From positions 1 through 38,962 of IMG/VR virus record IMGVR_UViG_3300028581_000101: a DNA stretch of 38,962 bases; one strand, given 5' to 3'. Numbering within the stretch: the first letter of the stretch is position 1; every line of letters starts with the position of its first letter. Made by a program: the position numbers and the translations under genes. The stretch comes from a virus. The notes beneath the pieces are model-generated. The model was not told the DNA's origin. It worked only from the letters and a program-made list of their open reading frames with translations, and ran no database searches. Below, in pieces: positions 1-38,962 of this stretch.

Positions 1-514
1 CTGTTGGCTCTGGCTGTGCGGCAGGAGCATTAGGAGCACCCTCGGGCTCCGCAGGGGCTTTGAAGTCTGGGTTAAACGCCGCAAACGTACCAAACTCTGT
101 AAGTTTTTTTACATAATTTAGGGCGTTATCGCCAAGCGGTTTGCCTTCGGCTTGAGCTTTGATCTCGTCAGGGCCGCTGTGGTAATAGATAGCCGCAAGC
201 ATGGGCTTATTTTTGGCATAAGCCAAAGACTCTTTGAGGTTTTTAAGTCCAGCTTCAAGGTTTTTGTCAGCATCGCGCAGGTCTGCTTCAGAGTAGCCAT
301 AAGCCTTACCAGTTGATGGCTTGACTTGCATCATCCCAATTGCACCTTTGGGGCTGTCAATTGTTTTGGGGTCAAGGCTACCTTCTTTGAAGGCAATAGA
401 GACAGCAAACGAAGGATCAATGCCCATGGCTATGGCGGCTCTAGCCACCTTCTCAGCAACTTGAAGCTGGTCTTTGTTCAGCTCGCGGATAAAACTAAGT
501 TTGAGATCAGCCAT
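1..514 (-). CDS. Lytic transglycosylase (SLT/GH23), partial at left edge
   Basis: About 171 N-terminal residues are present; the frame is still open at base 1, so the C-terminus is missing. I translated it by hand. Residues ~18-130 look like a soluble lytic transglycosylase (GH23) domain: an ES-like motif 'FKEGSLDP' with the probable catalytic Glu44, then 'GAIGMMQVKPSTG' (the GLMQ-type block, residues 57-69), then 'LAAIYYHSG' and 'NALNYVKKL' (the usual YN..YV block). This family cleaves the MurNAc-GlcNAc bond of peptidoglycan. After residue ~150 an Ala/Pro-rich linker begins. ATG at 514 overlaps the TAA of the upstream gene (TAATG), with a purine-rich GAGAGG upstream. Coming after three probable internal virion proteins, it is best read as the murein-opening part of the ejection apparatus (compare T7 gp16), not the lysis enzyme, which is at 13152-13592. 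Confidence 0.82.
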   Translation of the reverse strand, partial: MADLKLSFIRELNKDQLQVAEKVARAAIAMGIDPSFAVSIAFKEGSLDPKTIDSPKGAIGMMQVKPSTGKAYGYSEADLRDADKNLEAGLKNLKESLAYAKNKPMLAAIYYHSGPDEIKAQAEGKPLGDNALNYVKKLTEFGTFAAFNPDFKAPAEPEGAPNAPAAQPEPT

Positions 515-2259
515 TATCTAAGTTGCCTCTCTATGTTTGCTTGCGCCGCATCTAGATCTGGTCTACCACCAGAAGAGCTTGCGGCAGGTCTGCCACCACG
601 AAGGATTGAGCTTAAACGACCCTCATACTCACGCGCCATCTTTTTGTATTCAGGCGTTTGTTTAAAGTCGTCAATCTGCATTCTGTTTCGAGCAAGCTTA
701 CCTCCCAAATCTTCAGCAAATTTGGAGCGCTCGATCAACATGTCAGAGATCTTGTTAAAGCTACTGACAGACATCTTTGTGTTGATCGTCGTGTCAGCAA
801 ACAGTTTACGCTCACCGTCAGTGATAGTGCCCTGACCCTTAGACAACAAGCTTGCCGCAAACTTAGCTTGAGCCATCAACGTGGTCGCTTCAATGTAGCG
901 ATCCATCACGTCTTGTTTGCGCGCCATGTAGTCCTTGTTGTTTTCGTTAGGATTACGTGGAACGCTCAAAGCGATGTTCATTGAAGTAAGAGCTTCACGG
1001 AAGTTCGTAGGCGCAAACACCGTGTCTTCAACCATTTTTGCCAACGCTGTTTTAATCTTTGGCTTCTCAAAGATGCCCATGAACAACTCAGAATTAGGCT
1101 GGTTGATGACATCCTTGGCGCTCTGGGCAATGATACGAGTGCTCTCAGCGGCTTTGACTGCATCCATGGCTTCGCTGGTTCGACTAACTCTGCCTTCGCC
1201 AGTTTTTGTGCCTTCAGCTTTAATCTGTGCCGCCTCTGCCTCTGATTGTGACGTGGTGGGTCGTGGAACCTGCGCTGGCGCTCCAGCAGGCGCCACATTA
1301 GTAGGTGTTGCGTTAGGGGTAGATGGTGTGGCAGGCTTGGCTTGTGGGCCGAACACAATCATTTTTGCCAGCTCGGCATATTTGTCTGGGTCTTGTTGAG
1401 CTTCACCAAGCATTGTTGCGTGTGTTGCAGGAATTTTATAATTGCCATACCCGTAAATATAAGTGTCTGTTGGAGTTGGATCAAACCCAAACTTCTGACC
1501 AGTCAATGCGTTTACTCCAACCGTACCTGCTGGGTTAACTACCATGTTTTTGCGGCGAGCTTCCATAATGTCCTTGCGGATCTCATACGGATCTTTGTTA
1601 GCGGCTATACCTCGTTTGTAATCTAACTTTTCTTGCGCGGTAAAGCCTTCTGGTTGAGCAGGGAACAACTGTGTGCCAACAGGCCCTTGCTGAGCCATAG
1701 GAGCAGGAGCTTGGGGCGTAGGAAGCGTAGGAGGCTGTGCCATAGACAAAGGTGCTTGGGCAGGTGCTTGTGCAGACGGAGCTGGCATAGCAGGCGCCTG
1801 AGGAGCAGTTGGCAAGCCACCAGTAGGTGCGGCTGTAGGAGCAGGCTGAGGTGCGGGTTGAGGAGCTACTTGAGGAGCTACAGGCGGCTTTGCATAAGGT
1901 GACTCTACGCCTAGATCTTCATTGATCAAGCGTTGCTTCATCTCAGCTTGTTTTGTTTGAATTTCAGTTGATAGACCTTGCGTAGCCATGTCCAAACGCA
2001 TTTTTGCCATTTCCATGATGCGCTTATCTTCAGCAGACTGGGCAGGGCCTACCGCCGCGGCGACGTTGCCTAACGACTCACCAAAAGATCCAGTCTTTGT
2101 AGGCGCCAAAAAGCCTTGAGCCATGGCAAGGTAAACAGGATCTATTAAACGATTTTGACGCTCTTCAAATTTTTCTTTAGCATTTTTTTGAGCGTCTAAA
2201 TACGTTTGCATGGCATCACCGCCAATGACACTTGTAAAATCTGGTGGTTTAGTAGCCAT
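514..2259 (-). CDS. Probable internal virion / DNA-ejection protein, Pro/Ala-rich linkers
   Basis: 581 residues. I do not recognise a named domain. The N-terminal third (~1-115) and the C-terminal third (~345-560) are predicted helical, with many charged and Ala residues. Between them are two low-complexity Pro/Ala linkers, residues ~119-195 (repeated 'APQPAPQPAP') and ~306-345, around a small folded segment (~200-300). The C-terminus is Gly/Arg/Ser-rich ('LRGGRPAASSSGGRP'). Such folded blocks joined by flexible linkers fit proteins packaged in the head and threaded out through the tail. It lies 8 bases after the previous stop, with an SD (TAAGGT), and is coupled by TAATG to the transglycosylase. 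Role is inferred from position and composition only. Confidence 0.6.
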   Translation of the reverse strand: MATKPPDFTSVIGGDAMQTYLDAQKNAKEKFEERQNRLIDPVYLAMAQGFLAPTKTGSFGESLGNVAAAVGPAQSAEDKRIMEMAKMRLDMATQGLSTEIQTKQAEMKQRLINEDLGVESPYAKPPVAPQVAPQPAPQPAPTAAPTGGLPTAPQAPAMPAPSAQAPAQAPLSMAQPPTLPTPQAPAPMAQQGPVGTQLFPAQPEGFTAQEKLDYKRGIAANKDPYEIRKDIMEARRKNMVVNPAGTVGVNALTGQKFGFDPTPTDTYIYGYGNYKIPATHATMLGEAQQDPDKYAELAKMIVFGPQAKPATPSTPNATPTNVAPAGAPAQVPRPTTSQSEAEAAQIKAEGTKTGEGRVSRTSEAMDAVKAAESTRIIAQSAKDVINQPNSELFMGIFEKPKIKTALAKMVEDTVFAPTNFREALTSMNIALSVPRNPNENNKDYMARKQDVMDRYIEATTLMAQAKFAASLLSKGQGTITDGERKLFADTTINTKMSVSSFNKISDMLIERSKFAEDLGGKLARNRMQIDDFKQTPEYKKMAREYEGRLSSILRGGRPAASSSGGRPDLDAAQANIERQLR

Positions 2260-2267
2260 GTTTTACC

Positions 2268-3233
2268 TTAATCTTGAGGGCCGCTTAATTGTTCAGGGGC
2301 GCCAGTAAATTGATCGCCTATGAATTTAAACGCTCTATCAAGCAAACCAGATTGATCTTTGTTTGTACCAGCCGCAACCAATGAACCCAAACCACCAATC
2401 TGCGACAACACGGAGGGGCCGTAGGACGAGGCAGGGCCGTCGTACTTCTCGGTTGTAACCGTTGGGTACGTATAACCACGTAGGATCTGCGCTACGTTAC
2501 CAGCCATTGTGGTTGGTGCGTTGATAATGGCTTGGTTTTGAGCCTGCTCAATAGCGCCAATGTCAGCACCAGTCTTTAAACCAGTCGTTGCGGCTTGCTG
2601 TTCCTGAGCACCCAAAGTGCCTAGCATTTGACCAGCTTGTGTCTGACCACTCATCTCACGCAAGGCGGCATCAAGGGCTGATTGGTAACCAGCCGCACGT
2701 CCCTTATTCTGTTCTTGCAGTAGGGCGGTGTTCACGTCGCCCATGGTTTGACCCAAGGCGTTGGCATAGCGTTGACTACCTAAGCCACCAGTCCCCACAA
2801 AGCCACCCTTGAGTTGGGGCATAAGGTTACGTTGAACGTTAGTAGCGCTTTGTACGCCCATGCCGCCGATAACGGCGTTCTCGTAGGGGTTGTAGAACTT
2901 AGAGATGTCAGCCTGATCAATCCCTGCGCCAGCTTGACCAGCCGCCAAAGCCTCGTCCATGGGCGTTTGATAACGCATCAACGCTTCTGGCGCATAGGTA
3001 GCTACGTCTTTTTGAAGCTGGCTCAAAGGGGCTACATAAGGCGTCCCAGCGGCTGTAAGCGCCGCTTGTGTAGGTGCTGTGTATGCGCCAGTTACTGGGT
3101 CTTTTGTGCCCAAAGCCTGCTGACCTTGCTGTGCAAGCTGGGTCAGGTAATCCGTCAGGTACTGAGGAGCTACAGCCGACGTCTCTCTGGTCGTCTGTAC
3201 ATTTGGTGGTGCTTCACCTTGGAATAGTCCCAT
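2268..3233 (-). CDS. Probable internal virion protein (ejection module)
   Basis: 321 residues, Ala/Gln/Gly-rich and mainly helical in composition. A central block around residues 113-185, starting 'FYNPYENAVIGGM' and ending 'GTGGLGSQRYANALG', matches a pattern I associate with structural proteins of uncultured short-tailed phages ('NPY..NVI' followed by a Gly-rich turn). A Gly/Ala-rich segment near the C-terminus ('SQIGGLGSLVAAGT') could be membrane-active. The gene starts two bases after the giant protein; its SD (AAGGAG) is formed by the last codons and stop of that gene. Position between the 1803-residue protein and the transglycosylase supports an ejection role, comparable in place to P22 gp7/gp20 or T7 gp14, but no homology to those is visible. 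Confidence 0.6.
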   Translation of the reverse strand: MGLFQGEAPPNVQTTRETSAVAPQYLTDYLTQLAQQGQQALGTKDPVTGAYTAPTQAALTAAGTPYVAPLSQLQKDVATYAPEALMRYQTPMDEALAAGQAGAGIDQADISKFYNPYENAVIGGMGVQSATNVQRNLMPQLKGGFVGTGGLGSQRYANALGQTMGDVNTALLQEQNKGRAAGYQSALDAALREMSGQTQAGQMLGTLGAQEQQAATTGLKTGADIGAIEQAQNQAIINAPTTMAGNVAQILRGYTYPTVTTEKYDGPASSYGPSVLSQIGGLGSLVAAGTNKDQSGLLDRAFKFIGDQFTGAPEQLSGPQD

Positions 3234-3236
3234 TTT

Positions 3237-6200
3237 TTAGCTCCTTACCTGTTTCTTTAGGTAGTCAAGTGGTGATTTCAATGCTGGCGGAGGTAGGTCT
3301 TTGGGCTTCTTAGACCTAGCCCTAGCGCGTATAGAGTGCATCATTTCGTATAGTTTATCTGAACCTGCCTTGGTTGAGCCATTTCCTAGAGCAGAAACTA
3401 CGTCCGCAGGGAACACAAACTCACCGTCAGCCAACATGGCTTTGATGTCGTCAGACTGTCCATCGCCCTCACCAGCGACGTGGGCGCCATGGCGGAAGTC
3501 CAAACGACCATCACCTCGTGGAAGAGCTCCCAGAGCGCCTCCAGACTTGACCAGCAAGGGTAGGGGCATAGCGCCACCAGAAGCCATCTGAAGGGGGGCA
3601 ACGTAGCCACCAGCTTTAAAGCCTAGCGATCCCTCTTCCTCTTCAGACTTTTCACCAAACAGCGAGTCTAGGTCGTCTGGGGCTGTGCCGTATTTCCAAT
3701 TGCCTTGATCTGGCATATCTGGTTCCTGTGTATTAACTTGAGGTAATGCTGGCATTTTCTCAGTATTCATGCCTTCTTGCAAAGCCTGTAGTTTGGCAAG
3801 CGGATCCACGAACTTATCCTGAGTCATGTACGCCTTGAGCATCTGAGGGGGAAGGCGGTCTAAATCACCAGCCATAGCGGCTCCAGCCAGTAAACCTGAA
3901 GTTAAACCTGCCGCTTTTTTCTTGGTGGACGTCTTGGGTGTTGTCGTTGGCGTGACTGGTGTAGCTGTAGGCGTACCAGAAAGCAAGTCATTGATCGTGC
4001 CGATCAGTTCAGTCTTTTCTACGGCAGACGTTGCTGTTTCAGTTGCAGACTTTTTAAGCTCATCAATGTTGATGTTAATGTTTGTATTGACGTTCGTATT
4101 GACGTTTGCATTAACAGCCGCGTTTACTGCGGCATTGACAGCGGTGTTAGTGTCTACGCCAGCATTCACAGCCGCGGCTACAGCCGCATTAACGGCGGCA
4201 TTGACGTTTGCATTGACGTTTGCATTTGTATTGGCATTGACGTTGGCGTTCACAGCCGCATTGATTGCCGCATTTACCGAGGTTGTAATTGCTGTAGTGG
4301 CGTTCACATTACTGTTAAGCGCAGTTGTAACAGCAGAGTCCACAGCGGTCGTTACGGCAGTATTAGCGTTCACGTTGCTTGAAATAGCAGTTGTGATTGC
4401 AGAAGTCACGGCTGAATCTACAGCGGTTGTTACGTTTGCGTTGCTACTTGCCGCGGCAGTAATAGAAGAGCTAACAGAAGAGCTAATCGCTGTCGTTGTG
4501 TTTGCATTGCTAGTGGCGGCAGATGTGATCGCGCTTGTCACGGCTGAGTTGACAGAGGTTGCTACATCAGCACCTGTTGCAATACTAGCTGTTACCGCAC
4601 TGTTAACAGTGTTTGTAACCGCTGTATTGACACTAACGCCAGCACTTGTGGCGGCAGTAATAGAACCAGACACAGTCTGAGATACATTAGCACCACTTGT
4701 AATCGCTGAGCTGACGGTTGAATTGATCGCTGTGGTTGTGTTTGCACCAGCGGTAATTGCTGAGTCAATAGATGCCGTAACTGTCTGATTTACGTCAGCA
4801 CCGCTTGTTACGGCAGAAGAGACTGCACTTGTGATAGATGAACCAGCATCAGCTCCGTTGGTAATTGCTGAATTAACAGAAGCACCAACAGCAATCTCAA
4901 CGCTTGATCCACCAGACAAAGAAGTCTGAACAGAGTTTGTAATCGCTGTGTTTACACTTGCCGCATTACCAGAAGTAACGGCGGCTGTAATGTTGTTGTT
5001 GATTGTTGTAGTTGTGGCAATGTCACTAGGTGAAGTTGCAACAGCAGTACCCTTACCAACAGCTCCACCAAGAACCGTCTGCGTCAGGGCTTTGTTGACA
5101 TCTAGTTCTTGACCAAGAATTGCATTGACAGCCAAAGACGAGCCGCCCTCTTGACCGCCTTCAACAACACCCTCGCCAACAATCTTAGTACCAGCTTTAG
5201 CGCCAATATTTCCAATTTTGCCAACAACAACGTCTGCAACCTTGCCTAGTGTTAACTGAACAGCGGCTTCTGCCATACCAGCGGCGGCGCCAGCTTTCCT
5301 TGCGTCTGACAAAGCGTCGGCGTGGGTCTTTCCCTTTTTGATGGACTCGTCATAAGTTTCTAGGGCGGCATTACCTGCGGTCTCTGCGGTGTCCATGGTT
5401 CCAGTTGCAATCAAGATGCCTTTGACGGTTCCGCCCCCGAGAAAGAGGCCGGGCAACTCTTGCCTCAGCTCCACCTCAACCTGACGACCCAAACCGCTCG
5501 TGCCATCCATGATGCGACCAGCCAATATGCCAACCTTTTCCCAACCGTTAGCATTTTGAATCAACTGTGTGGTGTCGTTCCAGTTCTTTGTATCTACTAC
5601 ACCATTGCCAATACTTTGACCAACTTTAGTCAAATCGTTACCACTTTTTACAAAAGCGTCAGCTAATGGTTTATTGTTTGTTATTAAAGCCAAACCACCT
5701 GCAACATTCTTTTCTAAGTTACCAGCGGCTTCGTATGCCGTGCTTACGCTGTTTGTGATCGGGCTGTCTGGGTTGTTCTTCAAGTAATCATTTGCCGCCG
5801 CACTGCTCAGCTTCATTTGATTTTGAATTGTGTTGGCAAGGTTGCTAAAGAAACCTGTTGACTCAATTTTCTTTGTGGAGGCGGTTTGTTGCTTCAGAAG
5901 CTCATCTGCGGCAGTAGCTCGTGCGGCGGTATCACTTTGTGCGCCGACAGTCTTAGATGCATCTGTAACTGTAGCCAGATTGGTTTTGTTTAACTGATCA
6001 ATCGTAGGGCCAGATAGGTCTGGGCGCTCTTGAGCAGTAGCGGCGCTGTAGCTCTTTCCATTCCATGTGAACACATCTTTAGCGCCAAGACCGCCTTCAC
6101 GAGCAATTCTGAACGCTTCGTCTCTTGATGATGCGTTGGCAATGTTGTTCTTTAACTCTTCTGTTTTGGCTTGGTTAATAGCGTTATTGACAGCAGAGCT

Positions 6201-8648
6201 TGATGCGCCCATGTCGTATGTGACACCACCATAGGTAAATGTTGAGCCTGTGGGATTGCGGGTCTTAGCTAAAGCTTGAGCTTCTTCTAGCGTGTCAGCT
6301 TCAGTGTTACCAATGTTGGTGTTGTTAGCTTTTGCAGTTGCGGCGGCTTGCGCGTCTACACCTTCAAATTCACCACCTTTAAGATTGGCGGCAGTGTTTG
6401 TTTTGAGTGCATCACCTTCAAGCAGAGCAATCGTGTTGCCAGCGTTGTTGTTGTCAATGGTGTAAGTCTTGCCATCAAATGTGAACTTACCGTATCCAGC
6501 ATTATCAGCCGCTTGCATCGCGGTATTGATGTCTGTTGATCCAGTAGCATCAAATGTCGATGCCTTTTCAATTTCAGTATTGACAGCGTTGCTGACAGCG
6601 TTATTGATAGTTGTATTTGCTTGAATAGCCGTAGCAACAGTGCCTGTCTTAGAAGCTGTTGTGGCGGCATTTGCGGCATTAAACCCAGCGTCAATTAAGT
6701 CGCCAACAGATATATCTCCGCCGTTCTGAATAGTGGTCTTGACTACACTCTTGACAAATGTCTTCTCGCCTGCGCTTAGATCACTGAATCCCGGGACGTT
6801 ACCAACAATAGCATCTGTGCCAACATCAATGCCACCAGACAACAACAAGTTGCCAATGTCAGCCTTGCCGCCAGAAGAAACAAACTGACCAGCACCCTTG
6901 GCAAGAACTTTAGTTGCGTCGGCGCCTATTGAGCTAACAAGGTCAGTTGATCCAGAGATGCTCCCAGCAACTTCGCCGCCAACGTAAGCAAGCAAAGCGC
7001 CTTTGGCTATGTCTTCAATGCTCTTGCCCATAGCGGCTTGGAGTGCGGCAACGCCTGCGGGGCCTCCAAAGTAACCAGCGGCAACAGTTGCTATTTTCCC
7101 AAGAATTGGATCGTCGCCAATCATCCTAACTAGGTCGTTGGAAGACGCGCCAGTTGTGTAAAAAATAGGCTTTCCACTGGCATCAAAGCTTGTTCTAAAA
7201 GCTGTATTGCCGTCGCCTGCAAAAGTGCCTGACCAAGCGCTACCACCTGATCGATCATAGTCACTGATCAGCTCTTGACCAGTTACTTTGTTTCCAATAA
7301 CTTTTTCAGTGCCAATTGGGGCTGTGTACGTCGTGGTTATGTTACCGCTCTCACCGCCATAATCAGTATTTTCTTTGACCAAGCTTGAGTCAACAGCTCT
7401 GCCAAATGCATCAACAAAACCACCCTGACCGTCAGGCGTAACTTGAGCGTCAACCTTTTTGTCAATCAGTGCAACTTGATTGATGTCAGTTACGCCAGAC
7501 GCAACCAAGTTCTTAGCCATGGCTTCAGCGTTTGCTTCTGGAGAACCAAAACCTTGACCAGTCCACTTAGACGTAGTGCCCTGAGCCAAGATTTGATCTT
7601 TGACTTTGTTTACATCTGTAGTGCTAACGTTATAGGTTTGACCTTGAAGCTGAACAGCAACGGTTGCGGGTGTTGTAGCTTGTGCGGCTTGTGCGGCAGT
7701 GTTGGCTACGTTAGTACCAGCAACCTCGTCAATTGCCTGCGCAAGCTCTTCTGGTGCAGACGAACCACCTGTTGCCGCAACTTTATTTGCAACCTCAATC
7801 TTTTGATTAGGGTTGAGACGTTCGTACGCCTCCATGACCGACTTGTTATAGATCTCTTCACCAGCCGCATTGACGTGCAGAGCATCTCTAAGCAGAGACT
7901 TGTCTTGCAGGATCTGACCCATTGTGTCAACAGTTACTACATTGTTATTGTTTGCGGCAATGTCACTGTAGAAGGATGCGGGGCCAGTTTGAAAATTGTT
8001 GTTCACCACATCGGTAAGAGATCCAGCTCTAGGAGATGTGGTTAAAACAACATTGACACCTTGAGATCCAAGCGTGGAAACAATTTGATTGATGTTGTTG
8101 GTGATGGTTGCGTCATCGACGCCTTGAAGCATGTCAACACCACCAGTTTGGAGGAATACGGTGGAGCCGGGGGCAAACGACCCGCCAGCATCCATAAACG
8201 TATTGAGTTGGTTCAGCGTGTCAGCAGATGTTGCTCCACCCACCGCCGTGTTGATGGTTTGCAAACCTGTCAATGCGGTTAAATCATTTACAAGCGAATT
8301 GTTTGTGCTGTTCCAACTGGCGCCAGCTAAAATGTTCCCTGATAAAACATTACCTGTGTTGTTGGTTGCAGGTAGACCGCCAGTTACTGCCGTGTTGTCT
8401 ACAGCAGTCGTCCCAGTGGTTGATCCTGTTGCGGCTTGACTTAAGGCACCAGTGCTTTCGGGTGCGGTTACCGCGGCAGGCTGTGACCAGTTGTACTGGT
8501 TTAATGCATTGTTTTGCTCGTCACGAAGTGCCGCCGCCGCTTCCCAACTACCAGTTTGCTGAAACAGTTCTTCATCGCTCATTACCCTTGGAGCTGTATC
8601 CTCAAATTCATCTCTTCCAAATTGTTGCGCAAAATAATCAATTGCCAT
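3237..8648 (-). CDS. Giant virion protein with SGNH-hydrolase-like domain and periodic Ala/Val/Asn repeat
   Basis: 1803 residues, the largest gene here. (1) Residues ~103-275 look like an SGNH/GDSL hydrolase: 'LAGASWN' with Ser111 where GDS is expected, 'VGGATS' (Gly137/138), 'LQTGGVD' where GxND is expected, and 'DALHVNAAG' giving the Asp255/His258 pair. (2) Three short repeats of an 'F-T-x-x-G-x-x-Y' type at residues ~720-733, 800-811 and 856-867, each preceded by an Ala-rich helix. (3) A Gly/Ala-rich, partly hydrophobic central part, e.g. 'ATVAAGYFGGPAGVAAL'. (4) Residues ~1207-1530: 18- and 22-residue periodic repeats rich in Ala, Val, Ile, Thr, Ser and Asn. (5) C-terminus with Gly-Gly motifs and 'LADGEFVFPADVVSALGNG', a motif recurring in phage tail/ejection proteins. 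The start is ATG with GGTGA upstream, one base after the previous stop. Most likely an injected or tail-associated protein; the enzymatic role is unproven. Confidence 0.78.
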   Translation of the reverse strand: MAIDYFAQQFGRDEFEDTAPRVMSDEELFQQTGSWEAAAALRDEQNNALNQYNWSQPAAVTAPESTGALSQAATGSTTGTTAVDNTAVTGGLPATNNTGNVLSGNILAGASWNSTNNSLVNDLTALTGLQTINTAVGGATSADTLNQLNTFMDAGGSFAPGSTVFLQTGGVDMLQGVDDATITNNINQIVSTLGSQGVNVVLTTSPRAGSLTDVVNNNFQTGPASFYSDIAANNNNVVTVDTMGQILQDKSLLRDALHVNAAGEEIYNKSVMEAYERLNPNQKIEVANKVAATGGSSAPEELAQAIDEVAGTNVANTAAQAAQATTPATVAVQLQGQTYNVSTTDVNKVKDQILAQGTTSKWTGQGFGSPEANAEAMAKNLVASGVTDINQVALIDKKVDAQVTPDGQGGFVDAFGRAVDSSLVKENTDYGGESGNITTTYTAPIGTEKVIGNKVTGQELISDYDRSGGSAWSGTFAGDGNTAFRTSFDASGKPIFYTTGASSNDLVRMIGDDPILGKIATVAAGYFGGPAGVAALQAAMGKSIEDIAKGALLAYVGGEVAGSISGSTDLVSSIGADATKVLAKGAGQFVSSGGKADIGNLLLSGGIDVGTDAIVGNVPGFSDLSAGEKTFVKSVVKTTIQNGGDISVGDLIDAGFNAANAATTASKTGTVATAIQANTTINNAVSNAVNTEIEKASTFDATGSTDINTAMQAADNAGYGKFTFDGKTYTIDNNNAGNTIALLEGDALKTNTAANLKGGEFEGVDAQAAATAKANNTNIGNTEADTLEEAQALAKTRNPTGSTFTYGGVTYDMGASSSAVNNAINQAKTEELKNNIANASSRDEAFRIAREGGLGAKDVFTWNGKSYSAATAQERPDLSGPTIDQLNKTNLATVTDASKTVGAQSDTAARATAADELLKQQTASTKKIESTGFFSNLANTIQNQMKLSSAAANDYLKNNPDSPITNSVSTAYEAAGNLEKNVAGGLALITNNKPLADAFVKSGNDLTKVGQSIGNGVVDTKNWNDTTQLIQNANGWEKVGILAGRIMDGTSGLGRQVEVELRQELPGLFLGGGTVKGILIATGTMDTAETAGNAALETYDESIKKGKTHADALSDARKAGAAAGMAEAAVQLTLGKVADVVVGKIGNIGAKAGTKIVGEGVVEGGQEGGSSLAVNAILGQELDVNKALTQTVLGGAVGKGTAVATSPSDIATTTTINNNITAAVTSGNAASVNTAITNSVQTSLSGGSSVEIAVGASVNSAITNGADAGSSITSAVSSAVTSGADVNQTVTASIDSAITAGANTTTAINSTVSSAITSGANVSQTVSGSITAATSAGVSVNTAVTNTVNSAVTASIATGADVATSVNSAVTSAITSAATSNANTTTAISSSVSSSITAAASSNANVTTAVDSAVTSAITTAISSNVNANTAVTTAVDSAVTTALNSNVNATTAITTSVNAAINAAVNANVNANTNANVNANVNAAVNAAVAAAVNAGVDTNTAVNAAVNAAVNANVNTNVNTNININIDELKKSATETATSAVEKTELIGTINDLLSGTPTATPVTPTTTPKTSTKKKAAGLTSGLLAGAAMAGDLDRLPPQMLKAYMTQDKFVDPLAKLQALQEGMNTEKMPALPQVNTQEPDMPDQGNWKYGTAPDDLDSLFGEKSEEEEGSLGFKAGGYVAPLQMASGGAMPLPLLVKSGGALGALPRGDGRLDFRHGAHVAGEGDGQSDDIKAMLADGEFVFPADVVSALGNGSTKAGSDKLYEMMHSIRARARSKKPKDLPPPALKSPLDYLKKQVRS
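4060..5030 (-). repeat. Periodic 18/22-residue repeat region inside the giant protein
   Basis: Protein-level repeat at residues ~1207-1530. Units start with 'GA(D/N)V', 'NANV' or 'NVNA' and continue with alternating Thr/Ala/Val/Ser, e.g. 'SAVTSAITS'. Early units are about 18 residues; later ones are about 22. The last part becomes almost pure Ala/Val/Asn ('NVNANVNAAVNAAV'). Copies are similar but not identical in DNA, so this is not a simple satellite. The low-complexity composition also opens a long shadow frame on the other strand. Confidence 0.85.
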
Positions 8649-8649
8649 A

Positions 8650-8910
8650 TCAATTCACCGATGGGTTAACTGCGTTGACAAGAGCTTCAGCCCATTCGTG
8701 CCAATCGTCGTAGATGAAGGGGCCCGGTATACCCTCATTCGTAAACACATCGATAGCCTTAAGTCCAGACGCCCACTCTTTCCAATCCGTGTTTGCGTCT
8801 GGAATAGCCAATTGTTGCACAGCATAGAGTTCGCACATAAGTGACGCCCACGACTCAAAGGTGTGATACCTTGGATCATAGACTTGCGTAACATTAGGGA
8901 AGGTTGCCAT
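8650..8910 (-). CDS. Small hypothetical virion-module protein
   Basis: 86 residues, acidic and Trp-rich, with three similar 'W..W' segments ('FESWASLM', 'DWKEWASGL', 'DDWHEWAEALV'). These suggest a short repeated helical unit of about 28 residues. No family recognised. ATG at 8910 overlaps the TAA of the nozzle gene, and the giant protein starts one base after its stop, so the three are translationally coupled. A tail or nozzle accessory role is possible from position alone. Confidence 0.6.
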   Translation of the reverse strand: MATFPNVTQVYDPRYHTFESWASLMCELYAVQQLAIPDANTDWKEWASGLKAIDVFTNEGIPGPFIYDDWHEWAEALVNAVNPSVN

Positions 8911-11150
8911 TATGGTCTCACATCGCCCAAATCGGCGTCTAAGAGGATCTTACCAACTTGGTAGTCACCGCCTGCCACGTTAGAGACAAACTTCAAGCGA
9001 AGCTCGCGGCGCTGTTCACGCATGTCGACCTTACCCGTTGAGGGCGTGAATGTGTACGCGGCAGACGTTACATCGTCAGACTGAGCAAACGATCTACCAG
9101 TCACGTAAACCTCCATATCGCCTTCTTGAATAAAGTCAGGCTCAATACGCTCCAAACGTAGCCACCTGTTCTCACCCACTGGAGACGGCTGGGAAGGGCC
9201 TCCCGAGACCAGACCCAAGTCATTCGTCTCAAAGTAAGACTCAATCGCAAGAACTGTTGCATCCTGAACCAAATCAGTACCAATTTCGTGTTGCCACAAG
9301 GATACAAAGTTCACCACCTGATTGACCGTGATAATCAAACCAGACCCCACTGGGATCGCGGCAGAAAGTGCGTCGCCAACAACGTAGTTCTTACCCTTGT
9401 TGAAGATCGTCACAGAAGTAACGATACCTCCAGCCACAACAATCGTAGCCGTAGCACCTGAGCCGCTACCGCCTGTCAAGGCTTGGTTGGTGTATGTTCC
9501 GTTGGTGTACGTAGTTCCACCAGCAGTTAGCGTAATTGCGTTCACACCACCAACCTCATTGGTCTCCCAAGAAGCCCAAGTTGGGTAGTGAAAGACCTGA
9601 GAGAAGTAACCAGCAGAGCGACGAGCGCCAAGAGCTTCACCTGCGTCGTACCAGACGTTCTCACGCACGTTGTAGATAACAGCATCCGTACATTCAGTAG
9701 CATTACCTCGTGGATAAAACCACCAAATTTCACCAAAACGGGGAACCTTAGACACCCAGATCTTTTCGCGTTGAGCGTAGTTGAGGTTATCAAAGAAGTA
9801 GTTCTGGTTAAAAGTGTTTGGGATCTCTTTCACAACACCGTTGTAGAGTAAGAACCTATCAACACCACACCAATAATAGATACCGTCGTACTCAATTACG
9901 GACTGAGAAGACAGGATAGACGACTGAGACGAGATCAAGTCATAGCGCCAAAACTGTGGGGGTGTACCAGCACCACCGATAAATGACACGCGGATAAGGC
10001 TGTCAAGGCTCCAAAACAGCCCAGAAGGCGCGTTTGAGCCGCCCCTGACGGGTAGCCCTTGGACGATCTTTCCAGTCGCTACAGAGACCTCATTTGCGTC
10101 TGCTGAGACCCAATCGTTTATGTTGCCTGCTGAGCAGTTCCTAATCAGCCCGTCGTTACCGTAAACAAACACGTAAGGGTGCAGGGTGACTACCCCACCA
10201 GATACGGAAACATTGTTGTCAAAGGTGATCGTAGAAGCACCAGAGGTCGTTGCGGCGGCAGAAATTACCACATCTTGGATTTGACCAGCCGTAAAAACCA
10301 AGCCAGTTGTAGTTCCAGCCGTTGTGGTAATCGCCGCACCACCAGAGGATGCTGATAACGTAAAGGTTGTGGCGTAATTTGTGGCAATAATGTAGTACGT
10401 CACGCCAGAGGTAATACCTGTGGCTGTACCAGTCAAGGTTCCAGAAACAGCAACGGTTTGACCAATGTACAGACCAGTTGTAGATGTACATAAACATTGT
10501 CCAGCAATGCCAGTCACAGCTACAGCATTTAAAACAGGCACTCTTAGGTTAGTCGAGACAACTGTAGCACCAGAGGGAATGCCAGTTCCAGAGATGGATT
10601 GACCAGCACCGATTTGGGTATCTTGTATAGACAAGTAAGCTGTTGTGGTGCTGTTTAAAAACATTGAAGCTGTGAACACACCAATCGCTGACAAGCTAGT
10701 GCCAGTGATAATGCCACCCAGAACGGGAGTGTTGATGTTGTTGTCAATGAGGGTGAGAGATTGACCGGGGTGCGCAAGCAACAAGTTATTCCCAGAACCA
10801 CTCACGTCATAGAACGTATCAAACTGCCAAACGTTGTCGTCAGATGCGGTAAAGTTTGACAGCGTCAGATCAGTCACTCCAGAGCCGACGCCACTGTTGT
10901 CAATAGGAACAACCTGCAAGCCTTTGGAGTGCCCATTAAACACGTTGTTGAAGCTTTGCTGTGGGTTAACGTAGATCCCGCGGGAAGGGCCTGAAATCCC
11001 AGCAGTGATCTGCCTATACCCACCTACCTTACGGGGACGGGCGCGCTGAAACCTTACCCAACGACCGTCTGCGTAACTGTCCGCATCAAAGGTCGTACCG
11101 TCGCGCTGGATGCCCGGCTTTGTATCAAGCGCGAAGACCTTCTTGGTCAT
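8910..11150 (-). CDS. Tail nozzle / packaged-DNA stabilisation protein (P22 gp10- or T7 gp12-like)
   Basis: 746 residues. The N-terminus ('FDADSYADGRWVRFQRARPRKVGGY') and the central part ('DGIYYWCGVDRFLLYNG', 'FGEIWWFYPRGNATECTDAVIYN', 'ENVWYDAGE') carry the Trp/Tyr-rich beta-propeller signatures of podovirus nozzle proteins, which close the tail channel below the adaptor ring. Two regions look inserted: residues ~150-320, Thr/Ser/Gly-rich beta modules; and residues ~536-604, a module with 'GGSGSGATATIVVAGGIVT' and a following 'G..Y..GD.L' block, a type common in phage fibres. The C-terminus ('RRELRLKFVSNVAGGDYQVGK') is again nozzle-like. ATG overlaps the TAA of the upstream fibre gene. Typical gp10 proteins are around 470 residues; the inserts account for most of the extra length. 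Confidence 0.72.
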   Translation of the reverse strand: MTKKVFALDTKPGIQRDGTTFDADSYADGRWVRFQRARPRKVGGYRQITAGISGPSRGIYVNPQQSFNNVFNGHSKGLQVVPIDNSGVGSGVTDLTLSNFTASDDNVWQFDTFYDVSGSGNNLLLAHPGQSLTLIDNNINTPVLGGIITGTSLSAIGVFTASMFLNSTTTAYLSIQDTQIGAGQSISGTGIPSGATVVSTNLRVPVLNAVAVTGIAGQCLCTSTTGLYIGQTVAVSGTLTGTATGITSGVTYYIIATNYATTFTLSASSGGAAITTTAGTTTGLVFTAGQIQDVVISAAATTSGASTITFDNNVSVSGGVVTLHPYVFVYGNDGLIRNCSAGNINDWVSADANEVSVATGKIVQGLPVRGGSNAPSGLFWSLDSLIRVSFIGGAGTPPQFWRYDLISSQSSILSSQSVIEYDGIYYWCGVDRFLLYNGVVKEIPNTFNQNYFFDNLNYAQREKIWVSKVPRFGEIWWFYPRGNATECTDAVIYNVRENVWYDAGEALGARRSAGYFSQVFHYPTWASWETNEVGGVNAITLTAGGTTYTNGTYTNQALTGGSGSGATATIVVAGGIVTSVTIFNKGKNYVVGDALSAAIPVGSGLIITVNQVVNFVSLWQHEIGTDLVQDATVLAIESYFETNDLGLVSGGPSQPSPVGENRWLRLERIEPDFIQEGDMEVYVTGRSFAQSDDVTSAAYTFTPSTGKVDMREQRRELRLKFVSNVAGGDYQVGKILLDADLGDVRP

Positions 11151-12460
11151 TAGAACGTGCCCCCAGTAATACCAGTGGTAAAGGTTCCAGTTGTTCCTGA
11201 CACAGCCCCAGAAAATGTGCCCGTCGTTCCTGAAACAGCTCCAGAAAACACGCCAGTTGTTCCTGCTACAGATCCAGCAATGGTCAAACCTGTTGCCGAC
11301 AACGTAGACCTTGCAACACCCAAAATAGCGGTGTTAAATTGACCAGCAGTCGCACGGTAAACACCCGTATTTGTCTCGCTGGCAAAGCTTAAAGAAGGCG
11401 ACCCAACAGTTCCATCAGCTAAGGACACAGTGGTAATTGATCCCGCTTGTGACGTGTTGGCATTGAAGAAGTTAGTCCCATCGCAAGCCAAAGTCACTTG
11501 TTGACCAGCAGGAATGACAACAGACGTGCCAGAACCAGTGCCCACGGTTAGTGTAAAACCGCCTGCTGTGACAGAGTTCTTGATCACGTACAAGTTCACG
11601 ACTGGCGGATAAATCACTGTGACGTTGCCTGAAAGTGTTCCTGTGTAAGTCTGTATGGTGTTAGACGCCTCACTGGCGCTTAATGTGTAAGAGCCAGAAA
11701 CAACCGCTTTGACTAGCGAGGTAAAAAAGAACTGTGAGCTAACACCGTATCCGACAGTGATGTAAGTTGTTCCTGTGCATACAATAAATGCTGACTCTGT
11801 AGGAGCAAATGTCTTTGTAGAAGCTCCATCGATCAAATCACTTGCTGAGATAACCATCGAGCCAGTTCCACTGTTCTTAAACAAGGTGAACCAGTTATTG
11901 CCCAAGGTAGATACCGCTGGCAGATTGTAAGTGCCCGCTCCACCAGTCCAAACAGAGGTTTGTGCTCTATCTGTTGTGGCAAAAGTTCCAGCAGTCACGA
12001 GAGTCTGCGCTGGGTGGCTTTGATTTAAAGTTAAACCGCTTGCAACCAATCCGTAGCCAGCTAACGTAGCGGCATCAGCAGAAGATGTCCCAGTACCAAA
12101 GGAGATGTTGCCCCATGTACCTGTGACTGTAGGGTTGGCTGTGATGTAGACGTACTTGGACTCACCAGCGGCAATTGAGATGATCGTATTAGCGCCAGCG
12201 TAGTCTTTGACCGTAAAAGTATTAGCTCCGACGTTGCGAATTAGCGCGTCGTTACCTACAGAGCTTTGGTTGGCAGGGGGCATGTACAGGCTCAAGCTAC
12301 CAGCAGTAGCGGTAACCTGCATAATACGAGCGGCGTAGTCGTCAGTGGCATTGCCGTTGATGGGCCACTCCAACTGGGTGTTAGCGCTCAGCGTAATGGC
12401 ACGATAAGAAACGTCCGTTGGTTGGATGACGTTGCCTGTGAATGGTGAGTTGTAGCTCAT
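11150..12460 (-). CDS. Tail fibre / tail-associated beta-rich protein
   Basis: 436 residues. The N-terminus ('SYNSPFTGNVIQPTDVSYR') followed by 'MPPANQSSVGNDALIRNVG' and 'GTSSADAATLAGYGL' is a combination I associate with fibre-type proteins of uncultured aquatic podoviruses. The rest is almost entirely beta-forming Thr/Ser/Gly/Val sequence. Residues ~360-400 hold a 'SFASETNTGVYR' fibre motif, and the C-terminus has an 11-residue tandem repeat and ends GITGGTF. The start has an SD (AAGGA, 6 bases upstream). It lies between an adaptor and the nozzle, which suggests it is mounted at the tail. A precise role (side fibre or nozzle accessory) cannot be decided from sequence. Confidence 0.62.
   Translation of the reverse strand: MSYNSPFTGNVIQPTDVSYRAITLSANTQLEWPINGNATDDYAARIMQVTATAGSLSLYMPPANQSSVGNDALIRNVGANTFTVKDYAGANTIISIAAGESKYVYITANPTVTGTWGNISFGTGTSSADAATLAGYGLVASGLTLNQSHPAQTLVTAGTFATTDRAQTSVWTGGAGTYNLPAVSTLGNNWFTLFKNSGTGSMVISASDLIDGASTKTFAPTESAFIVCTGTTYITVGYGVSSQFFFTSLVKAVVSGSYTLSASEASNTIQTYTGTLSGNVTVIYPPVVNLYVIKNSVTAGGFTLTVGTGSGTSVVIPAGQQVTLACDGTNFFNANTSQAGSITTVSLADGTVGSPSLSFASETNTGVYRATAGQFNTAILGVARSTLSATGLTIAGSVAGTTGVFSGAVSGTTGTFSGAVSGTTGTFTTGITGGTF
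11187..11285 (-). repeat. 33-bp tandem repeat, three units, in fibre C-terminus
   Basis: Three consecutive 33-base units at 11187-11219, 11220-11252 and 11253-11285. The first two encode the 11-residue unit FSGAVSGTTG plus one residue; the third is more diverged. The units differ at several bases, so the array is not newly formed. It lies just before the C-terminal GITGGTF. Confidence 0.85.
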
Positions 12461-12468
12461 GTTAGTCC

Positions 12469-13104
12469 TTAACTGTCATTGGCGACCGCTTGACGATCTG
12501 CAACACGCAACTTGTCCTCTGCCGTCAAGATGTCCATGATCAGCTTGTACTGACCCTGCCACAAGGGCACTCGGTCGTCGTTCTTGAGGAACGGCATAGC
12601 TTGGAGGAGTGATCCGTAAAGCAGTGCTTGGGGGGCGTAGATGGTGAACCAATTGGTTTGGTTGGAGCTGTCCAAAGGTTGAACACGTTCGTAGTACAGC
12701 ACCTCAAAATCATAAGCCGCGGCAGGAGTAGGCGCTACCATCCAATGGGTGTAGTCGTAGTCGCAGTAGTACTTTGGGACTTCCGTTTGCGCGGGGTCAG
12801 GCCAGTACTCGCGCAGGTATTCATACCTACGATTAAACACAGGCTGGCGCTCACCAGCCACTGTAATGTTCATGGAGACAGTCTTGTGCCAACGAGCAGG
12901 CTTGTCAATAACATTTGCCCCAGCGGTCATGTTGCTGGTGTTGACCGTCAGGTTACCCAAAAACTTGATCTGAGAGGCTATAACCTGCTCAGCCAGCATG
13001 ATAAACAGGGGGATCTTATCCAGAGTGGAAGTGTCGTTACGCTCCAAATAAGATTGGATGTTCTCGACCAAACTGTCATAGGTCATAACACTTGCGGTCG
13101 TCAT
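12469..13104 (-). CDS. Head-tail adaptor (SU10-type / gp11-like)
   Basis: 211 residues, a typical length for podovirus adaptors. The N-terminal helix pair ('YDSLVENIQSYLERND', 'IPLFIMLAEQVIASQIK'), a beta core ('DKPARWHKTVSMNI'), 'FNRRYEYLREYWPD' and a C-terminal helical end ('APQALLYGSLLQAMPFL', then 'ILTAEDKLRVADR') match the layout of phage adaptor proteins that form the dodecameric ring under the portal. ATG at 13104 with GAGGTG upstream. It is followed after 8 bases by the fibre gene and then the nozzle, which supports a connector role. No catalytic motif. Confidence 0.65.
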   Translation of the reverse strand: MTTASVMTYDSLVENIQSYLERNDTSTLDKIPLFIMLAEQVIASQIKFLGNLTVNTSNMTAGANVIDKPARWHKTVSMNITVAGERQPVFNRRYEYLREYWPDPAQTEVPKYYCDYDYTHWMVAPTPAAAYDFEVLYYERVQPLDSSNQTNWFTIYAPQALLYGSLLQAMPFLKNDDRVPLWQGQYKLIMDILTAEDKLRVADRQAVANDS

Positions 13105-13133
13105 GCGTTCACCTCGTAGATTCGTTGTGGCAT
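13101..13133 (-). CDS. Possible 10-residue leader ORF before the adaptor
   Basis: ATG at 13133 opens a 10-codon frame (MPQRIYEVNA) whose TGA overlaps the adaptor ATG as ATGA. AAGG lies 9 bases upstream. It sits in the only stretch of about 47 bases between lysozyme and adaptor. It may be a coupling leader or chance; nothing else in the gap suggests a function. Confidence 0.2.
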   Translation of the reverse strand: MPQRIYEVNA

Positions 13134-13151
13134 TTTAATCTGCCTTTTCAA

Positions 13152-13592
13152 TTAAAACAAGGCGCACTCAGCAGTTCGCCGTTTGGTCAATCCAGCTAAA
13201 ACCTTACCGCCGCCTTTATTCCAAAGCATAAGCTGTTCTTTAGCGCCTTCCCAGTCTTGAGCGTTGATTTTACGTTTAAGAGTCGAGGTCTGGAGTCGCC
13301 CAACGCCGAGGTTATAAACAAAATCCACGGCTCCGTTGCACTTGCGCTCATCGGTTGCCAAGATGGGGCAGTGCCGAAGGACGCCGGGCAAATAGGTGTG
13401 CTCCAACTCAAACATCAAAAGCGCCCTAGCCGTTGGCTCGTCCATTGGGGCATCCTCAAGGGTTACCTTGCGTCCGTCAGCGTAGTAGGTAGAACCGTAC
13501 CCTATCGTGGCGACATTAGCTGGACAAAGGTACGGCTTGGCTCTGTAGCCCTCAAATTGACGACACAGAGCGGCGGCAAGTTCTAGGTTCAT
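13152..13592 (-). CDS. Endolysin: phage lysozyme, GH24 family
   Basis: 146 residues, typical of T4-lysozyme-like endolysins. It would hydrolyse the beta-1,4 bond between MurNAc and GlcNAc at the end of infection. The catalytic block is 'FEGYRAKPYLCP' then 'TIGYGST': Glu14, Cys23 and Thr29, i.e. the E-8-x-5-T spacing with Cys in place of the usual Asp, a variant known in this family. Downstream 'CNGAVDFVYNLGVGRLQTST' is the usual second conserved block, and 'GLTKRRTAECALF' the C-terminal one. There is no obvious signal peptide or SAR segment, so export should depend on the holin. ATG overlaps the TGA of the holin gene by four bases (ATGA). Confidence 0.92.
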   Translation of the reverse strand: MNLELAAALCRQFEGYRAKPYLCPANVATIGYGSTYYADGRKVTLEDAPMDEPTARALLMFELEHTYLPGVLRHCPILATDERKCNGAVDFVYNLGVGRLQTSTLKRKINAQDWEGAKEQLMLWNKGGGKVLAGLTKRRTAECALF

Positions 13593-14083
13593 AACCCACG
13601 CTGTTTTAGAGTTCTATCAAGGAACCAATAGTTAATTGTTCCAGATAACAGTGCTGAGAAGTCAGGGGTCATCATGGTCTTAAACACTTCTACGGCTGGC
13701 GCACCAGCAAGCCATGCGTTCCATGCAAACCATACGTGGATAAATGACCAAACAAACAACACCCAGTAAGTGACCACTGGACGCACAGAAGCTGACAAAG
13801 AGGCGACCCAACCGCCTGCGGCTTTGACCATTGTGGCTTGCTGTTCTATGGCATTGTTAAACGCATCCATGACACCTACGTCAATAGCGGCTTCCCGTTG
13901 AGCGCCAATCTCAGCCAACTTCATCTGACCGCGCAGTTGTTCTAACTCACACTGCCGAGAGAACATATTAAGCTCATGCAAGCGTTCGTTCTTCTTGTCA
14001 AAGAACTTCAGGACTTCAGGAGCCATGCGGAAGATGCCACCAAAGATAGAGCCTAGCAAGCCCCCAGATAAAACTTCAAACAT
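13589..14083 (-). CDS. Holin of the 3TM type (GTA holin-like)
   Basis: 164 residues. An N-terminal Gly/Phe-rich hydrophobic segment ('LSGGLLGSIFGGIF'), a charged helical region (~27-85) and two C-terminal membrane segments separated by a short loop. The block 'SLSASVRPVVTYWVLFVWSF' and the ending 'NYWFLDRTLKQRG' fit the family annotated as 3TM holins of phages and gene-transfer agents ('RP..TY' and 'F.F..R' signatures). It would permeabilise the inner membrane so the adjacent lysozyme can reach the wall. ATG at 14083 has AAGGA upstream and overlaps the previous gene by 8 bases. Confidence 0.78.
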   Translation of the reverse strand: MFEVLSGGLLGSIFGGIFRMAPEVLKFFDKKNERLHELNMFSRQCELEQLRGQMKLAEIGAQREAAIDVGVMDAFNNAIEQQATMVKAAGGWVASLSASVRPVVTYWVLFVWSFIHVWFAWNAWLAGAPAVEVFKTMMTPDFSALLSGTINYWFLDRTLKQRGL

Positions 14084-14549
14084 TTGATTCCTTAATCGTA
14101 AACATTAGATTCTTGTGTGACGGGTAGTTCACAATTACTTCACCCTCGGGGCACTTATATTTAATGTGAGCCATTAACGTAGCAACGCCGGGCGTTACTT
14201 GCGCGGTAGTGTCAAGCTTGAACTTGTACCCAAACTTGTCCACTGTGTCGCTGGCTGGGCCTGAAAACGTTGCAATGCTAGGCTTGGCTGGATGTACCAC
14301 CAACTCAGAATCCCGTACCTCTAGCTTAAATGCCGTAACCTCACAGTTATCCCTAATCTTCTGACGAGCCACTACAACCTTGAATTCGCCATTTGCAGGC
14401 GCATCGGATATTTGAAAGTGTTCTGGCGCCCACTTGAGGATGTCTTTGTGGAATACACCAAACTTATCAGCAAGCGTATAACCCCCGCCAATCATGGCAG
14501 TTGAAGCAGTTACTGCGCCAATAATTTTAGTGTAATACTCAAGTTCCAT
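14076..14549 (-). CDS. Membrane-anchored hypothetical protein of the lysis cassette
   Basis: 157 residues from ATG at 14549; an in-frame upstream start at 14570 would add seven residues and overlap the mini-gene. The N-terminus ('YYTKIIGAVTASTAMIGGGY') is a plausible single membrane anchor or signal. The rest is beta-rich ('EFKVVVARQKIRDNCEVTAF', 'ATLMAHIKYKCP') with two Cys, and looks like an Ig-like or other beta-sandwich domain, probably periplasmic. No family recognised. Lying directly before the holin, it could be a lysis accessory or regulator (antiholin, spanin-like or exclusion function), but nothing in the sequence decides this. Confidence 0.6.
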   Translation of the reverse strand: MELEYYTKIIGAVTASTAMIGGGYTLADKFGVFHKDILKWAPEHFQISDAPANGEFKVVVARQKIRDNCEVTAFKLEVRDSELVVHPAKPSIATFSGPASDTVDKFGYKFKLDTTAQVTPGVATLMAHIKYKCPEGEVIVNYPSHKNLMFTIKESNV

Positions 14550-14550
14550 T

Positions 14551-14643
14551 TCACACCAAGCTCCATGCAATTATGTACGTGCCGTAAATGACAAAGGCAA
14601 CCATAAGAGTCGCCGCAATAAATGCTTCGACCCAGTCCCACAT
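14551..14643 (-). CDS. 30-residue single-membrane-span mini-protein
   Basis: Found by hand. ATG at 14643, TGA at 14551-14553. It starts one base after the upstream gene stops (TGACATG), with GGGG upstream as a weak SD. The peptide starts MWDWVEAFIAA and continues with one uninterrupted hydrophobic stretch ('TLMVAFVIYGTYIIAW'), i.e. one membrane helix and almost nothing else. Without it there would be a 95-base gap in an otherwise gapless operon. Tiny one-span proteins in lysis cassettes often act as holin helpers or pinholin-like factors; that is inference here. Confidence 0.55.
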   Translation of the reverse strand: MWDWVEAFIAATLMVAFVIYGTYIIAWSLV

Positions 14644-14644
14644 G

Positions 14645-14872
14645 TCACAACCCCAGAATCTTCTTGATGAGCTCGCCAGCAACGCCCGGCCCGAATAACA
14701 CACACACCATCACCGCGTACAGCAAGTACTCAATCTTTGTCATGCGCTTGTCCCCATCACGCAAAGAACGGTCTATGCTGTTATAGCGCTCCGAGCAGAT
14801 GGCTTCATGCACCGCTAATTTTGTTTCTACCGAGTCCACAATTAAGCGTTCAGTGCGTCCAAACGACCCCAT
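14645..14872 (-). CDS. Small C-terminally anchored membrane protein (holin accessory-like)
   Basis: 75 residues from ATG at 14872 (an in-frame TTG lies at 14878). The N-terminal ~45 residues are charged and helical ('SVETKLAVHEAICSERYNSI', 'DRSLRDGDKRMTKIEYL'). They are followed by one hydrophobic C-terminal segment ('YAVMVCVLFGPGVAGEL') ending in Lys residues. This layout resembles XhlA-type lysis-accessory proteins, with a soluble helix and one membrane span. It overlaps the upstream gene by 31 bases and has no strong SD, so translation is probably coupled. Role inferred from topology and neighbours. Confidence 0.6.
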   Translation of the reverse strand: MGSFGRTERLIVDSVETKLAVHEAICSERYNSIDRSLRDGDKRMTKIEYLLYAVMVCVLFGPGVAGELIKKILGL

Positions 14873-15183
14873 GCCCAATCGGTAGCGGCAGACGGATCAA
14901 AAGGAATCGTAGCTTCTGGATTGTTTGGCTGTGCTGGATCAGGTTGTGTCCAGTTCGCACCGACTGTTGTCAAATACGCCAACAGGTCAGCTTTAGTGGC
15001 AACAGCTTCAGCGTCACCAATGTCATCGGTTTCAGAAATGCCAACCATGACCATGTCACGGGGGCTGGGAGTTGTAGGGTCAGCAACCACAAACACACCA
15101 CCAACACCTTCAGCGTGTAGGCAGAGGAATGTAGGGACTGTGCCGTCAGCGGCTAAACGATACTTCATCATGCGATGTGCCAT
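14842..15183 (-). CDS. Small hypothetical protein
   Basis: 113 residues with a strong SD (AAGGAG) before ATG 15183. The sequence begins 'MAHRMMKYRLAADGTVPTFL' and has a central acidic stretch ('ISETDDIGDAEAVATKADLL') and an Asp/Pro/Asn-rich tail. No family recognised. It sits between the glycosyltransferase and the lysis membrane proteins and overlaps the next gene by about 30 bases. No signal peptide or membrane segment. Confidence 0.6.
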   Translation of the reverse strand: MAHRMMKYRLAADGTVPTFLCLHAEGVGGVFVVADPTTPSPRDMVMVGISETDDIGDAEAVATKADLLAYLTTVGANWTQPDPAQPNNPEATIPFDPSAATDWAWGRLDALNA

Positions 15184-15185
15184 TT

Positions 15186-15896
15186 TTATGCTCCTTGGGC
15201 GTATTGCCCGCTAAAAAGATATGCGCCAAAGTGTCCAAGTTCGCACCAAGGTGCGGCCCAGACGGTTCCACCGTGTTCACGGTACAAGTGGCAGAAGTTG
15301 TAGTCCTCAGACAGAAGCTCGTGGTTGTAGTTCTGTACCTTGAAATAGTCGTACACCTTCTCGCCCTTGGGGATAGTTACACCCCCATTGTCATACCAGC
15401 CCACATGAGGCTGTAGTTTCTCAAAAACATCACGGCGGATCAACATAAATCCTGTGCCAATATGCTTTACTTGAAACGGCAAGTCTGGGCTAATCATCTC
15501 GTGACCGTCCAGCTTGTTTAAATTGAAAATGCCCGTAAGAACAGACAAGTTAGGATGGTTCAGAACAGCGCCCTGACGCACCTTATCCCAGTTGATTCCC
15601 TTCATTGGGACTGGGCCACCAATGATCCCTTTGTCAGCTTTAATCATTCGGGCAATGTCGTTTGCCACAAACTTCTGGTCAGCGTCAATAAAGATCAGGT
15701 GGCTTGCGTCCTTCATCTGCATGAAGTGGTGGGCAATAGTATTGCGACCACGTTGAACCAAGCTCTCGTTGCCAAGAAAAACGCAGGTTAACTTGATGCC
15801 GTTAGCCATACACGCTTCCTTGAGCGCCAGCAGGGACTGCACATATTCCGAACAGCACTGACCACCATACATTGGAGTTCCAACTACTAAATGCAT
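15186..15896 (-). CDS. Glycosyltransferase, GT-A fold (family-2-like)
   Basis: 236 residues. The N-terminal 'HLVVGTPMYGGQCCSEYVQS' is the sugar-nucleotide-binding start of a GT-A domain. 'ASHLIFIDADQKF' carries the DxD metal/nucleotide motif (Asp-Ala-Asp, residues ~71-73). 'IIGGPVPMKG', 'HIGTGFMLIRRDVFEKL' and 'LLSEDYNFC' complete the fold; the last Asp/Glu pair is where the catalytic base is usually found. It would transfer a sugar onto a glycan, DNA base or protein; the acceptor cannot be read. The gene overlaps the upstream coiled-coil gene (TAATG) and lies between fibres and lysis genes. Possible roles are host surface modification against superinfection or glycosylation of virion proteins. 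Confidence 0.82.
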   Translation of the reverse strand: MHLVVGTPMYGGQCCSEYVQSLLALKEACMANGIKLTCVFLGNESLVQRGRNTIAHHFMQMKDASHLIFIDADQKFVANDIARMIKADKGIIGGPVPMKGINWDKVRQGAVLNHPNLSVLTGIFNLNKLDGHEMISPDLPFQVKHIGTGFMLIRRDVFEKLQPHVGWYDNGGVTIPKGEKVYDYFKVQNYNHELLSEDYNFCHLYREHGGTVWAAPWCELGHFGAYLFSGQYAQGA

Positions 15897-16717
15897 TATT
15901 TGTTTTCCAACTGTGGTGTGTTGGTCAATGACGTTGGGTCAAAGACAGAGAAGCCACGACGAGCGGCAAACGTCTCTGGGTCTTTTTCCCACTTGTCAGC
16001 ACAAGCCTCAAGCCAGCGCATGGTCATCTCGTGCGTAGGAGCGTTGCCGTTGGAGATAAGTTGGTTCTCCATGTTCAGGTAGGCAAACACTTCAGCCTGC
16101 GCTTGAGCGGCGTTGATACCGAGGTCAAACAAATAGATCAGGTTGCCTTCGTCAATCATGCCGTTGCGTGAACGTGCGGCGTTCAGGGCTTGCTTCATAC
16201 ACGTCATGATGTGATAACGGGCCTCTTCTTTCTCGTAGTCCTCTTCGGTGATCTCGTTCTTGCCTACGCGCTCCAGCAGTTGGGCGTGCTGGTTCACCAA
16301 GAAGTTCATCTTGCGCAGTGCGCCGTTGACGTGGTTCTGAGTACCCTCAAGGTGGCTGTTCAGCTCCAGAATCTCGATCTCCATCAGCTCACGGTCAAGT
16401 GGATCGGTGGATGCCTCAAGGTCACGCTCTTTCTTCTTCAACTCGTTTTGCTTCTTGCGCAGGCCAATGTAGGCTTCTTGCAAAGCGGAGCGGGTGCGGT
16501 CAATTTCGGCCAAGGTGTGCTTGATGGAGCGGATCGGCGTGATGGCCGTCACGTCCAAAGTCACCTGCATGAACTGGCTGTGGGACTTGTGGAAGTTGCT
16601 GGTGTCGCGCACGACAGCAGGCATCCGGTCTTGGATGTTTTTCAACATCAGGTTGTACTCTGGCTTCGTTACGGCCAGAGCAGTGTTCATGTTGCCAAGG
16701 ATCAGATCATTGCTCAA
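15896..16717 (-). CDS. Coiled-coil protein of unknown function
   Basis: 273 residues from a TTG start at 16717, chosen because AGGAG lies six bases upstream; the open frame extends to 16810, but that extension overlaps the propeller gene. Residues ~75-165 form a long charged helix with Lys/Glu/Leu heptads ('LRKKQNELKKKERDLE' and 'ELMEIEILELNSHLEG'). The C-terminal part ('IYLFDLGINAAQAQAEVFAY', 'TMRWLEACADKWEKDPETFA') is also helical. No enzyme motif. It may be a structural or regulatory factor; its place after the fibres and before the glycosyltransferase gives no firm clue. Confidence 0.65.
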   Translation of the reverse strand: MSNDLILGNMNTALAVTKPEYNLMLKNIQDRMPAVVRDTSNFHKSHSQFMQVTLDVTAITPIRSIKHTLAEIDRTRSALQEAYIGLRKKQNELKKKERDLEASTDPLDRELMEIEILELNSHLEGTQNHVNGALRKMNFLVNQHAQLLERVGKNEITEEDYEKEEARYHIMTCMKQALNAARSRNGMIDEGNLIYLFDLGINAAQAQAEVFAYLNMENQLISNGNAPTHEMTMRWLEACADKWEKDPETFAARRGFSVFDPTSLTNTPQLENK

Positions 16718-16745
16718 AGGGTTCTCCTGTTTGTAAGGGGTTTCA

Positions 16746-17783
16746 TCATAAACCACCATGCACCGAAGACGCTGAAAACATCTGTTTGTTAACGGCCAAC
16801 AGGTCGCCAAAGTCTAGGGCCGAACCACCTCCGGAAAATGTCAGGTAGTCAATTACGTTAATATCTCCTCCGGAACTACCGCCTGCAAACAAGGCGCGTG
16901 TTGAACTGGAGACCCCATTCAAATCAGTTCGCGCCACGGTCAGCGTGCCAAAAGAGGAGGAGTTTCCTGTACTGGCAATTGTTATTGACTGCACGTCTGC
17001 GGTATTCACGCTATCGGGTAAAAGATACCCCCCTCCAAACACTCCGGTTGTGGAGTTTGAACACGCGCCGCCGCTTTTTCTAGAGGAGTTTAAGTCGCCA
17101 AAATTAACAGCATTGCCCGTTGAGGCGATGGTGACGTAGTTAATTGTGTTGAACGTAAGGCCGAGAGAACACGCAAATACCCCCCGAGTTGGAGACGCAA
17201 CCCCACCAAGACCTTCCCACACTTGAGTTAAATCTCCGAAGTCAAGGGCGTTGCCTGTGGAAGCAATCGTGATGTACTCAATAATATTGACGCGACCCGT
17301 TTCCGATTGATCGCCACCAGCAATAATTCCTCTAGTGGAATTAGAACAGCCCCCAAGAATAATTTTTCTACCGCTGCAATCCCCGAAATCCAAGGAGTTT
17401 CCAGTGGTGGCAATCGTCATGTACTGAATGGTGTTGCATAACCCTATGTTGTCGCTGCCAGCAGCCATAATACCTCGGGTAGCAGAAGAAATTGTGCCGT
17501 TTGCGCCCCTTCCTTGCGCTACAGCTAAGTCACCCACGTCAACAGCATTCCCGGTAGTTGCAATAATTACGTATTGAATTACGTTTACCATGCTACCAGT
17601 ATTGCCCCCGGAAAATATTCCAATAGGCGCAACATTCCCCGCAATCGGCCACAGTCCTTGCTGGAGCCAGTACGCCACCTGATCAAGCGTCCACACACCG
17701 GGAGCAGCGCCGTCTTGATACGGCCCAGCAGGAGTTACGGGAACGGGTCTAATGATGCCTGCGTTCCATGAAGAGATTGCCAT
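16746..17783 (-). CDS. Kelch-like six-repeat propeller protein C (putative receptor-binding)
   Basis: 345 residues. A ~50-residue N-terminal region contains 'PGVWTLDQVAYWLQQGLWP', a motif shared with the preceding propeller gene and probably used for attachment. Six repeats of about 50 residues follow, each with 'TRGxxAGG', 'NxIxYxTIAxTGN' and 'DFGDL' elements; repeats 1 and 5 are degenerate ('DVGDL', 'FGTL'). The protein ends 'SVHGGL', a half repeat. The pattern (Gly-Gly, Tyr, aromatic, Leu, Arg) matches kelch blades, so a six-bladed beta-propeller is likely. It starts 2 bases after the previous stop with GGAGG as SD. It is the most diverged of the three and looks more GC-rich. Likely virion fibre or receptor-binding tip. 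Confidence 0.7.
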   Translation of the reverse strand: MAISSWNAGIIRPVPVTPAGPYQDGAAPGVWTLDQVAYWLQQGLWPIAGNVAPIGIFSGGNTGSMVNVIQYVIIATTGNAVDVGDLAVAQGRGANGTISSATRGIMAAGSDNIGLCNTIQYMTIATTGNSLDFGDCSGRKIILGGCSNSTRGIIAGGDQSETGRVNIIEYITIASTGNALDFGDLTQVWEGLGGVASPTRGVFACSLGLTFNTINYVTIASTGNAVNFGDLNSSRKSGGACSNSTTGVFGGGYLLPDSVNTADVQSITIASTGNSSSFGTLTVARTDLNGVSSSTRALFAGGSSGGDINVIDYLTFSGGGSALDFGDLLAVNKQMFSASSVHGGL

Positions 17784-17785
17784 TT

Positions 17786-18697
17786 TTATAAACCTCCGTT
17801 AGCGTTGGAACATCCAGAAGGACTACTATTGGCATTTGCCAATAAATCACCAAAATCAGTTGCATTGCCTGTTGTGGCAATAGTAACGTAGTTAATTATG
17901 TTTGTATTATTGTTAATAGTAAGAACGGCTCTAGTGGTATTAGACGTAGCACTTCCATAAGATGATTGATTTGTTAAATCTCCAAAATCTGTGGCGTTGC
18001 CAGTTGAAGCAATCGTAATGTATTGAATTACATTAGTAGCTGATCCACTACTAATTATGCCCCTTGTTGAAGAACCACACCCAGCCAAACCATAGTCCTG
18101 CGATAATAAATCGCCAAAGTCAGTGGCGTTACCCGTAGTAGCAATGGTAATGTAGTCAATAATATTTGTAGTAGCAGCGCCAGTACCACCAGCAAAAATT
18201 CCTCTTGTTGAAGAAGAACATGAGGCAAGCGTAGACGCGGCTCTTGTCATGTCACCAAAATCAGTGGTGTTTCCAATAGAGGCATACGTAATGTATTGAA
18301 TTACGTTACTACCAACCCCTTCCCCGCCACCTGCAAAAATGCCCCTAGTAGACGAACCGCACCCTGCTGGCCCTTCTGCGTTACCTAATAGATCACCAAA
18401 ATCTGCCGCGTTACCAACAGAAGCAATAGTGACGTAATCCACAACACTACTTCCAGACCCGCCACCAAACACACCTCTTGTTGCTGAAGCGCAGGCGGCG
18501 GTATAACTTCTAGAAACTGTTAAATCGCCAAAATCTGTTGAGTTTCCAGTAGAAGTAATGGTAATGTATTGAATAACATTTGTACCACCACCACCAAACA
18601 AACCAATATCACCAGTTAAAGGCGGTAAAGGCCAATTACCAGCACCCTTGGCTTGATACTGCGCAGTGAGCGTCCAGACACCACTATACGACGGCAT
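17786..18697 (-). CDS. Kelch-like six-repeat propeller protein B (putative receptor-binding)
   Basis: 303 residues. The short N-terminal region 'MPSYSGVWTLTAQYQAKGAG' plus 'NWPLPP' resembles that of protein C. Six repeats follow, each with 'TRGxFAGG', 'NVIQYITIASTGN' and 'DFGDL' (one is 'DFGDM'). The chain begins inside a blade ('GLFGGGG') and ends with the other half of one ('GCSNANGGL'), as in propellers closed by pairing of first and last strands. ATG 18697 follows AGGAGG closely. The terminal Gly-Gly-Leu codons (GGA GGT TTA) form the SD of protein C. Likely a fibre-tip or receptor-binding protein; an alternative is a capsid-surface adhesin. Confidence 0.72.
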   Translation of the reverse strand: MPSYSGVWTLTAQYQAKGAGNWPLPPLTGDIGLFGGGGTNVIQYITITSTGNSTDFGDLTVSRSYTAACASATRGVFGGGSGSSVVDYVTIASVGNAADFGDLLGNAEGPAGCGSSTRGIFAGGGEGVGSNVIQYITYASIGNTTDFGDMTRAASTLASCSSSTRGIFAGGTGAATTNIIDYITIATTGNATDFGDLLSQDYGLAGCGSSTRGIISSGSATNVIQYITIASTGNATDFGDLTNQSSYGSATSNTTRAVLTINNNTNIINYVTIATTGNATDFGDLLANANSSPSGCSNANGGL

Positions 18698-18728
18698 AGA
18701 CGCCTCCTGTGAATTTGTTGTTAGGCAT
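18684..18728 (-). CDS. Possible 14-residue ORF between propeller genes
   Basis: ATG at 18728 overlaps the TGA of protein A (TGATG) and is preceded by GGAGG. It encodes MPNNKFTGGVYAVV and ends with TAG at 18684-18686, overlapping the start of protein B in another frame. Its beginning resembles the N-terminus of protein B ('MPSYSGVWT'), so it may be the remnant of a duplicated start, or a coupling leader that carries ribosomes to the next SD. Confidence 0.3.
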   Translation of the reverse strand: MPNNKFTGGVYAVV

Positions 18729-19921
18729 CAGAGACCTCCGTGGGCGTTAGAGCAGGCGGCAAGGGCGAAATTTGCAAATAACAAATCGCCAAAATCCACA
18801 GCGTTACCAAGTGACGCAATTGTCACGTAAGAAATTACATTGACTTGCGTACTGGTTTGTTGCCCACCACCAAAGGTCGCTCGTGTTGTATTTGCGCATG
18901 CAGCTAACTGTTGATAACTACCTGCAAAAGTCAAATCGCCAAAATCTGCGGCGTTACCAGTAGTCGCAATTGTTATGTAATTAATTGCATTATTGTTACT
19001 GCCAGCTATTAGCCCTCGGGTGCTATTTGAACATGCGGCGGCTTTGTCGTAACCATAAGGTGGTTCAGGTAGATCGCCAAAATCTATTGCGTTTCCAGTT
19101 GTGGCAATAGTAATGTATTGAATTACATTCCTGTCTGCGCTAAAAGTTCTGTCACCCGAAAACACAACCCCCCTTGTAGTAGACGCGCAAGAACTGCAAA
19201 AAGATGTACCAAATAAAAGATCGCCAAAATCTGTTGCGTTTCCTAATGTGGCAATAGTAAGGTATTGGATTACATTAAAGAATCCAGAAGCCTCCCCACC
19301 TGCAAAAACGCCCCTAGTGCTGCTTGAAAGTGCAGTTGGAGCAGTATTTGCAGCAAGCAAATCTCCAAAGTCTTGAGCATTTCCAAGAGTCGCTATGGTA
19401 ATGTAGTCAATTGAATTTACACCGCCACCGCCAGTCAGCCCTCTTGTTGCGGAGGCACAAGCAGCAATTCGGTCTAATGCGGCCACTAAGTCGCCAAAAT
19501 CTGTGGCGTTTCCAGTCGTTGTTATATTAAAGTATTGAATTACATTTACATCGTTACTTCCGTTATTTCCACCAGAATAAATGGCTCGATTACTTGTATC
19601 TTGTGGCGTCACACTCCCACTCGCCGCGCTATACGGCGACGGGCCATACGAGTTCAGCGCCCACACAGCAAACGTGTAAGCTGTGCCGTTGGTCAGGCCA
19701 GACACAGTAACAGGGGACGAGGCAGCCGTTGCGGTAACGTCACCGGGAGTTGAAATAGCGCCATACCCGGTAATAGCCGAGCCACCAACGTTAGCAGGCG
19801 GCGTGAACGCAACAGACGCAGAAGCATCACCACCCGTAGCCGTCCCAATGGTCGGTGCATTAGGGTTATTCAGCGGATCATAAAATGCTGAGATAAACCC
19901 AGAAGGAGGACGTAGTGGCAT
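18728..19921 (-). CDS. Kelch-like six-repeat propeller protein A with fibronectin type III domain
   Basis: 397 residues. The N-terminal ~20 residues ('PLRPPSGFISAFYDPLNN') are followed by a fibronectin type III-like domain at ~22-108 ('APTIGTATGGDASASVAFT', 'GGSAITGYGAIS', 'VSGLTNGTAYTFAVWALNSY'). Six ~50-residue kelch-like repeats follow, with 'SxxTRGVFAGG', 'NVIQYITIATTGN' and 'DFGDL' elements, ending 'ACSNAHGGL'. The repeat region starts at 'RAIYSGG', a half blade matching the terminal half. ATG 19921 has GGGGGG upstream. The gene is followed directly by its paralogue B. FN3 modules in phage tails usually mediate glycan or self contacts. Likely part of a receptor-binding structure. Confidence 0.74.
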   Translation of the reverse strand: MPLRPPSGFISAFYDPLNNPNAPTIGTATGGDASASVAFTPPANVGGSAITGYGAISTPGDVTATAASSPVTVSGLTNGTAYTFAVWALNSYGPSPYSAASGSVTPQDTSNRAIYSGGNNGSNDVNVIQYFNITTTGNATDFGDLVAALDRIAACASATRGLTGGGGVNSIDYITIATLGNAQDFGDLLAANTAPTALSSSTRGVFAGGEASGFFNVIQYLTIATLGNATDFGDLLFGTSFCSSCASTTRGVVFSGDRTFSADRNVIQYITIATTGNAIDFGDLPEPPYGYDKAAACSNSTRGLIAGSNNNAINYITIATTGNAADFGDLTFAGSYQQLAACANTTRATFGGGQQTSTQVNVISYVTIASLGNAVDFGDLLFANFALAACSNAHGGL

Positions 19922-19932
19922 GATGCCCCCCT

Positions 19933-20310
19933 TTAGGCGTTGATCTCTTCCCAGCTTGCATTCACCACAAGGTCGTTAGCCGTGCCAGCCGTTGCACCGA
20001 TGGATTGATTCTCCAGCAAGTAAAACGTAGTGGTTTTGTCGGTCACAATCAATGTAGCATCAGCAGGAACTGAGATTGTTGAAACAATCGGGAAAGCCGT
20101 ACCACCCAAGGCGGCGGCGCTGTACACGTTGATCGTGATGTCAGCGGCGGCTGTACCGTCTACGTTAGCAACGGTGATTGAGTTGATCTTGAAAACTTTA
20201 CCGCTAGATGCGGCATTGCTTACCAAGCTAGTAGCACTGGTGCTACTTAGCGATGTTTGCGAAGAGTTGCCATAAATGGCGGCTACGTTGACAATATTTG
20301 GATTTGCCAT
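19933..20310 (-). CDS. Small beta-rich virion protein
   Basis: 125 residues, almost entirely beta-forming: 'NIVNVAAIYGNSSQTSLSST', 'FKINSITVANVDGTAAADIT', 'FYLLENQSIGATAGTANDLV'. The start 'MANPNIVNV' with the 'L..T....LV.N...SGKV.KIN...V.N' layout matches small structural proteins common in aquatic phage genomes, predicted as one beta-sandwich. ATG 20310 has AAGGAA upstream. It lies between fibre genes, so it may be a fibre-associated or decoration protein. No further function visible. Confidence 0.6.
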   Translation of the reverse strand: MANPNIVNVAAIYGNSSQTSLSSTSATSLVSNAASSGKVFKINSITVANVDGTAAADITINVYSAAALGGTAFPIVSTISVPADATLIVTDKTTTFYLLENQSIGATAGTANDLVVNASWEEINA

Positions 20311-20319
20311 GATGGTTCC

Positions 20320-20637
20320 TTACAGACCGAAAATCATTGAGAAAGCGATGGCTTGACCTTTGGTCGCGCCGCTTGCAGGGGTTGAGAAGCTGAGGTTGCC
20401 AGCGCCATCTGTTGAAACAACTTGACCGCTAGTGCCATCCGCAGTGGGATATTTAAGGCCAGCAGGGTTGTTCATGATGCGTATAACCGTGCCTGATGCG
20501 TTTTCGGCGTACAGGGCCATGTCGGTGTTGGCGATGTTGAAGCCAAGCTCCCCCGGCAACAGGTCAGCCGCCAAAGGCACAGCCGCCCCTGTCGTTGTGC
20601 GATAAAGTTGAATTGGTGTAAAGCCTGCTTGTGCCAT
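20320..20637 (-). CDS. Short fibre-base protein
   Basis: 105 residues from ATG 20637; the open frame continues to 20667 but GGAGGAA and a TAATG overlap with the upstream fibre favour 20637. The N-terminus 'MAQAGFTPIQLYRTTTGAAV' and 'LLPGELGFNIANTDMALYAE' are the classic beginning of phage tail-fibre proteins, a 'PGELxxNIxDxxLY' attachment domain. In many relatives this continues into a long repeat fibre. Here it ends after 'GTSGQVVSTDGAGNLSF' and a short tail, so it is a truncated or split fibre base, possibly working with the 634-residue fibre upstream. Confidence 0.6.
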   Translation of the reverse strand: MAQAGFTPIQLYRTTTGAAVPLAADLLPGELGFNIANTDMALYAENASGTVIRIMNNPAGLKYPTADGTSGQVVSTDGAGNLSFSTPASGATKGQAIAFSMIFGL

Positions 20638-22541
20638 TAGAAAGTTCCTCCTGAGATTCCTGACCATACGGGAGCTGATGCACCCGCCGATGTTAACACC
20701 TGACCTGCTGTTCCAGCCGCAGTAAAGGCGTAAGCTGTACCAGTTCCATAAGCCGCACCGCCTGCTGTAGCAGTTGCAGTTGTGTTTGTGCCACCGTTAG
20801 CGATTGCCACAATTCCCGTAACATTAGATGCTGTACCAGTGGTGTTTTGATTGAGTGTTGGGACATCAGCCACTTGGATTGTGTTCATCACAACATTTGT
20901 GCCATCGCCACGCAAATACGATCCGCTAGTGACTGCACCAGCAAAGGCATTCATTCCTAACTGAGCTGATGTTTGACCAGAGCCGCCATTAGCCAAAGCC
21001 AAGGTGCCAGCCAAAGTAACCGCACCACCAGTTGCGCTAGAGGGGGTCAGACCCGTAGTACCTGCACTAAAAGTCGTCACACCACCAGCAGGGGCTGGTT
21101 GCCATGAGGCTGTTGTGCCGTTAGACGATAAAAGATAACCGTTAGCACCAATTCCCAAGCGGGTAGCGCTGTTAGTACCGTTACCAAGGATCAGGTCACC
21201 AGTTGTGGTGATGGGCGATAAAGCATTGAATGCGGCACCTGCTGTAGTCTGACCCGTTCCGCCATTAAGAATGGCTACAGTACCCGTGACGTTAGCCGAA
21301 TTGCCAGAAATATTGCCAGTGACTTGTGAGCCGGGCAAGCTCAAGGCGCTTAAAGTTGTTAGTGTTGCGTTGGTTGTGGCTGTAATGTTAGCCGCGGTGC
21401 CTGTTGTGTTTTGGTTAAGCGTAGGAACATCGGCAACTTGTATGGTGTTCATCACCACATTCGTTCCGTTACCTCGTAAGTACGATCCACTTGTAACCGC
21501 GCCTGCAAAAGCATTTATTGCCGCTTGAGCTGTGGTTTGACCTGAGCCGCCGTTGGTAAGCGCCAAAGTCCCCGCCAAGGTAATGGCGCCTGTGGATGCT
21601 GTACTTGGCGTAAAACCAGTGGTTCCAGCGGTAAAGCTTGTAACACCACCAGCCGCACCGTTTGCCGCGGCAGTAATCTGACCTTGAGCATTAACAGTAA
21701 TGTTGGCAGAGGTGTAGCTACCAGCGGTCACCGTAGTGTTAGCAATAGAGATTGTGCCCGTTGAGGTGATTGGGCCTCCCGTGAGACCCGTACCCGTAGC
21801 AACAGAAGTTACGCCAGTACCTGTGACGATTGCACCCCAAGCGTTGTTGGCATAGCCCTCAAAGGTTCCTGTTGAGGTGTTGTAGCGAAGCTCACCATTG
21901 TTTGGAATGGCTGGGCGCTCAGCGGTTGTACCAAACGGTAAGGTCACGCCCTCGACGCCGGGCAACTCTGGGTTGCTCGTAATAGCAAACGTAGGGTTAC
22001 CAGAGGAGCCGTTTCCATTGGTTATGGTGATCTGGTTTGCCGTACCCAAAAGGTCACGACCAGACACAGTCGTACCACCACCTGTCATGGCAAGCATACC
22101 TGTGCCAGACAAGCCAGCCACAGAAGCCGCAACACCACTCAGCGCAAATGTTGGGTTACCTGATACGCCATTGCCATCGGTAATGCTTAAACCGTTGCCA
22201 GAGGCTGTCAAAGTACGAGCTACTACTGCGCTACCAGATTTGGCAATAATCCCGTTAGACGCCGTTTCAAGGCTTCCTGAGACAGCGTTTAGGGTGATCT
22301 GTAAGGTAGATTGAGCACCACCATCAACCAAACCAATACCAGTACCGCCAGACAGTGCGCGACTGTTGGCTAGTTGAGGGGTTTGGATAACAGTGAGGTA
22401 CTGATAAGGTTGTGAAGGAGAAGCCGCAATAGCACCTGTCGTAGTTTGTACGGTTTGACCGTTCTGAACGATAGGAACGGACTCTGAACCAGTAATTGCA
22501 CCAGCGGCAGGTAATTGTGTGATCGTTACTTGTGCGGACAT
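20637..22541 (-). CDS. Tail-fibre protein with NGGTGQTTA-type repeats
   Basis: 634 residues, Gly/Thr/Ala/Asn/Val-rich. The N-terminus 'VTITQLPAAGAITGSESVPI' plus 'VQNGQTVQTTTGAI' is a typical fibre attachment region. A shaft of repeats follows: 'LALTNGGSGQTTAQAAINA', 'VAILNGGTGQTTAGAAFNAL', 'LALANGGSGQTSAQ', 'VAIANGGTNTT', with 'TFxAGTTGxTPS' spacers. A ~42-residue block including 'VVMNTIQVADVPTLNQN' occurs twice (repeat features at 20828 and 21392). Ends 'GISGGTF', whose codons include GGAGGAAC, the SD for the next gene. No enzymatic or chaperone domain at the C-terminus. Most likely a trimeric side fibre. Its start is one base after the zinc-ribbon gene stop, with only a weak SD. Confidence 0.75.
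   Translation of the reverse strand: MSAQVTITQLPAAGAITGSESVPIVQNGQTVQTTTGAIAASPSQPYQYLTVIQTPQLANSRALSGGTGIGLVDGGAQSTLQITLNAVSGSLETASNGIIAKSGSAVVARTLTASGNGLSITDGNGVSGNPTFALSGVAASVAGLSGTGMLAMTGGGTTVSGRDLLGTANQITITNGNGSSGNPTFAITSNPELPGVEGVTLPFGTTAERPAIPNNGELRYNTSTGTFEGYANNAWGAIVTGTGVTSVATGTGLTGGPITSTGTISIANTTVTAGSYTSANITVNAQGQITAAANGAAGGVTSFTAGTTGFTPSTASTGAITLAGTLALTNGGSGQTTAQAAINAFAGAVTSGSYLRGNGTNVVMNTIQVADVPTLNQNTTGTAANITATTNATLTTLSALSLPGSQVTGNISGNSANVTGTVAILNGGTGQTTAGAAFNALSPITTTGDLILGNGTNSATRLGIGANGYLLSSNGTTASWQPAPAGGVTTFSAGTTGLTPSSATGGAVTLAGTLALANGGSGQTSAQLGMNAFAGAVTSGSYLRGDGTNVVMNTIQVADVPTLNQNTTGTASNVTGIVAIANGGTNTTATATAGGAAYGTGTAYAFTAAGTAGQVLTSAGASAPVWSGISGGTF
20828..20952 (-). repeat. Long internal repeat, copy 2 (fibre shaft)
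   Basis: Encodes the segment from 'NAFAGAVTSGSYLRG' to 'LNQNTTGTA'. It is almost identical in protein to the copy at 21392-21516 (one Asn/Asp difference in 'RGNGTN' versus 'RGDGTN'), but differs at many third codon positions. Confidence 0.85.
21392..21516 (-). repeat. Long internal repeat, copy 1 (fibre shaft)
   Basis: Partner of 20828-20952, offset by 564 bases in the same gene and frame. Protein nearly identical, DNA clearly diverged at synonymous sites. Confidence 0.85.
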
Positions 22542-22542
22542 A

Positions 22543-22890
22543 TTATGGGCTCAGTTGGTCTAGGTTACCGTTGTTCTCAGGATCCTGAGTATTACCTTCG
22601 GTCGAGATGATGAAGCTACCACCAGTGATACCGTTTTGAGTTGTAACAATGTTGTTGTCATTGGCGGCAACGCTCACGTCAGGACGTGGGAATCTGATCG
22701 TTATTCTCTCAGTTTTTCGGGCTGGAAGTCTATAGGGATCTTTCTCATCTGCACAATTTTGCCCACAGACTTGGAGACCGGGGAAGTTCGGGTCAGGTCT
22801 CATCTCAGCGTGGGGTCTTTTAAACCTGCACCGATCACAAATTGCAATCGATAAGGTCGCCATTCCACGAGTATCAAGAAACATCGGCAT
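22543..22890 (-). CDS. Small zinc-ribbon-like protein
   Basis: 115 residues from ATG 22890, chosen because AGGTGG lies six bases upstream and ATG overlaps the endonuclease TAA; a GTG at 22899 would only add a few residues. The N-terminal half has 'ICDRCRFKRPHAEM' and 'PGLQVCGQNCADEKDPYRLP', i.e. a CxxC and a CxxxC pair about 27 residues apart, likely binding zinc. 'ARKTERITIRFPRPDVS' follows. The pattern C..C, 'D.N.PGL.VC', 'DP..LP.R' is common in small proteins near adaptor and fibre genes of aquatic phages; no role is known to me. The C-terminal part contains 'NGITGGSF', close to the ends of two fibre proteins. Confidence 0.65.
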   Translation of the reverse strand: MPMFLDTRGMATLSIAICDRCRFKRPHAEMRPDPNFPGLQVCGQNCADEKDPYRLPARKTERITIRFPRPDVSVAANDNNIVTTQNGITGGSFIISTEGNTQDPENNGNLDQLSP

Positions 22891-23525
22891 TAGATCCACC
22901 TCGCTTCGGTGATGTGTCGATACTTGCCATTGTGCCGCACATCTTGGTTATTTAACCAGCGGTACAAAGTGCCGTGACGCACACCTATGGAACGAGATGC
23001 CTCCATCATGGATGGATACTCAACGCCGTTGATGACGCATGGTCTCATTGGGTGGCAGTTCTTCAAAGACTCTACGTGCGCCTTTGACAGCTTTTTGCCA
23101 GACAAAGCGGCACTTATACGTGAGCGAACATCTGGCCTGCTCATAGCTTGCTTCAAAGCCACTTTTTGCTTTTCCCGAAGCTCTGGCGTTGCCATAGGAT
23201 TACGGTCGCGCATCATTTGAGCTTTAAAAGTTTTATGAGCTTCGGTATGCCGAAAGCCAGTAGAACCCATACCGCCGTTTGCAATGTTGACCAACTTATG
23301 GCCCATATCACGGAATGTGTCAATCAATGCAATCTCGTGGTCAAACGCCTCTTGCTCAGTGTTCCACTTGGCAAGCACCAAGACTGAAAAACCACCATGC
23401 TTTTCAACGGTACGCTTCCACACAACATTACGCCCGTTTGAACTGTGAGCGCGTTTGGACGATCCTTTACCTATGTAAAAGATTGAACCATCAGGCTTGC
23501 AGTGAGCGTATGTTAAAAACTGCAT
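22890..23525 (-). CDS. GIY-YIG homing endonuclease with C-terminal NUMOD-like DNA-binding region
   Basis: 211 residues. The N-terminal ~85 residues form a GIY-YIG nuclease: 'LTYAH' and 'IFYIGKGSSKRAHS' (YIG at 17-19, catalytic Arg25), 'WKRTVEKHGGFSVLVLAKW', 'EAFDHEIALIDTF' (catalytic Glu64) and 'LVNIANGGMGSTG'. The rest resembles NUMOD-type modules of homing enzymes: 'RHTEAHKTFKAQMMRDRN' (NUMOD3-like) and 'GVEYPSMMEASRSIGVRHGT' plus 'LYRWLN' (helix-turn-helix-like). It cuts at a specific DNA site to spread itself into genomes lacking it. It is a free-standing gene between the adaptor and zinc-ribbon genes, with its own SD (AGGT), and is the clearest mobile element in the window. Confidence 0.88.
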   Translation of the reverse strand: MQFLTYAHCKPDGSIFYIGKGSSKRAHSSNGRNVVWKRTVEKHGGFSVLVLAKWNTEQEAFDHEIALIDTFRDMGHKLVNIANGGMGSTGFRHTEAHKTFKAQMMRDRNPMATPELREKQKVALKQAMSRPDVRSRISAALSGKKLSKAHVESLKNCHPMRPCVINGVEYPSMMEASRSIGVRHGTLYRWLNNQDVRHNGKYRHITEARWI

Positions 23526-23530
23526 ACTTT

Positions 23531-24601
23531 TTACCTAGTATATACAGAAATATTTGGTGCCAGATACAGGGGCGAGCGATCGCGCTCTTCTTGCTCAACC
23601 ATGTTCAGGTACTTCTCAGCCTGACCTTCGAGGTATTGGATGCGCGTAAGATCGACCCCGGGCAACTCTAGCGCCATCCTATGCGACAACATCATCAGCG
23701 TTGCCTCGTACCAGCGCGTTGGGATGTACAGCTCGTTTGTCAATGAACCCACGTCCATGATCTGTTTGCTGTACCACACCGTGATTTGAACGAATGGATC
23801 ACTAGGGACGGGCCACAAATACAACGAGGGCAAAGGAATTGTGCGATCAAACCAAAATTGGAAGGGCTGGTTTGACGTAAAGTTCTTGTTTGGCAGGTTC
23901 GTGTAGTCGTCGCGGTTCAAGCGAGACATGGTAATCTCAGTGGAATTATTTCCAACGTAAAACTCACGCAAAGCCAAAGTCGTACCACCAGAGGCGCGAA
24001 CGCGGTAGTACTGGACGGCTTGCCCCGGGTTTATGTCCGTCCAAATCCACTCGTTATCAGTTACCGTTACAGTGCCAAGGCTTTCTAACGTTAAGTATGT
24101 GACGTTGTCTGTTGAGTACTCAAGCGTCAAAGTCCACGTCTGACTACCACCACCTGATACATAAGGCAACAAACCAATTGAGCCAGCATAAATCTCTTGG
24201 TTTGTACCAAAATTAGCTGAAATATTCCCGTTTGCGCTAGTTTGCAGGCAGAACGTGTCTACGTCGTTGTCACCCACGTTTCCAACCGTACCACCCGCGG
24301 AGGATGTATAGCTCGCACTAGGGCGGTTCATGGTGCGATAGAGCACGTTTAGAGCGTCGTTTGCACCTGCGGGTAGGGTGTATATGTAATTGTTCGGAGA
24401 AACGCCCAAAACCTGCTTATCGATGGCAAAGTACTGTATGCCAATGTTGATCAGGTTCTGTAAAAGAAAGCTCAAAGACTGACGAGCGGACACAAGTTGC
24501 TCAGAGGTCAACTCTTCGGCTAATTTGCCTGCACGTCTCGCACCATGATCGATCAAGGTTTGTACGTTAACTGTCTGACCGTATGTATCTGAGTACGCCA
24601 T
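23531..24601 (-). CDS. Adaptor/tail-accessory protein with inserted discoidin-like domain
   Basis: 356 residues. Residues 1-95 ('TLIDHGARRAGKLAEELTSE', 'ARQSLSFLLQNLINIGIQYF', 'SPNNYIYTLPAGANDALNVL') and ~218-356 ('TEITMSRLNRDDYTNLPNKN', 'PSLYLWPVPSDPFVQITVWY', 'LYIPTRWYEATLMMLSHRMA') look like one podovirus adaptor / gp4-type protein. Between them, residues ~96-217 look like an inserted galactose-binding (F5/8 type C, discoidin) beta-sandwich: 'GDNDVDTFCLQTSANGNISA', 'TLEYSTDNVTYLTLESLG', 'VQYYRVRASGGTTLALREFY'. The protein would sit at the portal vertex, with the insert facing outward. SD GAGGAAA before ATG 24601. Assignment as adaptor is moderate; insertion boundaries are by eye. Confidence 0.62.
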   Translation of the reverse strand: MAYSDTYGQTVNVQTLIDHGARRAGKLAEELTSEQLVSARQSLSFLLQNLINIGIQYFAIDKQVLGVSPNNYIYTLPAGANDALNVLYRTMNRPSASYTSSAGGTVGNVGDNDVDTFCLQTSANGNISANFGTNQEIYAGSIGLLPYVSGGGSQTWTLTLEYSTDNVTYLTLESLGTVTVTDNEWIWTDINPGQAVQYYRVRASGGTTLALREFYVGNNSTEITMSRLNRDDYTNLPNKNFTSNQPFQFWFDRTIPLPSLYLWPVPSDPFVQITVWYSKQIMDVGSLTNELYIPTRWYEATLMMLSHRMALELPGVDLTRIQYLEGQAEKYLNMVEQEERDRSPLYLAPNISVYTR

Positions 24602-24613
24602 TTGTGTTTCCTC

Positions 24614-24865
24614 TTACCAGCCGGGGCAGTTCCACCGTTGCATCGATGCGCGTGATCGACTGCCCTTTTCGCTCTTTTCTGCTACTGCCCCCATTCTCGC
24701 GCAAAACGCATCTCTACGCGAGCCCCCTTGGGGTTGTGGAGCCTTTAAATTTGAACCAGTCTCGCGGTTGTACTTGGCACGACCTTTAGCCGTAAGTCCT
24801 GCACCCTGTTTGGCAGGGAGCTTCTCACCACGACCAATTGCAAGACTTACGTTCTTTTTGCTCAT
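24614..24865 (-). CDS. Small basic conserved phage protein (DUF6321-like)
   Basis: 83 residues, very basic. The core 'GLTAKGRAKYNRETGSNLKA' then 'RRDAFCARMGAV' and 'RASMQRWNC' is a strongly conserved pattern in many aquatic phage genomes; I recall it as a domain of unknown function, DUF6321, but am not sure of the number. It may bind nucleic acid or sit inside the capsid. ATG overlaps the previous stop (ATGA). Cys and Arg content is high for its size. Confidence 0.68.
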   Translation of the reverse strand: MSKKNVSLAIGRGEKLPAKQGAGLTAKGRAKYNRETGSNLKAPQPQGGSRRDAFCARMGAVAEKSEKGSRSRASMQRWNCPGW

Positions 24866-25170
24866 TTTACTTTGGCTGTTCTGGCGGATTGCTTGAAGGC
24901 TTGAGCCGTTGGCGCACCTTTGCTACCCACTCGGCGCATCTTTTCCCCAGATCCTTCAGCGATTCTTTCACGTTTTGCATTGATATTTTCATACAAGCCG
25001 CCGCCTTTCATTTTCTTAGTTGTAAAAACTTTATCAACTATTTCCATCCGTTGGGGTTTAGTCGTTACGTCATTGATAATTTTCAGACGCTCCGATTTAT
25101 CCTTCTTGGCAAACGCAGGGTTATGTGCGATGGACGCCATAGAACTGTGTTGGGATGATTTGCTTGACAT
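24862..25170 (-). CDS. Small basic Gly-rich virion-module protein
   Basis: 102 residues from ATG 25170 (an in-frame TTG at 25176 overlaps the upstream TGA). The N-terminus is Ser/Lys-rich. The C-terminal half 'GGGLYENINAKRERIAEGSG' followed by 'EKMRRVGSKGAPTAQAF' is a pattern I have met in many aquatic phages, usually next to the small basic protein that follows here. No function known. The pair overlaps by four bases and is probably co-translated. Confidence 0.65.
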   Translation of the reverse strand: MSSKSSQHSSMASIAHNPAFAKKDKSERLKIINDVTTKPQRMEIVDKVFTTKKMKGGGLYENINAKRERIAEGSGEKMRRVGSKGAPTAQAFKQSARTAKVK

Positions 25171-25172
25171 GA

Positions 25173-25577
25173 TCAACCGTAAGATTTAACCATCTCAAGG
25201 ACGATGGTGTAGAAGTCACCATTAGAAGCATCAGCGGTGCTAAACAATACATCACCAGTCACGCCAGTACCTGCGTTGTTAGTCAAACCGCCAAACTTCT
25301 CAAAATCCATTGTGTATGTAGAATTTTGTGGCACACACCAGCAAAATACATCTGTTGTTGCATCCCAGTAAATCTGCACTTCCAAGCCATGCGTTGAGGC
25401 ATGAATCTTTGTAATTGTGACCCCATCACACGCTTTACCAGAAGCGCTTGATGTCAAAGTAGATACATCTACCTTTAAAACTTTACTTTCACCAGTACCG
25501 TCAGAGAGGTTTGTGAATTTCATGATTGCCATCCGCTCACCATCTAAGAGCGTTTGACTTGCGACTGCATCAGCCAT
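25173..25577 (-). CDS. Small beta-rich structural protein
   Basis: 134 residues from ATG 25577, which has GGAG upstream (a TTG further upstream, at 25589, is less likely). Beta-rich with alternating hydrophobic residues: 'MAIMKFTNLSDGTGESKVLK', 'ITKIHASTHGLEVQIYWDAT', 'TDVFCWCVPQNSTYTMDFEK'. It resembles small single-sandwich proteins of phage head or neck regions. It is the first gene after the strong terminator at 25595-25618, so its SD and start lie in the RNA just downstream of that hairpin. Function unknown. Confidence 0.6.
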   Translation of the reverse strand: MADAVASQTLLDGERMAIMKFTNLSDGTGESKVLKVDVSTLTSSASGKACDGVTITKIHASTHGLEVQIYWDATTDVFCWCVPQNSTYTMDFEKFGGLTNNAGTGVTGDVLFSTADASNGDFYTIVLEMVKSYG

Positions 25578-25594
25578 ATTTATCTCCAATTAAA

Positions 25595-25618
25595 AAGCAG
25601 GGGCCGAAGCCCCCACTT
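25595..25618 (-). terminator. Rho-independent terminator with UUCG tetraloop
   Basis: Read on the minus strand: 5' arm AAGTGGGGGC, loop TTCG, 3' arm GCCCCTGCTT, followed by TTTAATT. Ten pairs including two G-T wobbles, closed by the stable C(UUCG)G tetraloop, with a T-run overlapping the 3' arm. It follows the Gly-Gly protein gene by a few bases. Confidence 0.85.
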
Positions 25619-25622
25619 AGGT

Positions 25623-26687
25623 TCAGCACTTTACTGATCCACCACGTTTCTTTGCAGGGGTTACTGTCACGGACTTCTCAGTCTTGGTGACAGAGCCAGA
25701 AGGCTTTTCCTTGCTAGTAAACAGGCTCTTCGCACCCTCATACAGCTTGCTTGGAATGTTACGGATGGCTTTTGCCATGTCCATCTCACTCTCAGATGGG
25801 CCAATCGATTTGTCGTAAGCGCCTTTGGATAGGTCAGTTACTTTCCCGCCATCTTGATACTTCAGGTTGCTCTGGGCTTTCGCTTGCTTCATCGCTGTTG
25901 CGTTCTCAGCCTTGAAGGCAGATTGCTCTTTCTTCTGTGCTGGTGTCACACTGCCACCCTTTTTAAAGGTGCCAGATTGACGATCATTGCTGACAGGAAC
26001 AGATGGTTTCTTTGCTGGGTATGCTACGGCGTGACCGCTGTTATTAACAGCTCCCCCCGTAGCGTAGTGCTTTTTTGTTGCACCGCCTTTTTTGTAACCA
26101 CCGCCATTACCTAACTTCACCTCGCCTGTGGGGGCGCTGTTGTTGTCAGGATGAGCTGTGTCCATCTTCGTGTTGCGATATGCGCCGCCTTGACCTTCGG
26201 TGTTGATGATGCCGCTCTTAGCAATAGCACCACCCTTTTTGTAGCCGCCTTGACCGTTTACAACACCACCTGTGGCGTAGTTACCGGGCTTGGTTGACTT
26301 CAAAACGCCACCAGTAGCGCAAGCCATGCCACCAGACTTCAGACCTTTATGTCCCTTGCTGGCAGGCTTGGACTCGTGAGACTTCAGCTCTTTTTCAAGA
26401 CCCTTCATCTTCGACATCTCAGCCTTGTGCGTAGCCTTAGACTCGCCACCTTCTTTCATGCCGCCTTGCATACCCTTCATGCCCATCATAGCCGCACGAC
26501 GTGCCGCCATAGTAGGACGCTTAGGACGAGCAACGGGCATCATGCCACCGCGAGCAGGCATTGAAGATGCCATAGGAGCATCCATCATGCCGCCCATAGC
26601 CTTCTTCACAGATCCGCCTTTTTTGAGCTTTAACTCAACTGTAGGCTCTGTGGTCATCATTTTGACCATTGGTTTAAATTGACCCAT
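25623..26687 (-). CDS. Basic Gly-Gly/Lys-rich repeat protein
   Basis: 354 residues, extremely Lys/Gly/Met-rich, low complexity, no recognised fold. It contains at least eight Gly-Gly motifs of type K-K-G-G-x-V/A: 'LKKGGSVKKAMGG', 'YKKGGAIAKSG', 'YKKGGATKKHYATGGAV', 'FKKGGSVTP', 'YQDGGKVTD', 'KKRGGSVKC' at the C-terminus. The Met-rich part (~28-80) has 'MMGMKGMQGGMKEGG'. Strong positive charge suggests DNA contact inside the capsid or a disordered scaffold-like role. SD AAGGAG, made from the end of the upstream gene. The strong terminator follows. The same short motif appears in several other proteins of the window. Confidence 0.68.
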   Translation of the reverse strand: MGQFKPMVKMMTTEPTVELKLKKGGSVKKAMGGMMDAPMASSMPARGGMMPVARPKRPTMAARRAAMMGMKGMQGGMKEGGESKATHKAEMSKMKGLEKELKSHESKPASKGHKGLKSGGMACATGGVLKSTKPGNYATGGVVNGQGGYKKGGAIAKSGIINTEGQGGAYRNTKMDTAHPDNNSAPTGEVKLGNGGGYKKGGATKKHYATGGAVNNSGHAVAYPAKKPSVPVSNDRQSGTFKKGGSVTPAQKKEQSAFKAENATAMKQAKAQSNLKYQDGGKVTDLSKGAYDKSIGPSESEMDMAKAIRNIPSKLYEGAKSLFTSKEKPSGSVTKTEKSVTVTPAKKRGGSVKC

Positions 26688-26689
26688 GA

Positions 26690-27382
26690 TTAACGCTCCT
26701 TCGCAACAAAGACGTAATCTACAGTCATTGTCTTTGCAACGGCTTCACCATTTTGAAGAGCAATTGACACAGTCATATCTTCGTCGTCAGGCAAGTTGGT
26801 GGTCACAGAAGTGCCCTTCACAACGCCATTTACGGAGTATTGAATGCTTGATGCGCCATCATAGTAAAAACCAAGACTAATGAAAGTGTCGTTAGCCATA
26901 GTAGCCACGCTAGAGGTCGTAGTTGCTGTGTTGTTCTTCTCGACCAACAGACTTACCGAAGTAGAGCCGTCTGCCTTAATAAAAAACACACCATCCGATA
27001 CGTCAAGCGGGGTTGCATCGGTAATTTGAAGACCAATAACCACATCAGATTGAGTTGCGTCGCTAACTTTGAAGCGAGCCTCAAAGAAAAGCTCTTTGCC
27101 TGAAGCAAAGCGATATGACTCACCTACTTTTTGCAAAGCAACAAGATCGTCATCTGCGGCGGTGTTGGTGATCAAAAGTAAACCACCATCGCCGTCTGTC
27201 AAAGCCTGAGTAGCACCAGCCTGAGTCTCAGTTACAGTCCAGTTTCCAGCTACGTAGTAGTCGAAATCTTCAAAGTAAGTGTGAAACTTTGTTGGTGCTG
27301 GCATTGCCAGATCAGCAAACGGTGAATCTTCCCCGACGTTTGTCACGCCATTGGGGAAACGGGTTACCAATAAATTTGCCAT
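26690..27382 (-). CDS. Lectin-like jelly-roll virion protein
   Basis: 230 residues. After a short N-terminal part ('FPNGVTNVGEDSPFADLAMP') the rest resembles a concanavalin A-like/LamG jelly-roll: 'FHTYFEDFDYYVAGNWTVTE', 'ELFFEARFKVSDATQSDVVI', 'SDGVFFIKADGSTSVSLLVE', 'FISLGFYYDGASSIQYSVNG'. This fold commonly binds glycans or acts as a capsid surface decoration. It directly follows the capsid gene after a hairpin, as in many uncultured aquatic phages, so decoration protein is the leading guess. SD AAGGAG eight bases before ATG 27382. Acidic and Ala/Thr-rich; no catalytic residues evident. Confidence 0.65.
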   Translation of the reverse strand: MANLLVTRFPNGVTNVGEDSPFADLAMPAPTKFHTYFEDFDYYVAGNWTVTETQAGATQALTDGDGGLLLITNTAADDDLVALQKVGESYRFASGKELFFEARFKVSDATQSDVVIGLQITDATPLDVSDGVFFIKADGSTSVSLLVEKNNTATTTSSVATMANDTFISLGFYYDGASSIQYSVNGVVKGTSVTTNLPDDEDMTVSIALQNGEAVAKTMTVDYVFVAKER

Positions 27383-27401
27383 TGTCTTTTCTCCTTAAAG
27401 C

Positions 27402-27421
27402 GCAGGGGGCGAACCCCCCAC
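27402..27421 (-). terminator. GC hairpin after the capsid gene (attenuator-like)
   Basis: On the minus strand: GTGGGGGG, loop TTCG, CCCCCTGC, then GCTTTAAGG. Five G-C pairs next to the loop, then two wobbles and a closing G-C. The T-run is short, so partial read-through is likely. The 5' arm AAGTGGGGG is shared with the hairpin at 25595-25618. Confidence 0.6.
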
Positions 27422-27427
27422 TTGGTT

Positions 27428-28345
27428 TTAGACGCCAGCAGTGCCGTACATAGCACGAGGATCAGTGAAACCAACGTCGTAACGCTCTGTCGCTTTGTAG
27501 CGCATAGAGTCAGTTTCGAAGTCGCCTTCCATGGTCTTCTCGAGCTTACGACGCATCATCATCTTCATGCCTTCAGGCGCGTCGGTTTGTACGAAGAATG
27601 CTGATGCATTGGTCAAACGTGACAACACAGCCGCGCCTTCGTCCAACAGACCGATGGACTTGACAGGGTTGATGTCGTTGTTTGCATTACCTGCGCGCAA
27701 GACGGATTTCAGGAGAACTTCAGCTTGGAAGACGTTGCCGGGGGCGACCACCAATTGGCGGGGCACCAAACGAATCTTCTTACCGTTGTTGTCCACAGCT
27801 TGACGAATCTGGATCAACATCTGTTCTAAAGATGTTTGTGACAGATTGGCGGCTGTAGCCAATTGGTTGCTGAATGTACCACTGACGATAGGGTGAGCTG
27901 TGTTGATCAATGACACGCCGTCGCCACCTGCTGTAGCACCACCTGTGAAGGCGTTGTTCAACACGTTAGCAGACAAAGTCTCTTTGGTCTCAATCAATGA
28001 CTGAGCCAAGTGACGTGCGTACACCTGACCGATACGGATGTGGTCACCGTCTTCAACCAAAACTTTGGTCAAAGCAAATGCCAAGCCGTACACAGAGTAC
28101 ACATAGCGTTTCAAGAACAGAACACCACCCTGTTGGTACGACACTGGTGTGCCGTCAGGCAACTGAGGTGCCGCGCCGAAACCGTACAAGACGGGTTCTT
28201 CGTGGTAGTTACGTGGAATGCCGTCTTGTTCCGTGAAAACACGAGACCATTCATCGGCACGTTGGTCGTAGACACCGTCGAAACATTCATTCAAGATAGG
28301 TTCGACGATGCTACGAAAGTCGGTACTGCGCATTGGAGCGGCCAT
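27428..28345 (-). CDS. Major capsid protein
   Basis: 305 residues, a normal length for an HK97-fold capsid subunit. Supporting segments: 'DFRSIVEPILNECFDGVYDQ' (N-arm), 'LYGFGAAPQLPDGTPVSYQQ', 'YVYSVYGLAFALTKVLVEDG' (E-loop region), 'LINTAHPIVSGTFSNQL', 'KKIRLVPRQLVVAPGNVFQA' (P-domain spine and strand) and 'FFVQTDAPEGMKMMMRRKLE' followed by 'YDVGFTDPRAMYGT' at the end. The 'TAHP' turn and the 'P..LVV.P' strand are typical of capsid proteins of the Mu gpT-like and related groups. Strong SD AGGAGG nine bases before ATG 28345. Scaffold and decoration-like genes are just upstream. Likely the most highly expressed gene of the operon. Confidence 0.85.
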   Translation of the reverse strand: MAAPMRSTDFRSIVEPILNECFDGVYDQRADEWSRVFTEQDGIPRNYHEEPVLYGFGAAPQLPDGTPVSYQQGGVLFLKRYVYSVYGLAFALTKVLVEDGDHIRIGQVYARHLAQSLIETKETLSANVLNNAFTGGATAGGDGVSLINTAHPIVSGTFSNQLATAANLSQTSLEQMLIQIRQAVDNNGKKIRLVPRQLVVAPGNVFQAEVLLKSVLRAGNANNDINPVKSIGLLDEGAAVLSRLTNASAFFVQTDAPEGMKMMMRRKLEKTMEGDFETDSMRYKATERYDVGFTDPRAMYGTAGV

Positions 28346-28361
28346 GGTTCATGTCCTCCTA

Positions 28362-28937
28362 TTAAATTGCCGTACCTGCCGCACCAGCAAACTGGTACTC
28401 GGCAATAGTGGCACGAACGATGGTGTAAGAATCACCCCAAGCATTGTCAGGGTACGGTGCGAGGTTGATGATTCGCATTTGTGCGCTATTGCCAGCACCA
28501 GCTAAGGTGGTTGACAAAGTGCAAGCAGACAAACCAGTGGTTGTTGAACCAGCAGTAGTGTTGCTCAAATCAGCCTCATCGCCAATGGAAGTCTGCGCTA
28601 GTGAACCAGCGGCTTGAATTTCATAGACGATATTAGGGTCGTTGTAGAAGTACGCAATGCATGAACCAGATTGGTATGCCGTGTTGGCAGGCCAGTAGTT
28701 CGACACGCGACGACGACCAGTAGTGTCCGTAAACTCGACGCCTGAAAAGCAACCGAGAAACGAATCACCAGCGGCGGCGACCTGAATAACACCACTTGTA
28801 GCCATCTTGACGGGTTGACCCTTTAAGATGTCGGTGCTGTACGTAGAGAGAATACCGTCAGCTAACGCCGAAGCACGATCCAACCCAGAAGGGTGGAATG
28901 CAGGACGCATACCGAACGGAGCATTTGTAGAAGACAT
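28362..28937 (-). CDS. Decoration-like capsid-associated protein
   Basis: 191 residues. The N-terminus 'TNAPFGMRPAFHPSGLDRAS' and the core 'STDILKGQPVKMATSGVIQV' with 'AAGDSFLGCFSGVEFTDTTG', then 'SGSCIAYFYNDPNIVYEIQA', match a family found next to capsid genes in many uncultured aquatic phages. Its 'G.PV' and 'A..G....G.F.G' strands resemble trimeric decoration or minor head proteins. Ends with 'SYTIVRATIAEYQFAG'. SD AAGGAG before ATG 28937. No enzymatic residues. Likely capsid surface or stabilising protein. Confidence 0.65.
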   Translation of the reverse strand: MSSTNAPFGMRPAFHPSGLDRASALADGILSTYSTDILKGQPVKMATSGVIQVAAAGDSFLGCFSGVEFTDTTGRRRVSNYWPANTAYQSGSCIAYFYNDPNIVYEIQAAGSLAQTSIGDEADLSNTTAGSTTTGLSACTLSTTLAGAGNSAQMRIINLAPYPDNAWGDSYTIVRATIAEYQFAGAAGTAI

Positions 28938-28955
28938 AGTCTTACTCCTTAGAAG

Positions 28956-29507
28956 TTAGCCCTCAAAAATGGGGGCGCGATTAGATTGAGATTGGTCAAA
29001 CCTACCCATACCTTCGCCTTCCAACCGTACCAGCGACTTACCACTGCTGTCACGCTGACCTTGAAGGTTCTCAAGCTGAATACGGACTTTGTCCGCTTCT
29101 TCCATGGGAGCTTCGTAGTGCAGTTGCGTCATGACGTCTTGGTAGACATCCATGGGCAATTTGAACAGCAACATCTCGTTGCATGATATATACCCAACGT
29201 GTTCGCCTGCCTTGACTTTGTAGTTGTCGAACCCAGCCATCTCGTCCGCTTTCACGGGAATGTAGCCAAGTCGCACCCTTTTATCAATGGTGTCGTATGC
29301 GTTGGTGGTTGAAAGCCAAATGAGGTGCCAGCCCGGCATCTCTGGTACTTTTGGCAGTGCTGATTGGTTCCATTCATCACTCCACATCTTTCGACGTTCC
29401 TGTGAGCTTACGAACTTTGTTTCTGGAGCGGCGCGACTTGCGTCCTCGCTTGCGCGATCATTGCGTCCACCTGCGTTCAGAGATTTTTTCAAACGTGATT
29501 CGGTCAT
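28956..29507 (-). CDS. Conserved head-module protein, unknown function
   Basis: 183 residues from ATG 29507; the frame extends to 29549 but AAGGA lies just before 29507, beyond the end of the upstream gene. The basic N-terminus ('TESRLKKSLNAGGRNDRA') is followed by a compact domain with 'MPGWHLIWLSTTNAYDTIDK', 'VRLGYIPVKADEMAG' and 'GEHVGYISCNEMLLFKLPMD', then a helical end with 'YQDVMTQLHYEAPMEEADKV'. The pattern 'PG.H..W....DT...R...GY.PV' is conserved between scaffold and capsid genes in aquatic podoviruses as I remember them. It may be an assembly or head-completion factor. Confidence 0.6.
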   Translation of the reverse strand: MTESRLKKSLNAGGRNDRASEDASRAAPETKFVSSQERRKMWSDEWNQSALPKVPEMPGWHLIWLSTTNAYDTIDKRVRLGYIPVKADEMAGFDNYKVKAGEHVGYISCNEMLLFKLPMDVYQDVMTQLHYEAPMEEADKVRIQLENLQGQRDSSGKSLVRLEGEGMGRFDQSQSNRAPIFEG

Positions 29508-29517
29508 ACTTGTTTCC

Positions 29518-30465
29518 TTAGTAAGAGTTGTTTCGAGCTTCTTGCGCATATCGCTTAATCATCTTGGATCGCTTATCGGGATCATCCCAAAAGCCAGCAT
29601 CCTTCATTGCGCGCACTTGTTCTGGTTTCAGTACAAATGTGTTCCTGTTGGTGCTTCCGTTGACGCTTTCGCGACCAGAACTTGTTACAACACTCCTTGG
29701 TCTCTTAGTAGACGAACGTACGTCCGTGCTGTCATTGTACTTGTGAGGCAAGTACTTATGCAAGCGATTATCGAGCTCATTCCAATAATCAGGTGAGGTT
29801 GGATCCCAACCCTCTGAAACCAGAGTCTCGTCAATCTGCTTTGCAATCTTGGAATCGGTGTCCCGAGCGTTCGGGTCGTACCAATCATTCTTCTCCATCC
29901 AGTTCGCCGCCAAGCGTTGCAGGCGTGGATCTGGGACGTTTCCTTGGGACTGGCGAGGCTCCACAGCCGCCTTCTTAAAGTTGGTCAAAGCCTCCATCTG
30001 ACGACGCGATTCGTACATCATCTCTTGGGCTTCAGCCATGGCGTGACCGTCAGAAGCGCTTGCCGCCTCAGAGATCTTCATCTTGGCGTACTGCAAGCGA
30101 AGTTCTTGGTCTTCAATAGCCTTGTCGATACGAGCTAGGTCAGCAGAGTGGGTTTTGCGCTCCACAACGGACAAACGCTCCATCAATTCTTGGTTTTTGC
30201 GTTCCAAGAGCTGGAGTTTCATGTCCTTCTCTACGCCTGTCTTCTTAGCTAAATCCCGCTTGGCACGACGTTTTTCACGACGGGCACGTTGGTACTCTGT
30301 CTCGTCTTCAGGGGCTATATCGTCGTCTGTAGAGCCGCCTGACGCCATTTCACGGTCGTCCTCAATATCATCAGGGGATTCAATGCTGTCAGGAAGGTCG
30401 ATAACGGCTGAACCGTCCGCCTCTTCGGTGACTTTGATCTTATCAAGTTCGTTTTCTGTGGTCAT
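29518..30465 (-). CDS. Probable capsid scaffolding protein
   Basis: 315 residues. The N-terminal ~55 residues are strongly acidic ('DLPDSIESPDDIEDDREMAS'). Then comes a charged coiled-coil at ~58-165 ('RARREKRRAKRDLAKK', 'LERKNQELMERLSVVERK', 'RIDKAIEDQELRLQYAKMKI') and a C-terminal region with 'PDPRLQRLAANWMEKNDWYD' and a basic end ('DDPDKRSKMIKRYAQEARNN'). Acidic N-terminus, coiled-coil and basic C-terminal helix, just upstream of the capsid gene, is the usual scaffold layout; the basic end would contact the capsid shell. ATG 30465 overlaps the TGA of the co-chaperonin gene (ATGA), coupling the two. Confidence 0.72.
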   Translation of the reverse strand: MTTENELDKIKVTEEADGSAVIDLPDSIESPDDIEDDREMASGGSTDDDIAPEDETEYQRARREKRRAKRDLAKKTGVEKDMKLQLLERKNQELMERLSVVERKTHSADLARIDKAIEDQELRLQYAKMKISEAASASDGHAMAEAQEMMYESRRQMEALTNFKKAAVEPRQSQGNVPDPRLQRLAANWMEKNDWYDPNARDTDSKIAKQIDETLVSEGWDPTSPDYWNELDNRLHKYLPHKYNDSTDVRSSTKRPRSVVTSSGRESVNGSTNRNTFVLKPEQVRAMKDAGFWDDPDKRSKMIKRYAQEARNNSY

Positions 30466-30896
30466 AAGAATGCTTTCATTGCTAAGGGATCACCAATTAC
30501 TTTGGCGATGATTTCGTGGTCGTTTAGGATCATGAACAGGGCTGGATCTTCGTGATCGTCCTGTCCTTCAACCTTAACTTCCCACCGATCTCCGCCCCAT
30601 TTAGGGACTCGGATGTAATCGCCTACTTCGCACCATGACCCCTCGGGCCAGCCTTGCATGGTGTCGCGGTTTTTGAATGCGAGAGGGCCAACTTCGATGA
30701 CTTTTGCCACCATGTTGTTCCACTTCTCGCTCTCTTTGGTCTCTTCCACCAAAATGATCCCTGCGCTTGTCGTTTTCTGCTTTGTGCGACGTAATTGCAC
30801 CAAAATTCGACCACCTAATGGCTTAGCACCCGGGCTAACAGCGGGGAATGCCCACTTAACTTCAGCGTTTTCCAACACTTCGGGGTTATCGCTCAT
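30462..30896 (-). CDS. GroES-like co-chaperonin (phage Cpn10)
   Basis: 144 residues; bacterial GroES is about 97. After ~24 extra residues, 'KPLGGRILVQLRRTKQKTTS' aligns with the conserved 'P..DRVLVK' start of Cpn10. The mobile loop follows with 'SAGIILVEETKESEKW'; Ile47-Ile48-Leu49 correspond to the Ile-Val-Leu tripeptide that docks into GroEL. Then 'MVAKVIEVGPLAF' and 'VGDYIRVPKWGGDRWEV' match the 'G.V..VG.G' and 'GD.V.F....G' strands. It would cap host GroEL, as T4 gp31 does, to fold a phage protein, most likely the capsid protein encoded just downstream. It overlaps the previous gene by 11 bases and the scaffold gene by four. Confidence 0.85.
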   Translation of the reverse strand: MSDNPEVLENAEVKWAFPAVSPGAKPLGGRILVQLRRTKQKTTSAGIILVEETKESEKWNNMVAKVIEVGPLAFKNRDTMQGWPEGSWCEVGDYIRVPKWGGDRWEVKVEGQDDHEDPALFMILNDHEIIAKVIGDPLAMKAFL

Positions 30897-31077
30897 CTTC
30901 TTCTTTGTCCTTTAACATTTTGTTTATGAGATCGAGGGTTTCCTGCAATCCCAAGTTTGTGCCGACCGTGCGTTGGTACGCCTCCCATGACGCGACGTTT
31001 CCAGCCGCTAAGGAAGAAGCTATTTCAGCTTGACGCGCCTTAATTGCGCCGATCAGATCACCCAGATTGAATAACAT
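30886..31077 (-). CDS. Small hypothetical protein
   Basis: 63 residues, helical: 'NLGDLIGAIKARQAEIASSL' and 'ETLDLINKMLKDKEED'. No family recognised. ATG 31077 overlaps the TAA of the mini-gene upstream (TAATG), and its end overlaps the co-chaperonin start, so it is firmly inside the portal-capsid operon. It may be an assembly cofactor; the sequence says no more. Confidence 0.6.
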   Translation of the reverse strand: MLFNLGDLIGAIKARQAEIASSLAAGNVASWEAYQRTVGTNLGLQETLDLINKMLKDKEEDER

Positions 31078-31232
31078 TATTTTTTCTTAGCTTGCGATAG
31101 GGCGCCTCCTTGTTTTTTAGCTGGCGCTGTGTTGCCAGAGGACTTCAAAGACGTGCCATCAAGCTTCTCGCCTGCGGCAATACGCTTGTGCATGGGCACT
31201 GCTTCGTTGTGGTAAGGGTTAGATGTAGCCAT
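31077..31232 (-). CDS. 51-residue Lys-rich mini-protein
   Basis: Found by hand. ATG 31232 has a perfect AGGAGG seven bases upstream inside the last portal codons. The peptide begins 'MATSNPYHNEAVPMHKRIAA' and ends 'KKQGGALSQAKKK'. The C-terminal 'KKQGGAL' resembles the Lys-Gly-Gly motifs of larger virion proteins here. It fills the entire gap between the portal and the next gene (one base after the portal stop, TAATG overlap at the other end), which supports it being real. Possible capsid-internal or DNA-contacting peptide. Confidence 0.72.
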   Translation of the reverse strand: MATSNPYHNEAVPMHKRIAAGEKLDGTSLKSSGNTAPAKKQGGALSQAKKK

Positions 31233-31233
31233 T

Positions 31234-33783
31234 TCAGCCTCCTAAGTAGGTTTGTGCTTCACGTTGAAGCTCGGTTGCAGTTTTTACCTGCTCTTGTTGC
31301 AGTTTTGCCGCATCTCGCGTCAATCTTGCAGACTCTATACGCTCTTGGGTGAGATTTTTCTCTGTTTGCATCGCCACTTCGAGCTGTTGATCTGACTCGA
31401 ACTGCTGTTTGCTCTGTGTGAGCTTGGCAACGTCGAGTTGTTGTTGGTTTTGAAGCTTCTGAACAGCCAATTGGTTGTCCGCTTGGTCTTTTGCAGTCAA
31501 GCGCTGGGTCTCTGCCATGCTTGTCTGGAGCAAAACCTGTGCTTCTGGTGTCATTGGAGGGGTGTTGCCTTGCTTGAGCTTCTGCATTGTCTGCATCATG
31601 CCCTGCAATTCAGGCACAACCTGCGCAAATACCTTCTGTGTGTCCAAGGTAACGTGCTGTGAGGCGATAGCCATGAGCTTGTCTGCCTCTGGCGTGACCT
31701 TTGGATCGTCGTAATCCGTGGCTTGGCGACCCAAAGTCTTCACAACGTAGCCATTCATGCGGTTTAAGTACCACATAGAGATGTGTTGCTTCAGGTGCTC
31801 GACCATCTGGGGCAGAATAATTGGCTGAACCATGGGGTTTGAGCCAAAGATTGGGTCTTTGTAGAAGTCCATGTGGCTCTGAATGTGGGACAGGTGGTCT
31901 TGCTCCATGTAAGCAAAAGCCGCTTGCCCTAACATCATGGCGACATTCTCATTGGCAGAGTCGCGCTTCTCAGGAGAAGGTACGTCTTTCATGATCTCGT
32001 TGATCCCGGGCACCTTGATCTGCTTCAGGAACCGCTCCACCACGACCTTGCGGTTAAACAGGTCTGGGTTCTCCTTCATGATCTGCATCACCGCTTGGCT
32101 CTGCGCCATACGCTGAGTCTCAGAGAAGATGTGCGGATCAGAAACAGGGATCACGTCCGTGTTAGAAGCGAAGTCTTCTTTGCGAATATCAAGGTCTTGA
32201 ACCACTTCACCCTTGCGTTGCTCTTCCAAGTACCAACGATTCAGGCGACCAAGGATCTTGAGGACGCGACCTTGGCTGTCGTGCAGGCGTGAGTGGATGG
32301 CAGAAAACACCGCGGCGCCCTGCTCGATCAAAGCTTGGGTGGTTCCAACAGGGGTGTTGGAGTTCACGTCAGCGATCTTTTCTTCTGCGGTGGTCACTAC
32401 CCCCTTAGCCGCACCGTCTAACCAGCCTAGAAGCTGGAATAGCACCGCGGAAGGTGGGTTAAACGGCATAGGCATGGCGATCTTGCGGATGTCGTCAACA
32501 CCGGGCGCCCCTTCGATCTCACAAACCTGCGTCACATCCACCTGTTGGGACTGACCCGAGATCTTCGCTCCCTTGAGCTTGAGCATAGTTGCCGCATTGT
32601 TGATATGGGCAGAGTCAAGCAAAGCGCGCAGAGAGCCTGTAAGAGCCGCTGACAGCCCACCAATGAGCTGTGGCAGACCGATAGCGTAGGCACCACGCCA
32701 TGGGATGAACTTGAACTCGACCAACCAATCAAGCTTGGTCACTGTCTCGTCGCCCTCTTCCCAGTTACGGTACAGACCGACGCACTCGTTCTCGTGCTCG
32801 TCAACCATCAGGATGTAGGGGGCTGATTCACCGTTGGTCAGAGGGTCGTCTTCTAGCTCGAGCCATGTGTAGATGTGATAGACCTTTCGCAGACCGTCTT
32901 CGTTGTCATCCCACTTGCGACCTTCAATCTTGTTGTTGGCTTTCTCAGAGTGGGTTTCATCTGGCTCAGCGCTTACGCGAACCAAGTCGATGTCACGGTA
33001 CAGACCTGAGCGAATGCGGTTCTTGAACTCCCACTCGGTAATCGTCTGCATCTCAGTGACACGTTGAGCGGTGTAGAAGTTTGCGGCGGCATAGGGCAAC
33101 AGAATGTTGTCGATGGGCATGAACTCAGCGCAGGGGCGCTTCTTTTTCTCGTCGTACCACAGCTTCATGTACTGTGAGCCACCCAAGGGAAGCTGAGTCA
33201 GCATCTGTTCCTGCTCGTCGCGGAACTCTTCGATCTGCTCAGTCAACTGCCAGTTCATGTAGTCGCGCTTGCGCTCAGCCTTCTGGATCTTGGCTTCATC
33301 CACGTCGCCTAAGATCTTGGTGCGGGTAGGGCCATCTGGTGGGAACATCTCTTTGATAGCACGTGAGGCAAAGTCCACGCAGGCTTCAGCCATGACAGGG
33401 TGGACAACCTTGCTGGCGCCCATGAACGTGGCACCGCCCGGCGCATCATTGCCCATGCCCGTACGCTTAAGACCCTCTTCGTACTTCTTGTCGCGCTCTT
33501 CACGGGACTTCTTGTCGTTCTCGACTAAGTCCATGTAGCGCAGGGCAATCTTGTTCAAGTCGTATGGGTCAATCTCTTCAGCCAAGTTGGCGTAGAAGTC
33601 TTCGTCCTCCATGGGCCCCTTGCTCTCCATGCGAACGATGGCAGAGCCGTCAGGCAACTCCTCGATCTCTTGGTCGTCATCAGATATTTCAAACTCCATG
33701 CCTTCGTCGGCATTGGCTTGTTGATCTCTGAGACCGTCAATAAAACGACCCGCGTTAGGATCTTGTGGGAATTGTGTCGCCAT
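31234..33783 (-). CDS. Portal protein (P22-like)
   Basis: 849 residues; P22 gp1 is 725. The acidic N-terminus is followed by 'YMDLVENDKKSREERDKKYE' and 'GASKVVHPVMAEACVDFASR' with 'IKEMFPPDGP', typical of the podovirus portal clip and wing region. Later 'YMNWQLTEQIEEFRDEQEQM', 'PLGGSQYMKLWYDEKKKRPC' and 'FMPIDNILLPYAAANF' continue the pattern. The C-terminal ~120 residues form a long Gln-rich coiled-coil, e.g. 'LQNQQQLDVAKLTQSKQQFE', like the barrel of P22-type portals that reaches into the capsid. It forms the dodecameric DNA entry/exit ring and nucleates capsid assembly with the downstream scaffold. ATG 33783 lies 3 bases after the upstream stop with AAGGAA as SD. Confidence 0.85.
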   Translation of the reverse strand: MATQFPQDPNAGRFIDGLRDQQANADEGMEFEISDDDQEIEELPDGSAIVRMESKGPMEDEDFYANLAEEIDPYDLNKIALRYMDLVENDKKSREERDKKYEEGLKRTGMGNDAPGGATFMGASKVVHPVMAEACVDFASRAIKEMFPPDGPTRTKILGDVDEAKIQKAERKRDYMNWQLTEQIEEFRDEQEQMLTQLPLGGSQYMKLWYDEKKKRPCAEFMPIDNILLPYAAANFYTAQRVTEMQTITEWEFKNRIRSGLYRDIDLVRVSAEPDETHSEKANNKIEGRKWDDNEDGLRKVYHIYTWLELEDDPLTNGESAPYILMVDEHENECVGLYRNWEEGDETVTKLDWLVEFKFIPWRGAYAIGLPQLIGGLSAALTGSLRALLDSAHINNAATMLKLKGAKISGQSQQVDVTQVCEIEGAPGVDDIRKIAMPMPFNPPSAVLFQLLGWLDGAAKGVVTTAEEKIADVNSNTPVGTTQALIEQGAAVFSAIHSRLHDSQGRVLKILGRLNRWYLEEQRKGEVVQDLDIRKEDFASNTDVIPVSDPHIFSETQRMAQSQAVMQIMKENPDLFNRKVVVERFLKQIKVPGINEIMKDVPSPEKRDSANENVAMMLGQAAFAYMEQDHLSHIQSHMDFYKDPIFGSNPMVQPIILPQMVEHLKQHISMWYLNRMNGYVVKTLGRQATDYDDPKVTPEADKLMAIASQHVTLDTQKVFAQVVPELQGMMQTMQKLKQGNTPPMTPEAQVLLQTSMAETQRLTAKDQADNQLAVQKLQNQQQLDVAKLTQSKQQFESDQQLEVAMQTEKNLTQERIESARLTRDAAKLQQEQVKTATELQREAQTYLGG

Positions 33784-33786
33784 ATC

Positions 33787-35745
33787 TTATTTCCTTTTGA
33801 GCTTCTTGTTGCTCAGTTCCATGAACATAGTATCGCGGTTCTTAGTCATTCTAACCCTACCGCCTTTTGCTTCTTTAACTTCAGGTTTAGATGCTTCTGC
33901 ACGAGCTTTCATGCGCGCAATCTCTTGCTCAATAGACTCGTTGGTCAATGAATTGGGGGTTACGTCACGCAGGTAGCTGTTCTCATCCCTAGCAATCAAA
34001 GCTTTGACAGCCTCAGCTCGAGGAGTCATTTCTTCTCGCATCTTCTTAAGCTTAGCCAGAGCCGCCAGCTTGGCAACAGATCCACCACCTGCTAAGCCTG
34101 CTTCTTCTTCAGGCTCAAGCATCTGAGAAGCCGCACCAGCGCCAGCAGTTGGGATGCCAACCTGTTGGTACAGGGGTAAGCCCTTCTGTTGGATCTGCTG
34201 GCGCATCTCTGGCGTGATGGGGAAAAGATGGGCGCTATAAGTTTCAGGCGGGGTCGTAGTCCAGCCGCCTTCAGGGTTTGGCACGTGCATACCCTTGTTG
34301 ATTGGGATTGGCATCTGACCAACCTGAGCGCCATAGGGCTTGCCAAATGTATTTAGGTAATTTGGCAAAATCTGATCGTAGAAGCCCTTCATGCCTTCGC
34401 CGCCGACTTGAAGGTCAACACCTCGCAAAGCAAGATTGCCAGAGGCATCAGGAGAAGCTTCAAGAATCTTCTGCGCCCCTTCTTTACCAATGTAGTCAGA
34501 TAAGGTTTCCTTGGTCACGCCTTGTTGGGCAACCACCATATTACCTTTTGGGTCACGACCAGACAGGTAACCAGTTGCAGGATCAAAAACAACTTCGCTT
34601 AATTGCTTGCTTAAGTCATAGCGCTTAGCCTGCTCGGCGCCGGGCGTTATGGCGATGCTGTCATACCCGTTGTCAGCGGCGTAGTTCAGCAGGCGCTTCA
34701 TCGCTAGCTCATGCCAGTTTTTCTTGAAGGGGGCGTCGGGTACGCCGTAATTGATGACATCCCTCATTTTGTCCCTTTGCTCTTGCAACTGCATGAGCTT
34801 AGGAGTGATGTCAATTGCTTCATTCATTAAACTTGTAAATTCAGCACCGTGAGTTGGCATGGCTTCAGCTTGTTTTAAAAGCTGTGTACGTCTTTCGCCT
34901 AAGTCGTTGAATTGCTTATCAAGCGCATTGCTTTGCTCTATGTAGTCATCGGGCTTGTATCCCTTTTTGCGACCTTCTTGATGCCAATCAGACTGAATCT
35001 CTTCGACGTGCAGGATTTTCTCTCCGTTGGGGCCTTTACGGTCTTGAACGCGCATATGGGCTAGAACGTTGGGATCTTCTTGCCAATGACTGGATTGGTA
35101 TTGATTGCGCATTCGATCAACGGTCTGAGAATCCACTGCCCGTGCATCACCACTCGACCCAGCAAATCTTGACGCCTCATCGGGATCATTGAATATCCGC
35201 TCAACTCCTTGACCGTTTTTTGCCCAAAACCGTTGCTTGTCATCTGGCAACTTTAGCAAAATCTCACGGTAGTTCTCACCATCTGGTGTTCTGTATTTAC
35301 CGTACTTTGTGCCGTTGTCGGCATCCATGCGCCTGTAGACCTCATCCGAGATCTGGCGATGCCGAGCACCACTAAAGCCAATAGTGCTATACGGCACTCC
35401 AAACATCTCTTGGGACACCATCTCTCGAAGGTCGTCCTCGTCTATGGCTGTTGACTCGTCGTACACCTTCTCTTTAAGTTTAGGTGGTGGGTTCTCTTTG
35501 AGGACTTCTTGAGCCTCTTCCTTGGTCATCTTGCCCTTGGCTTTGAATGCCTGCTCGAGCTTACGGTCAGCGATCTCCGCCTTCTTGACGCCCGGCTGTT
35601 TCAGCACCTCCGTCAAGAACTCTATGCCCGTACCCTTGGGGCGCTTGAGGTTAGCCAGCGCCTCATCCACGGCAGAGTAAAAGGGCGCCGTCTTCCTGAC
35701 TTTCTCACCTGCCTTAGCGGCTCTCAGTGCTCCAATGATAGTCAT
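33787..35745 (-). CDS. Large polyvalent-type phage protein, unknown function
   Basis: 652 residues. I recognise no enzyme, but it has the feel of the large multidomain proteins of phages and conjugative elements: 'MFGVPYSTIGFSGARHRQIS', 'KILHVEEIQSDWHQEGRKKG', 'WHELAMKRLLNYAADNGYDS' then 'IAITPGAEQAKRYDLSKQLS', and 'DLQVGGEGMKGFYDQILPNY'. The last blocks recur in giant phage proteins that I remember only as uncharacterised domains. The C-terminal ~110 residues contain 'LAGGGSVAKLAALAKLKKMR' and end with 'GGRVRMTKNRDTMFMELSNK', nearly a copy of a segment of the upstream protein. ATG overlaps its stop (ATGA). Possibly virion-packaged and injected early. Confidence 0.65.
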   Translation of the reverse strand: MTIIGALRAAKAGEKVRKTAPFYSAVDEALANLKRPKGTGIEFLTEVLKQPGVKKAEIADRKLEQAFKAKGKMTKEEAQEVLKENPPPKLKEKVYDESTAIDEDDLREMVSQEMFGVPYSTIGFSGARHRQISDEVYRRMDADNGTKYGKYRTPDGENYREILLKLPDDKQRFWAKNGQGVERIFNDPDEASRFAGSSGDARAVDSQTVDRMRNQYQSSHWQEDPNVLAHMRVQDRKGPNGEKILHVEEIQSDWHQEGRKKGYKPDDYIEQSNALDKQFNDLGERRTQLLKQAEAMPTHGAEFTSLMNEAIDITPKLMQLQEQRDKMRDVINYGVPDAPFKKNWHELAMKRLLNYAADNGYDSIAITPGAEQAKRYDLSKQLSEVVFDPATGYLSGRDPKGNMVVAQQGVTKETLSDYIGKEGAQKILEASPDASGNLALRGVDLQVGGEGMKGFYDQILPNYLNTFGKPYGAQVGQMPIPINKGMHVPNPEGGWTTTPPETYSAHLFPITPEMRQQIQQKGLPLYQQVGIPTAGAGAASQMLEPEEEAGLAGGGSVAKLAALAKLKKMREEMTPRAEAVKALIARDENSYLRDVTPNSLTNESIEQEIARMKARAEASKPEVKEAKGGRVRMTKNRDTMFMELSNKKLKRK

Positions 35746-38700
35746 AGCGGTCTCTCTTCAAGGATTAAGTCGTCACCGCTGATAGCACCACCAGCGGCTT
35801 TGTGCATACCAGTGTCAGCTACTTGACGTGCCGCATCATCTACTGACAAGCCCTTGTTGACAAGGTCTACGATCTTATTCAGGTTGTTCATGCTGTCTTT
35901 GATGCCGTACTTCTTGGCGGCGTTCACAAACTCATCACCGTTAATGTAGGCGGCTGGCTTCTTGAGGTATCCGCCTTCGGCTTTCTTGACGGCTCCGCCC
36001 TTCTTCTTGCCTGTCAGCTCCTTCATGCGGCGCTGGTACTCACCAATGGCTTCGATCAGCTCGTTGTCAATCTGTTGCTTAGGCACAATCATGTTCATGC
36101 GCCCAAACTCGCTTGACTTCTTGTCAGACGGAACATCCTTCATCCAGTTCAGCGTATCTCTGTAGATCAACTGGTAGGGAGATGGATACTTTGAACGTCC
36201 AGAGGCGCCAGCTTTAGGGAAGCCTGTATCGTAGGTCTGGCTGTCAGCTTCAAAGTTCCTTAGAGGCGCATTGACATCCAAAGGTACAACAGCGTAGCCA
36301 CTTGCGCCAGCTTCCAAGTCGCGTAGCTCAGGCAAGGACGTAGCGGCTAGTACATCTTGACCACTATTCAAACCATAGCGCGTGGTGAACTTGGGGCCTC
36401 CAAAGATCGCGCCAATATGCCTACGGAAGTTAGGATCCATCTGAGCATGGATCTGCAAGTTCAGAGGATCATCAAACCCCTCAAACTCAGGGTGCTTACC
36501 AAATCCAACATCCTTAGTGCGAATCTCTTCAATCATCTCCTGATACAGCTTAGGATCACGCAACTTCAGCTCTTCTGGACGCAAGTGTCCAAGGATTGAA
36601 TTGAAGTGGTGCATGGCGTACCAGTTCGCGTCTGGTGTCATCTTGTGATAGTGAAGGTAGGGGTCTGCTTCGTACTCCTCAGCCGCCTTCTTAGCCCTCT
36701 TCATGTAGGTCTTTGCCATCTGATCTGTAGCCGCCCAAGCTGTGGGGTTGTACAGCTCCCACTCAGGGCCTGCCTGCATGTGGACAGGAGCGGACAGGGG
36801 TTGGTTATCGATGGAGATCAACATGCGGTTCCCCGGCGTCACATCCCCCTGCGCGCCGATCAGCAGAGCACCCTTCTTTTTCGCGTAGTCAAACTCTTCA
36901 GGCGTCACTGGCTCCTTGATGTTCTCGTACTCAATCGGCAGAGTCTTCTCACGCTCAAACTGCTTCCTTGACTTACCTACAACGCTTTCGCTTGGGTTTG
37001 GCTTACTTGGCGTTGGTGCGGCACGAACGAACTCACCCATGACTTGGGGAGCCATGCGCTCAGCCATAGCGCGGATCTCGGGCACGGTAGGGCCACGCGA
37101 CACGGGGAAGCGAATAGGCACATCAATCTTTGGGGGCTTAGCCGCTTTCAGACCACCCTTGATTAAGCCAGCGCCAGCGTAGGCAGGGACGCCGTTCTTC
37201 ATCTTCTGGTTGCCTAGCTCCATCATCATGGTGTCAGGGTTGTTGGAGATGTTGACCTTGCCGCCACGCTTCATGCCTGCGGCTGGTGGTTTAGCGCCTA
37301 GTCCAAGCTCATCAAAAGTATCTTGACCAAGTTGCTTCAGTAACCAGTCAGCGTGTTCAGCAGGCGTCATGATCTGTCCGCCTTCACGAATCAATCCAGT
37401 ATTCTTAAAGTCGCCAATGTCAGACCAATTGCCACCCTTTACAAAGTCCTGCACAAATGGCAGGTACGCATCTTTGGGTTTGGCATTCTGCTTGCCTTTA
37501 ATTTGCTTGATCTTTGGCGGTAATGCTTCACGAGCGGCAAGATATTCTGGGCCTTCGTATTCGTCGTGATTTTTGTCTTCTTTTCTTCGTTGGGCAATTC
37601 TGTTCTGAATTTCTTCGGGTTGTTTGTTGAACCAAGTGTTGTAATCCAAATGCTGGTTTGGCACAACTTCAATCGTTACATGCGGCTCACCCTTGGCATC
37701 ACGCAAACTATAGATTTTTGACCTACCAGATATAACGTCAGGACAGTAGCCGCCAACGCAGTGACCCATGGTGTCGCCTTCGTACTTAAGGGCATCAGCC
37801 AGTTGGCTTTCAGGATATTTCTCAATGTAATCCTCTGGTGTCAAGCCTTTTTGTCTGGCTTCTTCAGTCAACCTAGCAATCATTTGCTTGCGTTCATCAA
37901 GTGGCAAAGAGTTGTAATCTGGCGTTTTTAGCTCAATCCACTTGTACCCCTCTGGGTATTCCTTGTAGGTAGGAAAGCCTTCTTGCTGTTGAAGAGCAGT
38001 CTCCTGCATCTTTTTAGCCATCTCTTGGTCGTACTCGTAGGTGCGGCGTACTGCCTGCTCCATGCTGACCTTGTTCAGTTGCTCAGGGCGTATACGACCA
38101 GCGGCTAAGTCTTCACGTAATACGTCAACAACGTGGTCAAAGCCCAAGTTGTACGTTGACCCTGAGTACAGCCTTGTCTCTGGGTCAAGCTTGGCAACAA
38201 ACGGGTTGAGGTCGCCAGCTCGCTTCTCAAAGCCTGACTCTCTACCAAGCAAGGTATTGATGTTGCCCTGCAACTCTTTGTACTTTGTGTCACCTAAAAT
38301 CTCTGCCTTTTGGAAGTTTGGCATCTTGTCAAATACTTCACGGTCTTTAATGTCAAGACCGCCAAGGCGTTGCAAATAGGCGATAAAGTCTTCATCGATT
38401 TGTTTCTTGTGGGCATCCAGCTCGGCTCTAGCCTTCTCAATCTTGGCGCCAATGTTTGCCTGATCTTGAATAGCGCCAGCCTTGGTGACCCTGATTGCGT
38501 CATCAGATAGGTTTTCCCACCTCTTAGCAAGCTCAGACTTGCCCATACCCTCAGCAGGGTAGCCCTCTGCTTTACGTGTGTCTTCCAAGTATCCTGCGCG
38601 ATCTAGGTCATCACGTAACGGCATGTGTGTGATGCCCTCTTCAGCCAGCTTTCGTACTGGGTCGTCGCGAGTAGCCATTTCTTTCTTGACGTAGTTCTTT

Positions 38701-38962
38701 AGGTTACTGTCAATCCAGTTATCAACCGCGGCTTCACCTTTAGTCTGTTCAAGCTGATATAGGACGCGATCAATCTGGTCTTGGTTTAGTGTCGGGTCTT
38801 TCAACAACTCTTCATGTTTGGGTATCCGTTGCGCAGGAGTTTCCCCAGCAATTGTTTGTGTTTTCAGCCTGCGCAGGTCGTTCTCAGGGATGCCCAACTG
38901 TTCACCGCCACCGAGCCAATTGCCACCTCTAGGCTTGACCACGTTGGACTGCGTGTAGCACC
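35742..38962 (-). CDS. Large multidomain protein with PcfJ-like motif, partial at right edge
   Basis: At least 1066 residues. The first possible start is GTG 38942, but the frame stays open to the window edge and no SD precedes it, so the true N-terminus is probably outside. Residues numbered from 38942: ~160-240 helical; ~385-425 a PcfJ-like block, 'YEGDTMGHCVGGYCPDVISG' (His394, Cys395) plus 'IYSLRDAKGEPHVTIEV'; ~550-575 Gly-Gly segment 'MKRGGKVNISNNPDTMMMEL'; ~600-950 a second folded region with 'WYAMHHFNSILGHLRPEELK'; and a C-terminal tail with 'GKKKGGAVKKAEGGYLKKPA' and 'HKAAGGAISGDDLILEERPL'. PcfJ proteins are known from conjugative plasmids with unclear function. Four-base overlap with the next gene. 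Possibly injected with DNA. Confidence 0.65.
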   Translation of the reverse strand, partial: CYTQSNVVKPRGGNWLGGGEQLGIPENDLRRLKTQTIAGETPAQRIPKHEELLKDPTLNQDQIDRVLYQLEQTKGEAAVDNWIDSNLKNYVKKEMATRDDPVRKLAEEGITHMPLRDDLDRAGYLEDTRKAEGYPAEGMGKSELAKRWENLSDDAIRVTKAGAIQDQANIGAKIEKARAELDAHKKQIDEDFIAYLQRLGGLDIKDREVFDKMPNFQKAEILGDTKYKELQGNINTLLGRESGFEKRAGDLNPFVAKLDPETRLYSGSTYNLGFDHVVDVLREDLAAGRIRPEQLNKVSMEQAVRRTYEYDQEMAKKMQETALQQQEGFPTYKEYPEGYKWIELKTPDYNSLPLDERKQMIARLTEEARQKGLTPEDYIEKYPESQLADALKYEGDTMGHCVGGYCPDVISGRSKIYSLRDAKGEPHVTIEVVPNQHLDYNTWFNKQPEEIQNRIAQRRKEDKNHDEYEGPEYLAAREALPPKIKQIKGKQNAKPKDAYLPFVQDFVKGGNWSDIGDFKNTGLIREGGQIMTPAEHADWLLKQLGQDTFDELGLGAKPPAAGMKRGGKVNISNNPDTMMMELGNQKMKNGVPAYAGAGLIKGGLKAAKPPKIDVPIRFPVSRGPTVPEIRAMAERMAPQVMGEFVRAAPTPSKPNPSESVVGKSRKQFEREKTLPIEYENIKEPVTPEEFDYAKKKGALLIGAQGDVTPGNRMLISIDNQPLSAPVHMQAGPEWELYNPTAWAATDQMAKTYMKRAKKAAEEYEADPYLHYHKMTPDANWYAMHHFNSILGHLRPEELKLRDPKLYQEMIEEIRTKDVGFGKHPEFEGFDDPLNLQIHAQMDPNFRRHIGAIFGGPKFTTRYGLNSGQDVLAATSLPELRDLEAGASGYAVVPLDVNAPLRNFEADSQTYDTGFPKAGASGRSKYPSPYQLIYRDTLNWMKDVPSDKKSSEFGRMNMIVPKQQIDNELIEAIGEYQRRMKELTGKKKGGAVKKAEGGYLKKPAAYINGDEFVNAAKKYGIKDSMNNLNKIVDLVNKGLSVDDAARQVADTGMHKAAGGAISGDDLILEERPL

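Follow-up and report, generated by a model that had tools for sequence, protein, structure and literature searches.

Three adjacent genes of an uncultured bacterial virus, which we call A, B and C, probably encode virion adhesins that occupy three slots and bind the host surface through exchangeable six-bladed heads. We infer their virion attachment, oligomeric state, ligand and receptor binding, the last of these from their position in a tail-fibre locus, from variability specific to certain loops, from the swapping of heads and from alternative heads that are lectin-like. The genes lie in a 38,962-base IMG/VR record, the whole of which is called the window here.

Layout, repeat number and predicted fold

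An earlier note had described three tandem genes on this DNA, and all three (3/3) are complete, adjacent ORFs on the minus strand, with the following parts.

18728..19921, minus strand: gene A, 397 aa; N-terminal anchor (PPSGFISAFYDPL), then an FN3 domain, then a predicted six-bladed head
19622..19840, minus strand: FN3 domain of gene A, residues 28-100 (Pfam PF00041, E 2.6e-6)
18731..19588, minus strand: A head, residues 112-397, six kelch-like repeats
17786..18697, minus strand: gene B, 303 aa; short anchor (MPSYSGVWTL...WP) and predicted six-bladed head
18608..18697, minus strand: B anchor, residues 1-30, kept across slot-B relatives
17789..18607, minus strand: B head, predicted six-bladed kelch propeller (AF2 pLDDT 90.7 and Foldseek PDB matches)
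16746..17783, minus strand: gene C, 345 aa; anchor (NAGIIRPVPV..GVWTLDQVAYWLQQGLWPIAGN) and predicted six-bladed head
17625..17783, minus strand: C anchor, residues 1-53, which in relatives also carries 12-blade, seven-repeat, other six-repeat and ConA-like heads
16749..17624, minus strand: C head, six kelch-like repeats, the first with core DVGDL

The FN3 domain that the note had read in A is borne out, since it scores 28.0 bits against a Pfam cutoff of 25 and belongs to PF00041; gene A also matches a PHROG minor tail protein (2e-7). The GVWTL motif is indeed common to B and C. As the note had counted, A, B and C have exactly six kelch-like repeats each, spaced by 43-50 residues, when cut at the repeat cores, and HMM counts agree. 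Its 18 FGxL cores hold for a degenerate motif; read strictly, only 15/18 are FGxL, the others being DVGDL (C repeat 1), FGDC (C repeat 2) and FGDM (B repeat 3).

Relatives, sampled as the best-scoring matches and loci, follow a simple rule. Among 403 non-redundant, complete repeat ORFs, 315 have 6, 56 have 12 and 4 have 18 repeats, and none has 7-10 or 13-17. The first set (n=173) contributes 133 ORFs with 6 repeats, 27 with 12 and 2 with 18; the second (n=230), retrieved by other queries and filtered against the first, contributes 182, 29 and 2, respectively. The other ORFs are short fragments or split genes, or have 4, 5 or 11 repeats, and in most of those with 5 or 11 an undetected weak blade left an evident gap. 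Apparent 7-repeat genes in the first HMM count disappeared once core columns were counted. Since intact genes have 6, 12 or 18 repeats in two separately queried sets, the six-repeat observation goes beyond chance, and multiples of six are expected of a closed six-bladed ring but not of a solenoid. Two slot-A heads are each divided between two ORFs of ~3+3 repeats (L025 3532-4697 and L050 434-1605, where L numbers denote relative loci and contigs) and resemble broken genes, whether by frameshift, decay or sequencing error. One 46,883-base contig (L080 1-20861) has at least 12 six-repeat genes in tandem, and the N-termini of several of them resemble modules of cyanophage tail fibres (RFNTDSQKLEYYDGxxW).

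The proteins modelled were B, from 46 slot-B relatives, and one 12-repeat relative of C. The AlphaFold2 (AF2) model of B has a pLDDT of 90.7, a pTM of 0.87 and 24 strands, which run B-C-D, then through five rounds of A-B-C-D to a final A, so that blade 1 combines N-terminal strands B, C and D with a C-terminal last strand (residues 293-297, GCSN). This strand order fits the ring closure by first and last strands that the earlier note had proposed, and the AlphaFold and Foldseek check it suggested returned, for B, a propeller with six repeats and no solenoid. Top PDB matches in Foldseek are six-bladed kelch domains (KLHL12, Keap1 and the designed SAKe6), with TM 0.77-0.80 and rmsd mostly 2.3-2.9 A. 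The 12-repeat relative is modelled less confidently (pLDDT 79.5, pTM 0.52), with a low-confidence linker at residues 344-353, where repeat 6 gives way to repeat 7; over ~290 columns the model matches a single six-bladed kelch domain (target TM 0.90). The AF2 models, the Foldseek matches and the multiples-of-six counts together support a six-bladed kelch-type ring as the predicted fold of the heads; for the A and C heads of the window, the same predicted fold follows by homology.

No Pfam kelch family was found at curated cutoffs in A, B, C or the 46 slot-B members, and the heads gave no profile match to kelch PDB chains. Because sequence methods alone miss kelch here, the kelch assignment is one of predicted structure and not of Pfam membership. 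In INPHARED, tblastn of A and B returned FN3 matches only, or none, and a consensus repeat query returned Synechococcus phage S-SKS1 as the sole convincing match (tblastn E 7e-7). Putative adhesins of this kind stay unannotated because Pfam has no name for their head sequences and the isolate phage collection searched contains almost none of them.

Constant anchors and exchanged heads in a tail-fibre locus

In most relative loci the gene order is g125-A-B-C-g304-GT236-g113. The following neighbours, like A, B and C, are on the minus strand of the window.

20320..20667, minus strand: g115, with a weak tail fibre / baseplate wedge N-terminal match (PHROGs, E 0.0015)
19933..20310, minus strand: g125, conserved, upstream of slot A; its homologue in phage DSL-LC04, 84% identical, is annotated 'putative lectin'
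15896..16765, minus strand: g304, coiled-coil-like, conserved, downstream of C; ~80% identical compared to ~54% for the heads
15186..15896, minus strand: GT236, conserved, PHROG 1574; a relative is annotated putative glycosyltransferase
14842..15183, minus strand: g113, third conserved cassette gene downstream

GT236 gave no PDB match. It is ~80% conserved next to fast-changing heads, in which the repeat core often has GNAT (an N-x-T sequon; conserved CD loop). In one locus (L062) the g304-GT236 pair is duplicated in tandem as diverged copies (61/67% and 84/82%).

The adhesin locus lies between a tail-adaptor-like gene and tail/endolysin genes, and the portal and capsid have kin in Caulobacter, Roseobacter and Pelagibacter phages. 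In the nearest annotated relative, MW202545 (capsid 89%, portal 65%), genes matching those that flank the adhesin locus of the window enclose a tail-fibre gene and another annotated endo-N-acetylneuraminidase, which places the propellers in a tail-fibre locus. The cassette is also found beside structural genes just ~27% identical to those of the window (e.g. L013 and L022) and has thus apparently moved between lineages. Elsewhere in the window, a homing-endonuclease-like gene (22890-23525; PHROG 314, 1e-22) separates the adhesin locus from the tail-adaptor-like gene and is missing at this place in MW202545; an upstream 634-aa gene has an internal direct duplication (20818-21089 / 21382-21653, 71% identical over 272 bases); and a gene near the capsid genes (30462-30896) is a 58% homologue of the gene annotated co-chaperonin GroES in Caulobacter phage KcrB.

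Within this locus, A, B and C diverge far more than their neighbours. Median identity in same-locus pairs is ~50-56% for A, B and C vs ~80% for g304/GT236, and the neighbour gene (g304 or GT236) is the more identical one in 99-100% of locus pairs. Comparison of the window with L007 locates the divergence: structural proteins are 89-99% identical, the flanks 77-86% at the DNA level, and an 80% DNA block takes in the end of B together with the C anchor, whereas the remaining heads reach only ~65-70%, bar one short 77% stretch, which is largely the level of paralogues, and slot C goes from 6 to 12 blades. The constant part of A, B and C is the anchor rather than the propeller.

Heads also cross slots, in two clear cases. 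Identity reaches 77% between the B head of the window and the slot-A head of L004, and 89% between the slot-C head of L048 and the slot-B head of L029; both alignments start at the head boundary, and the L048/L029 one extends to the gene end. A third candidate, C of the window vs C of L043 (81%), is no swap and reflects ordinary similarity within one slot. Heads of other families occur on the same platform. When the C anchor served as the query, most heads attached to the best-scoring matches had 6 or 12 blades. In L275, a different six-repeat family (IFALG...KYTYSG) fills all three slots (3/3), and in L281 and L282 a seven-repeat family (YPWSGSGFG) does so (3/3), some of these alternative repeats having been counted by eye in the sequences. 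In L262, slot A has a kelch-like head, slot B a glycine-rich one and slot C three concanavalin-A-like domains (Laminin_G_3, E 3.6e-50), and the metagenome-assembled lake phage DSL-LC04 has, besides its g125 homologue, a ConA-like protein with a C-like anchor. These findings amount to the pattern of modular receptor-binding proteins (RBPs), an N-terminal anchor that is conserved and a C-terminal head that is exchanged. Relatives of the heads were also seen on contigs of bacterial MAGs or single cells (L084-L090; Parcubacteria, Epulopiscium and others), probably phage sequence binned with cells.

A variable face and the proposed function

Kelch topology puts the BC and DA loops on the same face. 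We compared codons in 12 head pairs in which every gene was used once, and set aside the entropy of regex-cut blades, which is biased by the cutting pattern. Residues changed in 20.7% of BC and DA loop positions vs 7.6% in strands and AB/CD loops (Fisher p 4e-26, residues within a pair being not fully independent), 10/16 gaps fell in BC loops, and dN/dS was 0.45 in BC and 0.33 in DA vs 0.07-0.17 elsewhere in the heads. With dN/dS <1 in every class, this means relaxed or episodic, rather than proven positive or diversifying, selection. KLHL20 uses its six DA loops and five of its BC loops to touch the ligand (PMC6720452). Diversification of the heads by a DGR was rejected, since no reverse transcriptase (PF00078) was present in 24 records, several of them fragments.

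Several other readings of A, B and C have to be weighed against these data. Plain tandem duplication of one tail-fibre gene, giving three copies without functional division, would agree with heads that all belong to one family and with blades that lack a position-specific signature, which we sought and did not find (identity was 57.4% within heads and 56-58% between heads); we nevertheless consider it unlikely, as three distinct anchors keep their order across many lineages and are each refilled, which points to three maintained slots. It is likewise improbable that the proteins decorate the capsid or neck and make the particle sticky, binding glycans on particles, mucus or cells with no role in host specificity. 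The FN3 domain of slot A and the ConA-like heads are of kinds often seen on non-specific surface displays, and phage kelch proteins are known in virions with their role unassigned (PMC5259590), but MW202545 has tail-fibre and endosialidase-like genes at this locus, between tail-adaptor-like and tail/endolysin genes, and head exchange and loop divergence are far above those of neighbouring genes.

That same annotated endo-N-acetylneuraminidase, together with the existence of propeller enzymes among tailspikes, could suggest that the heads are depolymerases, either galactose-oxidase-like or glycan-cleaving propellers. We regard this as very unlikely because the invariant residues of slot B are structural Gly, Thr, Arg, Phe and Asp found repeat-wide, not single catalytic ones, and Pfam gives no enzyme family match; the propeller heads themselves showed neither an enzymatic nor a carbohydrate-binding signature. 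Internal assembly scaffolds or chaperone-like proteins, unexposed on the virion, could be proposed insofar as we infer the virion placement of A, B and C, yet variation on one face and swaps for lectin-like heads are unexpected of internal proteins, which leaves this reading with hardly any plausibility.

The heads of A, B and C are thus probably interchangeable parts for gripping host cells. In the mechanism we propose, A, B and C would be three virion adhesins on a short-tailed phage, each consisting of a short, slot-specific N-terminal anchor that docks onto conserved tail parts and a C-terminal six-bladed kelch-type head, whose ring would be closed by N-terminal strands B-C-D and C-terminal strand A. 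The fast-evolving BC/DA-loop face would bind host-surface ligands while the strands and the other face stay fixed; whole heads would be exchanged, with the break where anchor meets head, both inside and across slots and phage lineages, and may also double or triple to 12 or 18 blades. Whether this is a shared, transferable three-slot platform of many aquatic phages, in which constant anchors carry swappable heads, mostly closed six-bladed rings, and in which gain or loss of whole rings only and recombination within and between slots give each phage its own trio of binding faces, we judge to be evenly balanced. If true, a stable anchor bearing a very regular, evolvable ring with one variable face would amount to a natural display system; one could ask how uncultured phages alter host recognition without redesigning the tail, and nature would supply variants by the hundred for a six-fold scaffold of which designed counterparts (SAKe6) exist.

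Comparison with known systems

Six-bladed kelch domains (KLHL12, Keap1 and KLHL20) resemble the heads in having six four-stranded blades of ~47 residues with Gly-Gly followed by an aromatic residue. In KLHL20, as in the B model, the C-terminal strand A closes blade 1, and its ligand face of BC/DA loops matches the variable loops of the heads (PMC6720452). A, B and C differ from all three in their 10-15% identity, with no sequence-level kelch match and no BTB or eukaryotic partner domains.

Jumbo phages have kelch-like proteins, among them CBB_550/552/554 of phage CBB and those of Pseudomonas and Yersinia giant phages; as in the window, several propeller genes of one phage are neighbours, and one of the three kelch proteins of CBB was found in the virion (PMC5259590). 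These kelch-like proteins give BFVD fold matches to the head, with a Foldseek identity of only 12-14%, and that account comes without slot anchors, a multiples-of-six survey or head swapping (PMC5259590). Propeller RBPs are represented by phi11, with a five-bladed platform, and by the putative PRD1 P2 and PhiKZ gp131 (PMC4901313); these are propellers like the heads but have five or seven blades, are non-kelch and come from a single gene, and the phi11 RBP is a trimeric multi-domain protein. S-SKS1 has related repeats, but eight or nine per ORF, in ORFs near the record ends in which no A-B-C anchors were seen.

The earlier note had suggested that no such phage receptor-binding system was described. 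This was too broad, since phage kelch proteins and propeller RBPs are on record (PMC5259590, PMC4901313), and it stands for the three-slot arrangement: in the literature searched, with subscription papers mostly outside it, we found no description of a three-slot cassette, of multiples-of-six heads or of slot swapping. What appears new is this combined arrangement, phage kelch proteins, propeller RBPs and modular RBPs each being known. The Klebsiella phage RBPs combine an N-terminal anchor with an exchangeable C-terminal specificity module (PMC8262889) and, like A, B and C, have conserved anchors and horizontally exchanged heads. They carry depolymerase heads on one or two RBPs, whereas A, B and C fill three slots between which heads also cross, and these heads are mostly six-bladed and without an enzyme signature.
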